Source: Ascidiaceihabitans donghaensis (GTDB lineage: Bacteria; Pseudomonadota; Alphaproteobacteria; Rhodobacterales; Rhodobacteraceae). Taken from it: a DNA stretch of 64,000 bases. A model generated the notes under the pieces. That model had not been told where the DNA came from and did not search any database. It saw only the letters and a program-made list of their open reading frames with translations. The DNA is taken from NCBI RefSeq assembly GCF_900302465.1, contig NZ_OMOR01000001.1:3318729-3382728 (forward strand), given 5' to 3'. The translations under genes were made by a program, and so were the position numbers. Below are positions 1 through 64,000 of this stretch, piece after piece; position 1 is the stretch's first letter; each line of letters starts with the position of its first letter.

Positions 1-1
1 G

Positions 2-589
2 AACGTCTGGGTCATTCCGGGGCTAAAGCAAACCGCGCCCGCCGATGTGATGCGCGGTGAAGAAACCCAAATCGCCGGATTTTTGGCTTTGAACGATGGC
101 TGGGATGGCGTGATCTGTTTGCCCGGCACGCACACCAAATGGGCGCATGTCAGTGCAGGTGAAGTCGTGTCTTTCCAGACCTTCATGACGGGCGAACAAT
201 TTGCTTTGCTGACAGAAAACTCGGTCTTGAAGCATTCGATCGGAACCGGTTGGGACGACGCTGCCTTTAAGGATGCGCTGAACGATACGATGTCGCGGCC
301 TGAACGGCTGGCAGCGTATCTGTTCAATTTGCGCGCCCGTGATCTGCTTGAGGGCTTTGATGCAGACAGCGCCCGCGCCCGTCTTTCGGGCTTGTTGCTT
401 GGGGCGGAACTGTCGGCGGCACGGCCTTTTTGGTTGGGTCAGAATGTGGCCATCATCGGCGACGACACGCTGGCGCGGGCCTATGCAATGGCGCTAGACG
501 CACAAGGTGTACCGGCCCTTGTTGCGGATGCCGCCCGCATGACATTGGCCGGACTTCAGGCCGCCTACCGCACAACAAAGGACAGCTGA
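2..589 (+). CDS. dgoK: 2-dehydro-3-deoxygalactonokinase, C-terminal part (cut by window edge)
   Basis: Phosphorylates 2-dehydro-3-deoxygalactonate with ATP to the 6-phosphate in galactonate breakdown (cytoplasm). The reading frame is open from base 2, so the true start lies outside the window; about 195 residues are visible. The DgoK-typical stretch VIPGLKQ...DVMRGEETQ stands at the visible N-terminus, followed by LPGTHTKWAHV, a sugar-kinase-like segment, and a C-terminal Rossmann-like IIGDDTLARAY. The stop is one base before the dgoA start, which strongly suggests one operon. Family assignment is firm; the ATP-binding N-terminal half cannot be seen. Confidence 0.9.
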   Translation, partial: NVWVIPGLKQTAPADVMRGEETQIAGFLALNDGWDGVICLPGTHTKWAHVSAGEVVSFQTFMTGEQFALLTENSVLKHSIGTGWDDAAFKDALNDTMSRPERLAAYLFNLRARDLLEGFDADSARARLSGLLLGAELSAARPFWLGQNVAIIGDDTLARAYAMALDAQGVPALVADAARMTLAGLQAAYRTTKDS

Positions 590-590
590 C

Positions 591-1193
591 ATGACCCGCA
601 ATCTGATCGCCATTCTGCGTGGGATCACCCCACCAGACGCCGTCGCTGTGACCCAAGCCATCCTGGACGCTGGCATCACCACTATCGAAGTGCCCATGAA
701 TTCACCAAACGCTTTGCAAAGCATATCGGAAATGGTCCAAGCATTTGGGGATGTGACCATCGGCGCGGGCACCGTTCTGGACTGTGCGCAGGTGCAAGCC
801 GTCCATGATGCTGGTGGCACCCTGATCGTATCCCCCAATTGCGACACTGACGTCATCGCCAAAACCAAAACGCTGAACATGCAAAGCTGGCCAGGTGTTT
901 TCACACCGACAGAAGCCTTTGCAGCATTGAAAGCCGGTGCAGATGGTCTGAAACTATTCCCCGGCAACATGGCAGGCCCTTCGGGGCTGCAAGCGCTGCG
1001 CGCGGTGCTGCCGCCATCCACCCAAGTCTATGCCGTCGGCGGCGCGGGCCCCGACAACTTTGGCACTTGGATGAAGGCCAGCGCGGACGGGTTTGGCATT
1101 GGCTCTGCCATCTACAAGCCGGGCATGTCGGCACAAGATGTCAGCACACAGGCCCAAGCCATCGTTGCGGCCTATGACGCTGCTTTGACATGA
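591..1193 (+). CDS. dgoA: 2-dehydro-3-deoxy-6-phosphogalactonate aldolase
   Basis: Cleaves 2-dehydro-3-deoxy-6-phosphogalactonate to pyruvate and glyceraldehyde-3-phosphate. It has 200 residues, the normal length of class I KDPG/KDPGal aldolases. Visible active-site elements are R10 (ILRGI), E33 in GITTIEVPMNSP (the NSP variant is typical of DgoA; Eda usually has LRTP there) and the Schiff-base lysine K121 in DGLKLFPGNM. It follows dgoK by one base and overlaps the next gene by ATGA, so translation is probably coupled. A separate eda paralogue lies at 13470-14105, which supports assigning this copy to the galactonate branch. Confidence 0.93.
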   Translation: MTRNLIAILRGITPPDAVAVTQAILDAGITTIEVPMNSPNALQSISEMVQAFGDVTIGAGTVLDCAQVQAVHDAGGTLIVSPNCDTDVIAKTKTLNMQSWPGVFTPTEAFAALKAGADGLKLFPGNMAGPSGLQALRAVLPPSTQVYAVGGAGPDNFGTWMKASADGFGIGSAIYKPGMSAQDVSTQAQAIVAAYDAALT

Positions 1194-2029
1194 GCACCAT
1201 CTTCGACACCCGCATCTGCGCCTTGGGCGAAGGGCCATTGTGGCACCCAACCCGCAAGCAGTTGTTCTGGTTTGATATTTTGGGCAAGAGGCTGCTGACC
1301 CAAGCGGGCGAAGACCCTCAAGAGTGGCAGTTTGACGAACATTTCTCGGCTGCAGGCTGGGTAGATGACACCACGCTATTCATGGCATCCGAAACCGGCC
1401 TTTGGCGCTTTGACATCACCACCGGAGCGTTAAGCCGCATCACAACCCTTGAGGCCGACAACCCCGTGACACGCTCAAACGACGGGCGCGCAGACCCGTG
1501 GGGTGGGTTTTGGATCGGCACCATGGGCAAGAACACCGAACGCTATGCTGGGGCGATCTACCGCTATTTCAACGGCGAGCTGCGCAAGCTTTGCAGCGGC
1601 ATTACCGTGTCCAACGCCATATGTTTTGCACCCAACCGCAGCCATGCCTACTACACAGACACGTTTAACAAGCGCGTTATGCGGCAAAACCTTGACCGCT
1701 ATGGCTGGCCCGAAGGCGACGCATCGGTGTTTCTGGATTTGCGAGAAGACGGCTTAAACCCAGACGGGGCTGTCATAGATGCTGCGGGCAATATGTGGCT
1801 GGCGCAATGGGGGGCCGCGCGGGTCGGGGTATATGCCCCGGACGGCAGCTTTGTGAAAGCGGTGGATGTGGGCGGCACGCAGGCCTCATGCCCTGCGTTT
1901 GGCGGCGATGACCTAAGCGATCTTTACATCACAAGTGCGGCCACAGGGCTGACAGGGGCACGCGATGGCATGACCTTTGTGCAAACAAACGCGGGCCAAG
2001 GTCTGCCTGAACCACGGGTGCTGCTATGA
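1190..2029 (+). CDS. SMP-30/gluconolactonase-family lactonase, probably galactonolactonase
   Basis: A 279-residue six-bladed beta-propeller of the SMP-30/gluconolactonase/LRE family, metal-dependent sugar lactone hydrolases. Metal-site elements of the family are visible: EGPLWHP with E14, RSNDGRADPWGGFWIG, TVSNAICFAPN and LNPDGAVID. The start overlaps the dgoA stop (ATGA), and its own stop overlaps the GH42 start in the same way. Lying between a beta-galactosidase and KDPGal aldolase, the natural substrate would be D-galactono-lactone made from galactose by a galactose dehydrogenase not in this window. That substrate is inferred from context; sequence alone cannot separate gluco- from galactono-lactonase. 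Confidence 0.88.
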   Translation: MSTIFDTRICALGEGPLWHPTRKQLFWFDILGKRLLTQAGEDPQEWQFDEHFSAAGWVDDTTLFMASETGLWRFDITTGALSRITTLEADNPVTRSNDGRADPWGGFWIGTMGKNTERYAGAIYRYFNGELRKLCSGITVSNAICFAPNRSHAYYTDTFNKRVMRQNLDRYGWPEGDASVFLDLREDGLNPDGAVIDAAGNMWLAQWGAARVGVYAPDGSFVKAVDVGGTQASCPAFGGDDLSDLYITSAATGLTGARDGMTFVQTNAGQGLPEPRVLL

Positions 2030-3900
2030 TCCCGGAACTTGGCGTGTGCTACTACCCCGAGCACTGGGACGAAGCGATGTGGGCCGAAGACGCCGCCCGC
2101 ATGGTAGAGACAGGGATCACATGGGTGCGCATCGCGGAATTCGCGTGGTCGCGGCTGGAACCTGTGCCGGGACACTTCACGTTTGAATGGCTGGACAAGG
2201 CCATCGGCATCTTGGCAGGGCACGGATTGAAGGTGGTGATGTGCACGCCAACCGCCACGCCGCCGCGTTGGATGATCGATCGCTATCCCGATATGCTGGC
2301 CGTCGATGGTGCAGGGCAACCGCGCACATTCGGATCACGGCGGCACTATTGCTTTTCGCATTTGGGATACCGCGCCGAAAGCGTGCGCATCGCGCAAGCG
2401 CTAGGGGAACGATACGGGCGTGATCCGCGCATTCACGCGTGGCAGATCGACAACGAATACGGCTGCCACGATACGGTGATCAGCTATTCCGACCATGCAA
2501 AAACCGCCTTCCAAGGGTGGTGCGCCCAGCGGTACGGCGACATCAAAACACTCAACACGGCATGGGGGAACGTGTTTTGGTCGATCGAATACACGGATTT
2601 CGACCAGATCGCCCTGCCACATCTGACCGTGACACAACCCAACCCTGCGCATGAGCTGGCATTCCGGCGGTTTTCATCAGATCAGGTCACGGCCTACAAC
2701 CGCGCCCAAGCACAGGCTTTGCGGCACGCCACCGACGCACCGCTGATCCACAACTACATGGGGCGCATCCTTGAATTTGATCATTTCGATGTGGGGGCCG
2801 ACCTCGATATCGCGTCATGGGACAGCTACCCGATCGGGTTTCTATCGGACAGATTGGACGCCTCGGAGGCACACAAAGCCAAATACCTGCAACAGGGCGA
2901 CCCCGACATGCAGGCCTTTCACCACGATCTTTACCGCAGTGTCGGCAAAGGGCGCTGGTGGGTGATGGAACAACAGCCCGGTCCGGTGAACTGGGCGCCC
3001 TACAACCCCGCGCCGCTTGAAGGCATGGTGCGGCTGTGGACGTGGGAAGCGATTGCACATGGCGCCGAAGTGGTCAGCTATTTCAGATGGCGCCAAGCCC
3101 CGTTTGCGCAAGAACAGATGCACGCAGGGTTGCTGACCCCGCAAAACATACCTGCACCCGGCATGACAGAAGCCGCGCAGGTGGCCCGCGAAATCGCACA
3201 AATTGGCGCGATCACGCAAAAGAAAGCCGATGCGGCGCTGGTCTTTGACTACGCCTCGGACTGGTCCTGGACAACGCTTCCGCAAGGTGCGGATTTCACC
3301 TATTTCAGGTTGGTGCTTGAGGCGTATAAAGCGATGCGTCGTGCGGGGCTAACAGTCGACATCTTGCCCGTAACAGCCAGATCTTTCGACGGATATGATG
3401 TGGTTCTGGCGCCGGGATTGGCACAAATCCCCGACAGCCTGACGCAAACCGACAGCAAGGTGGTATTGGGCCCCCGCACAGGCACCGTCACGGAAGAATT
3501 GCGCATACCCACCAGCGACACATCACCCCTGCCACAGTTCTCCGAAAGCCTGCCACCAGATCATAAACGCAGTGTGCAGGACGCAGGGCATGTGGTGCAC
3601 TGGCAAGAAACATGGGATGTAGCGGACAGCGATCAAACCATCATTTCAGATGATGCAGGCAAAGCCGTCCTGTTTGAAAGCGACGGGCAATTCAGACTGG
3701 CGGCGTGGCCAGACGAAACGCTTTGGGACACTATTTTGGGGCAGCTCATAGCCGCAAAACCCACAGGCGATTTGCGGGTGCGCACCACACAAGACCACAT
3801 ATTTGTGATCAATTACACAAACGAAGACCAAAGCTACGAGGGCCACAAAATCAAAGGATGCGACCTTGCGATTTTCAAAGACGGCAGCCGAATTCTTTAG
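2026..3900 (+). CDS. Beta-galactosidase, glycoside hydrolase family 42
   Basis: Retaining beta-galactosidase of 624 residues. The N-terminal TIM barrel starts with LGVCYYPEHW. E144 in WQIDNEYG is the expected acid/base and E315 in WWVMEQQPGPVNW the expected nucleophile; both match GH42 motifs. The trimerisation domain (about 390-570) and a short C-terminal beta domain follow. There is no signal peptide, so it should act on imported galactosides in the cytoplasm. It is the last gene of the coupled dgoK-dgoA-lactonase unit (4-base overlap) and would feed galactose into it. The residue pair is complete, so it should be active. Confidence 0.93.
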   Translation: MIPELGVCYYPEHWDEAMWAEDAARMVETGITWVRIAEFAWSRLEPVPGHFTFEWLDKAIGILAGHGLKVVMCTPTATPPRWMIDRYPDMLAVDGAGQPRTFGSRRHYCFSHLGYRAESVRIAQALGERYGRDPRIHAWQIDNEYGCHDTVISYSDHAKTAFQGWCAQRYGDIKTLNTAWGNVFWSIEYTDFDQIALPHLTVTQPNPAHELAFRRFSSDQVTAYNRAQAQALRHATDAPLIHNYMGRILEFDHFDVGADLDIASWDSYPIGFLSDRLDASEAHKAKYLQQGDPDMQAFHHDLYRSVGKGRWWVMEQQPGPVNWAPYNPAPLEGMVRLWTWEAIAHGAEVVSYFRWRQAPFAQEQMHAGLLTPQNIPAPGMTEAAQVAREIAQIGAITQKKADAALVFDYASDWSWTTLPQGADFTYFRLVLEAYKAMRRAGLTVDILPVTARSFDGYDVVLAPGLAQIPDSLTQTDSKVVLGPRTGTVTEELRIPTSDTSPLPQFSESLPPDHKRSVQDAGHVVHWQETWDVADSDQTIISDDAGKAVLFESDGQFRLAAWPDETLWDTILGQLIAAKPTGDLRVRTTQDHIFVINYTNEDQSYEGHKIKGCDLAIFKDGSRIL

Positions 3901-3918
3901 GCCAATCCCGTCTTTTTC

Positions 3919-3957
3919 CTAAAAAATCCCGGGGGAGCGCGGGGGCAGAGCCCCCAA
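3919..3957 (+). repeat. GC-rich intergenic hairpin element, copy A
   Basis: Lies between the converging GH42 and KduD-like genes. A run of A, then TCCCGGGGGAG, then the perfect hairpin GGGGGC-AGA-GCCCCC (3941-3955). The same pattern recurs near 21504, 45071 (minus) and 55578. It may act as a bidirectional terminator. Confidence 0.6.
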
Positions 3958-3962
3958 TCACA

Positions 3963-4733
3963 CTAACGGCCCATCCAGCCGCCATCGACGGTCAAAACTG
4001 TGCCATGCACATAAGATGCGGCCTCTGATGCCAAAAACACCGCGGCCCCACCAAAATCAGCAGGCGTGCCCCAACGGCCCGCTGGAATACGTTCCAGAAT
4101 AGATTTTGAACGCACAGGATCATCTTGCAGCGCTTGGGTATTGTCGGTGGCGATGTAACCCGGGGCGATGGCATTGACGTTCACGCCCTGCCCCGCCCAT
4201 TCATTGGCAAGTGCCTTGGTCAACTGCCCGATACCACCTTTGGATGCGGCATACCCCGGCACGGTGATCCCACCTTGAAACGTCAACAACGAGGCTGTGA
4301 AAATGATCTTGCCGGAGCCTCGCGCCAGCATGCCACGGCCAATTTCGCGTGACAGCACAAACTGGGCGTTCAGGTTCACCTCGATCACTTCGTCCCAAAG
4401 CGCGTCATCATGGTCTGCGGCAGGTTTGCGCAGAATCGTGCCGGCATTGTTGATCAGGATGTCCGGCTCTATGCCATCGGCTTCGATTTGGGCAGCAAAG
4501 CCACGCACCGCGCTGCGGTCCGAAAAGTCGCATTGGTAGGCTTTGAAAGACCGCCCCATAGAGGTAACGGATTTTTCAACATCGCTGCCTGACAATTCCA
4601 GCGATGCGGAAACGCCAACGATGTCAGCACCGGCCGAGGCCAAAGCCTCTGCGATGCCACGCCCGATACCGCGCTTTGCCCCCGTAACAAGAGCCGTTTT
4701 TCCAGACAGGTCGAATGTAGACAAAATGCTCAT
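3963..4733 (-). CDS. kduD: SDR oxidoreductase, KduD-like (2-deoxy-D-gluconate 3-dehydrogenase type)
   Basis: A 256-residue classical short-chain dehydrogenase with the cofactor motif TGAKRGIG (18-25), NNAG, and the catalytic set S148, Y161, K165 (YAASK). The stretch LTKALANEWAGQGVNVNAIAPGYIATDNTQAL is characteristic of KduD/2-deoxygluconate dehydrogenases. The probable reaction is NAD-dependent oxidation of a keto-deoxy sugar acid. It is co-directional with the zinc dehydrogenase upstream (3-base gap), so the two form an operon. The subfamily call is good; the true substrate is uncertain and could be another sugar acid linked to the neighbouring galactonate genes. Confidence 0.82.
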   Translation of the reverse strand: MSILSTFDLSGKTALVTGAKRGIGRGIAEALASAGADIVGVSASLELSGSDVEKSVTSMGRSFKAYQCDFSDRSAVRGFAAQIEADGIEPDILINNAGTILRKPAADHDDALWDEVIEVNLNAQFVLSREIGRGMLARGSGKIIFTASLLTFQGGITVPGYAASKGGIGQLTKALANEWAGQGVNVNAIAPGYIATDNTQALQDDPVRSKSILERIPAGRWGTPADFGGAAVFLASEAASYVHGTVLTVDGGWMGR

Positions 4734-4736
4734 GGG

Positions 4737-5762
4737 TTATGCTCCTACCTTGATCAGGCTTTTCATGGCTGTGGGGCTGGCATCAAGATTTTCGAACGCC
4801 TGCTGGATGTCCGCCAAAGGCGCCACATCGGTGATGACTGTATCCGCATCCACGCCGCCCGACGTGATCATGGTGATGGCCTTTTCATAGTCCACGGGTT
4901 CATACACGCGCACCCCGATCAGCTGCAATTCGCGCCAGAAAAACTGGAACATGTCCACGGCGGGTTTGGCGGCATGAATGGCCACCATCACAATCCGGGC
5001 GCGTGTCGCAGCACAGGCCGTCATCGCATCGACACCGGGTTGGGTTCCGGACACTTCAAACACCACATCCGCGCCTTTATCGCCGGTGCGGGTCATGATG
5101 TCCGCCTGCAGATCCGTTTCAGCCGGATTGACCGTGTCAAAACCCAGTTTCTGCAAAATGGCCAAGCGGTGCGCATTGACTTCGGAAATCACAACCTTCC
5201 CGCCTGCGTCACGGGCGACCATGGCCACCAGAACGCCGATGGGACCGCCGCCAATCACCAAAACGTCTTCTCCAGCCTGCAAGTTGGACAAGCGCACGTC
5301 ATGGCACGCAACGGCCACAGGTTCGATCAAGGCGGCATGATCCATACGAATATCGTCGGGCAAAATATGCAACGTGTGCGCAGGGACATTCCAGACTTCT
5401 TGCATGGCACCGTCTGTATCAAGGCCCAAAAACTTCAAAGAATGGCAAATATGCTGATGTCCTGCGCGACAGGCGGGGCAGTCGCCACAATGATCCAAAG
5501 GACGCACAACGACTTTTTGTCCTTTGGTAAACCCTTCACCGTCGGCATCAACGACACCCGACATTTCATGTCCCAAAACGCGCGTGAACCCGACACGTGC
5601 ATCCATATTCCCGTGATAGACATGCATGTCGGTGCCGCAGATCCCGCAAAACGCGATCCGCACCGGCACTTCGCCGGGCTTTGGCGCGGGCAAGGGCACG
5701 TTTTCCAATGTAAATGTTTTGTCGCCACGGTATTGTGCGGCTGCGATCATTGGTTGGCTCAT
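4737..5762 (-). CDS. Zinc-dependent medium-chain dehydrogenase (L-idonate/sorbitol/threonine dehydrogenase group)
   Basis: A 341-residue MDR alcohol dehydrogenase. The GroES-like domain carries the catalytic-zinc residues C42 (CGICGTD) and H65 (LGHE), and a structural-zinc four-cysteine loop DHCGDCPACRAGHQHIC. The Rossmann motif GGGPIGVLVA follows. It oxidises a polyol or sugar acid with NAD(P). Pairing with a KduD-like SDR in one operon (this gene first) resembles sugar-acid catabolic pairs such as L-idonate 5-dehydrogenase plus a keto-reductase, but the substrate is not readable from sequence. It is divergent from the regulator gene at 6086. Confidence 0.8.
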   Translation of the reverse strand: MSQPMIAAAQYRGDKTFTLENVPLPAPKPGEVPVRIAFCGICGTDMHVYHGNMDARVGFTRVLGHEMSGVVDADGEGFTKGQKVVVRPLDHCGDCPACRAGHQHICHSLKFLGLDTDGAMQEVWNVPAHTLHILPDDIRMDHAALIEPVAVACHDVRLSNLQAGEDVLVIGGGPIGVLVAMVARDAGGKVVISEVNAHRLAILQKLGFDTVNPAETDLQADIMTRTGDKGADVVFEVSGTQPGVDAMTACAATRARIVMVAIHAAKPAVDMFQFFWRELQLIGVRVYEPVDYEKAITMITSGGVDADTVITDVAPLADIQQAFENLDASPTAMKSLIKVGA

Positions 5763-6085
5763 TGCGCGTCCCTTTGGATGTGATTTCTGGGCCAGAGGAC
5801 CCTGCCCCCAAGCGCTTCAAACCTAGCGGCAAAGTTGGTTTCGGATCAATGCCCAAACCTCTTTCGGGCACACGAACGGATCAAGTCCTGCACGTACATG
5901 CAACCACAGGTACCGCATGTAGAAATGCCTTGATCGATAGGATACACACCGATTACGTTACACGGCAGGGTGGTGAGGCCGTTTGGTCTACAACAAAGGC
6001 GTAAAATGCGCCAAAAAGGAATTGTATGACGCGGTATATCGGCTTTCAGGCCAGCATCCCTTTTCGTCGGGAGAGCTGAGGCAAA
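5763..6085. other. Divergent intergenic region with an inverted repeat
   Basis: 323 bp between the zinc dehydrogenase (minus) and the CadC-like regulator (plus). I see no gene. The arms TACATGC (5895-5901) and GCATGTA (5915-5921) form a perfect 7-bp inverted repeat with a 13-base spacer, centres about 20 bp apart, a spacing suited to a dimeric regulator. No convincing sigma-70 promoter was identified by eye. The regulator start at 6086 is preceded by GAGCTGAGG as a plausible ribosome binding site. Confidence 0.35.
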
Positions 6086-8125
6086 ATGATGGACAAGGAC
6101 CCGTCACACATTGTGCTGTCTTTGGGCGACGCCACCTATGAGCGTCAATCAGGTCAATTGCGCGATGTGAACGGAGCCGAAATTACGCTGCGCCCACAAT
6201 CAGCTGCGATGCTAAAACTGCTTGCGTCGCGTGTCGGTGAAACCGTCACAAAAGACGCGCTGATCGACGAAGTCTGGTCCGGTCTAAGCGTAACAGACGA
6301 TAGCATTGTGCAATGTATTGCAGATATTCGACGCAACATCGGGGATAAAACACGGCAAATCCTGCGCACGGTGCCCAAAAAGGGATACTGCCTGAGCGCG
6401 CTTGAAAAAGAAGTCGCGGTTGCCCCCCTTGCGTCAGCGCCACACGCACAACATGATACCGTGGTTTCTGTGTTGGCCTTTGCCCGTCGTGTCGGGGCCA
6501 CCCTTCATATCGCCTGTGGAACAGCGGACAACGCTGCGGTTTTTCATGCCGACATGGCGCAGTTCGCAGCAGGCCAGGGCCTGACCATCGCCACCAAAGG
6601 CCCTGATTGGATCGAAATCGCGTGCGAAAGTGCAATGGCGGCTTCGGCATTTGCTTTGCTTGCCGTTGCATCACGTCCTTTGCGCATCGGTATTGATATG
6701 GGGTCTCCACAGGATATGCCCCCCCACCGTGCCCGCCATCTTGCCGCATTGGCCCATGCCGGTGACATCATGATATCGGGCGAAGTGACACAGTTTCTGA
6801 CTGCGGGTCTGGATTGCGATATTCTGGACATTGGCGATTGCGTGCTGCCCGACATCGAAGAACGCACGCGATGCTACAAGATTTTCGACCGCACCCAAAC
6901 GCCCGGCGCAGCCTCTGTCGTCAATCGCGAAGATTTGCTGCCTACGATTGCCATTATCCCGTTCAAAGCCCGCAACCCCGACCCCCAAGCGGCGGTTTTG
7001 GGTGAAGTTCTGGCCGAAGACGTCATTTCCCTGTTATCGCGATCCCTTGAAATCAATGTCATCTCCCGCCTGTCCAGCACCAAGTTTGCACAGCGGGATG
7101 CGTCTTTGGCGGAAATCGGCAAGCTGTTGGGCACCAACTATGTGTTGTCAGGCCGCCACATGGCACGCGGTGGCAAACTGGAAGTCCACGCAGAGCTGGC
7201 AGAGGTCAGCACAGGGCGTATCCTGTGGGCCGACGCCGAAACCTGCGACGTCGATCAAAGCTATTCCGCCCCCGACATCATCGAATGGATCGTGGCGCGC
7301 GTGCAAAAGGCGATTTACACCCGCGCGGTGATGCAAGTGCGTCAGCAGCCCTTGCCCACATTGGAAAGCTACACCCTGTTGATGAGCGCCGTGGCGTTGA
7401 TGCACCGCTTGTCACCGGACGACTTTTTCAAAGCCAAAGTGCTTCTTGAGGCGTTGATGGAACGCGCCCCAAATCAAGCAGCCCCCATCGCATGGATGGC
7501 GCGGTGGCATGTGCTGCGTGTGCAGCAGGGACAATCCCCCGATCCCGGAACCGAAGCGGAACCCGCCCTGGATCTGACAAAACGCGCCCTGGATCTGGAC
7601 CCCGACAACGTGTTGGCCCTTGTGTCTGAAGGCATGGTGCTGACCAATTTGAAGCGCCAGCTGCATGACGCCGAGGAACGCTATAACCGCGCCCTCGACA
7701 TCAGCCCCAACGACGCTGTGGGGCGCCTTTTACGCGGTACCATGTTTGCGTTTCGCGGCGAAGGTCAGGACGCCATACGCGACACCGAACATTCCTTGCG
7801 ACTGACCCCTTTGGACCCCTTGAAGTTCTTCTTTTTATCGCTGACAGCCACCGCATATTTAACGGCAGGCCAAAATGAAAAGGCACTGGAACTTGCAGAG
7901 CTGTCCCTGCGTGCCAACAGCACCCACACCTCGACCTTGCGCGTCAAAGGCGTGGCGCAAATGCGTCTGAACCGGGTCAAAGAAGCCCGCGAAACGGGCG
8001 TAAAGCTGATGAAGTTGCAACCCAATTTACGGGTCAGCGACTGGCTAAGACTTTCCCCCACACGCGATTATGCATGGGGTCAGGAGCTGGGAAACACCAT
8101 GAAAGAAATCGGTATTCCCGAATAA
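6086..8125 (+). CDS. CadC/OmpR-type winged-helix regulator with degenerate cyclase domain, TolB-like domain and TPRs
   Basis: 679 residues with four recognisable parts. Residues about 10-110 are a winged-helix DNA-binding domain (LRPQSAAMLKLLASR...LIDEVWSG...SIVQCIADIRRNIGD). Residues about 125-275 look like a class III cyclase homology domain (PLRIGIDMG...HLAALAHAGDIMISGEV) without recognisable metal-binding aspartates or a transition-state site, so it is probably non-catalytic. Residues about 288-400 (TIAIIPFKA...EVLAEDVISLLSR...NYVLSGRH) match the TolB-like segment often found between cyclase and TPR regions. The rest is TPR-like helices. No transmembrane segment is evident, unlike CadC. 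It lies 36 bp upstream of the PAP2 gene on the same strand and probably controls that cluster. The ligand is unknown. Confidence 0.82.
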   Translation: MMDKDPSHIVLSLGDATYERQSGQLRDVNGAEITLRPQSAAMLKLLASRVGETVTKDALIDEVWSGLSVTDDSIVQCIADIRRNIGDKTRQILRTVPKKGYCLSALEKEVAVAPLASAPHAQHDTVVSVLAFARRVGATLHIACGTADNAAVFHADMAQFAAGQGLTIATKGPDWIEIACESAMAASAFALLAVASRPLRIGIDMGSPQDMPPHRARHLAALAHAGDIMISGEVTQFLTAGLDCDILDIGDCVLPDIEERTRCYKIFDRTQTPGAASVVNREDLLPTIAIIPFKARNPDPQAAVLGEVLAEDVISLLSRSLEINVISRLSSTKFAQRDASLAEIGKLLGTNYVLSGRHMARGGKLEVHAELAEVSTGRILWADAETCDVDQSYSAPDIIEWIVARVQKAIYTRAVMQVRQQPLPTLESYTLLMSAVALMHRLSPDDFFKAKVLLEALMERAPNQAAPIAWMARWHVLRVQQGQSPDPGTEAEPALDLTKRALDLDPDNVLALVSEGMVLTNLKRQLHDAEERYNRALDISPNDAVGRLLRGTMFAFRGEGQDAIRDTEHSLRLTPLDPLKFFFLSLTATAYLTAGQNEKALELAELSLRANSTHTSTLRVKGVAQMRLNRVKEARETGVKLMKLQPNLRVSDWLRLSPTRDYAWGQELGNTMKEIGIPE

Positions 8126-8161
8126 CCAAACACAACACATTTCAAACCAAGGAGCGTTAGT

Positions 8162-9379
8162 ATGAGAAATTTTGAAGGTGGCGGACCAGAAGCTGGTATT
8201 GCGGGCATTGCAGGGATCGCGGGTATCGCAGGAATTGCGGGCATCGCCGGAATTGCTGGCATCGCAGGGATCGCAGGCATTGCGGGCATCGGCCAGCAAA
8301 ACCCGCTGACGTCGGATGCTTTGATCACCAACCGCGACGGCATTTCAGGAACTCCGCTGCCAACGCCTTTCCCTGTCGCGGCCCCAAGCCCCGAAAACGC
8401 CAAGAACCTGTCGCGCCTGTCTGCGGACGTTCGTGCCAGCATCTTCGATTTCGAATTGGCATCACGCATCGGTTTTGCAGCATCCCCGCGCACCAGCAAC
8501 GATCCGGCTGTTGCACGCGTGTTCCAAATGGAAACAACGGCGAACGCAGGCGACGCGCCAACTTGCGCGTATCAACCCCTGATCACCATGTCCGAACCGA
8601 CAATGGACACGTTCCAAACCCAGCTGAGCTATCTGTTTTCCTATGCTGATCTACGCCCCGACCGCGGCGCGGAAATCCTGGCGCAAATCGGGTCGCCCGT
8701 GGCCTTCATGGCCTCAATCGGATTCATGGATGCAGGCCGCACGCCCCATACCCTTGAACTGCTGGCCACAGTTCTGCGCCTTGCCCGCTTTGTCGAAATG
8801 CGCGTGAAATATTCACTGGCGTGCAAACGCCCCCTTGAGTTTTCGCCACAAGTGCAGCCAATGATCCCGACACCGACACATGGCACATTGCCCAGCGGCC
8901 ACGCCACCGAAGCCTTCATTCTGGCACGGACCGTCTGGAAGCTGATGCGGGCCTCCAATGCGCCGCAATACAACGCCAATGATGGTGTCTTTGGGGACAT
9001 GCTGATGCGTCAGGCTGCGCGGGTCGCAATCAACCGCACTGTTGCAGGCGTACATTTCCCTGTGGACAGTGTGTCCGGCGCACTCCTTGGTTTGACGCTG
9101 GCAGACTTCGTGTCGGAACGTTGCACCTATTGCACCGGGGACACCGGACAACGCACCTCTGCCAGCTTCAACGGCGAAAACTTTGCCGGGGCAGACGATT
9201 TCAACTGGCATCAACTGTATACGGCACCCGATGATGCCCAAGTGGCTGACCAGATTGGCACCGACGGCAAATGGATGACATCCCAAACCGAAGATACTGC
9301 AACAGACCTGACCGATTCCGCGCCGTTGCAATGGCTTTGGGGCAAAGCTGTAAAGGAATGGACCGACATCACTTCGTAA
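8162..9379 (+). CDS. PAP2/vanadium-haloperoxidase-fold protein with an N-terminal (Gly-Ile-Ala)10 array
   Basis: 405 residues. After MRNFEGGGPEA come ten uninterrupted GIA triplets and one GIG (residues 12-44), then a helical region and a complete PAP2/haloperoxidase signature: K216-x6-R223-P224, P244-S-G-H247, and R292-x5-H298-x3-D302. That set binds phosphate or vanadate, so the protein could be a phosphatase or a vanadium-dependent haloperoxidase; the soluble-looking long N-terminal region favours the haloperoxidase-like branch, but this is inference. There is no classical signal peptide; the GIA array itself is hydrophobic. The start is supported by AAGGAG 11 bases upstream. It is followed after 58 bp by a subtilase, with the regulator just before. 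Confidence 0.85.
   Translation: MRNFEGGGPEAGIAGIAGIAGIAGIAGIAGIAGIAGIAGIAGIGQQNPLTSDALITNRDGISGTPLPTPFPVAAPSPENAKNLSRLSADVRASIFDFELASRIGFAASPRTSNDPAVARVFQMETTANAGDAPTCAYQPLITMSEPTMDTFQTQLSYLFSYADLRPDRGAEILAQIGSPVAFMASIGFMDAGRTPHTLELLATVLRLARFVEMRVKYSLACKRPLEFSPQVQPMIPTPTHGTLPSGHATEAFILARTVWKLMRASNAPQYNANDGVFGDMLMRQAARVAINRTVAGVHFPVDSVSGALLGLTLADFVSERCTYCTGDTGQRTSASFNGENFAGADDFNWHQLYTAPDDAQVADQIGTDGKWMTSQTEDTATDLTDSAPLQWLWGKAVKEWTDITS
8195..8293 (+). repeat. In-frame 9-bp coding repeat, ten GIA triplets plus GIG
   Basis: Eleven consecutive 9-bp units encode Gly-Ile-Ala ten times and then Gly-Ile-Gly. The protein repeat is perfect, while the DNA units vary at almost every third position: all four Gly codons, both common Ile codons and all four Ala codons are used. 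That is the pattern of a repeat kept at the protein level rather than a fresh slippage product. Confidence 0.95.
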
Positions 9380-9437
9380 GACACCCACCCGAGGGGACCT
9401 ATGATTTCTTATGAATTGAAAACGGAAAGGAAGCGCC

Positions 9438-11495
9438 ATGCAGCTTCAATGGAAAGATGTTTCGGCACCTGATGTGCTGGACTATAGCACCGACTACCGT
9501 TTGCGGCAGTCGGCCATGCAACAAGGTGCGCCAGCACAAGACCAGTGGTGGTCTGCGCTGGTGCAGCTCGACAATATGTCATTGGTTGGATTTGCAGATG
9601 TGTTGCAGTCCAATTTTGACGGCGACGCCGTGATCCCTGTCGAGGATCTTATTGAAGGCGAAGATGAAAGCGACCCAGATTTCTTTGTCAAAATCTTCGC
9701 CAAACCAAACGCGCTAAATGCGCTGAACGCCACCGGAAACAGCTTGGGGGTGCGCGATATCAGTCTGGGCCACGAAGTTAGTGATGACGCGGCCGCCACA
9801 GCAAGCCAACCCGACCTTGTTGAAGGTGCGGCAAACAACATCACCGTGGTGGAAGACGGCACTGTGACTGTCGGCATCATTGATGACGGCATCGGCTTTG
9901 CCCACAATCTGTTTCGAAAAGGGCTGACCGAAACACGGCTGGCGGCCATGTATATCATGGATGCCGACAACGGGCCGAACAAGGCCGTGGGGCGCAAGCT
10001 GTTTACGAAGCAGATCAATGCCTTGATGGTCCAGAACACCTTTTCGGGAATTCTCGACGAAGAGGCGTTTTACACAGCAGCAGGCAGCATCGACTACGCA
10101 AGCCCGTATTTCTCAACCACCATGTACCGCAGATCGCACGGGTCACATGTGATGTCACTGGCTGCGGGATATCCGATGGAAGATGCGCGTGACGACCGTC
10201 CGATCATCGCGGCCCAGCTTCCAAGTGCCGTCAGCGAAGACACCACCGGCACAAGTTTGGCCCCAAGCCTGCGGTCGGCCCTGCGGTTCATCAAACGGCG
10301 TGCAAAACGTATTCGCGTCGGATCGGCAAACGGACCGATTGCGCCTTTGGTGGTGAACTTCAGCTATGGCAACTTCAATGGCCCAAGCGATGGCACCAGC
10401 ACGATTGCGCGGATCATTGACCGTGAAATGCAATCGACACCTGAAGAACAGCGGCGCATGGTCATGCCTGCGGGCAATTCAAATCTGGCGCGTGTGCATG
10501 CCGCGATCAACTTTGCACAGGCACCGGCGGGTCACGATATCACGCTTGATCTGAACGTGATGCCGGATGATTTTACCGGCACCTTCGTCGAAGCATGGAT
10601 GCCCTACAGCGCCAACACACCACCGCCCAATGTTGTTGCGGTGCGTGTGACGCCGCCATTCGGGTCCACCAGCTTGTTGGTGCATGCGCAGGCGGGATCA
10701 AGTCAGGTGTTGCACAACGCGGCCGGTGAACAAATTGCCGAACTGGCCTATGCCTTGGAACCTGCCCCAACAGCGCGTGGGGTGATCACCTTGTCGATTA
10801 ACCCGACCTTCACAAACGAAGACAGCGTGCATGTGGCCCCGTCGGGGCGTTGGACCATGGCCTTTCAAAACAATTGCTTGCCTGACGATGAAACCGTTCA
10901 GGTGCGCATCCAGCGTGATGAAACTTTGCCCGGCTACAAAACCGGCGCACGGCAAGCCTATTTCAACAACGCCTGCTATGTGCGCTTCAACAAGATAGGA
11001 GAACCGTTGCCTGTTGATCCCGAAGGGTCCGATTGCCCCATCCGGCGTGCCGGCACCTTGAACGGCTTTGCCTGTGGAGACGAACCGATCATGATCGGCG
11101 GGTTGACGCAAAGCAACGGACAGCTGGCTGTCTATTCCTCTGCGGGGCCAAGTTCCAAGGCGCGGGGGGCTGCTGTTCCCACACGCATGGGGCCGGACGC
11201 CTCAGCGCGTAGCGACGACAGTCTTGTGGTCTACGGCGTGTTGGGCGCAGGCACCCGCAGCGGGTCCATGGTGCATCAGAACGGAACAAGCGTGGCGGCA
11301 CCACTTGCAGCCCGTATGGTGATTGATGCTTTGGCTGAAGGCGAAGACGCAGACCGCGCTTGGGTGGCTGCACAAGGGGAACGCGACGACAGCAGTTATC
11401 CCCCCCTGCAACCCGCGCAACCCTTCGTTACACGCACCGGGGGCGGACGGCTTCGGCTGGCAAATCCTTTTGGACCGCAGCCACCACAGCCTTAA
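9438..11495 (+). CDS. S8-family (subtilisin-like) serine peptidase
   Basis: 685 residues with a full catalytic triad: D149 (VGIIDDGIGF), H234 (SHGSHV) and S618 (NGTSVAAP). The oxyanion asparagine is probably in VMPAGNSN. Between that Asn and Ser lies an insertion of about 190-230 residues rich in beta-type sequence (ITLDLNVMPDDFTGTF..., FNNACYVRFNKIG), so the catalytic domain is split by an extra domain. No signal peptide or clear propeptide is seen: the protein opens MQLQWKDVSAPDVLDY. The C-terminus ends in a proline-rich tail. AAGGAAG precedes the start. It lies directly downstream of the GIA/PAP2 gene, 58 bp away, and a terminator hairpin follows. Confidence 0.9.
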   Translation: MQLQWKDVSAPDVLDYSTDYRLRQSAMQQGAPAQDQWWSALVQLDNMSLVGFADVLQSNFDGDAVIPVEDLIEGEDESDPDFFVKIFAKPNALNALNATGNSLGVRDISLGHEVSDDAAATASQPDLVEGAANNITVVEDGTVTVGIIDDGIGFAHNLFRKGLTETRLAAMYIMDADNGPNKAVGRKLFTKQINALMVQNTFSGILDEEAFYTAAGSIDYASPYFSTTMYRRSHGSHVMSLAAGYPMEDARDDRPIIAAQLPSAVSEDTTGTSLAPSLRSALRFIKRRAKRIRVGSANGPIAPLVVNFSYGNFNGPSDGTSTIARIIDREMQSTPEEQRRMVMPAGNSNLARVHAAINFAQAPAGHDITLDLNVMPDDFTGTFVEAWMPYSANTPPPNVVAVRVTPPFGSTSLLVHAQAGSSQVLHNAAGEQIAELAYALEPAPTARGVITLSINPTFTNEDSVHVAPSGRWTMAFQNNCLPDDETVQVRIQRDETLPGYKTGARQAYFNNACYVRFNKIGEPLPVDPEGSDCPIRRAGTLNGFACGDEPIMIGGLTQSNGQLAVYSSAGPSSKARGAAVPTRMGPDASARSDDSLVVYGVLGAGTRSGSMVHQNGTSVAAPLAARMVIDALAEGEDADRAWVAAQGERDDSSYPPLQPAQPFVTRTGGGRLRLANPFGPQPPQP

Positions 11496-11557
11496 CGCCA
11501 TCTGATGTTGTTTTCGCATACGCTTTCGTAGAACGACACAACCGGCGAAAAAGTGTG

Positions 11558-11583
11558 AAATCGGCCCCCACTCGGGCCGATTT
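11558..11583 (+). terminator. Intrinsic-terminator-like hairpin after the subtilase gene
   Basis: Perfect 10-bp stem AAATCGGCCC / GGGCCGATTT with a 6-base loop, starting 62 bases after the subtilase stop. The following T-rich run is short (CTTGCATTT), so termination may be imperfect. Confidence 0.6.
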
Positions 11584-12355
11584 CTTGCATTTAGGCACAA
11601 AATTTCTGCATTTAGGGCAGAAGCAACTTCTTGAAACAAAACACATTTCGTAAATTTTCGTTTTTTTTAGCCTGAGACTTCAGGATTCCACACAGCACCT
11701 TGCGTAATGTGAACCCACGACGTCGAGCCACGCTGAAACGATCCTTGCGCACCAAAGCAAATTACTGCCGCACAAGGAAAGCAACGCAAGGAAAGACCGA
11801 GTTGTAATATGCCTGAACATTACTGTTTCAGGCTGCAAACCCGACAGGTCATATTTTTGACCGCTCAACCGGGCGCGCAGAAGGTAAAGGGTACGAAGGG
11901 GTGTTTTGGTACGAGTAAGTTTCGATAGTGCGATCCGTTCGTAACATCAAAGTGTAGTCTGCGCGGTGCGTCACAATGGCTGGGTTTATTTTGACCTAAG
12001 TCGACGCACCGTGGCGAAAGTTTCCGACATCAGTTGCAATGAATGGGCCTTTTATTCCGAGGGTTCTAAATGGGGGGGTGCGTTTGAAGTTTCGTTCCCG
12101 ATCACGGCAACTGTTTTTTTAGAACTTAGTGTGGCGGCGTATTAAGCCATACATCAATCCAGCCTGCTGTGGCGTGATCTGGAAACAGAAAAGCGGTGCA
12201 GTTCAATTTTAGAAGCCTGCGTGCCTCGTCAGCACGCAGGTCAGGCTTGGTTGATGGGCCACACATTTTTCTGTGCGCTTGGTGTCTGTGCAAAGCTGGG
12301 CGGTGGCACGCCCATTTTTAACGTGATCCTAAACAAATTGTACCAATGTCAGGCG
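11584..12355. other. Long non-coding, repeat-containing spacer
   Basis: About 770 bp without a credible gene, AT-richer than its surroundings. Direct repeat of TTTCT(T)GCATTTAGG at 11581-11595 and 11603-11616 (22-bp period); hairpins CCTGA-gact-TCAGG (11671-11684) and GCCTGAA-9-TTCAGGC (11811-11833) with related stems; direct repeat CAAGGAAAG (11773, 11787); CCTTGCG at 11699 and 11743, inverted as CGCAAGG at 11785; and a perfect 9-bp stem CCTGCGTGC/GCACGCAGG (12216-12240) in the leader of the next gene. An sRNA or a complex promoter is possible; nothing identifies one. Confidence 0.5.
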
Positions 12356-12793
12356 ATGCTGCGCGTATTCTCATTGCTGTTGCCCTGCCTCATTCCGTCA
12401 TGGCGGTTTTTCCAAGCCATAGAACCAAGTCCACGCGTTGAATGGCGTATAGTTCGCGATCTGCCCGCACCAACTTCCTCTTGGGTTCCCTACAATCCGC
12501 GTCCTCAGACCACGTCGGTGTTCACCATGCTGCGCAGGCTATTCTGGAACCCTGCGTGGAACGACGACCTGTTCATGGTCAGCTTGTCCGAACGTCTGAC
12601 GCTGGCCCCTTCCACCCACAGCATTGATGAAATCCGCGCCCGCATCACCCAACAGGCCCGGCGGGGTGCCCCGTCGCTTAGCCCCACATCACAGCTGCAA
12701 TTCCGTCTTGTCTTCATCAGCAGAGGGGACGCTTCTGCAATCGTGACCGAAACCACCTATGTCTCTGCGCCCTTCGCAGCAGTCGCAGCATGA
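12356..12793 (+). CDS. Conserved-looking small protein paired with the HTTM gene, function unknown
   Basis: 145 residues from the ATG at 12356. The frame is open further upstream (to 12221), but that part crosses the strong hairpin at 12216-12240 and does not look like protein, so the inner start is preferred. The sequence begins with a short hydrophobic stretch (MLRVFSLLLPCLIPSW), then RFFQAIEPSPRVEWRIV, a central RRLFWNPAWNDDLFMVSLSERL and a basic C-terminal half. It overlaps the next gene by 4 bases (ATGA), so the two products probably work together. I do not recognise a named family. It could be a membrane-associated partner of the HTTM protein. Confidence 0.65.
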   Translation: MLRVFSLLLPCLIPSWRFFQAIEPSPRVEWRIVRDLPAPTSSWVPYNPRPQTTSVFTMLRRLFWNPAWNDDLFMVSLSERLTLAPSTHSIDEIRARITQQARRGAPSLSPTSQLQFRLVFISRGDASAIVTETTYVSAPFAAVAA

Positions 12794-13473
12794 GCTTTGA
12801 GTGCGCCCAACGCCTGACTGAAATCCTGCTGGCCCTTGCCCTGTTGCAAAGCGCGTTGGAACATCTTGTCCACAGCCGCCAAAACCGCACCGTTTTTGCA
12901 ATGCGCATCATCTGTTGCGGGCTGCTGTTGGGCGACCTTATGACCCCTTGGGCGTTGCTTGGCCTGTTTCTGACAGCTGTATTTCTGCTGCACCGCTTTC
13001 AAGGGCCCTACAACGGCGGCAGCGACAAGATGGGCATATTGATCCTGTTTTGTCTGGGCCTAAGCCATGCAGCACCTTCACCGTTTTGGCAGGACATGGC
13101 CTTTGCCTATCTCGCGGTGCAATTGACCTTGTCCTATTTCATTTCCGGTCGGGTCAAATTGATGAACCCTGAATGGCGCAGCGGTCAGGCATTGTCAGAT
13201 GTTTTTGCGTTCTCTGCATATCCTGTGGCGGAAAACCTGCGCGGATTGGCAAACCGCACCGGCATATTGTGCGCCATGTCGTGGTTGGTCATCGGCTTTG
13301 AGGTCTTGTTTCCCCTGACCTTGCTCAGCGCCCCCAGCCTGTATTTTGCCTTGATCGTTGCAAGCCTGTTTCACATGGCAAATGCATATCTGTTCGGTTT
13401 GAACCGCTTTTTGTGGATATGGATCGCGGCCTACCCGTCTTTGATCTGGTTTCAGGACAGGATTTTTGGCTAA
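12790..13473 (+). CDS. HTTM-like multi-pass membrane protein (vitamin-K-dependent carboxylase-like fold)
   Basis: 227 residues with about six hydrophobic segments and the conserved-looking stretch FQGPYNGGSDKMGILILFCLG. Later segments include FISGRVKLMNPEWRSG and FHMANAYLFGLNRFLWIW. This arrangement resembles HTTM-domain proteins, the membrane part shared with vitamin-K-dependent gamma-carboxylases; no soluble carboxylase domain is attached. The role is unknown: quinone-linked redox chemistry or membrane transport are both possible. It is coupled to the gene before it by a 4-base overlap. Its stop codon interlocks with the stop of eda on the other strand (CTAA). Confidence 0.65.
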   Translation: MSFECAQRLTEILLALALLQSALEHLVHSRQNRTVFAMRIICCGLLLGDLMTPWALLGLFLTAVFLLHRFQGPYNGGSDKMGILILFCLGLSHAAPSPFWQDMAFAYLAVQLTLSYFISGRVKLMNPEWRSGQALSDVFAFSAYPVAENLRGLANRTGILCAMSWLVIGFEVLFPLTLLSAPSLYFALIVASLFHMANAYLFGLNRFLWIWIAAYPSLIWFQDRIFG

Positions 13474-14105
13474 AGGGCTGCAGCCGCTTTTGCCAATGCG
13501 GTAATGCCCGCCCAATCGCCTGCTTTGACAAGATCCTTGGGGGCCACCCACGACCCGCCGGCACAAACCACATTCGGCAAGCTTAGATACTCTTTTGCAT
13601 TGCTGGGGCTGACGCCCCCTGTCGGGCAGAAACTCACCTGCGGAATTGGTGCGCCAATCGCTTTGAGGGCAGGTGCACCGCCAGACGCCTCGGCAGGGAA
13701 GAATTTCAGCATCTTGTACCCGCGTTCCAGCAATCGCATCGCTTCGGACGCGGTTGCGGCACCGGGAAGAAGCGGCAAATCTGCGTCCTCACATGCATCC
13801 AACAGCCGGTCCGTAGCACCGGGGGACACGCCAAACGTCGCCCCCGCATCTTTTGCTGCAAGCACATCAGCAGGTGTCAAAAGCGTACCAGCCCCGACAA
13901 ACCCGCCCGCGACAGACGCCATTTCACGGATCACCTCAAGCGCGGCAGGGGTCCGCAATGTTACCTCTAAGGCAGGCAAGCCACCTGCCACCAACGCTTG
14001 CGCCAACGGTGCGGCATCCTTGGCATCGTCCACCACCAAGACGGGCACAATCGGGGCCATCTGGCATATTTTCAGCGCGGCGGCGCTTGCATCTTGAGGG
14101 GTCAT
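13470..14105 (-). CDS. eda: KDPG aldolase (2-dehydro-3-deoxyphosphogluconate aldolase)
   Basis: Last step of the Entner-Doudoroff pathway: KDPG to pyruvate and glyceraldehyde-3-phosphate. 211 residues, normal length. The catalytic glutamate sits in LPALEVTLRTP and the Schiff-base lysine in YKMLKFFPAEASGG; the LRTP form distinguishes it from the DgoA copy near the left edge. AAGGAG precedes the start. It follows edd by 12 bases, forming an edd-eda operon read leftwards. Confidence 0.95.
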   Translation of the reverse strand: MTPQDASAAALKICQMAPIVPVLVVDDAKDAAPLAQALVAGGLPALEVTLRTPAALEVIREMASVAGGFVGAGTLLTPADVLAAKDAGATFGVSPGATDRLLDACEDADLPLLPGAATASEAMRLLERGYKMLKFFPAEASGGAPALKAIGAPIPQVSFCPTGGVSPSNAKEYLSLPNVVCAGGSWVAPKDLVKAGDWAGITALAKAAAAL

Positions 14106-14117
14106 TTCAAGTTCTCC

Positions 14118-15923
14118 TTAAACAACAACAGCAGCGCCGGTGTCACATCCACCAACCGTTTGGCGGAACATAGCAAACAATTCGCGGCCCACACCATGGC
14201 CATTGTCATCCAGATTTGGTGTGGCTGGCGCGCGATTTTCCACGCCTTCGGTCAACACGGCAAGCGTTCCCGCCTGAGCGTCCAACCGGATCATGTCACC
14301 GTCCTGAATTTTGGCGATCAAACCACCGTCTAGTGCCTCGGGGCACAGGTGCAAAGCGGCAGGCACTTTGCCAGAAGCACCGGACATGCGCCCGTCCGTG
14401 ACCAGGGCCACTTTCAAGCCGCGATCCTGCATCACGGCCATCAACGGGTTCAGCGCGTGCAGTTCGGGCATTCCGTTGGCTTTCGGCCCTTGGAAACGCA
14501 CAACGATCACTGTGTCTTGGGTCAACTCACCTGCCTGAAACGCGGCTTTGACCTCAAGCTGATCGTGAAAAACCCGTGCGGGGGCTTCGATCACGTGATG
14601 TTCGGGTTTCACAGCAGAGATTTTGATCATGCCACGCCCCATATTGCCTTCCAGCTTTTTCAGTCCGCCTTGCGGCGCAAACGGATCAGACGCAGGGCGC
14701 AAAATGCGGTCGTTTTGGGACACGCGCGGCTCGTCCGCCCATGTCACTGCGCCGTCTTTCAACACGGGCGCTTTGGAGTAATCCTGCAAGCCGTTCCCCA
14801 TCACCGTCACAGTATCGGGGTGCAACAGACCCTCATCCAGAAGGTCACCGATCACATAGCCAAGCCCGCCTGCCGCATGGAAATGATTCACATCAGCCAG
14901 CCCGTTCGGATACACCCGCGCCATCAGCGGTGTCGCATCAGAAATATCTGACAGGTCCTGCAAATCAAGGATCACGCCAGCGGCGCGCGCCATCGCCAAA
15001 ATGTGGATCACAAGGTTTGTGGACCCACCCGTCGCCATCAGCCCGACCAGACCGTTCACAAAGGTCCGCTCATCCAGAATGTCACAAACAGGGCGGTAAT
15101 CATTGCCAAGATTGGTGATTTCCAGCGCCCGTTTTGCCCCTGCGTGGGTCAGCGCGTCGCGCAGATCGGTGTCGGGGTTCACAAAGGACGCGCCGGGCAA
15201 GTGCAATCCCATGAACTCCATCAACATCTGGTTGCTGTTCGCCGTGCCGTAAAATGTGCAGGTGCCGGGGCCATGGTAGCTGGCCATTTCGGCCTCCATC
15301 AGCTTGTCACGCCCCACTTCACCTGTGGCGTGTTGTTGGCGCACTTTGGCCTTTTCGTCGTTTGGCAGACCGGATGGCATCGGACCCGCAGGCAAAAACA
15401 GCGCGGGGATGTAACCAAAGGTGGCCGCGGCGATAATGAGACCCGGCACAATCTTGTCACACACACCAAGATAGACGGAGCTGTCAAAGACGTTATGGCT
15501 TAGGGCGACACCGGCGCTTAGTGCGATGACGTCCCGCGAAAACAGTGACAATTCCATGCCGACCTGACCTTGGGTCACTCCGTCGCACATGGCCGGCACG
15601 CCGCCCGCGACCTGCGCGGTGCCGCCGTTGGCCAACGCAGTTTGTTTGATCATGTCGGGAAAGCGCTGGAAAGGTTGATGCGCGGACAGCATGTCGTTGT
15701 AGGCGGTGACAATGCCAATATTTGGCGCATTTTCTGCAACCAGCGGTGCCTTTTCCGCGCCCATCGCGGCGTAGGCGTGGGCTTGGTTGCCGCAGCTTAG
15801 ATGTGCGCGGCGCGGCCCCTCTTCTGCGGCTTTGCGCATCCGCATCAAATAGGCATCACGCGCAGGTTTGGACCGCTCGATGATCCGCTGTGTGACATCA
15901 TTGATCGTGGCATTCAGGGTCAT
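14118..15923 (-). CDS. edd: 6-phosphogluconate dehydratase
   Basis: Converts 6-phosphogluconate to KDPG, the committing step of the Entner-Doudoroff pathway, using a [4Fe-4S] cluster. 601 residues, full length for the IlvD/Edd family. Visible elements include [16 protein letters not shown] near the N-terminus, [38 protein letters not shown] and [18 protein letters not shown] near the C-terminus. The start is supported by GGAGGA 6-7 bases upstream. A perfect LacI-type palindrome lies 37 bp upstream (15960-15971), so a carbohydrate-responsive repressor probably controls edd-eda. Confidence 0.96.
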
Positions 15924-15959
15924 GGGAATCCTCCGTGTTGTTGCACGTCACATATATTT

Positions 15960-15971
15960 GTTAGCGCTAAC
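15960..15971. promoter_or_regulatory. LacI-family-type operator palindrome upstream of edd
   Basis: GTTAGCGCTAAC, a perfect 12-bp palindrome with a central CG, as expected for LacI-family repressors. It begins 37 bp upstream of the edd start codon, where it could overlap a promoter or the early transcript. No LacI-family gene is in the window. Confidence 0.65.
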
Positions 15972-16032
15972 GGTCCAGCAAATAATTTCCGCAAGTTGTT
16001 TGCCAAACTTCACTGGCACCCAGAAGAACGCA

Positions 16033-16060
16033 AAAGGCCACCCCGAACAGGGCGGCCTTT
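16033..16060 (-). terminator. Terminator after the TRAP permease gene
   Basis: Stem of AAAGGCC/GGCCTTT continued by CCC/GGG after one A-C mismatch, with a 6-base loop. Read leftwards it ends GGCCTTTTG, 18 bases after the permease stop. It isolates the TRAP genes from edd. Confidence 0.75.
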
Positions 16061-16078
16061 CATTCATGTTCAGCCTAA

Positions 16079-18106
16079 TCAAGCCGCAGTTTTGCGCCGC
16101 GCCAATTGCATCAACAAAATCGGCGCCAAGAGCCCCAGACCGATCGCCATCGAAAGCAAACCCGGCGCAATGAACAGAAAGGACACAATCGCCACGTACC
16201 AGCGTTCCCAGGTTTTCAGATGCGTCAGCATGTACCCCGAAAACGCGATCCCCAGCCCGCCGATGCCCATCATCGCCCCCGCCAAGGTCACGGTAAACGC
16301 GCCCCACGTAAAGCCCTCTGCCACCAGCAACAAAGCAGGCGAATAAACAAAAACAAACGGCACAAGCGCTTTGGCAATTCCAAGACGGAACGCCGTATTG
16401 CCTGTCTTGAACGGGTTCGACCCCGAAATGCCAGCCGCGGCGTAGGCCGCCAAGGCCACAGGCGGGGTGATGTCGGCCAGAACGCCGTAATAAAAGACAA
16501 AGAAGTGCGCCACCAGCGGCTCAACCCCAAGGGCTGCAAACGCACCGCCCGTCACCGACACAAGGATGATGTAGGTCGCCGTTGTCGGCACACCTGCCCC
16601 CATCACAATGCACGCGACAGCCACCAGCAACAGCGAGAAAAACAGCGCCCATTGTGACAGATCGAAGTAGTTGAACAAAGGCAGCGCCGCAAAGAAACCA
16701 GCCATATCGTTGGCCGTGGTGATCACGATGTGGCCCACCCGAAAACCAGTACCTGTCAGGGTGATGACCCCCACAATGATGCCCACACAGGCCGCAGCAG
16801 CGCCAATCGCAATTGTGCCGCGTGCGCCTGATGCCAGCGCGTCAAACAGTCCAGGCAACGTCATGCGATCGTTGGGTTTCAAGAACCCAACGACAACGCA
16901 GGAAATGATGGCGTAAACAGCGGCATAATCCGGCGTCCAGCCCGTCAGGATCATATAAACCAACACGATCAAAGGGGCCGCTGACAGCCAGTTGGCTTTC
17001 AGAACCTTGAGAAAGACCGGCATTTCTTCCGGGCTTAGGCCGCGCAGGCCCAGCTTTTTCGCCTCTAAATGCACCATGACGAAAATGCCAAAGTAATGCA
17101 GCAAAGCCGGAAACAGAGCCGCCGCCAGAACGTCCCGCAGCGGAATGTTCAAAAAGTCGACCATGATGAAGGCCGCAGCCCCCATGACCGGCGGCGTGAT
17201 CTGCCCGCCTGTAGAGGCCGTGGCCTCAACCGCGCCGGCAAAGTGGGGTGGATAACCGACTTTTTTCATCGCCGGAATGGTCAGTGCGCCTGTCGTCACA
17301 GTGTTGGCAATCGACGACCCCGAAATTGACCCCATAAAGGCCGACGAGCAGATCGCGACCTTTGCAGGCCCGCCAGAATAGCGACCAGCCGCAACAGTCG
17401 CGAGGTCAATGAACAGCTGCCCAAGCCCGATACGCGCGGCCAGAACCCCGAACAAAATGAATAAAAACACATATTTCGCCATGGCCCCGATAGCGATGCC
17501 ATAGATGCCTTGTGTGCCGTAAATCCCATCGACAAAGCCCTGCCAATGCACGCCACCGTGTTTCAGAATGCCGGGCGCAGATTGGCCGAAAATAGCGTAA
17601 AGGATGAAGAAACCCGCAATCAACGGCAGGGTGTACCCGATAGATCGTCGCGCCGCTTCCAATGTGAACAACAGCACAACAGACCCCATGAACGTGTCCA
17701 TCGCGTTGGGGTTGCCTGCGCGGGCCGCAGCCTCGGCCGGAGGGATCAGCGGCAGGTAAAGTGCAGCACTGACCGCCAGAATTGCCAGCGCAATATCAAC
17801 GACATTCACGCCATCAATGTAATACCACCCCTTGGGCGGCCCCGTCACCGTGATGTCGCGCCGCCAAGAAAACAGCAAAAACGTCAGACCAAGGACAAAG
17901 GCAAGGTGGATGCCGTAATGCAAAAGCTCGCGGATCAGCGCGAAGCCTGAAACGTAAAAATGATAGATCGACATGGCGGCCAAAAGGATCGAAATGACAA
18001 ACGCCATTTTGGATCCCATCGGCCGAAACGCAGATTCCGTATCGTATTTCCGTTCGATCTGCGCCAGTTCTTCGGCTGAAAGTTCAGCCTGAGCGTTCGT
18101 GACCAT
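16079..18106 (-). CDS. TAXI-type TRAP transporter, fused 4TM/12TM permease
   Basis: 675 residues, multi-pass inner-membrane protein joining the small (DctQ-like) and large (DctM-like) TRAP subunits, the normal form in the TAXI branch. Family-typical stretches include SSAFMGSISGSSIANTVTTG, ATASTGGQITPPVMGAAAFIM and GVLADITPPVALAAYAAAGI. It imports a carboxylate-type solute with an ion gradient; TAXI substrates include glutamate-like and other organic acids, and the one here is unknown. GGGGGA lies 7 bases before the start. The binding-protein gene is upstream on the same strand, separated by a terminator-like hairpin. Confidence 0.93.
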   Translation of the reverse strand: MVTNAQAELSAEELAQIERKYDTESAFRPMGSKMAFVISILLAAMSIYHFYVSGFALIRELLHYGIHLAFVLGLTFLLFSWRRDITVTGPPKGWYYIDGVNVVDIALAILAVSAALYLPLIPPAEAAARAGNPNAMDTFMGSVVLLFTLEAARRSIGYTLPLIAGFFILYAIFGQSAPGILKHGGVHWQGFVDGIYGTQGIYGIAIGAMAKYVFLFILFGVLAARIGLGQLFIDLATVAAGRYSGGPAKVAICSSAFMGSISGSSIANTVTTGALTIPAMKKVGYPPHFAGAVEATASTGGQITPPVMGAAAFIMVDFLNIPLRDVLAAALFPALLHYFGIFVMVHLEAKKLGLRGLSPEEMPVFLKVLKANWLSAAPLIVLVYMILTGWTPDYAAVYAIISCVVVGFLKPNDRMTLPGLFDALASGARGTIAIGAAAACVGIIVGVITLTGTGFRVGHIVITTANDMAGFFAALPLFNYFDLSQWALFFSLLLVAVACIVMGAGVPTTATYIILVSVTGGAFAALGVEPLVAHFFVFYYGVLADITPPVALAAYAAAGISGSNPFKTGNTAFRLGIAKALVPFVFVYSPALLLVAEGFTWGAFTVTLAGAMMGIGGLGIAFSGYMLTHLKTWERWYVAIVSFLFIAPGLLSMAIGLGLLAPILLMQLARRKTAA

Positions 18107-18158
18107 TGTGTCCCCCGATGTCGTCAGTTGCGCTTAACACGCTGTTTGAGCTTAACAA

Positions 18159-18193
18159 AAAAGCCCGAACGCCATAAATGCGCCCGGGCTTTT
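18159..18193 (-). terminator. Partial terminator between TAXI binding protein and permease genes
   Basis: Nine-base stem AAAAGCCCG/CGGGCTTTT with a 17-base loop; leftwards it runs CGGGCTTTTTTG, a good U-tract. It lies between the binding-protein stop (18210) and the permease start (18106) and probably sets a higher level for the binding protein. Confidence 0.7.
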
Positions 18194-18209
18194 CCATAAA
18201 CTCAAACGC

Positions 18210-19214
18210 TTACTTCAGAAGGCCAGCTTCTTTGTAGAAACGCTCGGCGCCTGCGTGCAATGGCACACCGATACCGTTTAGCGCCGTGTCAGGCGTGATG
18301 GTTTTGCCTTTGGCATGGCCCACGTCCAGCAGCTTGCGGGATTCGTCGTTCCACAGTGCTTTTGTGATGTTGTACACCAGCTCTTCGTCTTCTTTGGCAG
18401 ATGTGAACCACTGTGCGCCCACGGCGACAGTTGTCACCGCATCGACGCCTTCATAGGTGCCTGCTGGAATGTCGGACGACGCAAAGAAGCCATACTTTTC
18501 GGTCAAAGCATCCGCGCCTGCACCGTCGATTGGGACCAGTTTGATGTCAGCAGCCGAGGCCAGCTCAACCAAGGCACCTGTGGGGTAGCCCGCAACCACA
18601 AAGAACGCATCGATCTTGCCGTTGCGCAATGCTTCTGCCGCTGCGTTGCCTTTCAGCGCTTCGGCTGAAATGTCGTCAACGGTGATGCCGTTGGATTCCA
18701 TGATCAGGTTGGCGTCGACATATGTGCCTGAACCCGGTTCGTCCAAAGACACGCGTTTGCCTTTCAGGTCAGCGACGGAATTGATGCCGCTGTCTTTCAG
18801 TGCAACAAGGTGGATGTGCTCTTCGAACAGGGCTGCGATGGTGCGCAGATCCGTGGCAGGCTCTTTGCCTTCCATGGTGCCGGTGCCCGTGTAAGCCCAG
18901 AACGCGACGTCAGACTGGGCAAACCCAGAGTTGCGCAAACCGGAGATGATGGCGTTTACGTTGTCCACAGATCCACGTGAAGACACCGCAGATGCGATCA
19001 AACCTTCGACGCCACAAGATCCACCCTGACCACATTCGCGCGACCCGGGAGGCTTGGAAATCGCATTCGCGATCACGCCGCCCACTGGGTAGTAGGTGAA
19101 GGCTGTGCCGCCCGTACCGATTGTGAAAAACTTGATGTCTTGTGCAAAGGACGCAGTGCCCATGCCCACGACCAGCAACGCCCCAAGCGCGGCTTTCTTC
19201 ATAGTATGCAACAT
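18210..19214 (-). CDS. TAXI-family TRAP transporter periplasmic solute-binding protein
   Basis: 334 residues from the ATG at 19214, chosen because GGGAGA lies 9 bases upstream and a Sec signal peptide begins there (MKKAALGALLVVGMGTASFA, cleavage after SFA). The frame continues upstream to 19361 without a signal sequence. The mature protein has the TAXI features FFTIGTGGTAFTYYPVGG and LKGKRVSLDEPGSGTYVDANL. It delivers substrate to the fused permease encoded next. A cysteine pair region (GSRECGQGGSCGVEGLIA) may form a disulfide. Confidence 0.93.
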   Translation of the reverse strand: MLHTMKKAALGALLVVGMGTASFAQDIKFFTIGTGGTAFTYYPVGGVIANAISKPPGSRECGQGGSCGVEGLIASAVSSRGSVDNVNAIISGLRNSGFAQSDVAFWAYTGTGTMEGKEPATDLRTIAALFEEHIHLVALKDSGINSVADLKGKRVSLDEPGSGTYVDANLIMESNGITVDDISAEALKGNAAAEALRNGKIDAFFVVAGYPTGALVELASAADIKLVPIDGAGADALTEKYGFFASSDIPAGTYEGVDAVTTVAVGAQWFTSAKEDEELVYNITKALWNDESRKLLDVGHAKGKTITPDTALNGIGVPLHAGAERFYKEAGLLK

Positions 19215-19378
19215 GATGTTTCTCCCGATGTTGTTGGTATTTTCGATAGCATGACAGGTGTGTGCCTGTTGGCAAGCCCGATTTGGGAAACGGGAAACTT
19301 CAGACTGCGTCAAACAACAAAACCCTCGGGCGATTTGGGCAGGGGCGTGGCCCCCGCACAAAACACATGACGTTGAAT

Positions 19379-19777
19379 CTAGGTCTTCTTTTCAGGAACT
19401 TCGACAGGCCCACCTTGATCCGCCCAAGTGGAAAAACCCTCGCGCAGATGCGCCGCATCAAACCCCATGTCTTGCAAAGTGGCGACGGTGATGGCCGACC
19501 GCCAACCAGACGCGCAGTGGAACACATACCGTTTGTCTTCGCCAAACACAGGCTTGAAATACGGGCTGTCCGGATCAACCCAAAACTCGATCATGCCACG
19601 CGGCGCATGCACGCTGCCAGGAATATGACCGCGCTGGCGCTCACGAATGTCGCGAATATCCACGATGACCACATTCGGATCGTCAACCATTCCGATCAAA
19701 TCAGACGTCTCGATTTCCTCGATCCGCGCCCTTGAATCCGCCACCATCTGGGCGGACGACATTTTCGGCTTTTTCAC
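19379..19777 (-). CDS. Rhodanese-domain protein
   Basis: 132 residues, a single rhodanese-like domain with the active-loop cysteine in VFHCASGWRSA and the flanking VIVDIRDIRERQRGHIPGSVHAPRG. It probably transfers or carries sulfane sulfur in the cytoplasm; the physiological partner is unknown. The start chosen is the GTG at 19777 (VKKPKM...), because GGAGA lies 7 bases before it; an in-frame GTG at 19792 has no such site. It sits alone between the TRAP genes and cobQ. Confidence 0.88.
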   Translation of the reverse strand: MKKPKMSSAQMVADSRARIEEIETSDLIGMVDDPNVVIVDIRDIRERQRGHIPGSVHAPRGMIEFWVDPDSPYFKPVFGEDKRYVFHCASGWRSAITVATLQDMGFDAAHLREGFSTWADQGGPVEVPEKKT

Positions 19778-19858
19778 AACACGATCTCCCACAGTTTTTC
19801 TATTACAACTTTTTAAAAAAGTCTCGGGGTGAACGCCAGCCGAAGGGACAGAGACCCT

Positions 19859-21304
19859 CTACCGCGCCGCCGCAAAAATCCCGGTCACATCCAGATGTGT
19901 TTCCACGTGATCGGCCAAATCATCCAACGCACGCTGCACCCCATCAGCATACCCCACACCAGAACCCGTAACGCCAAACCCTGCAAGAAACGCAGCCCGC
20001 CACGCGTCATCGGCAAACATACCGTGCAAGTAGCTGCCTGTCACACGCCCGTCAGCCGATTGCGCACCCTCAGCATTCCCATCCACAAAAGCAAATGGAC
20101 GCTGGCAATCGCGCCCTTCCGTGCGTCCGATGTGAATTTCATACCCTTCAAACGGCAATTCCGAGGCCGCATGCACAGCGCGCACTTCCGTCAGGCGCTT
20201 GTCCGAAATCATATCTGTTGTAACGTCCAAAAGCCCCAATCCGGTGCTTTCGCCAGCAGTTCCTTCAATACCGTCAGGGTCGCGAATTACAGTGCCAAGC
20301 ATCTGATACCCGCCGCAAATCCCCAACACATGCCCACCACGGCGATAATGGGCCATCAGATCCACATCCCACCCTTGATCGCGCAAAAAGGCCAGATCGC
20401 CACGCGTGGATTTGGACCCCGGCACAATAACTAAATCAGCATCCGCTGGAATGACCTCGCCCGCTTTCAGCATCACCATCGACACCCCCGGCTCCTGCGC
20501 AAGCGGGTCCATGTCGTCAAAATTGGCGATGCGCGACAAGGTCAGGCAAACAATTTTCAACCCGCCATTTTGTGGGCCGGAACGAATGTCCAAAGCATCC
20601 TCCGCTGGCAAACGCCATGCATCCCTGAACCATGGGCACACACCGAAACCAACCCAGCCGGTGTGGTCCACAATCATTTGATACCCATCGTCGAACAAGC
20701 TCGGATCGCCGCGAAACTTGTTGATCATAAAGCCGGAAACCAGCGCATTGTCAGCCTCGGACATGACTGATTGCGTGCCGACCACTTGTGCGATCACGCC
20801 ACCCCGATCAATGTCTCCACACAAGATCACAGGCACGTTCGCCGCCTCTGCAAACCCCATGTTCGCAATATCACCGTGACGCAAATTTACCTCTGCCGGG
20901 CTTCCTGCCCCCTCTACAATCACCAAATCGTACTGCGCCTTAAGCCGGTCAAAGCTTTCCAGAACCGACGCCATCAATGTCGGTTTTAACGTCGCATATT
21001 CCCGCGCCTTCACCGTCGCGATACGCCTGCCCTGCACAACCACTTGACTGCCCACATCCGTCTCAGGCTTCAACAAAACTGGGTTCATATCCGTGTGCGG
21101 AGTAAGGCCCGACGCCAAGGCCTGTAACGCCTGCGCCCGCCCGATCTCGCCGCCGTCCGAGGTCACCGCCGCGTTGTTCGACATGTTCTGTGGTTTGAAA
21201 GGTGCAACCGACAGCCCACGTTGCTGGGCTGCGCGGCACAGCCCTGCCACTAACATGGATTTGCCGACATTTGAGCCCGTGCCCTGGATCATGATAGCTG
21301 TCAT
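19859..21304 (-). CDS. cobQ: Cobyric acid synthase
   Basis: Amidates the b, d, e and g carboxylates of adenosylcobyrinic acid a,c-diamide using glutamine and ATP. 481 residues from the ATG at 21304 ([18 protein letters not shown]). The N-terminal dethiobiotin-synthetase-like domain has the P-loop GTGSNVGKS and the C-terminal class I-like glutaminase domain has the nucleophile region [10 protein letters not shown] and the SYLHGMF histidine. Upstream in-frame codons to 21382 cross a dispersed repeat and are not favoured. It lies apart from the main cob operon, on the opposite strand, with cobO upstream. Confidence 0.95.
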
Positions 21305-21306
21305 TC

Positions 21307-21510
21307 TCAAAGCCACTCTTGTGTGTCGGGCAATGTCAGGATGCCTCCGGCGGAGGTATTTTTGCCAAGATGAAACACGCAAAGCAAAAACGCGCCCCCG
21401 ATCATGAAGACGAGAGCGCGCAGGTTTTCACCTTGGACGGCCATCGGGACCTCTCCCTGTACCGCGTCGTCAACTTGCTCAAATATGGTTAAGAATCTCT
21501 TATCATTCAT
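21307..21510 (-). CDS. Possible small membrane protein, unknown
   Basis: 67 residues: a soluble N-terminal part ([20 protein letters not shown]), one hydrophobic segment ([17 protein letters not shown]) and a C-terminal [10 protein letters not shown] tail that is encoded by a copy of the dispersed repeat. Its start codon also lies inside another repeat copy. The stop is 2 bases before the cobQ start. The middle part reads like protein, so a real small gene framed by repeats is plausible, but a chance frame is not excluded. Confidence 0.4.
21338..21377 (-). repeat. Dispersed intergenic element, copy B
   Basis: Read leftwards: TTTCATCTTGGCAAAAATACC then TCCGCCGGAGG, a short hairpin. It shares TTCATCTTGGC-R-AAAATACCTC with copy C at 21504 in inverted orientation, the two bracketing about 125 bp. 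Confidence 0.6.
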
Positions 21511-21616
21511 CTTGGCGAAAATACCTCGGGGGAGGCCGCGTAAGCGGCCCGGGGGCGGAGCCCCATATTGAAAAAACCGACCTTTGGTCGGGGGCAGCGC
21601 CCCCTTTTTTTAACCG
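21504..21616 (+). repeat. Dispersed intergenic element, copy C, plus a second GC hairpin
   Basis: TTCATCTTGGCGAAAATACC, then TCGGGGGAGGCCGCG and a GGCCGC-GTAA-GCGGCC hairpin, then GGGGGCGGAGCCCC. It is followed at 21583-21616 by CCGACC-TTT-GGTCGG and GGGGGCAGCGCCCCC with a T7 run. Taken together the latter looks like a strong terminator for transcripts entering from the left; on the minus strand it lies just downstream of cobO. Confidence 0.6.
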
Positions 21617-21653
21617 TCCGACCTTCTGTCAGGGGCAGCATCCCAAACATTGC

Positions 21654-22262
21654 TCAAAACTCAACACCCTTCTGTGCCTTGATCCCGTCACGGAACGGAT
21701 GTTTCACATTCCCCATCTCGGTCACCAAGTCAGCCGCCTCAATCAGCTCTTCTTTCGCATTGCGACCGGTCAACACCACATGGGTCATGAAGGGTTTGTG
21801 TTCCTGCAAGAACCCGACCACCTCGTCGATGTCCAGATAGTCGTTGCGCAGGGCGATGTTGATCTCGTCCAGCAGCACGAATTGGATGGTTGGATCAAGG
21901 ATCACCTCTTTGGCTTGCTCCCAGCCGGCCTGTGCCGCTTTGATATCGCGCTCGCGGTCCTGAGTTTCCCATGTAAACCCCTCACCTGAAACAATAAACT
22001 TGCACTCATCCGCGAAGCGTTCCGTCAGGAATTGCCGTTCCCCCGTCATCCAGTTGCCTTTGATAAACTGCACCACAGCGCACGGCATTTCGTGGGCAAT
22101 ACAGCGCATGATCATCCCAAAGCCGCTGGAAGACTTCCCTTTCCCCGGCCCCGTATGCACCACGATCAAACCCTTTTCCTCGGTCTTGGTTTCCATCATC
22201 CGATCGCGCGCTGCTTTGATCTTTTTCATCTTCTCGGTGTGGCGGGTGTTTTCGTCGGTCAT
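21654..22262 (-). CDS. cobO: Cob(I)yrinic acid a,c-diamide adenosyltransferase
   Basis: Transfers the adenosyl group of ATP to the reduced cobalt of the corrinoid. 202 residues from the ATG at 22262, supported by AGGAG 8 bases upstream. The P-loop HTGPGKGKSSSGFG, the nucleotide-site QFIKGNW and VLLDEINIALRNDYL are typical of CobA/CobO/BtuR. The frame is open upstream to 22583 but that DNA is the antisense of the cobalamin riboswitch. Divergent from DUF1636-cobW; the riboswitch on the other strand does not control it. Confidence 0.95.
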   Translation of the reverse strand: MTDENTRHTEKMKKIKAARDRMMETKTEEKGLIVVHTGPGKGKSSSGFGMIMRCIAHEMPCAVVQFIKGNWMTGERQFLTERFADECKFIVSGEGFTWETQDRERDIKAAQAGWEQAKEVILDPTIQFVLLDEINIALRNDYLDIDEVVGFLQEHKPFMTHVVLTGRNAKEELIEAADLVTEMGNVKHPFRDGIKAQKGVEF

Positions 22263-22317
22263 GGAAGACTCCTGTTGTGCTTGACAATAAGGGCACGCAG
22301 GCGCAAAGCCTAACCCG

Positions 22318-22496
22318 TTGGTTCCTGTTCTAGGACAGGTGAAAAGGGAATGCGATACGCGAAGTTTCGCAAAGCGCAGCCGCCCCCGCGACCGTGACCG
22401 GAGAGGTCGCCCCACACCACTGGCATTTGCTGGGAAGGTAGGGCGCACCGAGCGCAGAATGCGCAGATCCGCAAGCCGGGAGACCTGCCAGCAGAA
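22318..22496 (+). promoter_or_regulatory. Cobalamin riboswitch upstream of DUF1636-cobW-cobN
   Basis: Shows the conserved parts of the AdoCbl riboswitch (Rfam RF00174) in order: GGTGAAAAGGGAATGC (about 22338), GCCGCCCCCGCGACCGTGA (22379-22397, B12 box region), GGAAGG, and the closing GCAAGCCGGGAGACCTGCC (22471-22489). Ends about 100 bp before the DUF1636 start; a small CCTC-TTTC-GAGG hairpin near 22535 belongs to the expression platform. It should reduce expression of the cob operon when cobalamin is plentiful. Confidence 0.95.
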
Positions 22497-22593
22497 CTGA
22501 AACGCGAACCGGACGGGGTGTTCCGGGCATGCGAGCCTCTTTCGAGGTTTCGGATGACCCTGCTCTTTCCAGCCAGAACACAAAGGCTATGGA

Positions 22594-22989
22594 ATGACTG
22601 AAACGACTTTAGAACCAGTGGAACTGTTGGTCTGTACGACCTGCAAAATGGGCCGCGCCATCGAAGACGATGCGCTGCGCCCCGGCAACTTGTTATATGA
22701 GGCCATGTTGAAAGAAGACCTGCCCGCGCATGTCACCGTGCGCCCCACGCAGTGCTTCACCAACTGCCAAGGTGGGTGCAACATCATGATGCGCGGCGGC
22801 AACCGCTACGCCTATGTTTATGGCAATCTTGACCCCGAAACCCAGGTCGAAATCATCACAGATGGCGTGACCCGCTACTACAATGCCGCTGACGGGTTTG
22901 TGCCATGGCGCGAACGCCCCGAACATTTCCGCAAGAACTGCGTTGCCCGAATCCCACCCCTGAACCTGCCAGAGGACGCCGCCCAATGA
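22594..22989 (+). CDS. DUF1636 protein, probable metal-binding partner of CobW
   Basis: 131 residues with a thioredoxin-like ferredoxin cysteine pattern: CTTCKMG near the N-terminus and CFTNCQGGCNIMM in the middle, then a C-terminal region with C in RKNCVARIPP. Such spacing could hold a [2Fe-2S] cluster or another metal. First gene after the cobalamin riboswitch, overlapping cobW by 4 bases. In many genomes this family is linked to cobW; its function is unproven. A role in cobalt delivery or in redox supply to corrin synthesis is inferred. Confidence 0.88.
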   Translation: MTETTLEPVELLVCTTCKMGRAIEDDALRPGNLLYEAMLKEDLPAHVTVRPTQCFTNCQGGCNIMMRGGNRYAYVYGNLDPETQVEIITDGVTRYYNAADGFVPWRERPEHFRKNCVARIPPLNLPEDAAQ

Positions 22990-24020
22990 GCGATCTTTCA
23001 AAACTTCCCGTCACCGTCATCACCGGCTTTCTCGGCGCTGGCAAAACCACACTGATCCGCCACCTGATGCAGAACCCGCAAGGCAAGCGTCTGGCCGTGG
23101 TCGTGAACGAATTTGGCGATGTGGGTGTCGATGGCGACATCCTGAAATCCTGCGCGATCCCCGATTGCCCCGCCGAAAACATCATGGAGCTGTCAAACGG
23201 CTGCATTTGCTGCACAGTCGCCGATGATTTCATCCCTACGATCGAGGCCCTGATGGCGCTTGAGCCCCGCCCCGATCACATCCTGATCGAAACCTCTGGT
23301 CTGGCGCTGCCCAAGCCGCTGCTGAAGGCCTTTGACTGGCCCGATATCCGTTCCAAAATCACCGTGGACGGCGTGATTGCACTGGCCGACGCAGAGGCCG
23401 TGGCCGATGGCCGCTTTGCCCCCGATGTGCATGCCGTGGACGCCCAGCGCGCAGCGGATGATTCACTGGACCATGAAACACCCCTGTCCGAAGTGTTCGA
23501 GGATCAGATTTCCTGTGCCGACATCATCCTTCTGACCAAAACCGATCTGGCAGGCCCCGACGGCATCGCAAAAGCCCGCGCCGTGATTGAGGCCGAGGCG
23601 CCCCGTCCCCTGCCCATAGTGGAAATTGCCGAAGGCGTCGTGGACCCCCGCGTCATTCTTGGCCTTGGGGCCGCTGCTGAAGACGACATGGACGCCCGCC
23701 CCTCACATCACGACGGGCACGATGACCATGAACATGACGACTTTGAATCCATCGTTGTCGACATCCCCGAAATCAGCGATCCCGCCGATTTGGTGAACCG
23801 AATCGAGGCCATGGCCAATGACCAAAACATCTTGCGTGTCAAAGGTTATGCGGCCGTCACAGGCAAACCCATGCGACTGCTCGTTCAAGCCGTGGGCGCA
23901 CGTGTGCGTCAGCAATACGACCAACCCTGGGGCGCATCAGAGCGTCGTGGCCGTTTGGTTGTCATCGCCGAACATGACGATGTGAACCCCGACGCCATTC
24001 GCGCGGCTTTGATCGGGTAG
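22986..24020 (+). CDS. cobW: CobW, G3E-family GTPase/metallochaperone
   Basis: 344 residues from the ATG at 22986 overlapping the DUF1636 stop. Walker A GFLGAGKTTLIRHL, the metal-binding CxCC in NGCICCTV, the Walker B-like ILIETSGLALP, the guanine motif LTKTDLAG, a His/Asp-rich loop SHHDGHDDHEHDD (about 239-250) and the C-terminal CobW domain. It is thought to supply cobalt to the CobNST chelatase; direct position before cobN fits. The acidic His loop is a likely metal-sensing or holding element. Confidence 0.95.
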   Translation: MSDLSKLPVTVITGFLGAGKTTLIRHLMQNPQGKRLAVVVNEFGDVGVDGDILKSCAIPDCPAENIMELSNGCICCTVADDFIPTIEALMALEPRPDHILIETSGLALPKPLLKAFDWPDIRSKITVDGVIALADAEAVADGRFAPDVHAVDAQRAADDSLDHETPLSEVFEDQISCADIILLTKTDLAGPDGIAKARAVIEAEAPRPLPIVEIAEGVVDPRVILGLGAAAEDDMDARPSHHDGHDDHEHDDFESIVVDIPEISDPADLVNRIEAMANDQNILRVKGYAAVTGKPMRLLVQAVGARVRQQYDQPWGASERRGRLVVIAEHDDVNPDAIRAALIG

Positions 24021-24026
24021 AATGCT

Positions 24027-27000
24027 GTGCACGTCGTCTTTCGCGAAAGCCACGGATTAGAAGAATCTGAAACCCCCATGTACCTCGGGCAAAGCCCGGC
24101 GGACCTTGTGGTGTTGTCGTTTTCCGATTCTGACCTTGGGGCCTTCGCGGCAGGCTTTGCCCGTGCCAAAGGCAAGCTGCCCACAACGCGGCTTGCCAAC
24201 CTAACGGCGCTGAAACATCCTTTGTCTGTGGACACTTACGTCGAACAAACGCTGGACGGGGCCAAGGGCATCTTGATTCGGCTGATCGGCGGCTACGCCT
24301 ATTGGTCCTACGGTTTGCAACAAGTCGAGGCGCTGTGTCGCGCCAAAGGCATCGCGCTGGCCGTGTTGCCCGCAGACGGTCGCGAGGACACGCGGCTTGA
24401 TGATGTGTCTACCTTGCCCAAGTCCACTCTGCGCCGCTTATCCCATCTATGTGACCAAGGAGGCGAAGTCGCGGCGCAAGCTGCATTGGCCCAACTGGCC
24501 CTCGCCGCCGGGCTTTATGCTGGTCCCGTCCGCGGGTCCAAAGTGGTACCAAGCGTCGGCGCATGGACTCCCGAACATGGCGTGACGTGCCCCGTTGCCT
24601 GCTTGCCGCTTGGCGACAAGCAGCGCATCCTGATCAGCTTTTACCGCGCTTATCTCACCTCTGCGGACATGGCCCCAATTGAAGCACTTTTTGAAAGCTT
24701 CCGCGCCAGTGGCTGTGACGTTGTGGCGATCTTTGCGCCCTCTTTGAAGGCCCCTGATGCAGCAGGTTGGTTACGCCGTCAGGTGGTCGCGCTGCAGCCC
24801 GACGCCATCGTCAACGCCACTTCCTTTTCCGGCAAAGGGGCCGATGGCACATCGCCCTTGGACGCAGGCAACGTGCCTGTGTTTCAGGTCGCCCTTGGCA
24901 CATCGCGCCAAAAGGCATGGGCAGACGCCGAACGCGGATTGTCCCCCACGGACCTTGCCATGCATGTGGTGCTGCCCGAAGTGGACGGGCGCATCTTTGC
25001 AGGGGTGGCAAGCTTTAAGGAGCCCGGCAAGAAAGACCCGCAGCTGGAATACTCCCGCTTCACCCACCGCCCCTTGGCGGCGCGGATCACGGCGATCACC
25101 GATCAGGTCATGGGATGGGTTGCCCTGCAAAAACAGGCAGATACAGCACCCGCCATCGTGCTGTCGACCTATCCGGGCAAGGATTGGAACATGGCGCATG
25201 CGGTGGGGCTGGATGCGCTGGCCTCGGCGGACGCCATTCTGGAGGATGTGGGCGCACCAAAAGGCCCGCCTTTGCAGGATGCGTTGAAAGACACGGTTGC
25301 ATGGCCGCTGGAGCACTACCAAAGGGCGCTGAAATCCCTGCCCGAAGACCTGCAAAGCGATCTGGGAAAGGCATGGGGCAACGCTGCTGACGATCCCATG
25401 TGCCATGACGGCGCGCTCAGATTTCCCGCCACCCGAAGGGGTGCGGTGCTGGTTGCTTTGCAGCCAGAGCGCGGCGATGTGACGACCCGCGAAGACGACT
25501 ATCACGATCTGGCTCGCACCCCGCGCCACAGCTATGTGGCCTTCTATCTGTGGCTGCGCGCACAGAACATCAATGCGCTGATCCATGTGGGCGCCCATGG
25601 CACGCTGGAATGGCTGCCGGGCAAGTCCGTGGCGCTTTCAAACGACTGCTGGCCCAGCGTTTTGATCGGCGACACGCCTGTGATTTACCCGTTCATCGTC
25701 AACGATCCGGGCGAAGCAGCGCAAGCCAAGCGGCGCATCGGGGCCGTGACTTTGGGCCACATCCCCCCTGCCATGAAGCAAAGCCAAACACCGGACCAGT
25801 TCGTCCGGCTTGAGGCGCTTTTGGACGAGTTTTCCAACGCCGATGGCCTAGACCCAAAACGCCGCGACCGTTTGCAAGACGACATCCGCACAGAAGCACG
25901 GGCGATTGGTGTGGAACAGGACTTGGGCTTGGATATGGCCAGCTGTTCTGCCGAGGCGATCACCCGCATCGACCGCTTTGTCTGCGACATCAAGGAAAGC
26001 CAGTTTGGCGACGGGCTGCACATCTATGGCCGCGTTCCCGAGGTACCAACGCAGTTTGACAGTGTCGCCGCCGCCCAAGGCGAAAAAACGGCCCTTCTGG
26101 ACGCGTTGGCCGGCAAACGCATTGCGCCGGGGCCCTCTGGTTCGCCGTACCGCGGCCGCACGGATGTTTTGCCCACGGGCCGTAACCTGTTCACCACTGA
26201 TCCACGGTCGGTCCCTACACGGTCAGCCTATGCCCAAGGGGTACGGTTGGCCGAAGAACTGGTACGCCGCCATTTGCAGGAAGAGGGCGATTACCCCAAA
26301 GGGCTGATCGTGGACCTTTGGGGCTCCGCCACCATGCGCACGGCGGGCGAGGAATTCGCCATGGCGCTGGCGCTTTTGGGCGTGAAGCCTGTCTGGGACA
26401 AGGGATCCGAACGGGTCAGCGGCATCGAAGTGCTGCCCATCACGGATCTGGACCGCCCGCGTCTGGACGTGACCTTGCGCGTCTCTGGCCTGTTCCGCGA
26501 TGTGTTTCCAACGCTTTCGGCGCTTTATGCCCAAGCGGTGCGGGTATTGGCCCAGCGCGACGAGGCGCCTGACTGGAACCCCTTTGTGGGCACGACGGAC
26601 GCTCGCGTGTTTGGCCCTGCGCCGGGCAGCTATGGCCTTGGTATGGGCGATCTGGTGGACACCTACGACGACGACAGCCGCCGCAAGGCAGGCGAGGCGT
26701 GGTTAAAGGCGTCCAGCTACGCCTTGGACGGCGACAAGATCACCCAAAACGCACAAGGTATCGCAGACCGTGTTGCGGCGTCCGACAGCTTTGTGCATCC
26801 GCAAGATTTGCCCGAAACCGATCTTTTGTTGGCTGGTGACTACGCCACCCATGAAGCGGGCTTCGCTGCCGCGAAGGCCGCAAGGGGCGGAAGCGTCGCG
26901 CGATTGTATCACCTTGACAACACCGACCCTGCGCATCCGCGTGCCCGCACCCTACCCGAGGAAATCGCCCGCGTGGTCCGCGCCCGCGCCGCCAACCCCG

Positions 27001-27287
27001 ACTGGATCGCAGGCATGCAACGCCACGGTTTTCGCGGGGCCGCCGAGATTGCAGCGACTTTGGAACACATGGGCGCTTTTGCACATCTGGCGCAGGCCGT
27101 TCCCGCGCATCTGTTCGACCTTTACTATGACGCCACCCTTGGCGACACCGCAGTTGATGCGTTCTTGAGCGATGCCAACCCAGAAGCCCACCGCGCGATG
27201 CAAGACCGCTTTAATGCACTGCATGACGCAGGCCTTTGGCAGACGCGCCGCAATTCGATTGCCGCCCGCCTGAAGGTGGCAGAGTGA
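24027..27287 (+). CDS. cobN: Cobaltochelatase large subunit
   Basis: ATP-dependent insertion of cobalt into hydrogenobyrinic acid a,c-diamide, acting with CobS and CobT (not in this window). 1086 residues; start is GTG at 24027 (MHVVFRESHGLEE), six bases after the cobW stop, and the first residues fit the family. The H subunit-like region includes GAHGTLEWLPGKSVALS, FIVNDPGEAAQAKRR and WGSATMRTAGEEFAMALALLG, shared with magnesium chelatase BchH. Length is slightly short of some relatives (about 1250), as is common in this order. Overlaps cobG. Confidence 0.96.
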   Translation: MHVVFRESHGLEESETPMYLGQSPADLVVLSFSDSDLGAFAAGFARAKGKLPTTRLANLTALKHPLSVDTYVEQTLDGAKGILIRLIGGYAYWSYGLQQVEALCRAKGIALAVLPADGREDTRLDDVSTLPKSTLRRLSHLCDQGGEVAAQAALAQLALAAGLYAGPVRGSKVVPSVGAWTPEHGVTCPVACLPLGDKQRILISFYRAYLTSADMAPIEALFESFRASGCDVVAIFAPSLKAPDAAGWLRRQVVALQPDAIVNATSFSGKGADGTSPLDAGNVPVFQVALGTSRQKAWADAERGLSPTDLAMHVVLPEVDGRIFAGVASFKEPGKKDPQLEYSRFTHRPLAARITAITDQVMGWVALQKQADTAPAIVLSTYPGKDWNMAHAVGLDALASADAILEDVGAPKGPPLQDALKDTVAWPLEHYQRALKSLPEDLQSDLGKAWGNAADDPMCHDGALRFPATRRGAVLVALQPERGDVTTREDDYHDLARTPRHSYVAFYLWLRAQNINALIHVGAHGTLEWLPGKSVALSNDCWPSVLIGDTPVIYPFIVNDPGEAAQAKRRIGAVTLGHIPPAMKQSQTPDQFVRLEALLDEFSNADGLDPKRRDRLQDDIRTEARAIGVEQDLGLDMASCSAEAITRIDRFVCDIKESQFGDGLHIYGRVPEVPTQFDSVAAAQGEKTALLDALAGKRIAPGPSGSPYRGRTDVLPTGRNLFTTDPRSVPTRSAYAQGVRLAEELVRRHLQEEGDYPKGLIVDLWGSATMRTAGEEFAMALALLGVKPVWDKGSERVSGIEVLPITDLDRPRLDVTLRVSGLFRDVFPTLSALYAQAVRVLAQRDEAPDWNPFVGTTDARVFGPAPGSYGLGMGDLVDTYDDDSRRKAGEAWLKASSYALDGDKITQNAQGIADRVAASDSFVHPQDLPETDLLLAGDYATHEAGFAAAKAARGGSVARLYHLDNTDPAHPRARTLPEEIARVVRARAANPDWIAGMQRHGFRGAAEIAATLEHMGAFAHLAQAVPAHLFDLYYDATLGDTAVDAFLSDANPEAHRAMQDRFNALHDAGLWQTRRNSIAARLKVAE

Positions 27288-28417
27288 GTGATCCGCAAGT
27301 CAAAGGTTGGTGCCCTGGCGCCTACCGTCCGATGATGTCCGGCGACGGGTTGATCGTGCGCGTGCGTCCCCGCTTGGGGTCCATTCCCGCTGACAAGGTA
27401 CAAGGGCTTTGCGACCTATCGTTAACCCATGGCAACGGCATTCTTGATCTGACCAACCGGGCCAATCTACAAATGCGCGGCGTGCGTGACCACCAAGCGG
27501 TTTTGGATGGGTTGTGGGACTTGGGACTTCTGGACCCGACGCCGGAACTGGAACAGCGCCGCAACATCATCGTGGCCCCTGTTTGCGGTCCGCATCACGT
27601 GTCCATAGCCATTGCAGACCGCTTGATTACCAAACTGAACGCTTTGCCAGACCTGCCTGCCAAGTTCGGCTTCGTTGTCGATGCTGACGGCCCACGGCAA
27701 CTCAGTGCAGCCTCGGGCGACATCCGCATTGAGACCTCGGTCAGCGGCGGATTGATCGTGCGCGCCGATGGATCAGACCTTGGCCAAGCGGTGACCGAAA
27801 GCGAAGTGGTTAATGCAGCTGTCGCATTGGCCCGTTGGTTTAACGAAACCGTAAACCCCGACATCCGGCGTATGGCCCCGCATCTTGAGACAACGCCTCT
27901 GCCCCATTGTTTCGCACGCGAAACATTTGCGCCTTCAGCGCCCGCACTGACACCCGGGCCGTTAACCAATGCGTTTGCATATGGCGTTCCATTTGGCAGC
28001 ATCGACGCGCTGGCGTTGAAAACGCTTTTGACCCGTTCCAAAGCGGGTCACATGCGCTTTGCCCCCAATCGCATTTTTATACTCGACGGTGCGGCGATAA
28101 CCGACATGCAGGCTTTCGCCACATCTGCAGATGACCCGCGATTGAACATCCATGCCTGCCCCGGTGCACCTGCCTGTGCCTCTGCCAGCGTAACCACACG
28201 CGACGCGGCCGACATCCTTGCGCCGCACCTTAAAGGACGCAGCCTGCATATTTCCGGTTGCGCCAAAGGCTGCGCCCACCGCGCATCCACCGATGTCGTC
28301 GCTGTGGGCCGGGACGGCGCGTTTGATCTTGTCCGAAACGGTCATCCATGGGATGAGCCGCTGCAGCGCGGACTTGCCCTAGACCGGCTGGCCGATGAAT
28401 TGGAGCTTTTGACGTAA
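27284..28417 (+). CDS. cobG: Precorrin-3B synthase
   Basis: Oxygen-dependent hydroxylation/lactonisation of precorrin-3A to precorrin-3B; it marks the aerobic pathway. 377 residues, starting at GTG 27284, which overlaps the cobN stop as GTGA. A nitrite/sulfite-reductase-like protein with two ferredoxin-like half domains (NRANLQMRG near residue 52) and the [4Fe-4S] cysteines in NIHACPGAPACASA and ISGCAKGCAH. The frame is open 48 bases further upstream inside cobN. Confidence 0.92.
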   Translation: MSDPQVKGWCPGAYRPMMSGDGLIVRVRPRLGSIPADKVQGLCDLSLTHGNGILDLTNRANLQMRGVRDHQAVLDGLWDLGLLDPTPELEQRRNIIVAPVCGPHHVSIAIADRLITKLNALPDLPAKFGFVVDADGPRQLSAASGDIRIETSVSGGLIVRADGSDLGQAVTESEVVNAAVALARWFNETVNPDIRRMAPHLETTPLPHCFARETFAPSAPALTPGPLTNAFAYGVPFGSIDALALKTLLTRSKAGHMRFAPNRIFILDGAAITDMQAFATSADDPRLNIHACPGAPACASASVTTRDAADILAPHLKGRSLHISGCAKGCAHRASTDVVAVGRDGAFDLVRNGHPWDEPLQRGLALDRLADELELLT

Positions 28418-29046
28418 TGCCATATGAATATGAGACCGATGGCGCGACCATCTACAAAGGCAGTTTTGCGACGATCCGCGCAGAAGCTGATCTGGCCCGG
28501 TTTGACGCCGATGTGGAACAGATTGCGGTGCGCATGATCCACGCAGCCGGCATGGTGGACTTGGCGCAGTACATCCATTTTTCAGACGGATTTGGTACGG
28601 CGGCGCGGGCGGCGTTGCAAGCCGGTGCGCCAATTCTGTGTGACGCCTATATGGTGTCCGAAGGCGTCACACGCAAACGCCTGCCAGCTGATAATCAGGT
28701 CATTTGCACACTGCGCGATGACGCTGTACCCGACATGGCCAAAGACATGTCCAACACACGCTCTGCTGCCGCACTGGAGCTGTGGCGCCCCCACCTAGAC
28801 GGGGCTTTGGTCGCAATCGGCAATGCGCCCACGGCCTTGTTCCATTTGCTCAATATGCTTGAGGACCCCGATTGCCCGCGCCCTGCGGCTATCATCGGCT
28901 GCCCTGTGGGCTTCATCGGCGCCATGGAAAGCAAAGACGCACTGCGCGACGCCAACCCCGTGCCATGGGTCATCGTTGAAGGACGCTTGGGCGGTTCGGC
29001 CATCACCGTGGCCGCCATCAATGCCATCGCGAGCCGCGCAGAATGA
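28417..29046 (+). CDS. cobH: Precorrin-8X methylmutase
   Basis: Moves the methyl group from C11 to C12 of precorrin-8X to give hydrogenobyrinic acid. 209 residues, full length for CobH/CbiC. Visible family features are the active-site histidine in RMIHAAGMVDLAQY, the GAPILCDAYMV segment and the C-terminal PVGFIGAMESKDAL. Its ATG overlaps the cobG TAA by one base (TAATG). Confidence 0.95.
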   Translation: MPYEYETDGATIYKGSFATIRAEADLARFDADVEQIAVRMIHAAGMVDLAQYIHFSDGFGTAARAALQAGAPILCDAYMVSEGVTRKRLPADNQVICTLRDDAVPDMAKDMSNTRSAAALELWRPHLDGALVAIGNAPTALFHLLNMLEDPDCPRPAAIIGCPVGFIGAMESKDALRDANPVPWVIVEGRLGGSAITVAAINAIASRAE

Positions 29047-29783
29047 GCGCCGCACCCGAAACCGGCACGATTTACGGCGTGGGCCTTGGGCCGGGCGATC
29101 TGGAGCTTTTGAGCGTCAAGGCAGACCGTCTGGTGCGCGGCGCGAAACATGTGGCGTTTTTCCGCAAAGCTGGCCGCGAAGGGCAATCGCGCCGCATTGC
29201 AGCCCCTTTGTTGGGCGATGGTGTCATTGAATTTGCGATGGAATACCCTGTCACAACGGAAATTCCCCTAAGCGATCCGCGCTACAATGAAATCCTGTCC
29301 GCCTTCTACGCCGACTGCGCCGCCCATTTACAGGCCTTGGCGCAAGGCGGCGAAGACGTTGTGGTGCTGTGTGAAGGCGATCCGTTTTTCTACGGATCCT
29401 TCATGCACATGTACACGCGCCTGAAAGATGTGGTGCCTGTCGAAGTGGTGCCCGCCATCACCGGCATGTCCGGGGCGTGGACCGCGACGGGTGCGCCGAT
29501 CACATGGGGTGACGATATTTTGACGGTGCTGATGGGTACGCTGCCAGAAGCAACCCTGACAGAACAAATGGCCAGCTCGGACGCCATCGTGGTGATGAAG
29601 ATCGGGCGCAACATCGATAAGGTACGCAATGCTTTGCGCGCCGCCGGGAAATTCGACGCGGCGTGGCTGATCGAATACGCGACAATGCCCAATCAGACAG
29701 TGCAAAAGCTGTCCGATGCGGGGGATAAGGTGACGCCTTATTTCTCGATTATCGTGGTGCATGGACAGGGTCGCAGACCGTGA
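29043..29783 (+). CDS. cobI: Precorrin-2 C20-methyltransferase
   Basis: SAM-dependent methylation of precorrin-2 at C20 giving precorrin-3A. 246 residues of the tetrapyrrole methylase fold, with GVGLGPGDLELLSVKA at the N-terminus, VVLCEGDPFFYGSFMHM and VVPAITGMSGAWTATG. Overlaps cobH by ATGA and cobJ by GTGA. Confidence 0.94.
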   Translation: MSAAPETGTIYGVGLGPGDLELLSVKADRLVRGAKHVAFFRKAGREGQSRRIAAPLLGDGVIEFAMEYPVTTEIPLSDPRYNEILSAFYADCAAHLQALAQGGEDVVVLCEGDPFFYGSFMHMYTRLKDVVPVEVVPAITGMSGAWTATGAPITWGDDILTVLMGTLPEATLTEQMASSDAIVVMKIGRNIDKVRNALRAAGKFDAAWLIEYATMPNQTVQKLSDAGDKVTPYFSIIVVHGQGRRP

Positions 29784-30529
29784 GCGGGCGCGTGTCCATC
29801 GTAGGGCTTGGACCCGGGGACGAGGATCTTGTGACGCCGCAGGTCCGCGCCGTTTTAGCAGAAGCCACCGATGTCGTTGGATATTTTCCTTACGTGGCAC
29901 GGGTGGCAGAACGCGATGGTCTGACGCTGCACGGCTCTGACAATCGGGTTGAAATTGACCGCTCGCAACATGCGTTGCAGATGGCGGCCGAAGGTAAAAA
30001 TGTGGTTGTTGTGTCATCCGGTGATCCGGGTGTTTTTGCGATGGCCGCCGCCGTGTTCGAGGCGTTGGAAGCTGGACCAGCCGCTTGGTTGAACCTGCGG
30101 ATTGACGTGTTGCCGGGGATCACCGCGATGCTGGCAGCGTCAGCCCGTGCAGGCGCACCTTTGGGACATGATTTTTGCGCGATCAACCTCAGCGACAACC
30201 TCAAACCATGGGATTTGATCGAAAAGCGGTTGCGGTTGGCGGCTGAAGCCGACTTCGCAATGGCGTTCTATAATCCACGATCCAAATCGCGGCCCGAAGG
30301 TTTTGAAAAAACGCTTGAAATTTTGAAAGACGCATGCGGCGATGACCGCCCTGTGATCTTTGCGCGCAACGTGTCACGCGATGATGAAACGCTGAAGGTT
30401 GTGCCGCTATCCCAAACAACCGCAGACATGGCGGACATGCGCACAATGGTCTTGGTCGGGTCTTCGACGACCCGCATTATCAAGCGTGATCAAGGGGATA
30501 TCATCTATACACCACGGTCGGTGTCATGA
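29780..30529 (+). CDS. cobJ: Precorrin-3B C17-methyltransferase
   Basis: SAM-dependent ring contraction step: methylates C17 of precorrin-3B to give precorrin-4. 249 residues, GTG start overlapping the cobI stop. Motifs VGLGPGDEDLVTPQ, VVVSSGDPGVFAMAAAVFE, LPGITAMLAASARAGAPLGHDF and AFYNPRSKSRP are diagnostic of CobJ/CbiH. Its last 25 bp overlap the 3' end of cobK on the other strand. Confidence 0.95.
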   Translation: MSGRVSIVGLGPGDEDLVTPQVRAVLAEATDVVGYFPYVARVAERDGLTLHGSDNRVEIDRSQHALQMAAEGKNVVVVSSGDPGVFAMAAAVFEALEAGPAAWLNLRIDVLPGITAMLAASARAGAPLGHDFCAINLSDNLKPWDLIEKRLRLAAEADFAMAFYNPRSKSRPEGFEKTLEILKDACGDDRPVIFARNVSRDDETLKVVPLSQTTADMADMRTMVLVGSSTTRIIKRDQGDIIYTPRSVS

Positions 30530-31248
30530 GCCAGCCAGTCCATTACAGCCGCCACGCTGCCGACCTCGGCGCGGTTGGGGATGTGTGGGCGGTCGATCAT
30601 GATGATCGGCAAACCAAGGCTGCGCGCCGCGATGATTTTGGCCTGCGCGCCGCTGCCGCCTGCGTTCTTGGACACGATCACGTCAATATTGTGATCGCGC
30701 ATCAAGGCGATGTCATTGTCGACGGTAAACGGCCCCTGATCAACGATGATGTGGGTCTTGGGCAAAGGCACATCACCGTCCGGCGCATCGACCAAACGCA
30801 AAAGATAGCTGTGTTGCGACATCGGCGCGAAGGCGTCCAGATGCATCCGGCCAATTGCCAACATAACATTGCGCGGCGGACCTTTCAGGGCCGCAACTGC
30901 CGCCGCGATACTGGGCACACGGGTCCAGGTGTCGCCGGTTTGCGCGGTCCACTGGGGACGGGAAAGCGCAAGCAAAGGCGTTGTGTCGCAAGCCCCCACC
31001 GCATTGGTGCTCAGTTGCGCGGCAAACGGGTGCGTGGCGTCTACCACATGGGTGATGCCGTGCTCCGCAATATAGCGTTTCAGCCCCTGAACGCCGCCAA
31101 ATCCACCCACCCGCGTGGGCAATGGTTGCCGCTTGGGTTGCGCTACGCGGCCTGCGTAACTGAACGTGGCTGTCACGCCAGCCTCATGCACGGCATGGGC
31201 CAAAGCCGTGGCTTCGGTCGTGCCGCCAAGGATCAGAAGGTGTGTCAT
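30505..31248 (-). CDS. cobK: Precorrin-6A reductase, inverted within the cob operon
   Basis: NADPH-dependent reduction of precorrin-6A to 6B. 247 residues from the ATG at 31248: MTHLLILGGTTEATALA, then HVVDATHPFA and a C-terminal VIVSKNAGGSGAQAKI...LPIIMIDRP. It is the only cob gene here between cobW and cobF that faces left. Its start codon shares CATG with the cobL start (31246-31249), and AGGAC just upstream of it lies inside the cobL coding region. Its 3' end overlaps cobJ by 25 bp. It must therefore use a promoter inside cobL. In-frame sequence upstream to 31440 is the cobL antisense. Confidence 0.93.
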   Translation of the reverse strand: MTHLLILGGTTEATALAHAVHEAGVTATFSYAGRVAQPKRQPLPTRVGGFGGVQGLKRYIAEHGITHVVDATHPFAAQLSTNAVGACDTTPLLALSRPQWTAQTGDTWTRVPSIAAAVAALKGPPRNVMLAIGRMHLDAFAPMSQHSYLLRLVDAPDGDVPLPKTHIIVDQGPFTVDNDIALMRDHNIDVIVSKNAGGSGAQAKIIAARSLGLPIIMIDRPHIPNRAEVGSVAAVMDWLAHDTDRGV

Positions 31249-32452
31249 GTCTAGTCCTGCGTCTGCGCATTGGTTAACTATAATAGGCATTGGCGAAGAT
31301 GGCCCGAATGGCCTACCGCCCGCAAGCCTGAAAGCACTGCAAGAAGCCGAGGTCATCATGGGATCACCACGCCATCTGTCGCTGCTTCCAGACGTGTCTG
31401 CCCGCCTTGAAGAATGGCCTGTACCGTTTGCGGATGGCATCGAAATCCTGAAAGGGTTTTCAGGCCAACGCGTTGTTGCTTTGGCGTCTGGTGATCCGTT
31501 TTGGTACGGTGCGGGATCCGTCTTCGCCCGTCACTTTGCGTCTTCCGAATGGTGCGCTTTTCCAGTGCCCTCGACATTTTCGCGGGCTGCGGCACAAATG
31601 GGTTGGCCTTTGGAAACAACACATTGCGTCGGGCTGCATGCCGCCCCAATGCCCCGGCTGAAGCCGCATCTTGCAACGGGGCAGCGTCTGATTGTGTTGC
31701 TTCGTGACGGCGATGCTGTGGCGGAATTGCAGGATTATTTGGCTGGTGAAGGCTTTGCCAAAACAGCGTTGACCGTGATGGAAGCCTTGGGTGGGCCGCG
31801 ACAGCGTGTGACACAGTTGACGGCGTCTGACCCGGCGCAACCCTTTCAGCATCCTGTCTGCGCAGCACTTGAGGTCACAGGCGATGGTGCGGTGCTGACC
31901 TGCGCCTCGGGACGTTCGGATGAGATGTTCGATCACGATGGCCAGATGACCAAACGCCCCGTGCGCGCGTTAACCATGTCTGCACTGGCGCCGCGCCCTT
32001 TTGAAACCCTTTGGGATTTGGGCGCAGGGTCTGGTTCAATCTCGATTGAGTGGCTGTTGTCTCACCCCACAACCCACGCCGTTGCAGTTGAAGCAAACCC
32101 GCAACGCGCGACACGGGCCGCGCAGAATGCACAGCGCCTTGGCGTGGACAGGCTGCGCGTTCACACAGCGTCTTCCATAGACGCACTTGATGCCTTGCCT
32201 GCGCCAGATGCGGTGTTCATCGGGGGCGGATTAAGCCAAGATTTGCTGGAAGCCCTTTGGGCGATCGTTCCCAAAGGCTGCCGCATTGTGGCCAATGCCG
32301 TGACCCTTGAAGCCGAAGCACTTTTGGCACAGTGGCATCGAACCGAAGGTGGCGATTTGCTGCGTATCGAACTGGCGCAAAGCAAACCATTGGGGTCAAA
32401 ACGCGGCTGGTCCAGCAGCTATCCGATTGTGCAATGGGGTGTGACCCGATGA
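31247..32452 (+). CDS. cobL: Precorrin-6Y C5,15-methyltransferase (decarboxylating)
   Basis: Two-domain enzyme of 401 residues that methylates C5 and C15 and decarboxylates the acetate side chain to give precorrin-8X. The N-terminal CbiE-like tetrapyrrole methylase domain (IIGIGEDGPNGLPPASL, VALASGDPFWYGAGS) is fused to a CbiT-like Rossmann methylase (LWDLGAGSGSISIEWLL, FIGGGLSQDLLEALW). Start at 31247 has GAAGG 9 bases upstream; both it and the cobK start lie in one CATG. Overlaps cobE by ATGA. Confidence 0.95.
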   Translation: MSSPASAHWLTIIGIGEDGPNGLPPASLKALQEAEVIMGSPRHLSLLPDVSARLEEWPVPFADGIEILKGFSGQRVVALASGDPFWYGAGSVFARHFASSEWCAFPVPSTFSRAAAQMGWPLETTHCVGLHAAPMPRLKPHLATGQRLIVLLRDGDAVAELQDYLAGEGFAKTALTVMEALGGPRQRVTQLTASDPAQPFQHPVCAALEVTGDGAVLTCASGRSDEMFDHDGQMTKRPVRALTMSALAPRPFETLWDLGAGSGSISIEWLLSHPTTHAVAVEANPQRATRAAQNAQRLGVDRLRVHTASSIDALDALPAPDAVFIGGGLSQDLLEALWAIVPKGCRIVANAVTLEAEALLAQWHRTEGGDLLRIELAQSKPLGSKRGWSSSYPIVQWGVTR

Positions 32453-32817
32453 TCGTTGCAGGGTTTGGATTTACCACCTCCGCCACATTGGACAGCCTTA
32501 AACAGGCCTTGGATGCAACGGGCTACGCGATGCAGATAGACGGGGTCGCAACTGCGGCAGACAAAACGCAAACACCTGCTTTCGTGGACTTTGCCAAGAC
32601 CCAAGACTGCGCTGTTTTCAAAGTCGCCACCACCGAGATCGAAGCGGCCCAAACCCAGACCCAATCACCAATCAGCACACGCGAACGCGGCACAGGCTCT
32701 GTCGCCGAAGCCGCCGCCTTGTCCGCGGCAGGCCCCGGTGCCACACTGATCGTATCCCGCCAAATTTCAAACGACCGCATGGCCACTTGTGCCATCGCAA
32801 AAGGACCCAACCTATGA
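32449..32817 (+). CDS. cobE: CobE/CbiG C-terminal-domain protein
   Basis: 122 residues ([21 protein letters not shown]). Matches the CobE/CbiG C-terminal family by the opening GFGFTTSA, the central [17 protein letters not shown] and the end [22 protein letters not shown]. CobE is required for aerobic cobalamin synthesis in some bacteria, with an unsettled biochemical role. Overlaps both cobL and cobM by 4 bases. Confidence 0.9.
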
Positions 32818-33614
32818 CTGTTCACTTCATCGGCGCAGGACCCGGCGCACCCGACCTTTTGACTTTGCGCGGTCGTGATATCATCGCGGCCTGTCCTGTT
32901 TGCCTTTATGCGGGGTCTTTGGTGCCGCAGGAAATCTTGCAGCATTGTCCAAAGGATGCAGAGATTATCAACACCGCCGCCATGGATCTGAACACCATCA
33001 TCGAGGCCTGCGTGACAGCCACCAAGGCGGGCAAAGACGTGGCGCGCCTGCATTCCGGTGACTTGTCTGTGTGGTCTGCCATGGGCGAACAAATGCGCCG
33101 CTTGCGCGCGGCAGACGTGCCAGTGTCCGTGACCCCCGGCGTGCCTTCTTTTGCAGCAGCCGCAGCGGCCTTGGGCACGGAACTTACCTTGCCGGGCTTG
33201 GCCCAATCTGTGGTTTTGACACGCACGCCGGGACGGGCCTCCAGCATGCCCGAAGGCGAAAGCCTGACAAATTTTGCAGCCACCGGGGCCACTTTGGCCA
33301 TTCACCTGTCAATCCAGAATTTGGACACGGTTGTCGGCGATTTGGTGCCCTCTTACGGTGCCGATTGCCCCGTCGCCGTGGTCTACCGCGCCAGCTGGCC
33401 CGACGAACAGATCATTCGCGCGACGCTTGCGACAATCGCCGATGTGGTCACGCCCGAAATTGCACGCACCGCGCTGATCCTTGTGGGGCCTGCCTTGGCG
33501 GGTGAAGGGTTTGACGAAAGCTGTCTTTATTCGACAGACTATGACCGCCGCTACCGCCCGCAAACCGCTGACAGCCCTTGGGCCTCATGGAGTGAAAAAG
33601 ATGAACAACCCTAA
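32814..33614 (+). CDS. cobM: Precorrin-4 C11-methyltransferase
   Basis: SAM-dependent methylation of precorrin-4 at C11 giving precorrin-5. 266 residues beginning [20 protein letters not shown], with [32 protein letters not shown] and [16 protein letters not shown] as family marks. ATG overlaps the cobE stop. Its 3' end overlaps the cobB start by 14 bases. Confidence 0.95.
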
Positions 33615-34914
33615 AGGCTTGATGATCTCTGCGCCGTCTTCCGGCACAGGCAAAACGACGGTGATGTTGGGGCTTTTGCGGGCGCTGTCCGAGGACGGTT
33701 TGAAGGTTCAGCCGTTCAAATCCGGTCCCGATTACATTGATCCCGCGTTCCACCGTGCCGCAGCAGGGCGGGCATCATTCAACTTTGACACATGGGCCAT
33801 GGACGAAGGTCTACTGGGTGCGATTTCGGCGCAATCCGAAGGCGCTGACATTGTGATTTCGGAAGGGTCCATGGGCTTGTATGACGGGGTCGCATTTCCG
33901 GGGGCAACGGGTCATGGCACCAGTGCCGAAACCGCCGCGAAAATGGGCTGGGGCGTGGTGTTGGTTGTGGATGTTTCAGGCCAGGCGCAATCAGCGGCGG
34001 CAACCGCTTTGGGCTTTCGGGAATACCGCAAGGACTTGAACTTTGCAGGCGTCATTTTGAACCGCGTCGCGTCCCCCCGCCATGAACGACTGACCCGATT
34101 GGGCATGGAAGCGCATGGCATCAAAGTGCTGGGGTCATTGCCGCGCCGTGGTGATCTGGCGCTGCCTGAACGCCATCTTGGGCTGATCCAGGCGGTTGAA
34201 CATCCCGATCTGGAAGCCGCGATTACAGGCTATGCGGCGTTCTTGCGCGAAAACGTCGATCTGGAGGCAATCAAAGCGGCCGCAACCAGCGGTCCGGCCC
34301 CAGTCGCGGGGGCCTTGCCTGCGCCGCCTGCACAACGCATTGCCTTGGCGCAAGACGCAGCGTTTTCCTTCACATATCCACATCTTTTGGCAGGCTGGCG
34401 GGCCGCAGGGGCCGAGATTTTACCCTTCTCGCCGTTGCAGGACGAAGCACCTGCACCGGACGCTGATCTGGTGTGGTTGCCGGGGGGCTATCCTGAGTTG
34501 CACGCGGGGAAATTGGCTGCGGCCACCAAGTTTCGTAAGGCGATGCTTCAGCACGCCGAAACCCGCCCCGTTCATGGTGAATGCGGTGGGTATATGGCAC
34601 TGGGCGAGGTCTTGATCGACAAAGAAGGTCATAAACATCAGATGCTTGGCCTATTGGGTTTGGTGACAAGCTACGAGAAACGAAAGTTCCACCTTGGGTA
34701 CCGTAAGGCGCACCTTGGTGCGCCAATGCCTGGCTTTTCCGCAGGCGATGTGCTGCGCGGGCACGAATTCCATTATTCTACAATTCTGGAAGAACCGGAC
34801 GCCCCTTTGGCAAAGGTTCTGGACGCTGAGGGCACTCCGGTTCCCGAAACAGGCAGCGTGAAAGGCAATGTCACAGGCACGTTCTTTCACCTGATCGCGG
34901 AAGCCAAAGCATGA
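33601..34914 (+). CDS. cobB: Hydrogenobyrinic acid a,c-diamide synthase
   Basis: Glutamine- and ATP-dependent amidation of the a and c carboxylates. 437 residues from the ATG at 33601: P-loop [26 protein letters not shown], and a C-terminal glutaminase domain with the nucleophile region [13 protein letters not shown] and the motif GHEFHYST. The frame is open upstream within cobM; the chosen start gives the standard N-terminus [17 protein letters not shown]. Confidence 0.95.
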
Positions 34915-35639
34915 CGGGTTTTGTGTCTTTTGTTGGCTCCGGTCCCGGTGATCCTGAATTGCTGACCTTAAAGGCTGTCGATCGTTTGAAGCGCGCGGAT
35001 GCAGTCTTGTTTGACGATCTGTCATCCGGTCCGATCCTGTCCCATGCAGGGGCCGGCGCGGATTTGGTGGGTGTCGGCAAACGCGCTGGTCGCCCTAGCC
35101 CGAAACAGGACCACGTTAGCCAGTTGCTGGTGGATTACGCCCAAGACGGGGCACACGTTGTGCGTTTAAAGTCTGGTGATGGTGGTATTTTCGGACGGCT
35201 CGAAGAAGAATTGGTCGCTTGTCGCGCCGCTGGCATCCCATACGAGATCATCCCCGGGGTGCCATCAGCCTGTGCCGCGGCGGCTGCAGCCGGTATTCCG
35301 CTGACCCGTCGCCTGACCGCGCGGCGCGTGCAATTTATCACGGGCCATGATGTAGCCGGACAATTGCCGGAAGACATGAACTTGGCCGCATTGGCCGACC
35401 CCGAAGCGACCACAGTCGTCTTCATGGGCAAGCGCACTTTTGGACGCTTGGCCGCAATGCTTGTCGAACACGGCCTGCCCGGCGACACCGATGTTCTGTT
35501 TGCCGAAGGGGTCTCGACCCCCGACCAGACGCTGACCCGCACAACAATCTCCGCTTTGGTCGAGACGTTGAAAGGTGAATTGGCGACCTCACCTGCCTTG
35601 ATCCTCTATGGACCATTGGCGGAAGATTACGATGCGTGA
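34911..35639 (+). CDS. cobA: Uroporphyrinogen-III C-methyltransferase (SUMT)
   Basis: First committed step: two SAM-dependent methylations of uroporphyrinogen III to precorrin-2. 242 residues, single-domain form without the CysG dehydrogenase part. Motifs: VGSGPGDPELLTLKAVD, VRLKSGDGGIFGRLEEE, IPGVPSACAAAAAAGIPLTRR. Overlaps cobB by ATGA and cobF by 8 bases. Confidence 0.95.
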   Translation: MTGFVSFVGSGPGDPELLTLKAVDRLKRADAVLFDDLSSGPILSHAGAGADLVGVGKRAGRPSPKQDHVSQLLVDYAQDGAHVVRLKSGDGGIFGRLEEELVACRAAGIPYEIIPGVPSACAAAAAAGIPLTRRLTARRVQFITGHDVAGQLPEDMNLAALADPEATTVVFMGKRTFGRLAAMLVEHGLPGDTDVLFAEGVSTPDQTLTRTTISALVETLKGELATSPALILYGPLAEDYDA

Positions 35640-36366
35640 ATTGACCCTGATCGGCATCGGCACGGGCAACCCCGACCATGTGACGTTCGAGGCCGCAAAA
35701 GCCATCGCCGCCGCTGACACCATCCTGATACCGCGCAAAGGTGACAAGAAATCCGACTTGGCCGATTTGCGCCATCAGATCATCGCCAAGGTCGCACCGG
35801 ATTCAGCACCGAAAATCATCGAATTCGACATTCCCGCCCGCCGCGCGAACGGCGATTACTTGGAAGCGGTGGATTTGTGGCACGACGCTATTGCACAGGG
35901 GTGGAAAGCAGCCGCACAAGATGCGCCCTGCGTCGCCTTGCTGGTGTGGGGTGACCCATCGCTCTACGACAGCACCCTGCGCATCGCCACGCGCCTTGAC
36001 CCGATGCCCGACATCAAGGTCGTGGCAGGCATCACAACGCTGCAAGCCCTAACCGCGGCCCATGCCATTCCTGTCAATGACATCGGTGCCCCTTTTGTTG
36101 TCACCACAGGCCGTCAGTTACGCGATCATGGCTGGCCAAAAGGCGCTGACAGCGCGATTTTCATGCTGGACGGGCATTGCGCGTTTCAAACCCTGCCTTT
36201 GGAGGATTTCGACATCTGGTGGGGTGCCTATCTGGGCATGGAGAATCAGGTGATCCGGTCAGGCCCCTTGCAGGAGGTTTGCGCCGACATTCTTGCCACC
36301 CGTGCAGCAGCCCGTGCGGCACATGGGTGGTGTATGGACGCATATTTGTTGCGCAAACGCCGCTGA
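35632..36366 (+). CDS. cobF: Precorrin-6A synthase (deacetylating)
   Basis: Methylates C1 of precorrin-5 with loss of the extruded two-carbon unit; specific to the aerobic pathway. 244 residues from the ATG at 35632. A tetrapyrrole methylase with the altered glycine motif GIGTGNPDHVTFEA, then ILIPRKGDKKSDLADLR, LVWGDPSLYDSTLRI and FMLDGHCAFQTL, diagnostic of CobF. Last gene of the plus-strand biosynthetic run; a second cobalamin riboswitch begins about 65 bp later. Confidence 0.94.
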   Translation: MRELTLIGIGTGNPDHVTFEAAKAIAAADTILIPRKGDKKSDLADLRHQIIAKVAPDSAPKIIEFDIPARRANGDYLEAVDLWHDAIAQGWKAAAQDAPCVALLVWGDPSLYDSTLRIATRLDPMPDIKVVAGITTLQALTAAHAIPVNDIGAPFVVTTGRQLRDHGWPKGADSAIFMLDGHCAFQTLPLEDFDIWWGAYLGMENQVIRSGPLQEVCADILATRAAARAAHGWCMDAYLLRKRR

Positions 36367-36429
36367 ACGACGTCACGCCGTCGCAGATGTCACTTGCGCC
36401 AGCGTGGCCCCAAGCGTTACAGCTAAAGG

Positions 36430-36625
36430 GCTTGGTTTTTGTGCGTGCAGTCTATCGCTGCACGTCCAAACGAAGAGGGAATTGGGTAAGGATGCAAATC
36501 CAAAGCTCAAGCCGCCCCCGCGACTGTAAGCGCAGAGCGGATCTCAACGATACCACTCGGGCCGAGATGGCTTGGGGAAGGTCGGGATCCGCAACGACAC
36601 GTGAGCCAGGAGACCTGCCGGGCAC
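36430..36625 (+). promoter_or_regulatory. Cobalamin riboswitch upstream of cbtB-cbtA
   Basis: Contains AGAGGGAATTGGG (about 36474), the B12-box segment AAGCCGCCCCCGCGACTGTA (36509-36528), GGGGAAGGTCGGGATCCGCA (36574-36593) and the closing GTGAGCCAGGAGACCTGCC (36601-36619). Stems P4-P6 differ in sequence from the first riboswitch. Ends about 47 bp before cbtB, so cobalt uptake is probably shut down by cobalamin. Confidence 0.95.
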
Positions 36626-36671
36626 AAATGAAACAAACGCTGTCGGGTGTGACAGCAAGGAGAAGACGAAG

Positions 36672-36848
36672 ATGACAACAACAGCAACACTTGTTTCCGC
36701 CACACAATCCCGCTCTGCCGTGATCCCTGCGCTTTTTGCGCTGGTTCTGGGTGCAGGCATTCTGGTTCTGGCCGGTCACGTTCAAGCCGCCGCTTTGCAT
36801 GACGCCGCCCATGACGTGCGCCACGCGACAGGCTTCCCCTGCCACTAA
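36672..36848 (+). CDS. cbtB: Cobalt transporter subunit CbtB
   Basis: 58 residues with one transmembrane helix (about 16-40, SAVIPALFALVLGAGILVL) and the CbtB C-terminal histidine signature, here H43, H47, H51, H58 with C57 (HDAAHDVRHATGFPCH). Works with the multi-pass CbtA in inner-membrane cobalt uptake. AAGGAGA lies about 8 bases before the start. Placed directly behind a cobalamin riboswitch. Confidence 0.95.
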   Translation: MTTTATLVSATQSRSAVIPALFALVLGAGILVLAGHVQAAALHDAAHDVRHATGFPCH

Positions 36849-36877
36849 GGCAGATGCTTAACAGTTGATGTGCTAAA

Positions 36878-36903
36878 CGCTTTCGCCGCTTCGGGCGAAG
36901 GCG
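36878..36903 (+). terminator. Terminator-like hairpin between cbtB and cbtA
   Basis: Ten-base stem CGCTTTCGCC/GGCGAAGGCG with one T-G pair and a 6-base loop, followed by ATTTTCTTGTTAT. Lies 29 bases after the cbtB stop. It could lower readthrough into cbtA. Confidence 0.55.
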
Positions 36904-36938
36904 ATTTTCTTGTTATCTAAATCAATGGACTATCCGAT

Positions 36939-37619
36939 ATGTTCACACGTATCCTGACCAGCGCCCTGTTTGCAGGTGCCGCTGCCGGACTTCTTATCGC
37001 TTTGATGCAATATATTTTTGTTCAACCCGTTTTGCTGCATGCAGAACTGTATGAGGGCGGCGATCTGGTTCACTTCGGTGCCGCCCCGGTGTCTGCCATT
37101 CAGGACCTGCCCGGATTTGACCCTATGCGTGACCTGCTCAGTGTTATGTTCACGATGCTGGTCTATTGCGGTTACGCCTTGGGTCTCGTTGCATTGATGA
37201 GCATCGCACAAGAACGTGGCGCTGTGATCACTCCGACAAACGGTATGATCTGGGGCGTGGCAGGGTTTGTGGCAGCACATCTGGCACCGGGCTTTTCCTT
37301 GGCCCCTGAAGTTCCCGGCGTGGCCGCTGCAGATGTTGCGGCACGTCAAATGTGGTTTTTCCCGACGGTCGCTGCAGCCGTCGCAGCCATGTGGCTGTTG
37401 GCGTTTCACCGCAACGCCATGGGCATCGCCGCCGCGGTCGTTCTTTTGGCTGCTCCGCATCTGATTGGCGCACCGGAACCGGACACATTTGCAGGACCGG
37501 TCCCCACCGAATTGGGCGCATTGTTTGCCGCCCGTGCATTGGGTGTTGGACTGGCTGCTTGGGTCATTCTAGGGGCACTTTGCGCCTATTTCTGGTCTTC
37601 CGAAGCGGAGGCTGAGTGA
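36939..37619 (+). CDS. cbtA: Cobalt transporter subunit CbtA
   Basis: 226 residues with about five transmembrane segments. The N-terminus MFTRILTSALFAGAAAGLLIALMQ and the middle MIWGVAGFVAAHLAPGFSLAPEVPG are typical of CbtA. It forms the membrane channel part of the CbtAB system predicted for cobalt. It follows cbtB in the second riboswitch-controlled unit and is followed after 3 bases by a His-rich protein gene. Confidence 0.93.
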   Translation: MFTRILTSALFAGAAAGLLIALMQYIFVQPVLLHAELYEGGDLVHFGAAPVSAIQDLPGFDPMRDLLSVMFTMLVYCGYALGLVALMSIAQERGAVITPTNGMIWGVAGFVAAHLAPGFSLAPEVPGVAAADVAARQMWFFPTVAAAVAAMWLLAFHRNAMGIAAAVVLLAAPHLIGAPEPDTFAGPVPTELGALFAARALGVGLAAWVILGALCAYFWSSEAEAE

Positions 37620-37622
37620 CCT

Positions 37623-38093
37623 ATGGATCGTCGCATAATGATGCTGGTGATCGGTTTGGTGTTTGGCACGGGATTCGGGTTTTTGATGGCCGCGTCGCAG
37701 GGCATCACCCTGGACGGTCATGACCATGCAACTGGTCATGGCGGCAACCACGATCATGCCGCGATGGCCCCTTTGGCAATCCCGGCGCAAGACGCGCCGA
37801 CGTTGGCCGCTGAGGTGTTCAAAGACCCCGTGGCGGGTTGGAACCTGAAGCTGACCGTCACCAACTTTGCCTTTTCGCCACAAAATGCCAGCCTTGACCA
37901 CGTGCCCGGCGAGGGTCACGCCCATGTCTATGCCAATGGTGAAAAGCTGGCGCGCCTTTATGGCCCATGGTTCCATCTGGATCATTTGCCAGAAGGCGAC
38001 GTCACGTTGGACGTTACCCTGAATGCCAACTCTCATCAGGAACTTGCGGTAGACGGCGCTCCCCTGCGCGTGTCTGTGCCTGTTAAGAACTAG
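37623..38093 (+). CDS. His-rich periplasmic/membrane-anchored protein of the cobalt-uptake operon, unrecognised
   Basis: 156 residues. Residues about 6-26 form a signal anchor (IMMLVIGLVFGTGFGFLMAA). A flexible metal-binding-looking stretch follows with H33, H35, H39, H43 and H45, then a compact beta-rich domain carrying H93, H99, H101 (EGHAHVYANGEKLAR) and H118 (GPWFHLDHLPEG). I do not know a named family. The 3-base spacing to cbtA and the shared riboswitch suggest that it binds cobalt outside the membrane and hands it to CbtAB; this is inference. A copper-type periplasmic binding protein is an alternative. Confidence 0.75.
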   Translation: MDRRIMMLVIGLVFGTGFGFLMAASQGITLDGHDHATGHGGNHDHAAMAPLAIPAQDAPTLAAEVFKDPVAGWNLKLTVTNFAFSPQNASLDHVPGEGHAHVYANGEKLARLYGPWFHLDHLPEGDVTLDVTLNANSHQELAVDGAPLRVSVPVKN

Positions 38094-38096
38094 GCG

Positions 38097-38540
38097 CTAG
38101 ATGCGGTACAGAAAACGCGGCGCGGCGCCATCGCGCCGCTCAAATCCGCAAGCGGAATAGGCCGCTTGGGCCGCGACATTGTCTGGCGTCGTGCCCACCA
38201 TAACATATTTGCAGCCTTGGGCTTGGGCGTGTTCAACACACCGCGCAATAAGCGCTTTGCCAACCCCCATGCCACGCAAACCTTCACGCACAAACATGTG
38301 GTGAATGTCATAGCCACGCGCGCCGAATTGTAACTGCGCCAAGGGTAGCATGGTGGCGTATCCCACCAGCGTGTCGCCCTGTTCCGCTACGATGATATGA
38401 ACCCATTGCTGCGCCTCTTTTTGCAACGTTTCGAGGTCCAGCGTCGCTGTGTCGCCGTGGAACGCTGCCAAAGCGTGGATCATCTCTAACACCTGTGGCA
38501 GGTCACTGGCCTTGGCTTTGCGAGTGGTGGTCGGGGTCAA
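38097..38540 (-). CDS. GNAT-family N-acetyltransferase
   Basis: 147 residues, single GNAT domain with the acetyl-CoA loop in REGLRGMGVGKALIARCVEHA and DIHHMFVREGLRG before it. The acceptor substrate is unknown. It overlaps the GntR regulator gene upstream by 4 bases (ATGA), so the two are co-transcribed; the convergent gene ends 3 bases away. Confidence 0.87.
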   Translation of the reverse strand: MTPTTTRKAKASDLPQVLEMIHALAAFHGDTATLDLETLQKEAQQWVHIIVAEQGDTLVGYATMLPLAQLQFGARGYDIHHMFVREGLRGMGVGKALIARCVEHAQAQGCKYVMVGTTPDNVAAQAAYSACGFERRDGAAPRFLYRI

Positions 38541-39211
38541 CTGGCCAACATCCTTAATCCTTGTGTCACATCGGACCGCACGGCAAGACGCAGCCCAGGT
38601 TCATCGCCTGCCCGCAATGCCGCAATGATCAGACGGTGATACTGTGGCGGTTCTGTCCGTCTAAGCCGCCCATAAAGCGCACGCATCGTTGGCCCCATTT
38701 GCAACCAGACCGTTTCCGACATGGCCAGCATCGCAGGCGCTTGGGCGCGAAGGTAAAGGGTGCGGTGAAATTCAAGGTTGGTGCGGATATAGCTGACGGC
38801 ATCGCGGTGCGCCACGGCCTCTGCCACGGTGCTGTTGATCGTCTGCAGCCGTTCAATCAGCGCCATGTGGGCACGGGGCAAGGCACGGCTGGCCAGCTCT
38901 GTTTCGATCAGGGCACGTAAAGCCGCCAGTTCTTCGATCCGCTCATTTGTCAGGCGCGGTGTGGAAATGCGGCCCGACGTGGACATGGTAAGCGCCCCTT
39001 CGGCCACCAATCGGCGCACGGATTCGCGGGCAGGTGTCATGGAGACCCCAAATTCCTTACCGATCCCACGCAATGTCAGCGGCTGACCCGGCATGATTTC
39101 ACCGTGCATGATGCGCCCCCTGAGCTGCCGATACACACGATCATGGGCGGCGCCGATGGCGGGTGTTACGGGTTCAGTCGGCTTGATCAAGGGATGGGCG
39201 GGTTTTTCCAT
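38537..39211 (-). CDS. GntR-family transcriptional regulator with FCD domain
   Basis: 224 residues from the ATG at 39211 (MEKPAHPLIKP), with AAAGAG just before it. The winged helix-turn-helix (about 30-95) has LTLRGIGKEFGVSMTPARESVRRLVAEG; the C-terminal helical FCD domain includes ELAALRALIETELASRAL and metal-site-like NLEFHRTLY. Effector and targets are unknown. Two perfect GTGATCAC palindromes directly in front of its start suggest autoregulation. In-frame codons upstream to 39319 cross those operators and are not favoured. Confidence 0.9.
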   Translation of the reverse strand: MEKPAHPLIKPTEPVTPAIGAAHDRVYRQLRGRIMHGEIMPGQPLTLRGIGKEFGVSMTPARESVRRLVAEGALTMSTSGRISTPRLTNERIEELAALRALIETELASRALPRAHMALIERLQTINSTVAEAVAHRDAVSYIRTNLEFHRTLYLRAQAPAMLAMSETVWLQMGPTMRALYGRLRRTEPPQYHRLIIAALRAGDEPGLRLAVRSDVTQGLRMLAS

Positions 39212-39220
39212 GCTCTTTTT

Positions 39221-39241
39221 GTGATCACACTTTGTGATCAC
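39221..39241. promoter_or_regulatory. Twin GTGATCAC palindromes at the GntR gene
   Basis: GTGATCAC at 39221-39228 and again at 39234-39241, 13 bp apart. They fill the 31-bp gap between the metallopeptidase stop and the regulator start, each inside a TTGTGATCAC context. Likely binding site of the adjacent regulator. Confidence 0.6.
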
Positions 39242-39242
39242 G

Positions 39243-39935
39243 TCAATCGGTAAAGCGGTACCTATGCAAATCATTGCCTGTGGTCCGCAGCCAACGCCTT
39301 GGCCCTTTGTGGTCCCCATAAATGCGTTCGACCTGCGCCCAAAAAGCCGCGGAATGATTCATTTCTGCCAAATGCGCCACTTCATGCGCCGCCACGTAGT
39401 CCAGAACGTCCGGCGGGGCCATAATCAGACGCCACGAAAACATCAGTGTGCCTGCTGAGGTGCATGACCCCCACCGCGACCGCGTATCGCGTATGCTGAT
39501 CTTGTTGTAGGGCTTGCCCAACCGCGTTGCATAGTCATCGCAGGCCTCGGCCAGTCGCGCCCGTGCAATCTGCTTGAGATGCCCAACCAGACGGGCACCG
39601 ACCCGCTCTGCCGCCCCCGGCACCGCAATCTGGCCATCGCTGATTTGCACACGACGCCCTTGTCCTGCCACAACCTGAAACATCTGCCCCCCAAGCGGGA
39701 TTTCAGACCCCAACGCCACAATAGCATCCGCCCCGCGTTTGGACAGATGGTCCCGAATCCAGCCTTCCTTTTGGTGTGCGAACCCCAGCGCTTCGGCCTC
39801 TGAGACCCCTTTGGGCACCGTAAGCGTCACGCGGCCATCCAACTGGGAAATGCGCAGTGAAATCCGCCGCGCCCGCGCAGAATGACGCAATATCACAGGC
39901 ACATCCGGTGCCCCATGTAGAAAATGTGTGCCCAT
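39243..39935 (-). CDS. YgjP-like zinc metallopeptidase (DUF45)
   Basis: 230 residues from the ATG at 39935 (MGTHFLHGAPDVPVILRHSARARRISLRI); an in-frame ATG 12 codons earlier at 39971 is possible. Zinc-binding HEVAHLAEMNH, preceded by the conserved DTRSRWGSCTSAGTLMFSWRLIMAP, matches the YgjP/WLM-like DUF45 family. Cytoplasmic; a protease role is expected but substrates are unknown. Immediately upstream of the GntR regulator gene on the same strand. Confidence 0.9.
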   Translation of the reverse strand: MGTHFLHGAPDVPVILRHSARARRISLRISQLDGRVTLTVPKGVSEAEALGFAHQKEGWIRDHLSKRGADAIVALGSEIPLGGQMFQVVAGQGRRVQISDGQIAVPGAAERVGARLVGHLKQIARARLAEACDDYATRLGKPYNKISIRDTRSRWGSCTSAGTLMFSWRLIMAPPDVLDYVAAHEVAHLAEMNHSAAFWAQVERIYGDHKGPRRWLRTTGNDLHRYRFTD

Positions 39936-40094
39936 TTCACCCACTCGACGGCCGCGCCCTATTGGCGTCATTGTGTCTCAAACGCCCTAAAGCCTTTGAC
40001 AGTCCCCCCACCATATGGCAATTGCGCGGAATCGTCGACACACACGCTTGCGTAAATTTGTCGGCCCATGCATGAGATTTATAAGGGGATTGAT

Positions 40095-40430
40095 ATGCCC
40101 AAAGAAGAATGGGGCACGAAGCGTTTGTGCCCAACGACCGGCAAACGCTTCTACGACCTGAACAAAAACCCGATTGTCAGCCCCTACACGGGTGAGACTG
40201 TTGTGGTGGATGCCTCCAAGACGCGCATGATTGCAGCGGACGAAGAGGATGCTGTGACAGCCAAAGCCAAAGCGACAGAATCGGATGACGAGGATGTGGT
40301 GCTGGATGACGATGATGACGTCGATGTCGATCTGGGGGATGATATCCTGGATGACGACGATGAAGACGCGGACACTGTCCCGTTGGAAGAGATCGCAGAT
40401 GTTGCGTCAGAAGGCGACGACGACAGCTGA
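40095..40430 (+). CDS. TIGR02300 family protein with a highly acidic tail
   Basis: 111 residues. The N-terminus MPKEEWGTKRLCPTTGKRFY followed by DLNKNPIVSPYTGE is a compact signature of this alphaproteobacterial family, possibly a treble-clef-like zinc fold although only one cysteine is clear. From about residue 60 it is almost all Asp/Glu. AAGGGGAT precedes the start by about 6 bases. Function unknown; the tail suggests binding of a basic partner or of metal ions. A hairpin follows, then tRNA-Ala. Confidence 0.9.
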   Translation: MPKEEWGTKRLCPTTGKRFYDLNKNPIVSPYTGETVVVDASKTRMIAADEEDAVTAKAKATESDDEDVVLDDDDDVDVDLGDDILDDDDEDADTVPLEEIADVASEGDDDS

Positions 40431-40446
40431 TCGGAAATTCGGTGCA

Positions 40447-40475
40447 GGGCGGGGATTTTTCACTTGATCCCGCCC
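40447..40475 (+). terminator. Hairpin after the TIGR02300 gene
   Basis: Stem GGGCGGG(G)AT/ATCCCGCCC with one bulged base and a T-rich loop, 17 bases after the stop. There is no U-tract downstream, so its role as a terminator is uncertain. Confidence 0.45.
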
Positions 40476-40530
40476 GCGCCAGCGCCTATTCAGCGGCGCA
40501 TAAGGCCATATAGGCCGACCCTTGGTTAAA

Positions 40531-40606
40531 GGGGCATTAGCTCAGTTGGTAGAGCGCCTGCATGGCATGCAGGAGGTCAGCGGTTCGACTCCGCTATGCT
40601 CCACCA
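40531..40606 (+). tRNA. tRNA-Ala (anticodon GGC)
   Basis: A 76-base cloverleaf: acceptor GGGGCAT pairs with ATGCTCC (one G-U), D arm with AGCTCAGTTGGTAGAGC, anticodon stem CCTGC/GCAGG around loop ATGGCAT, T arm with GGTTCGACTCC, and an encoded CCA at 40604-40606. Discriminator base is A. Confidence 0.98.
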
Positions 40607-40847
40607 AACCCCCTCACTACATCTAGCTCAGAAAAATGCGCAGACCGATGGGCTGACTGACGCGCATCCGCAACGCGATGAAAACGGGCTTCGGTTTTTT
40701 CTAGCCGGGCAAGGCACCGAGTAGCTTGTGCCACGCGGCAAAACTTGACCGCATAACTCTACCGTTATGTTGCGGTACGGTCCTTCGATCAACTTTGCGT
40801 TGGCTTTGTTCTGATGCGCATTGAGCTTGCCCGAAACCACACCACCA

Positions 40848-41147
40848 TCAACATGACCGCAGGGCTTGGCCGCGCGCCAATTGCTGTTGGTCTGCATAAA
40901 ACGCCCGAGGCACCTTGGGTTGTGTTTCGCTTTGGACAAGCCCCGAAATACGCCCAAAACACCCACAATTTACATCCTTCAGATTGGAGGCGCAAAAAGA
41001 CGCTTCAGCGCGTATCTGGGACAGGACCGCTTTGGATTGCGAAGACACTGCATCGCCACCCGTTAAGGGGGCGAACGAAAAAATGGTGGTTAGCACAGCA
41101 GCAGCACCCAAACCTGCGTAGACTGGCAATGCGAATTGGCCCAACAT
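40848..41147 (-). CDS. Small exported cysteine-containing protein, unknown
   Basis: 99 residues from the ATG at 41147, preceded by GAGGGA. A hydrophobic N-terminal segment (FALPVYAGLGAAAVLTTIFSF) may be a signal peptide or anchor. The remainder has four cysteines (FCASNLKDVNCGCFG and a C-terminal RSC), which suggests disulfides in the periplasm. I do not recognise a named family. A 156-codon frame on the other strand lacks protein-like features. Same orientation as the orphan gene upstream. Confidence 0.65.
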   Translation of the reverse strand: MLGQFALPVYAGLGAAAVLTTIFSFAPLTGGDAVSSQSKAVLSQIRAEASFCASNLKDVNCGCFGRISGLVQSETQPKVPRAFYADQQQLARGQALRSC

Positions 41148-41260
41148 ATTTTCCCTCAGCTTTCGGTCCAAATCTTACCGACAAACTAGGCATTCTCAAA
41201 ACACCAAGCACGAAGAAGTTTAGTAAAATCCGTTCCGTTAACCCGCGCCGAGACATTGCA

Positions 41261-42355
41261 CTACGAATGAATGGCCAGCGTTAACAAGTTAATCGCATCA
41301 CGCATGTTTTCGGCTGCCGTTTGGTTGCTTGTGTGAACGGTCAATCCACGTAATCTGTTGATTTCACGATAAACACTAAGTGGAAAATTAACAAAATTGT
41401 TCCAGATTGGTCGCAACCCGTGGGTTGGGCCCATTAACCTGTTCAGGTGGCCAGTTTGGGTTTGGTTTTTGTCTGTCATGTGAATCCGGTTCGCCACGCC
41501 ATGGATGCTCGGCCCAGCGTAACTCCAATTGGTCAAAAAATGCGCACGTGTCGGCGTTGTCGCTTGCCCGCCCCATTGGAATTCCAGAATGCCCTGCCCC
41601 AAAGGCGCCATAGGTGTGCCGCGCACATTGAAGTTTTGAAACAGCGCCTGAGCTTCGCGATCTGTGTCCCCTTGTCGCGCGGCCAAGTCAAAAATCCCTG
41701 CCCCATAAACCGATTTTCCTTCAAAGATAAGCCGGCCGCCATATCGCGAAATACCTTCGCGGATGATCTTTGACATCTCTTGTGTCGCGGATTGCCCGTA
41801 GACCCGGCGCTGGGTGAAATCCATGTTCCAGCCTTCATTGGACGTATTGAACGCCTGCTTGAACGCATCGCGTCCCGATACATTCGGATCGAACGGCACC
41901 CCCATTTTGTCAAACTGCATGGCATAGTGTACGAATTCCGCAATTGCCGGAATACGGTTGCGAAACAATGTGTTGTCCATGCCGTAATACATGTCCATCA
42001 TCTGGTAATTTCCAGCCACAAGCTGCGCCGTCCGCGGGCCTGGATCGTACAGTTTGAATTCACGGTTTAAAAACCGCACCCCGGCCTCTGGATTGACGCC
42101 TTTGGCCAACAGGTTTTCTTTGGTGTGCTTGATCCACTGTGTCGCCCCCCGTGCAGCTGCGTTTCCCCTGTTGCCAGCCGCGGCATGCAGCGCGACTGGC
42201 CCGACGGTTCCATAAATGAACGTGCTGGTGGAAAACGCATTTTCCAGCGCCCTTTGCTGCCGGTCCTGATTTGATCCCACGGAGAGTTTCAGTTTTTGAT
42301 ACGCTTCGTCCACGCGGCGTCCAAAAGCCGCCGCTCCGATCAAAATTTCTACCAT
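41261..42355 (-). CDS. Orphan hypothetical protein
   Basis: 364 residues from the ATG at 42355 (MVEILIGAAAFGRRVDEAYQ), with GGGAGA about 10 bases upstream. No signal peptide, no strong transmembrane segment, no catalytic motif that I recognise. Features: FSTSTFIYGTVGPVALHAAAG, an aromatic mid-region (QMMDMYYGMDNTLFRNRIP), and a C-terminal part rich in His/Asn/Gln (HGVANRIHMTDKNQTQTGHL). Composition is Asn/Gln-richer than its neighbours. Divergent from the flavoprotein gene at 42588. It could be a secreted or structural protein; no function is proposed. Confidence 0.75.
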   Translation of the reverse strand: MVEILIGAAAFGRRVDEAYQKLKLSVGSNQDRQQRALENAFSTSTFIYGTVGPVALHAAAGNRGNAAARGATQWIKHTKENLLAKGVNPEAGVRFLNREFKLYDPGPRTAQLVAGNYQMMDMYYGMDNTLFRNRIPAIAEFVHYAMQFDKMGVPFDPNVSGRDAFKQAFNTSNEGWNMDFTQRRVYGQSATQEMSKIIREGISRYGGRLIFEGKSVYGAGIFDLAARQGDTDREAQALFQNFNVRGTPMAPLGQGILEFQWGGQATTPTRAHFLTNWSYAGPSIHGVANRIHMTDKNQTQTGHLNRLMGPTHGLRPIWNNFVNFPLSVYREINRLRGLTVHTSNQTAAENMRDAINLLTLAIHS

Positions 42356-42587
42356 AATCCGTTCTCCCAAAATGAATGCATCACAAACCTGCAAAACGCG
42401 TCCCCCATACGGGTTTGACGTTCTACGCAGTTAACACCTTGGGTTGAAAATTTATTCGAACCTACCGCACACGAGCATGGCACTTTACCAAAACCAAAGA
42501 TCAATTTGCAGTTTTGAAACTGTGCCCTTCTTGTTTGACGCAGCCCGCTTTCATGGCGCAACTGCATGCAAAGCGCAGGAGGATCAG

Positions 42588-45005
42588 ATGAAATCACGGA
42601 CCAAAGCAGTTGTCATAGGGGGCGGCATCGCCGGATGTTCCACTCTGTACCACCTCACGCAGGAAGGCTGGACCGATGTGGTTTTGGTCGAACGTGATGA
42701 ATTGACCAGCGGCACCACGTGGCATTCTGCGGCCCAAGTCACCAACTTTGGTATGAACCAGACGATGGTCGGCCTCAAAACCCATTCCATCAACCTGTAC
42801 CAAGAATTGCGCGATGATCCGGATTATCCGGTGCAGTACAATCACGGCGACGGCGGTATCCGCCTTGCCAACAGTGAGGCACAAATGGATGGCTACCGCC
42901 ACTTTGCGTCTATGGCGCGGGGCATGGATGTCGAATTCGAAGTCATCGACGCCGAAGAATGCGCTCGCCGCCACCCGCTGATTTCCACGGACAACCTGCT
43001 GGGCGGTTTGTGGGATGGCAATGACGGCGACATTGATCCCGCATCCTTGTGTCAGGCGCTGGCCCGTCGTGCCCGCAAGGCCGGGGCCGAAGTGTACCGC
43101 CAAACCGACGTCACCGGCCTGACCCAACACAAAGACGACACATGGACCGTGCACACCAACAAAGGCGACATAGATTGCGATGTGGTTGTGAACGCTTGTG
43201 GCTACCGCGTGAACGAAGTCGGCGCGATGATGGGTGTGCATCATCCGGTGGCGTCCATGGAGCACCAGTATTTTGTCACCGACGAAATCCCCGGCATTGT
43301 AGAGGCGGGTCACCGCATGCCGCTGTTGCGTTGCCCGATCAGCGACTATTACTGCCGTCAGGAAAAGAACGGCCTGTTGCTGGGGTTCTACGAACAAGAT
43401 TGCAAAACATGGGGCATGGACGGCATTTCGCCCGATTTTTCCAATGACCTCTGCCCCGATGATCTGGACCGTGTCACAGACGTGCTTGAAGGCGCGTTTG
43501 AACGGATGCCCGCATTGATGGAAGTTGGCATCAAGAACATCGTGAATGGCCCGATCACCTATACCATTGACGGGGCACCTTTGGTTGGGCCGATCCCGGG
43601 CAAGCGCAACGCGTTCTGCATCATCGGTCTGCGGGCGGGGCTGGGTGAAGGTGGCGGCCATGGCTGGTTGTTGGCGCAACAGATTGTACATGGCGAGGCC
43701 TGCTATGACACATGGTGCATCGATCCGCGCCGCTTTACCGGCCACGCCAATGTAGAACTGACCGCATTGAAGGCCATTGAGGACTATCAAAACGAATTCC
43801 GGTTCCATTTTCCACATGAACACCGCCCCGCCGGACGTCCCGCCAAGACCACGCCTTTGACGCCGGTTATGGCTGCGGAAGGCGCGGAATTTACGGTTGT
43901 GAACGGTTGGGAGCGTGTGGATTACATTCGCCCCTCTGCCGATTTCCACGAAACCCACGGCTTTTGGTTCAACGAAGCCTTCGGCGTGGTCGCCCGCGAT
44001 GTCAAAGCGGTGCAAAACGGCGTGGGCTTGGCAGAGGTCAACGGTTTCAACCGGTTTGAACTTACAGGCGCGGACCGTCAGACCTTTTTGGACCGTATGA
44101 TCTGTGGTCGCGTTACCTCAAAGGTTGGCAAAGTCGGCTTGGGCTATCTACTGAATGACCACGGCATGGTGAAGGCCGAAGCCACCATTGCCCATCTGGA
44201 TGCAGATCGCACATGGTACGGGTCGGCCGCCGCCGCCGAATTCCACGATATGGATTGGTTGACGCAACATGTGCGCAAAGACGAAGACGTCCAGATCCGG
44301 TCCCTAACCAATGACCAAACCATCCTTGTTCTGGCAGGTCCAAAGGCCCGCGATGTGCTAACAGCCGTCAGTCGCGGCGATTGGTCCGCGACCGCCTTCC
44401 CATGGCTGTCCGTGCGTGAATGCTATGTCGGCATCGCCCCTGCCACGGTCATGTCCGTCAGTTTTTCCGGCGAACTGGCCTATGAAATCCACGTACCAAA
44501 CGCGCAGCTTTATGCCGCGTATCTGGCGCTACGTGCAGCCGGTCAGCCCCACGATTTGCACCTGTTTGGTGCACGCGCCATCGAAAGCATGCGTATGGAG
44601 AAGGGGTATCTGCATTGGAAAGCGGATCTGCTGACGGAATTCGATCCTTTCCAGACAGGTCTTCACCGTTTTGTAAAAATGGACAAAGATTTTGTTGGCA
44701 AATCCGCATTGCTTGCGCGGCAAGACCTTGGGGATCAGATGGAACTTGTGTCTATGGTTTTGGACACAGACAAGATGCCCGCCCATCCCGGTGCCTCTGT
44801 GATGTGTGACGGTCAGGTCATCGGCACGGTTTCATCAGGTGACTGGGGCCACCGCGTCGCAATGAACTTGGCGTATGCCTATGTTGATCCCGCATTTGCA
44901 GCTGAAGGGACCACGTTTGAAGTAGATTGCCTTGGGCAGATGGTACCTGCGCGGGTTATCCCAGCCGGCCCTTATGATCCGGCTTTAGCGCGTGTTCGCG
45001 CCTGA
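42588..45005 (+). CDS. Dimethylglycine/sarcosine dehydrogenase-like flavoprotein (DAO + GcvT domains)
   Basis: 805 residues; start fixed by AGGAGG 6 bases before the ATG. N-terminal FAD-binding domain VVIGGGIAGCSTLYHL with the TTWHSAAQ segment, whose histidine is the site of covalent FAD in dimethylglycine dehydrogenases. The C-terminal half (from about 440) is a GcvT-like aminomethyltransferase domain (GLAEVNGFNRFELTGADRQTFLDRM, VSFSGELAYEIHVP, GYLHWKADL) that would pass the one-carbon unit to tetrahydrofolate. Marine Rhodobacterales use such enzymes on methylated amines; the exact substrate here is not determinable. Confidence 0.92.
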   Translation: MKSRTKAVVIGGGIAGCSTLYHLTQEGWTDVVLVERDELTSGTTWHSAAQVTNFGMNQTMVGLKTHSINLYQELRDDPDYPVQYNHGDGGIRLANSEAQMDGYRHFASMARGMDVEFEVIDAEECARRHPLISTDNLLGGLWDGNDGDIDPASLCQALARRARKAGAEVYRQTDVTGLTQHKDDTWTVHTNKGDIDCDVVVNACGYRVNEVGAMMGVHHPVASMEHQYFVTDEIPGIVEAGHRMPLLRCPISDYYCRQEKNGLLLGFYEQDCKTWGMDGISPDFSNDLCPDDLDRVTDVLEGAFERMPALMEVGIKNIVNGPITYTIDGAPLVGPIPGKRNAFCIIGLRAGLGEGGGHGWLLAQQIVHGEACYDTWCIDPRRFTGHANVELTALKAIEDYQNEFRFHFPHEHRPAGRPAKTTPLTPVMAAEGAEFTVVNGWERVDYIRPSADFHETHGFWFNEAFGVVARDVKAVQNGVGLAEVNGFNRFELTGADRQTFLDRMICGRVTSKVGKVGLGYLLNDHGMVKAEATIAHLDADRTWYGSAAAAEFHDMDWLTQHVRKDEDVQIRSLTNDQTILVLAGPKARDVLTAVSRGDWSATAFPWLSVRECYVGIAPATVMSVSFSGELAYEIHVPNAQLYAAYLALRAAGQPHDLHLFGARAIESMRMEKGYLHWKADLLTEFDPFQTGLHRFVKMDKDFVGKSALLARQDLGDQMELVSMVLDTDKMPAHPGASVMCDGQVIGTVSSGDWGHRVAMNLAYAYVDPAFAAEGTTFEVDCLGQMVPARVIPAGPYDPALARVRA

Positions 45006-45071
45006 GGGCAGTGGGGGCGCTGCCCCCGCCCCTTTCGGGCCTCCCCCGGGATATTTTTAGCGAAAAGAAGT
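45006..45071 (-). repeat. Dispersed intergenic element, copy E
   Basis: Read leftwards: CTTCTTTTCGCTAAAAATAT, then CCCGGGGGAGG, a CCCGAAAGGGG part-hairpin and GGGGGCAGCGCCCCC. Lies between the converging flavoprotein and SDR genes. Same modular order as copies A, C and F. Confidence 0.6.
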
Positions 45072-45072
45072 C

Positions 45073-45894
45073 CTAACGATCTTTAAAACGCGGGTCGTTT
45101 TCAATCGCGCCATAATCGGCATCAATCAGATCGTGCCGCTTTTGCACCCAACGCCGCATGGAAGGGTGTGTGAAAATGTAAAAGCGTCCTGCTTGCATAC
45201 ATTCGACCGTCCATTCCGCCACGGATCTTGGGGACAGGCCATTGTCCACGGCTTCTGTTACCATTTGCATCGCCTCCGAGGGCGCGTCTTCGTCGTCCAC
45301 ACCCGAAGGCCGGCCTTCGTGGGCTTTGTTGATGTCGGTTTTCACCCAGCCCGGACACAGCACGGACACACCGATATTGTCAGCCGCCAAATCCATGCGC
45401 AGGCTTTCAGACAGGCCCACAACTGCGAATTTGGTCGCGGTGTAGGCGCTCAACTGCTGCGTTGCCAAATGCCCCGACATCGATGCTGTGTTGATAAAGT
45501 AGCCCCCTTCTCCATGGGCTTTGATCAATGGCGTAAAGGCTTCAATGCCGTGAATGACCCCCATGAAGTTGATGTCGACAAGCCATTGCCAGTCTTCAAG
45601 CGGCGTATCGCCCGGCGTATGCCCCAACGACACCCCTGCGTTGTTCACAACGATATGGACTTTGCCGAAGGTCTCGATCGTCTTTTCTGCGGCAGCCTTC
45701 ACCGAACCGGGGTCTGCCACATCGCACAGCACCGTTTCCACCTGCCCCAATTCCGCTTTCGCCGCTTTCAGTCGTTCCGGCACAAGGTCAGCCAGCATCA
45801 CATTGGCCCCTTGTTCCATCAGCATGCGCCCGATTTCCAACCCGATGCCTGAGGCACCGCCCGTGACAAAGGCCGTTTTACCTGCGATTTCCAT
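45073..45894 (-). CDS. SDR-family oxidoreductase
   Basis: 273 residues from the ATG at 45894 ([20 protein letters not shown]), with GGAGG upstream. NAD(P)-binding [18 protein letters not shown], an active-site region with [18 protein letters not shown] giving Ser, Tyr and Lys, and a C-terminal extension [27 protein letters not shown] as seen in 260-290-residue bacterial SDRs. Substrate unknown. Upstream codons to 45948 are possible but without a ribosome site. Confidence 0.88.
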
Positions 45895-45999
45895 GCTGAA
45901 GTCCTCCGTTTTGGACATGCTATCCAAAGCAAAACGAAAGGGAACCACGACCTAAGGTCATTTCATCCCTCTATTTGTGGCCTGAACCGCCCCGACACC

Positions 46000-46028
46000 T
46001 TGACTTTGCCCCGTGTGAGCGGTGTATC
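46000..46028 (+). promoter_or_regulatory. Possible aspS promoter
   Basis: TTGACT (46000-46005), 17-base spacer, TGTATC (46023-46028). The -35 box is good, the -10 box weak. It lies about 38 bp before the aspS start. Confidence 0.35.
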
Positions 46029-46065
46029 TGCGCCCAAGTTTTCGACCCATGAAAGGGGCCATCCC

Positions 46066-47916
46066 ATGCACGCCTACCGAAGCCACTCCTGCGCCGATCT
46101 GACTGCTGCCAATGTGGGCGATACTGTGCGCCTGTCAGGCTGGGTTCACCGTGTTCGCGATCATGGTGGCATCCTGTTCATCGATTTGCGCGACCATTAC
46201 GGCATGACACAAGTGCTGTGTGACCCCGACAGCCCAGTGTTCAAGGACATGGAAAAGGTGCGGTCCGAATGGTGTATTTGCATTGATGGTACCGTAAAGG
46301 CCCGCGACCCCGAACTGGTGAACGACAAAATCCCAACCGGAGAGATCGAAGTGTTCGTGCGCGGCCTTGAGGTTTTGGGCGCTGCCGCCGAATTGCCACT
46401 GATGGTGTTTGGTGATCAAGAATACCCCGAAGAAACGCGCCTGAAATACCGCTATCTCGACTTGCGCCGCGAGAAGATGCAGCGCAACATGGCGTTGCGA
46501 TCAGACGTTGTGGCATCCATGCGTCGTCGCATGTGGGATCAGAAGTTCCGCGAATACCAGACGCCGATCATCACGGCTTCTTCCCCCGAAGGTGCGCGCG
46601 ACTTCTTGGTGCCCTCGCGTCTGCACCCCGGCAAATTCTACGCCCTGCCCCAAGCCCCCCAGCAGTTCAAACAGCTGTTGATGGTGTCCGGCTTTGACAA
46701 ATATTTCCAAATCGCGCCGTGCTTTCGCGATGAAGACCCGCGTGCGGATCGGTCCCCTACCGATTTTTACCAGCTTGACCTTGAGATGAGCTTTGTGGAG
46801 CAGCAGGACGTTTTTGACACGATCCAGCCAGTGATCACGGGCATCTTTGAAGAGTTCGGTGGCGGTCGCAATGTCGATCAGACATGGGAGCAAATCAGCT
46901 ACCGCGATGCGGCCCTTTGGTACGGCAGCGACAAGCCCGACTTGCGCAACCCTATCAAAATGCAGGTTGTGTCCGAGCATTTCGCAGGCTCCGGCTTTGC
47001 GATTTTTGCGAAACTGCTGGAACAAGACGGCACCGAAGTGCGCGCCATCCCCGCGCCCAAAGGCGGATCGCGCAAGTTCTGTGATCGTATGAACAAATTC
47101 GCCCAACAAGAAGGGCTGCCCGGCATGGGCTATATTTTCTGGCGCGAAAAGACTGCCGATTCAGTCGCGCAGGAAATGGGCATCACCGTGAAAGAAGCCC
47201 AAGCCAAGCTGAAATCCGGCGAAGTTGAGGGCGGCATGGAAGCGGCTGGCCCACTCGCCAAGAACATCGGACCAGAGCGTACAGAAGCCATCCGCCAGCA
47301 GTTGGACCTTGGCCTTGGCGATGCGGCATTCTTCTTGGGCGGCAAACCCAAAGCCTTTGAAGGGGTCGCTGGCAAGGCGCGCAACGTCATCGGCAATGAA
47401 TTGGGCCTGACCGATTTGAACCGCTTTGCCTTTGCATGGATCGTCGATTTCCCGATCTACGAACAGGATGAAGAAACCGGCAAAATCGACTTTGAACACA
47501 ACCCGTTTTCCATGCCGCAGGGTGGGATGGACGCGCTGAACGGCGATCCTTTGGAGGTGCTGGGCTATCAGTACGATTTGGCCTGCAACGGCTACGAACT
47601 GGTGTCGGGCGCCATCCGGAACCACAAGCCAGAGATCATGTTCAAAGCGTTTGAAATCGCAGGATACGGCAAGGAAGAAGTCGAAAAACGCTTTGGCGGC
47701 ATGGTCAATGCCTTCCAATACGGCGCCCCGCCCCACGGGGGTTGTGCCGCAGGGGTGGACCGCATCGTGATGTTGCTTGCAGACGCCGACAACCTGCGCG
47801 ACGTGATCTTGTTCCCGATGAACCAAAAGGCTGAAGACCTAATGATGTCCGCGCCAAGCACGCCGATGTCGGATCAGCTGATGGAACTGGGGCTGCGGGT
47901 TATTCCACAGGATTGA
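46066..47916 (+). CDS. aspS: Aspartyl-tRNA synthetase
   Basis: 616 residues of a class II synthetase from the ATG at 46066 ([13 protein letters not shown]). N-terminal OB-fold anticodon domain ([23 protein letters not shown]), class II motif 2 region [25 protein letters not shown], bacterial insertion domain, and motif 3 [17 protein letters not shown]. Length fits bacterial-type AspRS, which in alphaproteobacteria is often non-discriminating. A strong terminator follows. Confidence 0.97.
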
Positions 47917-47956
47917 TGCCCCTTTTGGGCGATGACATGCCGACGGGTAAAATTAG

Positions 47957-47989
47957 AAAGGCGGCGCAGGTGAAAACCGCGTCGCCTTT
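47957..47989 (+). terminator. Terminator after aspS
   Basis: Eleven-base stem AAAGGCGGCGC/GCGTCGCCTTT with one G-T pair, an 11-base loop that can pair further, and TTTT at the 3' side. Starts 40 bases after the aspS stop. Confidence 0.8.
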
Positions 47990-48030
47990 TGCTATATAGG
48001 ACCAAAGCGTCAAAGCAGGGGCACGATAAC

Positions 48031-49428
48031 GTGGCAGGGTTTAATTCGGAATTGGCAGCGATCCGCTTTGGGTGTGGTCTGTCACCGGTGGTGGATGCGC
48101 CGCGCAGCATCGACACGATGTTGCAAGGTTTGCAAAGCGCTGATGCAATGGCGCAGACCTTCCCTATCGAAAGCTTCGACACGTTCCGCGAAACCCGCAT
48201 GAAAGCTGTGGCCGCCCAACGTAAGATTTTAAAAGAAAACCGTGGCAGCGACATCGGCAAAGCGGCCCGCAAGCAACGCAATGTGTTAAACCGGATTGCG
48301 CGCACCGACAAAGGCCGGTGGCTCGGGCAAACCCTGTTGCGACGCAGCTACACCGAACAGGGCTTTTTCGAACGTTTGGCGTTTTTCTGGGGCGACCATT
48401 TTTCGGCGCAAGGCAAGCAGGGCCTGATCCGCCGCGCGACAAGCCCCTATATCGAGGACGCCATTCGCCCCAATATGACAGGGCAGTTTGCGGATCTTCT
48501 GAAAGCCGCCGTTTTACACCCTTTGATGCTGACCTATCTGGATCAGCACCGTTCCGTTGGGCCGAACAGTGCGTTTGCCGTGCGCAAAACGGCGCAAGGC
48601 AAGGCGGCGGGCCTGAACGAAAACCTCGCGCGTGAGGTGCTGGAATTGCACACTTTGGGTGTGAACGGCCCCTATACCCAAACGGATGTCACCCAACTGG
48701 CCGAGCTGTTCACCGGGCTGACGTTTCAGGTCAACGTAGGCTTCAAATTTCGCAAAGACATGGTGGAGCCCGGGGCTGAAACCGTCTTGGGCAAAACCTA
48801 CGGTGACCAGATGAACCGCGCACCCGTTCTGGCAGTGCTGGATGATTTGGCAGTGCATCCTGCCACGGCCCGCCACGTGGCATGGAAGCTGGCGATGCAC
48901 TTTGTGTCTGACACACCCGAACCTGCGCTGATCGATCATGTTGCTGCGGCGTTTCAGGCGACGGATGGGAATTTGATGGCGGTTTACACGGCACTTCTGG
49001 ACCATCCGGCCGCGTGGCAGACCGACAAGATGAATTTCAAATTTCCCGTCGATTTTGTGGGCTCTGCCTGCCGTGCGTTGGCGATACCCCCCGCCCCGAT
49101 TCAGGCCTTTGATGAAAAAGGCATGCAAAACGCCATTTCCACGCCGATGGCGATGATGGGGCAAAACTGGCAACTGCCGATTGGCCCGGACGGGTGGCCC
49201 GAAGAAGACAGTGAATGGATCACACCCCAAGGGCTGTCGGGCCGCGTGCGTTGGGCGATGGCCGTGCCGCAAGTCTTGCAGCCTGCCTTGCCCGACCCCC
49301 GCGAATTTGTGGATGCGGCCTTGGGCAGTTTCGCACCGGATGCCGTGCGCTTTGCCGCCTCTGCCGCCGAAAGCAAAACCGAAGCAATCGGCCTTGTGCT
49401 GGCCTCTCCCGCGTTTCAACGCCGTTGA
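48031..49428 (+). CDS. DUF1800 family protein
   Basis: 465 residues, start taken as the GTG at 48031 (AGGGGC about 10 bases upstream), giving VAGFNSELAAIRFGCGLSP. Family marks are AIRFGCGLSP, LAFFWGDHFSAQ, NLAREVLELHTLGVNGPYTQTDV and RHVAWKLAMHFVSD. No signal peptide seen. DUF1800 proteins almost always neighbour a DUF1501 protein, as here 12 bases downstream; the pair's function is unproven. Confidence 0.92.
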   Translation: MAGFNSELAAIRFGCGLSPVVDAPRSIDTMLQGLQSADAMAQTFPIESFDTFRETRMKAVAAQRKILKENRGSDIGKAARKQRNVLNRIARTDKGRWLGQTLLRRSYTEQGFFERLAFFWGDHFSAQGKQGLIRRATSPYIEDAIRPNMTGQFADLLKAAVLHPLMLTYLDQHRSVGPNSAFAVRKTAQGKAAGLNENLAREVLELHTLGVNGPYTQTDVTQLAELFTGLTFQVNVGFKFRKDMVEPGAETVLGKTYGDQMNRAPVLAVLDDLAVHPATARHVAWKLAMHFVSDTPEPALIDHVAAAFQATDGNLMAVYTALLDHPAAWQTDKMNFKFPVDFVGSACRALAIPPAPIQAFDEKGMQNAISTPMAMMGQNWQLPIGPDGWPEEDSEWITPQGLSGRVRWAMAVPQVLQPALPDPREFVDAALGSFAPDAVRFAASAAESKTEAIGLVLASPAFQRR

Positions 49429-49440
49429 TTTAGGATTGAT

Positions 49441-50670
49441 ATGATGACTGACGCTGTATCCCGCCGCACATTCTTGTCCCGAACCGGTCTTATTGGTTGT
49501 TCGTTGGCAGCCAGCCCTTTGATGACGCCGATCAGCTTTGCCGCAGCCCCCTGGGACACGCGTCTGGTGGTGATTATCTTGCGTGGCGGTCTGGATGGGT
49601 TGGATGCCGTGCAACCCTACGGCGATCCTGCCTACGCGGCCTTGCGTCCCAAAGCTTTGGCAGGGGGGCCACAAAACGGCGGCATAGACTTGGACGGCTA
49701 TTTCGCATTGCATCCCGGCATGGCCGGCCTGATGCCACTGTGGACCGCAGGCGAATTGGGATTTGTGCACGCGGTATCGACGCCCTACCGCGACAAACGC
49801 AGCCACTTTGACGGGCAGGATTTGCTGGAAGCCGGCACAGATACGCTGGCCGAAGGGGCACGTGACGGCTGGCTAAACCGCATGTTGCAAGCCGTGCCGG
49901 GCGTGCAAGCGGACACCGCCTATGCCATCGGGCGTGGCGACATGCAGCTGTTGAAGGGCCCTGCCCCCGTGGCAAACTGGTCCCCCGAAGCGGACCTTAC
50001 GTTGAGCCCGCAAGCCGAGCGTCTGATGGATCTGCTGATGCAAGACGACCCCGAGATGCACGCAGCTTTGGCCGAAGCGCAAATGCTGTCCGAAGGCGGC
50101 GGTGGCGGCATGGCCATGGCCGACGATGGCGGTGAGATGATGATGGCCCAGATGCAGCAAGCCAGCAAAGGTGCGTCACATCGCAAAATCGCACGTTTTG
50201 CGGGGCAACGCCTGCGCAAAGACGCCCGCGTTGCGGCATTTTCGTTGAACGGTTGGGACACGCATCAGGCGCAGGGCCGCAATCTGACCCGCGCACTGGA
50301 ACGTCTGTCCGAGACAATTTTGACCCTGAAAGACACGCTGAAAGGCCCTGTGTGGAAAAAGACTGCCGTGGTCGTCATGACCGAATTCGGGCGCACAGCC
50401 CGCGAGAATGGCACAGGCGGCACGGACCATGGCACGGGTGGTTTGATGATCACAGCAGGCGGTGCCGTGCGCGGCGGGCGTGTGCTGGGCCATTGGCCCG
50501 GACTGGACAGCGGCGCCCTTTATGAAAACCGCGATTTGATGCCGACCCGTGACGTCCGCGCCCATGCGGCTTGGGTGATGCGCGGCCTTATCGGTTTGGA
50601 CAAATCCGTGTTGGAAAACTCGGTGTTTCCGGGTCTGGATTTGGGTGATGATCCGGGTTTGCTTTTGTAA
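49441..50670 (+). CDS. DUF1501 family protein, Tat-exported
   Basis: 409 residues with a twin-arginine signal (SRRTFLSRTGLIGCSLAASP). The fold is of the sulfatase/alkaline-phosphatase type: VVIILRGGLDGLDAVQPY, HAVSTPYRDKRSHFDGQDLLE, NGWDTHQAQG and VVVMTEFGRTARENGTGGTDHGTGG, the last carrying likely metal-binding Asp/His. A Gly/Met-rich loop (MLSEGGGGGMAMADDGGEMMMAQMQQ) lies about residue 218-240. Follows DUF1800 after 12 bases. Confidence 0.92.
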   Translation: MMTDAVSRRTFLSRTGLIGCSLAASPLMTPISFAAAPWDTRLVVIILRGGLDGLDAVQPYGDPAYAALRPKALAGGPQNGGIDLDGYFALHPGMAGLMPLWTAGELGFVHAVSTPYRDKRSHFDGQDLLEAGTDTLAEGARDGWLNRMLQAVPGVQADTAYAIGRGDMQLLKGPAPVANWSPEADLTLSPQAERLMDLLMQDDPEMHAALAEAQMLSEGGGGGMAMADDGGEMMMAQMQQASKGASHRKIARFAGQRLRKDARVAAFSLNGWDTHQAQGRNLTRALERLSETILTLKDTLKGPVWKKTAVVVMTEFGRTARENGTGGTDHGTGGLMITAGGAVRGGRVLGHWPGLDSGALYENRDLMPTRDVRAHAAWVMRGLIGLDKSVLENSVFPGLDLGDDPGLLL

Positions 50671-50720
50671 CTGTCTGAAACCCCTTGGCCTTAGGAGATA
50701 CTCCACCTAGGGTCGCGCCT

Positions 50721-51440
50721 ATGACACAACAGCGCCCCCTTGGCCCGATCGTTGAAAACTGGACCCCGCCACCGGCCCCGACAGGTGTGCCGTTGCAGGG
50801 GGCGTTTGCATATCTTGAACCTTTGAACGCTGAAGCGCATGCGGCTTTGCTGTTTCGCGCTTTTGCAGGTCATGATTCGGTGTGGGATTACCTACCCTAC
50901 GGTCCGTTTTCTTCTGCTGCCCAATACCATCGTTGGGCACGGGAACATGCAGGGCAAAACGATCCGTTTTTCTACGCCATCCGAAATGAAGCCAGCGGCA
51001 CATGGGAAGGCGTCGCCAGCTTTCTGCGCGTTGATCCGGCCGCGGGTTCTATTGAAATCGGTCACATAAACCTTAGCCCTGCGTTACAGCAAACCCCCGC
51101 GGCCACGCAGGCTTTGTATCTGATGATGGATTGGGCTTTTGACGCGGGATACCGCCGTGTGGAATGGAAATGCAACGCTTTGAACCTGCCCTCACGCCGG
51201 GCTGGTCAACGTTTGGGTTTCAGCTATGAGGGCGTGTTTCGCCAAGCCACAATCACCAAGGGGCGCAACCGCGACACCGCGTGGTTTGCCGTGATTGACG
51301 CCGAATGGCCCGCGCTGAAAGAAGCCTTTGCCGCGTGGTTGGCCCCGTCCAATTTTGATGCCTCAGGCCGGCAGATCGAAAGCCTTAGCGATCTGACGCG
51401 GCTGGTGCGGGTCGCAAGCGATCCCGCCCTGACATCCTAG
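50721..51440 (+). CDS. GNAT acetyltransferase, RimJ/RimL-like
   Basis: 239 residues from the ATG at 50721. A ribosomal-protein-type GNAT domain: GTWEGVASFLRVDPAAGSIEIGHINLSP, YRRVEWKCNALNLPSRRAGQRLGFSYEGVFRQATI. These are standard in the YdaF/RimL branch of uncertain substrate. The convergent response-regulator gene ends 10 bases away. Confidence 0.88.
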   Translation: MTQQRPLGPIVENWTPPPAPTGVPLQGAFAYLEPLNAEAHAALLFRAFAGHDSVWDYLPYGPFSSAAQYHRWAREHAGQNDPFFYAIRNEASGTWEGVASFLRVDPAAGSIEIGHINLSPALQQTPAATQALYLMMDWAFDAGYRRVEWKCNALNLPSRRAGQRLGFSYEGVFRQATITKGRNRDTAWFAVIDAEWPALKEAFAAWLAPSNFDASGRQIESLSDLTRLVRVASDPALTS

Positions 51441-51450
51441 ACCGTGCGTC

Positions 51451-52170
51451 TTAAATAGCCATCCGGTGCATCAGACGTTCTTGAACAAGCCCCGCAAGAA
51501 CTGCGGTCTCTGATGATGCGGATTGGCCCTGAGCGCGCTTTTTGGCCAGTGCGACAGCCGCTTGTTCCAAACGCGGGTCTTGGGCACTGCGCGCCACACC
51601 GCTTAGGAATTGGGCCACATAATCTAACGTACGTTCATCATTATGTTCTTCCAAAACATCCGCGACATGGGCCATATCATCGTGGAACGCGATAGGGTCA
51701 GGCGTGATTTCTTCTTTGGACACGGCGCGTGGACCGGAAGGTTGCCGTTCTGCCGGCAAACACGCCAGTATCGTTTCCTGAAAGCCTGCCAATGACGTAA
51801 TCGGTTTGGCCAAAAATCCGTCGGCACCCGCCCCCAATGCTGCGGCTTCGCCAAAATCATCACCGGATGTCCCTAAAACAACTTCAGGGCGTGGAGATGC
51901 CTCTGCGAGATCCTTTATCAAGTCCACCCCGTTTCCATCCGGCAGCCCAAGATCAATGATCGCAATCGTGGGCCGGTACACTTGTAAATGCCGCCGTGCT
52001 GCCCGCAGGCTATCGGCGCGCCGGATGCGTGCACCACTGCGCAAACACAACAGGCGCATCGCCTCGCAGGCAAAGCGACTGTCTTCAATCACAAGGACCG
52101 TAAGCCCCAACAGGGGACGGTTTGCGGTTGGTGTCGGATAGTTTGGTGCGAAGGGGTCTGTCGTGTCCAT
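51451..52170 (-). CDS. Orphan response regulator with receiver domain
   Basis: 239 residues. The receiver domain (about 22-140) has the acidic pair E29/D30, the phosphoacceptor D73 (IIDLGLPDGNG), T101/S102 and K122 (FLAKP). The remaining 95 residues are predicted helical, with no DNA-binding or enzymatic motif seen; an Hpt-like or protein-interaction region is possible. No histidine kinase gene is adjacent. It stands alone between a GNAT gene and mce. Confidence 0.87.
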   Translation of the reverse strand: MDTTDPFAPNYPTPTANRPLLGLTVLVIEDSRFACEAMRLLCLRSGARIRRADSLRAARRHLQVYRPTIAIIDLGLPDGNGVDLIKDLAEASPRPEVVLGTSGDDFGEAAALGAGADGFLAKPITSLAGFQETILACLPAERQPSGPRAVSKEEITPDPIAFHDDMAHVADVLEEHNDERTLDYVAQFLSGVARSAQDPRLEQAAVALAKKRAQGQSASSETAVLAGLVQERLMHRMAI

Positions 52171-52350
52171 GATGATATGCCTTTTGCCATATTCTACGAC
52201 TCAGACGGTACGCAACCTTGCCTAACAGCGCGTTAACAGCCCCCAAGAACCTTAAGGGGTGACGCTGCGGGGTGCGGCGCTGCGTCCCTTGCTCTTGTCG
52301 GTCTTGCCCTGCATACACCCACCCAACACTACCTTTACCGGAGAACCCCA

Positions 52351-52755
52351 ATGATCGGTCGTTTGAACCATGTCGCCATCGCCGTCCCGGATCTGGACGC
52401 TGCCGCAGACCAATACCGCAATGCTTTGGGTGCCACTGTTGGCGCACCACAAGACGAACCGGACCACGGCGTCACGGTTATCTTCATCGAATTGCCCAAC
52501 ACGAAAATCGAATTGCTATACCCCCTTGGTGACAACAGCCCCATCACGGCGTTTTTGGAAAAGAACCCCTCAGGCGGGATGCACCACGTCTGCTACGAGG
52601 TTGACGACATCATCGCGGCCCGTGACCATCTGAAAGAGACTGGCGCACGCGTGCTGGGCACAGGCGAGCCGAAGATCGGCGCCCACGGCAAACCCGTCTT
52701 GTTCTTGCATCCCAAGGACTTCAACGGCTGCCTTGTTGAACTGGAACAGGTGTAA
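52351..52755 (+). CDS. mce: Methylmalonyl-CoA epimerase
   Basis: Interconverts (S)- and (R)-methylmalonyl-CoA in propionyl-CoA assimilation. 134 residues with a paired VOC fold; metal ligands expected in LNHVAIAV (H7), GGMHHVCYEV and LVELEQ. Length and the opening MIGRLNHVAIAVPDL are standard. ACCGGAGAA lies 7 bases upstream. DUF1467 follows after 3 bases, an arrangement common in this order. The partner mutase, a cobalamin enzyme, is not in the window. Confidence 0.95.
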   Translation: MIGRLNHVAIAVPDLDAAADQYRNALGATVGAPQDEPDHGVTVIFIELPNTKIELLYPLGDNSPITAFLEKNPSGGMHHVCYEVDDIIAARDHLKETGARVLGTGEPKIGAHGKPVLFLHPKDFNGCLVELEQV

Positions 52756-52758
52756 ATT

Positions 52759-53022
52759 ATGGGTGTGACCTCAGCCCTTGTATTGTTGGCCGTGATCTGG
52801 TGGATGACCTTCCTGATCGTGCTGCCGTTGCGTGTCAAAACCCAAGGCGACCTGGGTGAAATCGAACCAGGAACACATGCAGGCGCCCCTGAAGAACACA
52901 ATCTGAAGAAAAAAGCATTGATCACCACAGCCGTCGCCCTTGTGCTTTGGGTTGTGATCTCTGGCATCATTTTGTCAGGTGTCATTAGCGTGCGCGATTT
53001 CGATTGGTTCAATCGCGGTTAA
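52759..53022 (+). CDS. DUF1467 family small membrane protein
   Basis: 87 residues, two transmembrane helices (about 5-25 and 53-75) with the family stretch WWMTFLIVLPLRVKTQGDLGEIEPGTHAGAPEEHNLKKKALIT between them. Three bases after mce. Function unknown. Its last 14 bases overlap the convergent EI24 gene. Confidence 0.92.
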   Translation: MGVTSALVLLAVIWWMTFLIVLPLRVKTQGDLGEIEPGTHAGAPEEHNLKKKALITTAVALVLWVVISGIILSGVISVRDFDWFNRG

Positions 53023-53722
53023 GGACATTGCCCGTCAAATTGTGATACAAATGCGTGAAGGTCGCAGCCCCAAGGATCGGGATCACAAGATTGACCAACG
53101 GCAAGGACAACGGCATCGCCATCAACACGCCCGCCATCCAAATTTTGCCCCTGTGAAGCTTGCGCAATTCTTTTGCGCGAGCCCGCCCCACACGGCGCAT
53201 CGCAGCCAATGTGAAATATTCACGGCCCAGCAAAAAGCCGTTTAGCCCCCAAAAGATAGCAAGTGGCAGAAACGGCACCCAAAACAGCAAGGCATACAAG
53301 ATAAGCGCCAAAACGTTGGCTCCGATCAAGATACCTAGAAAGTTCACCGTATCGCGCACAGCATCCCAAAACGGGACACGGGTTGCGGCCGGCAGATGCG
53401 GATAATGCACGTCTTCGACAGCTTGCGCGACGTCCTCCAGAAACATCGACGTTATCGCAGAAGCGACCGGAATCATCAAAAAGATCGACAAAAAAAACAT
53501 CACAAACAGGCCACCCCAGCTTAGGACGTCCCCGATCCATTTCACTTCTCCAATGATCGGAAGCAAAAACGAATCCCCCGTTGCCCAGTCGATCCAGGTG
53601 ACAAACAGCGCCGTCGTGCCCACAAGCAACGCCAGTGCCAGCCCCACACCAAGCAAAAGAACACGGCGAAAGCGTGGGTCGCTGATTTGGCCAACAGCCG
53701 CGAAAAAGGCATTGAAAATCAT
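53009..53722 (-). CDS. EI24/CysZ-like membrane protein
   Basis: 237 residues, several transmembrane segments, from the ATG at 53722 (MIFNAFFAAVGQISDPRF). The EI24 family includes the sulfate channel CysZ; marks here are GGLFVMFFLSIFLMIPVASAITSMFLEDVAQAVE and LAIFWGLNGFLLGREYFTLAAMRR. A sulfate-uptake role is possible but not shown. It overlaps the nitroreductase gene upstream by ATGA. Confidence 0.88.
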   Translation of the reverse strand: MIFNAFFAAVGQISDPRFRRVLLLGVGLALALLVGTTALFVTWIDWATGDSFLLPIIGEVKWIGDVLSWGGLFVMFFLSIFLMIPVASAITSMFLEDVAQAVEDVHYPHLPAATRVPFWDAVRDTVNFLGILIGANVLALILYALLFWVPFLPLAIFWGLNGFLLGREYFTLAAMRRVGRARAKELRKLHRGKIWMAGVLMAMPLSLPLVNLVIPILGAATFTHLYHNLTGNVLNRD

Positions 53723-54297
53723 GAATTGACCCAAGTTGTGATCGCATCCAGATCAGGGCGCGGGCGCTCTGGTGGGGTCGTGGTTTCGGTGGCGATGTGA
53801 ATAAAGCCCGCGATACGTTCGTGATCGTCCAGCCCCAAAGCGTCTGTCATGAACACACGGTCATGGCTGGGCCACCCACTTAACCAATTTGCACCCCATC
53901 CAGCTGCCAGTGCCGCATTCAGCAGCGCCAGACACACACCACCGACAGCATAGGTTTGTTCCAGCGCCGGAATTTTTGCAGAGGGTTTTTGGACTTCGAT
54001 TACCGCGACAGCCAAATGCCCTTGGTCAAATTGCGCACGCCCCTTTTGAATTTGCTCCGGGTCTAGCCCCAATGCTTCCCCACACGCTTGCGCTGCTTGT
54101 GCCAAACGGGGCATCGCACCCGCCTCCAGCACAATAAAACGCCATGGTTCCAGCTTTCCGTGATCCGGAGACCGCGAAGCCGCGGTCAAAAGCTGGTTTA
54201 CGGTGGCAGGGTCAGGCACAGGGGCTTGTAAGGTCTTGGCCGGACGCGACCGCCGCGTCAAAAGGAAATCAAGGGCGGCGGGGTTTGGAACAGGCAT
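53719..54297 (-). CDS. Nitroreductase-family flavoprotein
   Basis: 192 residues from the ATG at 54297 (MPVPNPAALDFLLTRRSRPAKTL). FMN-binding pattern RRSRPAK near the N-terminus, AASRSPDHGKLEPWRFIV, YAVGGVCLALLNAALAAGWGANWLSGWP and GFIHIATETTTPPERPRPDL. Close in pattern to the YdjA subgroup. Physiological substrate unknown. Coupled to the EI24 gene. Confidence 0.9.
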   Translation of the reverse strand: MPVPNPAALDFLLTRRSRPAKTLQAPVPDPATVNQLLTAASRSPDHGKLEPWRFIVLEAGAMPRLAQAAQACGEALGLDPEQIQKGRAQFDQGHLAVAVIEVQKPSAKIPALEQTYAVGGVCLALLNAALAAGWGANWLSGWPSHDRVFMTDALGLDDHERIAGFIHIATETTTPPERPRPDLDAITTWVNS

Positions 54298-54357
54298 ATG
54301 TGGGGCTTTCAAATGGTGTCGTCGGGTATGTTTGGTGCAACGGTGCGACTTTCAAGA

Positions 54358-55464
54358 TCAGAACCCAAAGTCTCTGGCCATTTGGTCTATTTCAGATGCA
54401 ATGAAAGCTTCAAACCTTGGGTTGGGTTGGCGCTTGCGGAAAGAAGCCTCGTAGGGGTCCGGGGCGGAAACGGTGCTACCGGACAAAGCCTCTAGGGTCG
54501 CATGCCCGCAAAATGGAACATAGACCTCGGAATATCCGCCTTCATGAACCAGAACCAGTTTTCCACCGCAGATGTTTTCAGCCAGAATTTTGGTGCGTAG
54601 AGTCAGTTCACGGAACGTCTCTGCGGTGGCAAGGGTCTGGGACAAAGGGTCAAGGACTGAGGCATCGAACCCGCAGGCGACAATGATAATGTCAGGTGCG
54701 AAATCCGTGATCGCAGGGCGCACGATACCGTCAAAGGCGCGCAAATAGCCTTCGTGACCGGTACCTGCAGGGATGGGGATGTTCATGTTGAAACCCTCGC
54801 CTGCGCCCGCACCACGATCCGTCACGGCGCCGCTGTCGATGGGGTAGTTGTTTTCCTGATGGATGCTGATGGCCAGAACATCGTCACGATTGTAGTAGAT
54901 GGCCTCAGTGCCATTGCCGTGGTGTACGTCCCAGTCCAACACGGCGACTTTGGCAGCCATGCCCTTGGACTGTGCAGCCTCGATTGCGATGGCGATGTTG
55001 TTCAGCAAACAAAACCCGTTTGGAAAATCAGGCAGACAATGGTGACCGGGCGGGCGGGACAATGAGTAGGCGTTGTCCAAAGACCCTGTCAAAACGGCGT
55101 CTACGGCAGCGACGGAAAGACCCGCAGACAAGGCGGCAATTTCATAGCCACCTGTTGCGAATGGTGTGCGTTGACCCAATTCGCCGCCACCTGCATCGGA
55201 GAGGGCTTTGAATGCGTCAAGATAAGAAGCCGGGTGCACTCGCAGCAAATCGTCAGATGTCGCCATAGGTGCTGTTCGCACGTCCAGATCTGCAGTCAAA
55301 CCGGTGACTTCCATTAGGTTCTTTAAACGACGTTTGGTTTCGGGACTTTCCGGCAATCCACCCGCCGACAGTGGTTGAACCAACCCGCCAACCGGTTGCG
55401 TCATCGCATAGTTGCCACCTGTGTGCCAAAATGTCTTTTCATCCCAGAAAAAGCCAGTTGCCAT
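54358..55464 (-). CDS. Class II histone-deacetylase-like amidohydrolase
   Basis: 368 residues from the ATG at 55464, GGAGG 6 bases upstream. HDAC/AcuC/AphA superfamily: the charge-relay SRPPGHHCLPDFPNGFCLLNN, zinc ligands in VAVLDWDVHHGNGTEAIYY and IIIVACGFDASVLDPL, and the late LVHEGGYSEVYVPFCG with the transition-state tyrosine. Bacterial members deacetylate small molecules such as acetylpolyamines; the substrate here is unknown. Confidence 0.92.
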   Translation of the reverse strand: MATGFFWDEKTFWHTGGNYAMTQPVGGLVQPLSAGGLPESPETKRRLKNLMEVTGLTADLDVRTAPMATSDDLLRVHPASYLDAFKALSDAGGGELGQRTPFATGGYEIAALSAGLSVAAVDAVLTGSLDNAYSLSRPPGHHCLPDFPNGFCLLNNIAIAIEAAQSKGMAAKVAVLDWDVHHGNGTEAIYYNRDDVLAISIHQENNYPIDSGAVTDRGAGAGEGFNMNIPIPAGTGHEGYLRAFDGIVRPAITDFAPDIIIVACGFDASVLDPLSQTLATAETFRELTLRTKILAENICGGKLVLVHEGGYSEVYVPFCGHATLEALSGSTVSAPDPYEASFRKRQPNPRFEAFIASEIDQMARDFGF

Positions 55465-55530
55465 GTGATCCTCCGCTTCCCTGGCAACCGTGACAAAACA
55501 CACAAAAAATGTCCAGCTTAGCCCAAAGCA

Positions 55531-55560
55531 GGTAAGAGGTGCGGGAACCCGCACCTTACC
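55531..55560. repeat. GGTAA-palindrome hairpin 1
   Basis: GGTAA-(GA)-GGTGCGGG, AA loop, CCCGCACC-TTACC: a 13-bp stem with a two-base bulge. First of three related palindromes in 200 bp (see 55672-55689 and 55706-55727), whose stems differ by compensating changes. Confidence 0.7.
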
Positions 55561-55570
55561 CCGGCACTAC

Positions 55571-55634
55571 TGGTCTTTTCCTCTAAAAATCATGGGGGAG
55601 CGTGAAACGCGCGGGGGCAAAGCCCCGGCAGCGG
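55571..55634 (+). repeat. Dispersed intergenic element, copy F
   Basis: CCTCTAAAAATCATGGGGGAGCG, a GCGTG-AAAC-GCGC part-hairpin, then GGGGGCAAAGCCCC. Same modular order as copies A, C and E. Confidence 0.55.
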
Positions 55635-55667
55635 ATAGGCGCATAAACAATCTAGCCCAAGGAGGAT

Positions 55668-55729
55668 GTAAGGTGCACCTTGGTGCACCACGCCGCAAGA
55701 CAGAGAAGGTGGGCCAAGGCCCACCTTAC
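55668..55729. repeat. GGTAA-palindrome hairpins 2 and 3
   Basis: Hairpin 2: GTAAGGTGCACC-TT-GGTGCACC (55668-55689). Hairpin 3: AAGGTGGGCC-AA-GGCCCACCTT (55706-55727) followed by AC. Hairpin 3 lies 7 bases after the trpS stop on the minus strand and may end that transcript. Confidence 0.65.
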
Positions 55730-55734
55730 GCGCG

Positions 55735-56760
55735 TTACACTGCGGGGCCGACCATCCCCACAATCTCATAGGTCTTTTTCAAAATCGGGGCCGTGATCTC
55801 ACGCGCTTGGCTTGCGCCGCGTGCCAGTATCCGATCGATCTCTGCGGGATCATCCATCAAACGCGCCATCTCGCCCGAAATAGGCGAAAGCTTGGCCACA
55901 GCCAAATCCGCCAAAAGAGGTTTGAACGTACCAAACTGTTGGCCCCCGACCTCGGACAGAACATCCTCAACAGAGCGTTCGGACAGGGCGGCAAAGATAT
56001 TAACCAGATTACGTGCCTCGGGACGGCCTTCCAGCCCGTCGATATCAGAGGGCAGTCCGTCAGGATCCGTCTTGGCCTTACGAATTTTCTTTGAAATGAC
56101 ATCCGCGTCATCGGTCATGTTGATCCGTGACGCATCAGATGGATCGGATTTGGACATCTTTTTACAACCGTCACGCAGCGACATAACGCGTGTGGCCGCG
56201 CCTTCAATCACAGGCTCCGTCATTGGGAAGAAATCCACACCATAATCATGGTTAAACTTCGCAGCGATATCGCGTGTCAGTTCCAGATGCTGCTTTTGAT
56301 CTTCACCAACAGGAACATGTGTGGCGTGATACACAAGAATATCCGCCGCCATCAAAGCGGGGTACCCAAACAAACCCAGCGATACGTTTTGCGCGTTTTT
56401 GCCAGCCTTGTCTTTGAATTGTGTCATACGCTGCATCCATCCCATGCGTGCGACGCAGTTGAAGATCCACCCCAATTGCGCATGTTCAGGCACTTGGGAC
56501 TGGTTGATCAAAATCGATTTTTCGGGGCTGATGCCGGATGCGATGAAACCTGCCGCCAATTCGCGGGTGTTGTGCAACAGATCCTTTGGGTCTTGCCAGA
56601 CCGTGATCGCGTGCAGGTCAACCATACAATAAATCGACTGCGCCACCTCGTCTTGCATGGTGACAAACCGTTTGATCGCACCAAGGTAATTGCCAAGGGT
56701 CAAACCGCCCGATGGCTGGATGCCGGAAAAGACGCGCGGGGTGAATGTCGTTTCAGTCAT
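55735..56760 (-). CDS. trpS: Tryptophanyl-tRNA synthetase
   Basis: 341 residues, class Ic synthetase. The HIGH-equivalent signature is in [20 protein letters not shown] and the KMSKS loop in [34 protein letters not shown] is also family-typical. Full length. Divergent from the rhomboid-like gene, 123 bp apart. Confidence 0.97.
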
Positions 56761-56883
56761 GAAAACTATCCTAGATTCTGGCCTAATGTTCTGGGCAAAC
56801 CGTTTGCGCTGGCTTACCCATGCATGGATTGCCCGTCAACCGAAGGGCGTTTGGCAAACTGCGCTTAATCAAAGGACGCATGC

Positions 56884-57567
56884 ATGCACCAAGATCACAA
56901 TGCCCCTCCTGTCAATCCGTTGCCGCCCGTTGTGTGGTTGTTGTTTGCGGGCATCGCTGTTCCAGAGCTGATCTTTTTGATGGCTGAAAATCGCATGATC
57001 GGTGGGGCAGAAGCCATTGGATGGCGCACGAATGCGTTTGGGAACTACGGGTTTTCCGGCATCGCCTTTGACTGGATGATCCGCAACAATCAGGCACCTT
57101 TCGAATACGCCATGCGCGTTTTCACCTATCCCTTTTTGCACCAAGCCTTCACGTCTGCGATTTTTTCGGGTGTCATGTTGCTGGCGATGGGCAAGTTGGT
57201 GGGCGAAGCCATGGGACAGCTTGCGGTCATTTTGATCTTTGTTCTTTCGGGAGTCTTCGGCGCCATTGTCTTTGGGCTGATTACGGATCAAGCTTGGCTG
57301 ATCGGTGCCTTTCCATGTGTCTATGGCCTGATCGGCGGGTATAGCTTTTTGTTGTGGCAAAGGCTTGCGGGCACAGGCATGCAGCAATTGCAGGCCTTTC
57401 GACTGATTGCATTTTTGATGGGCATCCAGCTGTTTTTCGGTATTTTCTTCGTGACCGGACTGGATTGGATCGCTGAACTGGCGGGCTTTGTTTGCGGCTT
57501 TGCGATTTCCGCCGTCGTTATGCCGGGCGGGTTGGCGCGCATTCGGGCGTTGTTACAACGACGCTAA
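56884..57567 (+). CDS. Rhomboid-fold membrane protein lacking catalytic residues
   Basis: 227 residues, about six transmembrane segments in rhomboid arrangement. The site corresponding to GxSG reads GAFPCVYGLIG (141-150), with Phe143/Pro144 where Ser/Gly are needed, and the last-helix HxxGxxxG reads ELAGFVCG without histidine; H86 (YPFLHQ) of the earlier helix is kept. It is therefore probably a pseudoprotease that binds membrane proteins without cutting them. Overall length and the topology are intact, so it is not a decaying gene. No operon partner. Confidence 0.75.
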   Translation: MHQDHNAPPVNPLPPVVWLLFAGIAVPELIFLMAENRMIGGAEAIGWRTNAFGNYGFSGIAFDWMIRNNQAPFEYAMRVFTYPFLHQAFTSAIFSGVMLLAMGKLVGEAMGQLAVILIFVLSGVFGAIVFGLITDQAWLIGAFPCVYGLIGGYSFLLWQRLAGTGMQQLQAFRLIAFLMGIQLFFGIFFVTGLDWIAELAGFVCGFAISAVVMPGGLARIRALLQRR

Positions 57568-57573
57568 GACCGT

Positions 57574-59112
57574 TCAACGTCGCACTGCGCCTTTGATCTC
57601 GGACAGCTTGAACGCCCCCAAAAGCTGACCCGCACCAAAAAAGCTTAGGATACCAACGGCGACCAACCCAAGAAGCGCCCCATAACGGATACCCGCCATC
57701 CCCAAAGCCGGGGTCAGTGCGACATTGGCCATCCACAGACAGCCCCCCATGATCGTTGAGGCCGCCAAAATGCGCCAGATGCGTTTGTGGAACTGAGCGT
57801 CGAACCGCGCCACATCGCCCATACGCCGCGCACCAATGGCCAACAAAGCAACCATGACCCATCCCGCCACCGTTGTTGCAATTGCGGGGGCAATCCAGCC
57901 GATGGTTGACGTAAGGCCCAGCGCAATCGCCGCGTTGACCACCATCGCCACCAAAGCAAAGCGGAACGGCGTTTTGGTGTCTTCGCGGGCAAAATACAGC
58001 GGTTGCAAAAACTTCTGCACCACAAACGCTGGCAGACCCAACCCGTAAATCGACACGGCCACGGCGATCGCCGCCGCGTCGTCGGCCCCCGTCGCTCCAC
58101 GTGCAAACAGCACCGTGACCAAGGGTAAAGGGATGATCATAAGTGCGACAGCAGACGGGATTGTCAGTGCCAACGATATTTCGGCAGCGCGTGAAAAGGC
58201 GTGACGCGCACCCGTTTCGTCACCCGCCATCAAGCGGCGCGACAAGTCTGGCAAAAGCACAATCCCGACAGCAATCCCCACGACCCCCAAAGGTAACTGA
58301 TACAGGCGGTCGGCTGCAAACAACCAGCTGACGGCCCCTTCAAACTGGCTGGCAGCCAATTGACCCACAACCAGATTGATCTGCATAACACCCGACGCCA
58401 AAGCCGCAGGAATGGCCACCAAGACCATCTTTTTCATATCAGGCGTCCAGCGTGGACGTCCCGGACGCAAAGCAAATCCCGCCTGCGCGGCGGCAAACCA
58501 CGTCAACCCAAGCTGGGCCACGCCCGCAAGCGGAATGGTCCAGATCAACCAATTGATGACCTCACCACCAGAATAGTGGCCCGCAATCATGGCTATAATC
58601 ACAAAAATGTTCAGCAACACAGGGGCCGCAGCAGCGACCGCGAAACGCCCGGTGGCGTTCAAAATGCCTGAAAACAAAGCCGATAGGGACATAAAGAAGA
58701 TGTAGGGAAACACGATCTTGCCAAAGCCCACCGTCAGATCGAACCGCGCGTCTTCCGCAAAGCCTCCGGCCGTCGCCCACACCAAAGCTGGCATGAAGAC
58801 CATCGCCAAAGCCGTCAGGATCAACACCACAAACGCCAACCCGTTCAAAGCATCGCGGGCAAACTTTGCGGCCTCGGTATCCGCTTCCAGCTTTTTGGAG
58901 AACATCGGCACAAACGCCGCGTTGAACGCCCCTTCTGCAAAGAAGCGCCGGAACATGTTGGGCAACCGAAAGGCCGCCACAAAGGCATCCATCATTGGCC
59001 CGGGTCCGATCAGCGACAGGATCAAAATCTCGCGGACGAAACCCAAAATACGCGACATCAGCGTCCAGAACCCAACCGTTAAAAAGCCAGACATCAATCG
59101 GATGGGTTTCAA
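57574..59112 (-). CDS. murJ: Lipid II flippase MurJ
   Basis: 512 residues, about fourteen transmembrane helices (MOP superfamily). Flips lipid II across the inner membrane. The start chosen is the TTG at 59112 (LKPIRLMSGFLTVGFWTLMSR), because GAAAGG lies about 9 bases before it and relatives begin with MKPIRL; an ATG at 59202 would add 30 polar residues. Family marks: PNMFRRFFAEGAFNAAFVPMF, conserved arginines in MSRILGFVRE and SWLFAADRLYQLPLGVVGIAVG. Confidence 0.94.
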   Translation of the reverse strand: MKPIRLMSGFLTVGFWTLMSRILGFVREILILSLIGPGPMMDAFVAAFRLPNMFRRFFAEGAFNAAFVPMFSKKLEADTEAAKFARDALNGLAFVVLILTALAMVFMPALVWATAGGFAEDARFDLTVGFGKIVFPYIFFMSLSALFSGILNATGRFAVAAAAPVLLNIFVIIAMIAGHYSGGEVINWLIWTIPLAGVAQLGLTWFAAAQAGFALRPGRPRWTPDMKKMVLVAIPAALASGVMQINLVVGQLAASQFEGAVSWLFAADRLYQLPLGVVGIAVGIVLLPDLSRRLMAGDETGARHAFSRAAEISLALTIPSAVALMIIPLPLVTVLFARGATGADDAAAIAVAVSIYGLGLPAFVVQKFLQPLYFAREDTKTPFRFALVAMVVNAAIALGLTSTIGWIAPAIATTVAGWVMVALLAIGARRMGDVARFDAQFHKRIWRILAASTIMGGCLWMANVALTPALGMAGIRYGALLGLVAVGILSFFGAGQLLGAFKLSEIKGAVRR

Positions 59113-59241
59113 GTCGCGGCCTTTCGCAGATGCATTGCGTCTTGGGGTAAAGGGTTGGCCGCACTGTGACAAGTGCCTGCCCACTTGCTCTTGTTCGGAC
59201 ACTGGCGTAGCAGTTTTTCCATCTTGTTAAGGAATGTGCCC

Positions 59242-59982
59242 ATGGCCGAGGTCCAAAACCGCTTTGTTATCCTGTCCGCAGCACGGTCTGGCAGCACAGC
59301 TTTTACAACGACATTGGGCGCACATCCCAAGGTCTATTGCCACGGCTCCCCTTTTTTCAGCTCACCCCGATGGAAATCAGCACTGCACAAAGAAGCAGAA
59401 GATGTCGTTGATTTGGGTAAACGCGAAACAGATCCCGTTGGACTGGTTTACGATATTTTGAACTTCACCCCCGGCCCGCCCAATGTGGGGTGCAAGCTGT
59501 GGCACAACGCAGACAAAGGCCCCACAGCCGCGATCGAAGCCTTGGCCGCTGACGAAACCATCAAAAAGGTTATTCTGAACCGCGAAAACCTATTGGCCGC
59601 CCATTCTTCAGGCGTGGTCATGCAAATGCGCCGTCAACAGCCGGAGCTGTTTGAAGATCCGGAGACAAAACCCAAATTGAATTTCGACAAAACTGCATTT
59701 TTGCGGTTTGCCAATCGCAGAATGAAGTGGTTTGAAGACTACAGAACCATGTCCAAAGGGGATGTTATTGAAATCCCCTACATCAACTTGATGACAGACG
59801 GCATCGACGCGATGCGCCCGTTTTTGAAATTGCACCCCTACCGCCTGCGCCAACGCACCGAAAAGGTTGGATCGGGCGACATCATCGGGCGTTATGATGC
59901 GGAGTATCACCCCGAAATCCGCGCGGCCCTTGACGAACTCGGGCATCCCGAATGGAACCGTGAAGACCACCGCACGGACTAG
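59242..59982 (+). CDS. Sulfotransferase-like protein
   Basis: 246 residues from the ATG at 59242 (AAGGA 11 bases upstream). The PAPS 5'-phosphosulfate loop is FVILSAARSGSTAFTTTLGAHP, followed by VYCHGSPFF and a later KKVILNRENLLAAHSSG, where an arginine contacts the 3'-phosphate. Resembles NodH/LPS-type sulfotransferases or glycan-modifying enzymes. The acceptor is unknown. Divergent from murJ, convergent with the DUF1045 gene. Confidence 0.82.
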   Translation: MAEVQNRFVILSAARSGSTAFTTTLGAHPKVYCHGSPFFSSPRWKSALHKEAEDVVDLGKRETDPVGLVYDILNFTPGPPNVGCKLWHNADKGPTAAIEALAADETIKKVILNRENLLAAHSSGVVMQMRRQQPELFEDPETKPKLNFDKTAFLRFANRRMKWFEDYRTMSKGDVIEIPYINLMTDGIDAMRPFLKLHPYRLRQRTEKVGSGDIIGRYDAEYHPEIRAALDELGHPEWNREDHRTD

Positions 59983-59984
59983 GC

Positions 59985-60665
59985 TCAGGACCCATTAATC
60001 CTGTGGCGCCTGATTTGGTGGAACTGTCCATCTGCAGCTTGTCCCATCAACGTAAGGGCGTCGATCTGCGCTGGCATCGCTATGCCAGTCAGTGCCTGCT
60101 CCAAAATGGCCGAGGCTTGTGCTGCTGTCGGTTTGTCCAACCGGTCCGTTAACGTCATGTGAAAGCGGAACGCATCCAGCACATGCGGATACCCCCATTT
60201 GTCCAGATAGCCGCGTTGCTGTGGCGTCAAACGATGCGGGGCGCGACGTTCAATTTCTGCAGCGCTTAGGGGCGCGCGAAAGACGTCTAGGTCTTGCACA
60301 ACCTGCGCCGCAAGCCCTTGCAACAGATTGGTATCGCCCTTTGGCACAAGCGCCAGAAACCGCCCCAAACTGGCCAGATGCAATTGCGGCAAAGGGGCGA
60401 TTTGGACGGTGCTGCACACCGCGTCAAACCCCGCCTCCAAGTCTTGTTGCCGCATGCCTTCGGCCAGCCTAAACGGTGCTTTTATGGTGCCATGAAACCC
60501 GTATTTGTGCGGGTTTTGTGTGATTTCCGCGACATCAAGGCCAGCCGTCGTGAAACGCGGCGTCTTTGCCCCCGACGCACTGTCCCATCCAAGCCATTGG
60601 GCCGCAAAACGCGCCAGATCACTGTCAGTCGGACAGGTATAAAAGACGGCATAGCGTTCAAACAT
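59985..60665 (-). CDS. DUF1045 protein (2H phosphoesterase-like)
   Basis: 226 residues with two HxT motifs, HGTIKAPF and HMTLTDRL, as in the 2H phosphoesterase superfamily, and the opening MFERYAVFYTCPTDSDLARFA that defines DUF1045. In other genomes it often lies with phosphonate-lyase (phn) genes; no such genes are seen here. Probable cyclic phosphodiester hydrolysis; substrate unknown. Four bases after the ggt stop, so likely co-transcribed with it. Confidence 0.85.
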   Translation of the reverse strand: MFERYAVFYTCPTDSDLARFAAQWLGWDSASGAKTPRFTTAGLDVAEITQNPHKYGFHGTIKAPFRLAEGMRQQDLEAGFDAVCSTVQIAPLPQLHLASLGRFLALVPKGDTNLLQGLAAQVVQDLDVFRAPLSAAEIERRAPHRLTPQQRGYLDKWGYPHVLDAFRFHMTLTDRLDKPTAAQASAILEQALTGIAMPAQIDALTLMGQAADGQFHQIRRHRINGS

Positions 60666-60669
60666 CGCG

Positions 60670-62262
60670 TCAATACCCCATCGCTGCGCCGTCTTTGCGC
60701 GGGTCCGATCCCCCCGTCAAAACGCCCTGTTCCCAATCGATCCAAATGGCTTGCGACCCGCCAATCGGGCGCTCTGGTGCTTTCAGCCGGTGACCACGCG
60801 CTGTCAGCGCATCCTGAATATCTTGTGGCACCGTGCCTTCAATTTCAACGGCGTCGTCGTCGGGATCCACCATAGTGCGCGGTGCATCCATCGCCTCTTG
60901 GATGTCCATGCCATAGTCCAGCATGCGCGTCAGAAACTGCATATGCCCAAAGGCTTGATAGTGCCCGCCCATCACCCCGAAGGGCATCACGGCGCGGCCT
61001 TTCTGTGTCAGCATACCCGGTATGATGGTGTGCAAAGGACGCTTGCCACCTGCGATACAATTGGGGTGGCCCGGTTCCAGCGAAAACCCATGGCCGCGGT
61101 TTTGCAGAACAACGCCGGATTTAGGCGCAACAAAGCCTGACCCCCAGCCCATGTACAGGGTGTTGATAAAGGAACAGGCGTTGCGATCCTTGTCTACCAC
61201 GCTCAGATAAACCGTATCGCGGTGGCGGGTCAGGGGAATATCGGCAGGGGGTTCCTGGGCGCGCGTCATGTCGATTGCATCCACCAAGCGCTGTGCGTAG
61301 TCATCCGACAAGATGTCTTCCACAGGCACATCCGCAAACGCAGGATCCGCAACATAAAGATTTCGGGCGCGGTACGCCAAACGGCACGCTTCCAGTTCAA
61401 GATGCAACCGGTCTGTGGTCACTGGCCCGTCAATCACATCCAGCTTCGACATCATGTTCAGCAACAACAAGACGATGATCCCTTGCCCATTGGGGGGACA
61501 TTCATGCACGGTATAGCCGCGAAAGTCTGTTGTGATCGGCGTGACATATTCGCCTTTGGTGGCTGCGAAGTCCTGCATACTGTGCAACCCGCCTTTTGAG
61601 CGCAGGTAGTCCACCATGTCTTGCGCAATCTCGCCTTCGTAGAACGCATCGCGGCCATGGGTGGATATGGCCTCAAGCGTGTCGGCCAGTTCCTTTTGAA
61701 AATGCATCTCGCCCACCTTGGGCGGTTTGCCACCCGGCAAGAAAATACGCGCTGCGTTTTCATCTGTCCGCAACAACGGCGCACAGGCCTCGAAATCGGA
61801 TGCGACGCGCGACGATAAAGGGTATCCATGGCGTGCATAGTTGATGGCAGGGGCCAACACATCGGCCAACGGCATGCGCCCGTGATCCGCGTGCAACCGC
61901 GTCCAGCCGTCGATGGCCCCCGGAACGGTCACGGCATGCGGCGACATGCGTGAAAATTCGGTGACGCCTTGATCACGGTAATAGGCGATGTCTGCGGCTG
62001 CAGGGGCGCGTCCCGATCCGTTGAACCCGATGACTTTGTCACGGCCTTCCGGGGCATAAAGGCAAAAGCAATCCCCGCCGATGCCTGTTGATCCGGGTTC
62101 CGTCACACATTGCACAGCAACCGCAGCAATAGCCCCGTCCATCGCATTTCCGCCAGCCTTCAGCATATCCAGCGCAGCCTGACTGGCCAACGGATGGGAT
62201 GTAGCGGCCATACCGTGAGGGGCGTGAACGGGTGAACGGCCAGGAAGTTCCAGATTGCGCAT
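60670..62262 (-). CDS. ggt: Gamma-glutamyltransferase family protein
   Basis: 530 residues from the ATG at 62262 (MRNLELPGRSPVHAPHGMAATSHPLASQ), GGGGG about 5 bases upstream. Ntn-hydrolase of the GGT/YwrD type; it is made as one chain and self-cleaves before the nucleophile, expected to be T350 in RDTVYLSVVD. Substrate-loop residues lie in GWGSGFVAPKSGVVLQNRG and the late GVMGGHYQAFGHMQ. No signal peptide, so probably cytoplasmic. Splits glutathione or related gamma-glutamyl compounds. Confidence 0.9.
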   Translation of the reverse strand: MRNLELPGRSPVHAPHGMAATSHPLASQAALDMLKAGGNAMDGAIAAVAVQCVTEPGSTGIGGDCFCLYAPEGRDKVIGFNGSGRAPAAADIAYYRDQGVTEFSRMSPHAVTVPGAIDGWTRLHADHGRMPLADVLAPAINYARHGYPLSSRVASDFEACAPLLRTDENAARIFLPGGKPPKVGEMHFQKELADTLEAISTHGRDAFYEGEIAQDMVDYLRSKGGLHSMQDFAATKGEYVTPITTDFRGYTVHECPPNGQGIIVLLLLNMMSKLDVIDGPVTTDRLHLELEACRLAYRARNLYVADPAFADVPVEDILSDDYAQRLVDAIDMTRAQEPPADIPLTRHRDTVYLSVVDKDRNACSFINTLYMGWGSGFVAPKSGVVLQNRGHGFSLEPGHPNCIAGGKRPLHTIIPGMLTQKGRAVMPFGVMGGHYQAFGHMQFLTRMLDYGMDIQEAMDAPRTMVDPDDDAVEIEGTVPQDIQDALTARGHRLKAPERPIGGSQAIWIDWEQGVLTGGSDPRKDGAAMGY

Positions 62263-62412
62263 GACGCCCCCTTTTTTGCAGTGTGATGGCCCTACGATGG
62301 CAACTGTGCAGAAGGGATGCAAGGCGCACCGCCCTTGCCCTTGGCCCGTGCCACGGGTTAGGTGCACACCGCATGGGCCTGCGCGGCGCATAGCCAACAG
62401 GGATGTTAACAC

Positions 62413-62886
62413 ATGGACGATACAGTCATTGCCACGATCACAGCCTCAGCAGGCCGCCGTTTGCTGGGCATATTGTCTATGGGCACTTTGGGGGTTCTGG
62501 TCATCACGATTTGCTTTTTGGCCCCACCGGCGCCAGGACTTATCGTATTTCTTCTGGCTGTCGGCGCCGCATCCCTGTGGGCTGCTGAAAATATGCGGCG
62601 CGCAACGACGTTGACGATCGAGCTTACGGAAGAAGGGTTGCGCGACAGCTCTGGTGAAGTGCTGGCGCGGCTGGATGATATCGCCGGTATTGACCGTGGC
62701 GTCTTTGCCTTCAAACCGTCCAACGGCTTTTTGCTAAGCACCAAAACGCCGGCCACCCGTGTATGGCGGCCCGGCTTGTGGTGGCGCTTTGGCAAACGCG
62801 TGGGTGTGGGTGGCATGACACCGGCGGGTGAAACAAAGTTCATTGCCGATTACATTGCGACCCATGTGGCCCAACGCGACGGTTAA
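62413..62886 (+). CDS. Hypothetical membrane protein, unknown
   Basis: 157 residues, two adjacent transmembrane helices (about 17-58) followed by a soluble C-terminal domain of beta type (TTLTIELTEEGLRDSSGEVLARLDDIAGID). The helix pair plus a PH-like domain suggests a DUF/PH-type membrane protein, but I do not recognise it by name. Its stop interlocks with the pseudopilin stop on the other strand (TTAA). Confidence 0.75.
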   Translation: MDDTVIATITASAGRRLLGILSMGTLGVLVITICFLAPPAPGLIVFLLAVGAASLWAAENMRRATTLTIELTEEGLRDSSGEVLARLDDIAGIDRGVFAFKPSNGFLLSTKTPATRVWRPGLWWRFGKRVGVGGMTPAGETKFIADYIATHVAQRDG

Positions 62887-63461
62887 CTGCCGCTGCTGGG
62901 ATCCCACAACACCTGCGGTGCGTATCGGGGGCGGGTGAACACGAAATTCACAATCTCATGGTCAGACAAGCCCGTGTCGAAGGGCGGGTTATACTTGACC
63001 CATGTCTCAACCAGCATGACCCGTTCATTGTGCTTCATGATCGGCAAGCGATCTTTCAGCTTCTTGACCGCGTTGTTGCCCAATGCTGATACCCAGCCGC
63101 GTTTTTTCGACCAGTCGCGTTTGTAGACGTTGTTATTGGCGTCGTATTTCACGCTGGTGATACGAATGGCAGTATCCGATTCCTCAGCCGCCGTCAGATA
63201 GGTCAGCAGATCCTGCGCCCCGTTCATATAGGCAGAGTCCAGATAGGCTGTTTCCCTCGAGATCATGTCACCGATGGTAAACGCGGCCCGCAGATTGACC
63301 GTGTGCTGGCGGTAGGCGTGAAAAATGGAGAACATCGTCAGATAAGCCCAGAACAGGGCGGGCAGAATAATCACCGTTTCCACTGCGATACTGGCTTCTT
63401 CGTCGCGCCCGAAGCGGGCGGCATAGAACCGCATCTTTTGTTTCAAGTTCATTTTGCGCAT
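62883..63461 (-). CDS. Tad pilus pseudopilin-like protein (TadE/TadF type)
   Basis: 192 residues. The N-terminal FGRDEEASIAVETVIILPALFWAYLTMFSIFHAYR is a pseudopilin hydrophobic helix with the conserved Glu five residues into it; the rest is a C-terminal periplasmic domain. It starts at the ATG overlapping the upstream gene's TAA (TAATG), GGAGCC 7 bases upstream. Belongs to the Tad secretion/pilus machinery, minor pilin part. Confidence 0.87.
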   Translation of the reverse strand: MRKMNLKQKMRFYAARFGRDEEASIAVETVIILPALFWAYLTMFSIFHAYRQHTVNLRAAFTIGDMISRETAYLDSAYMNGAQDLLTYLTAAEESDTAIRITSVKYDANNNVYKRDWSKKRGWVSALGNNAVKKLKDRLPIMKHNERVMLVETWVKYNPPFDTGLSDHEIVNFVFTRPRYAPQVLWDPSSGS

Positions 63462-63997
63462 TATCTTGGCTCCTGCACAAAGGCGGAGATAGAGACCATT
63501 TTAGAGCGGCCCGATCCGTCTTTGGTGAAGGCGTAACCCAGACCCGTGCTTGGGAATACCGGTTTGAACATATAACATGCACGTACCAACATCATTTCGT
63601 TGTCCAGACCCAGACTGAACACCGTAGGCGGTTCAATCGGCTGGGAAACATCCACGCAATCAGACGGCATACCAATGCCACCAAAATTGCGGATGTTCAC
63701 TGGCGTCAGCGACAGGCGCAACGCCGATTCACAATCGGGCAAATTCCCCGCCATATCGCAAATGGAATTCTTGAGATCGTTGTGCGTAAACTGCACCCCG
63801 GTTCCCAAGCGTACATTGCGCACGGTCATGTCGACGCCCCGGTCCAGAAACACTTGGCGCATGGAATAGATGCCAAGTTCGATGGACGTCAGGAACAAGG
63901 TGAAGATCAAAGGCACCGCGAGGGCAAATTCAATCACCAGCTGTCCGTCTTCATCACGCCCGAAACGGCGCAGGAATTGTTTTGTTTTGCGTATCAT
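63461..63997 (-). CDS. Tad pilus pseudopilin TadE-like protein
   Basis: 178 residues. FGRDEDGQLVIEFALAVPLIFTLFLTSIELGIYSM is a TadE prepilin helix with G-QLVIE as the processing site followed by Glu. The soluble part carries cysteines (NSICDMAGNLPDCESAL, SDCVDV). The start is 3 bases from the window edge, so any upstream tad gene is outside. Overlaps the second pseudopilin gene by one base. Confidence 0.88.
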   Translation of the reverse strand: MIRKTKQFLRRFGRDEDGQLVIEFALAVPLIFTLFLTSIELGIYSMRQVFLDRGVDMTVRNVRLGTGVQFTHNDLKNSICDMAGNLPDCESALRLSLTPVNIRNFGGIGMPSDCVDVSQPIEPPTVFSLGLDNEMMLVRACYMFKPVFPSTGLGYAFTKDGSGRSKMVSISAFVQEPR

Positions 63998-64000
63998 TGG

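Follow-up and report, generated by a model that had tools for sequence, protein, structure and literature searches.

One of the described systems closest to the locus analyzed here pairs TPR regulators with specific short peptides. In the RRNPPA systems of Bacillota (Rap-Phr and kin), such peptides are released by protease processing of a small secreted propeptide, which sometimes holds 1 to 4 repeated pheromone copies (PMC11343458). Tandem tripeptides are also bound, through superhelical matching, by de novo designed repeat proteins (PMC10115654).

The locus lies in a window of 64,000 nucleotides from Ascidiaceihabitans donghaensis, a member of the Rhodobacteraceae, and all of its features are on the + strand. 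REG (6086..8125; 679 aa) is a regulator composed of a Trans_reg_C winged helix, a FlgO/TolB-like region, and TPRs. PAP (8162..9379; 405 aa) is a soluble PAP2-superfamily enzyme with an N-terminal tandem peptide array, and SUB (9438..11495; 685 aa) is a Csp-like subtilase with a prodomain-like N-terminal part and a beta-rich insert. Like RRNPPA systems, the module has a TPR regulator, specific short peptides, and presumably protease processing. RRNPPA receptors bind a short peptide in the groove of a C-terminal TPR domain, a mode of binding that is putative for REG; its TPR groove varies together with the array where the loci are co-directional. In contrast to RRNPPA, the module occurs mostly in Pseudomonadota, shows no secretion signal, and has a regulator in which a winged helix, cyclase, or BTAD domain is joined to a FlgO-like region. 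A small secreted propeptide gene was not found among ORFs of at least 90 aa conserved beside the trio, and the repeat, with units of 2-6 residues, is instead the N-terminus of the 405-aa enzyme. REG resembles the designed binders in being a helical repeat protein that putatively engages tandem tripeptides, but it is a natural protein and its position-9 residues differ among the TPRs of one protein. Thus, REG and the array do not form a one-to-one match of identical repeats.

The reading we prefer, with about an even chance of being correct, is that an array-tagged PAP2 enzyme, a TPR regulator, and a protease make up a relay of three parts that operates inside the cell. The enzyme would bear a flexible N-terminal tail made of many identical copies of a lineage-private short peptide, and the concave TPR groove of REG would bind two or three of these units in a sequence-specific manner. 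The output domain of REG would act by winged-helix DNA binding or, in relatives, as a class III cyclase. The protease, here a Csp-like subtilase, might cut the tail or the tail-enzyme junction so that the complex is broken or released, which would switch the regulator, the enzyme, or both. Many identical copies might allow several regulators to dock on each tail, or might ensure that every cut product stays readable. In this scheme, physical binding, cleavage, the direction of the switch, and its output are all putative. A broader proposal, for which the chances appear evenly balanced, is that tandem short-peptide tails and TPR grooves form an evolved, switchable code with an exchangeable protease. 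Each lineage or paralogous locus would have a private unit, whose copies selection keeps identical and which is exchanged as a block along with matching changes at position 9 in successive TPRs. One genome could then operate two such modules, here with the codes AGI and GGTH and with a papain-like enzyme at the second locus, and avoid cross-talk between them.

No published description of the module was found in the open-access literature searched. PAP homologs are present in 102 of 394 genomes of the family, yet seven annotated Phaeobacter records name the parts only as "phosphatase PAP2 family," "S8 family serine peptidase," and "winged helix-turn-helix" proteins. Should the array be read by the TPR groove, the roughly 100 natural unit-groove pairs would already contain the data from which to derive a TPR-peptide specificity code, which protein designers have so far had to build from scratch. 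The array also shows that selection can favor an exactly repeated peptide while the DNA beneath it repeats little, and the block turnover of its unit raises the evolutionary question of how a reader and ten copies of what it reads can change in step.

Conservation of the three-gene module

The original prediction described three co-directional genes with gaps of 36 and 58 bp, and the ORF coordinates agree. It also placed a terminator after the third gene. A terminator-like hairpin with an 11-bp stem is indeed located 3' of SUB (11557..11584), although the hairpin scan that found it is weak taken alone, because it detected 10 terminator-like sites in the region versus 8.4 expected.

Adjacency of the three genes is the rule, not the rarity that would have refuted the original prediction. 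Among 100 further loci fetched, SUB is beside PAP in 97 and REG is beside PAP in 99, and in named genomes each of the two is beside PAP in 79 of 80. When SUB-family places are taken as the starting point, 110 of 121 have a listed PAP place no more than 6 kb away. No neighbor family besides the trio is conserved among ORFs of at least 90 aa, a threshold that a very small conserved ORF could escape. The proposal that the trio is a conserved, self-contained module is therefore borne out.

Full-length PAP is rarer beyond the family, being present (E≤1e-85) in 15 of 398 genomes sampled from the phylum and in 5 of 289 sampled from the class, with both samples including family members. Most named hosts belong to Rhodobacteraceae, Microvirga, Bradyrhizobium, Paraburkholderia, and other taxa. 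In 16 distant loci, the array is kept and REG nearly always is, usually with another protease (papain-like or short subtilase). An anti-phage role was considered and set aside when five proteins gave no PADLOC model match, the only hit being IetS for two subtilases (E 0.036-0.055). A phage origin was likewise rejected, with a single weak partial match among phages.

An intact PAP2-superfamily enzyme with a homogeneous peptide array

PAP matches PF01569 (E 4e-9) and carries all three PAP2-superfamily motifs, K-X6-RP (residues 216-224), PSGH (244-247), and R-X5-H-X3-D (292-302), which together span 8807..9067 and are invariant or nearly so in sets of 34 and 75 homologs. Its best PDB fold matches are soluble class A acid phosphatases (top match 7f17, E 5e-6), and vanadium haloperoxidases are weaker matches. 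An earlier suggestion of halogenation or lipid-phosphate chemistry is not supported. PAP is like these two enzyme groups in its intact catalytic motifs and its fold match to 7f17, but differs in its N-terminal tandem array, an extra beta region, and the lack of any signal sequence seen.

The combination of repeated sequence, fused enzyme, and adjacent subtilase recalls multi-core RiPPs, and the array could be envisioned as a repeated core peptide, with the fused PAP2/haloperoxidase-like domain as its modifying enzyme and the subtilase as the protease that frees it. This pathway is highly improbable, given that no halogenase-modifiable residue type is common to all units, neither a transporter nor a tailoring gene family recurs in the neighborhood, and the coupling to the TPRs would be left unexplained.

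The array of the window is (AGI)11 (PAP residues 11-43; 8192..8290), and the tail that it forms is predicted to be disordered. It is followed by a conserved RDGISG motif (residues 58-63; 8333..8350), whose family version is RDGIVG. A clear short tandem peptide array is present at the N-terminus of 165 of 170 non-redundant PAPs, and one PAP (L076) is without it. About 100 different units were distinguished by the detector (AGI, GGV, SGF, NAY, NSQ, and so on), with periods of 2 to 6 residues and two-residue units (GS, GQ) as the shortest. Whole arrays swap their unit between relatives whose enzyme bodies are ~90% identical. The label "GIA-PAP2" in the original prediction captured the repeat tract, but missed that GIA is a single example of a tandem peptide that is strictly homogeneous, differs among lineages, and shows co-variation with the TPR domain of REG.

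Copies within an array encode the same peptide with fully diverse synonymous codons. Synonymous differences per copy pair average 0.639, versus 0.576 expected from the codon usage of the same genes, and the minimum is still 0.24 per pair in the twelve arrays whose diversity ranks lowest against expectation. This codon diversity rules out DNA slippage as the source of homogeneity. Because the copies are identical in protein while their codons are diverse, array homogeneity is maintained by selection.

Such homogeneity, coupled with freedom of the unit to differ, would also be expected of a homotypic assembly tag, by which identical units make PAP self-associate into a condensate, fibre, or zipper, with any link to the regulator being secondary. 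Many units do resemble FG, GGX, or YG low-complexity repeats, and the predicted disorder of the tail is in keeping with this role. We nonetheless regard it as decidedly unlikely, since no common geometry is apparent across periods of 2 to 6 and a chemistry that spans AGI to SGR, GKE, and NSQ, and since self-association does not predict coupling to groove positions of REG. A collagen-like structure was also rejected, with Gly being absent from 25 of 100 units.

The three proteins had been described as lacking a standard signal peptide. No hydrophobic N-terminus was seen in REG or SUB (by Kyte-Doolittle hydropathy only), and in PAP the N-terminal (GIA)n array has a hydrophobic character of its own (2.1). 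The array is not a membrane anchor or signal in general, as mean unit hydropathy exceeds 1.6 in only 3 of 162 arrays and is below 0 in 80 of 162.

Co-variation of the TPR groove with the array unit

The Pfam matches of REG are Trans_reg_C at residues 30-103 plus TPRs. In its relatives, the N-terminal domain is either a winged helix or a class III cyclase, and FlgO is matched in relatives such as L157. The term "cyclase-like" is not supported for the REG of the window, which has no Guanylate_cyc match at E≤1, and the domain is instead found in some relatives (L142, E 4e-13; L184, E 1e-9). The TPR region (residues 420-679; 7343..8122) lies within the part of REG whose identity follows the array unit. 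Pairs of loci with the same unit have TPR identities 8 points higher after correction for PAP and SUB (p 2e-4), and this effect is absent from the FlgO-like part of REG (p 0.86) and from the PAP residues directly after the array (p 0.47).

Within co-directional loci, TPR1 position 9 (M517 in the window; 7634..7636) is the column, across all three proteins and in three tests, that is best coupled to unit residue X1. It ranks 1 of 1124 by change-change, 1 of 1025 by APC mutual information, and 1 of 1124 by volume contrasts (r -0.71; next -0.41). At 75% weighting, X1-TPR1.9 is the strongest of 341,071 inter-protein pairs, and F occupies this position for 34 of 34 units starting with GG, while Q is found there in relatives with NA or SA units. 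A weaker link joins X3 to TPR3 position 9 (T589; 7850..7852), which ranks 35 of 1124 by change-change, 26 of 1124 by volume contrasts, and 1-2 by mutual information. Here T occurs mostly with aliphatic residues, S with F, and G or A with Y, and W units are mixed. The signal concentrates on position 9, a known ligand position of TPRs (PMC1261162); all groove positions taken jointly give only p 0.055. At TPR4 position 9, a size rule did not apply (3:4), and a graded effect among different-unit pairs is not significant (median p 0.21).

Shared ancestry accounts for part of this coupling: with stronger down-weighting of relatives, the inter-protein rank of X1-TPR1.9 drops to 7 and 91, and comparable values are found for other pairs between proteins. 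The array might be a mere spacer, with the TPR signal reflecting ancestry or joint transfer of the REG 3' end with the PAP 5' end, which are only 36 bp apart in the window. High background inter-protein coupling, and the lack of a clear coupled column in divergent loci alone (n=48), are in line with this explanation. Yet joint transfer sits poorly with the absence of any effect in the adjoining PAP residues or the FlgO-like part, and with the focus of the signal on position 9. Furthermore, divergent loci, where the 5' end of REG faces PAP, show an equal effect size at the TPR level (0.084, p 0.055, 28 pairs), and a spacer does not require identical units with diverse codons. Overall, a spacer seems quite improbable.

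We conclude that the TPR groove of REG, apparently co-evolved with the unit, reads the array, presumably by binding it. The co-variation would also fit if the protease chopped the array and the free short peptides were the ligand of the TPR regulator, in a manner like RRNPPA but intracellular. Multi-copy precursors with identical copies are known from RRNPPA (PMC11343458), and the copies here are kept identical by selection. Nevertheless, peptide release is unlikely, albeit worth keeping in mind, as no signal peptide was seen (hydropathy only), two-residue units such as GS and GQ carry little information, and the precursor forms part of an enzyme whose intact active site this model does not need.

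A proposed exchangeable protease

For the relay that we prefer, the remaining component is the protease. SUB matches PF00082 (E 5e-12), and its best PDB fold matches are CspA, CspB, and CspC (E 3e-23 to 1e-21; next 7e-9), and at the sequence level it resembles CspB weakly (E 1e-4). In clostridia, where Csp subtilases act in germination, pro-SleC is cleaved by CspB. SUB is like these proteins in its fold, prodomain-like part, and beta-rich insert, and has the Asp-His-Ser triad, whose residues Asp149 (9882..9884), His234 (10137..10139), and Ser618 (11289..11291) are invariant in 74 sequences. In contrast to them, no germination genes (SleC or other Csp) are conserved nearby, no neighbor family being conserved outside the trio, and its proposed substrate is the array-PAP2.

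A role of SUB as reader of the unit was also considered and is not supported, as the identity tests show no positive SUB effect. One negative effect was obtained in co-directional loci, where the SUB coefficient is -0.068 (p 0.007) with REG as covariate and -0.024 (p 0.32) without it. This value is not predicted by the relay model and may have arisen through conditioning on REG. In a six-locus clade around L033, L134, L137, and L138, no SUB column splits with F/L, whereas REG has two that do.

At four of the 16 distant loci (L283, L284, L286, and L289), no protease was recognized beside PAP. In the other 12, a protease is beside the array-PAP2 even though its family changes, and this retention makes a protease-PAP2 relation likely. 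The protease probably cuts the array, and the types regarded as exchangeable in the proposed code are the Csp-like subtilase, the short subtilase, and the papain-like protease.

Organization and conservation of the module

The three genes lie where the original prediction had placed them, each on the forward strand with an ATG start and separated by gaps of 36 and 58 bp. The regulator gene REG (6086-8125) has Pfam matches to a winged helix (Trans_reg_C) and to TPRs, PAP (8162-9379) matches the PAP2 superfamily, SUB (9438-11495) matches the subtilases, and a terminator-like hairpin follows at 11557-11584 (forward strand). The host genome measures 4.08 Mb. Nine scanned REG relatives all carry TPRs and two match FlgO, with an N-terminal winged helix in some and a class III cyclase domain in others. 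Farther along the window, a small ORF (12221-12793) precedes a gene for an HTTM-domain protein (12790-13473; PF05090, with a weak SdpB-family match) that has relatives in just one other locus of the compared set.

Conservation of this neighborhood, which the original prediction had named as a check, was borne out across genomes. PAP homologs (E<=1e-15) occur in at least 102 of 394 family genomes, a lower bound because a maximum of four candidates was scored per genome, and occupy 124 listed places including that of the window itself. For 100 of the 123 other places, mostly the better-scoring ones, the flanks were retrieved and searched with SUB and REG profiles made from the set, which located SUB in 97 loci and REG in 99. 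PAP is close to a contig end in two of the loci lacking SUB (L094 and L128) and in the one lacking REG (L099); the third locus lacking SUB, L131, has no such explanation. The distance from PAP to SUB is at most about 530 bp in every locus but L083 (2 kb), and that to REG is 0.9-2.3 kb in four loci and shorter in the others. Among the best 80 of at least 377 confirmed named loci, a set sharing several genomes with the first, SUB and REG are each found in 79, the misses (L211 and L189) lying at contig ends; the closest named locus to the window within these 80 belongs to an uncultured Rhodobacteraceae bacterium.

In the reverse search, a PAP place on the list was no more than 6 kb from 110 of the 121 SUB-family places (E<=1e-25; 99 of 388 genomes). 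The 11 others comprise L268, whose PAP was found by another route, two loci close to contig ends (L266 and L257, the latter with one ORF that fits all three profiles), and eight weaker subtilases (L258-L265) with no array nearby, one of which (L259) lies 2.7 kb from a weak REG match. Within 162 complete trios, REG is co-directional in 96 and divergent in 66, and SUB is convergent in 27 of the latter. No further conserved neighbor family emerged across 83 loci, where the largest leftover clusters (14 loci each) appear heterogeneous or overlap the PAP ORF in antisense. The next-largest cluster is an ORF of 214-521 amino acids directly before REG in 11 of the 83 loci (including L140:4987-5724 and L147:5374-6021), with no Pfam match in the two scanned.

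Named hosts include Yoonia, Ruegeria, Tateyamaria, Microvirga, Bradyrhizobium, Rhizobium, Paraburkholderia, Hydrogenophaga, and Kiloniella, and the module is also carried by Phaeobacter plasmids (21 of 35 plasmid records). On Parasedimentitalea marina pW43B (L253) the trio is present with frame changes that break PAP and SUB.

A tandem peptide array at the PAP N-terminus

The GIA tract of the window, read here as the unit AGI, is not peculiar to this genome. A clear N-terminal tandem array is present in 165 of 170 nonredundant PAP proteins; of the exceptions, L042, L107, and L155 have imperfect arrays, L189 is cut by a contig start, and L076 has none. The detector reported 100 different units, at least one of which (L193) was misread from a mixed start, with periods of 3 (140 proteins), 4 (17), 2 (4), 5 (2), and 6 (2) residues. 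AlphaFold predicts residues 1-45 of PAP to be disordered (pLDDT <50) and the body to be well ordered. On what is, judged by length, one contig, two adjacent modules (L045 and L161) face each other, one carrying an SAY array and one a GS array.

Only 21 of 4,915 array residues depart from their unit, a lower bound given that the detector favors pure runs. At the DNA level, codons for the same residue differ in 0.639 of copy pairs, versus 0.576 expected from codon usage outside the array in the same genes. Copies this far from identical argue, as judged from the sequences, that the identity of the peptide units must be kept by selection. Within-array differences among seven Phaeobacter loci are confined to copy number (5 or 6 units) and synonymous codons. 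Between relatives with about 90% identical enzyme bodies, all copies switch together: 12 GGV versus 12 GGI units (L164, L170), 12 GGF versus 11 GGL (L033, L134), 11 SGF versus 11 SGL (L137, L138), and 12 SGV versus 6 TGL (L198, L207).

Association between the unit and the TPR groove

The protein that tracks the unit was sought in 73 nonoverlapping pairs of loci, 22 of them sharing a unit. Same-unit pairs exceed the others by 8 points in TPR identity once the identities of the PAP body and of SUB are corrected for (p 2e-4), and there is no unit effect in the FlgO-like part of REG (p 0.86) or in SUB (p 0.34 with REG as a covariate, 0.5 without). The PAP part adjoining the array likewise shows no unit effect (p 0.47). 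In a relabelling test, none of 300 trials reached the observed coefficient of 0.113 (maximum 0.105). Split by gene orientation, the effect keeps one size: 0.083 (p 3e-5) for the co-directional class and 0.084 (p 0.055, 28 pairs) for the divergent class, whose PAP faces the opposite end of REG. Counter to the pattern, the SUB coefficient is negative in co-directional loci with the REG covariate (-0.068, p 0.007; -0.024, p 0.32 without it), and a graded effect among different-unit pairs is not significant (median p 0.21).

By column, with TPR start points set by the analyst from the motif and Pfam hits, TPR position 9 scores highest of 34 positions (mean 0.225; next 0.08), and T589 (TPR3 position 9), M517 (TPR1 position 9), and V623 rank first, fourth, and sixth among REG columns; the groove positions pooled give only p 0.055. 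Position 9 is described as one of the seven most variable TPR positions, located on the concave face, and as used for ligand binding in HOP (PMC1261162).

Specific correspondences appear in 89 co-directional loci with period-3 units, each written in the register that puts its bulkiest residue third (X3). TPR1 position 9 is F for every one of the 34 units that begin with GG; the 16 beginning with GA have F or H there in 12 cases, and the 21 beginning with N or S have Q or N in 13. For the first residue (X1), this column ranks first of 1124 across REG, SUB, and PAP in the change-change test, first of 1025 by APC-corrected mutual information (z 7.6; next 4.6), and first of 1124 in size contrasts between independent pairs (44 per pairing; r -0.71, next -0.41). 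Among all interprotein column pairs its rank depends on the weighting, being 1 of 341,071 at 75%, 7 of 345,560 at 60%, and 91 of 353,897 at 50%.

TPR3 position 9 is T when X3 is A (9/9), I (7/7), V (8/11), or L (10/16), S with F (12/15), and G or A with Y (17/18), and is mixed (G, T, S) with W. This pairing ranks second of 1025 by mutual information (first of 1064 over all period-3 loci) and only 35th and 26th of 1124 by the change-change and size tests. Where both members changed, eight of nine pairs moved oppositely in size (p 0.04), including L033/L134, L137/L138, and the window with L032. The four best mutual-information columns for X2 all fall within TPR helix A. At TPR4, position 9 did not pass the size test (3:4), and the divergent class by itself (n=48) gave no clear column.

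Proposed mechanism and comparison with known systems

Across alignments of 34 and 75 sequences, the catalytic residues typical of PAP2 enzymes and haloperoxidases show little or no variation, and fold searches with PAP place class A acid phosphatases at the top (7f17, E 5e-6) and haloperoxidases lower. Asp149, His234, and Ser618 of SUB are kept in 74 of 74 sequences, and its model (pLDDT 93) has its closest fold matches in the Csp germination subtilases of clostridia (E 3e-23 to 1e-21), followed by a hit at 7e-9.

In the best reading, to which we give a roughly even chance, the REG TPR groove would bind a stretch of two or three units in the PAP tail, the tail or its junction would be cut by the protease, and a response would follow from the enzyme and from the regulator, the latter by DNA binding or as a cyclase. 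Rivals to it are signaling by a released peptide, homotypic assembly, through which arrays would associate with one another, a neutral spacer whose association with REG would be an artefact of ancestry, and a RiPP pathway, in which a core peptide would be modified and released. With its TPR regulator, peptide, and protease the module somewhat resembles RRNPPA peptide-TPR systems such as Rap-Phr, but it shows no small secreted propeptide of the kind that defines them. Proteins binding tripeptide repeats have been made by design (PMC10115654), and no natural counterpart was found in the literature searched.

Distant modules with exchangeable proteases

The host genome carries a second module (L254:6543-10405, within G000:C1:3125000-3140500) comprising a BTAD-domain regulator, a shorter array-PAP2 whose unit is GGTH (versus AGI in the window), and a papain-like protein lacking any Pfam match at E<=0.01. 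An array is present in each of 16 other distant PAP loci, and 14 have an adjoining regulator, the other two (L288 and L290) beginning at contig starts. The profile found a Csp-like SUB in none of the 16. A papain-like gene follows PAP in six and a short subtilase in six, and no protease was recognized in the remaining four, where the next ORFs were not scanned with Pfam. In this survey the array and, contig permitting, the regulator thus form the constant core, with a protease of some kind usually kept.

Gln57, Cys63, His261, and Asn286 are kept in all seven papain-like proteins; two of the four scanned (L285 and L282) pass the Pfam C1 cut-off, and the other two fall slightly under it. The short subtilases (503-537 amino acids; L287 and L291-L295) are encoded downstream of array-PAP2 and go unmatched by the SUB profile; they mark a third kind of module, and the accompanying arrays are NRD, SR, SR, NR, NR, and NK.
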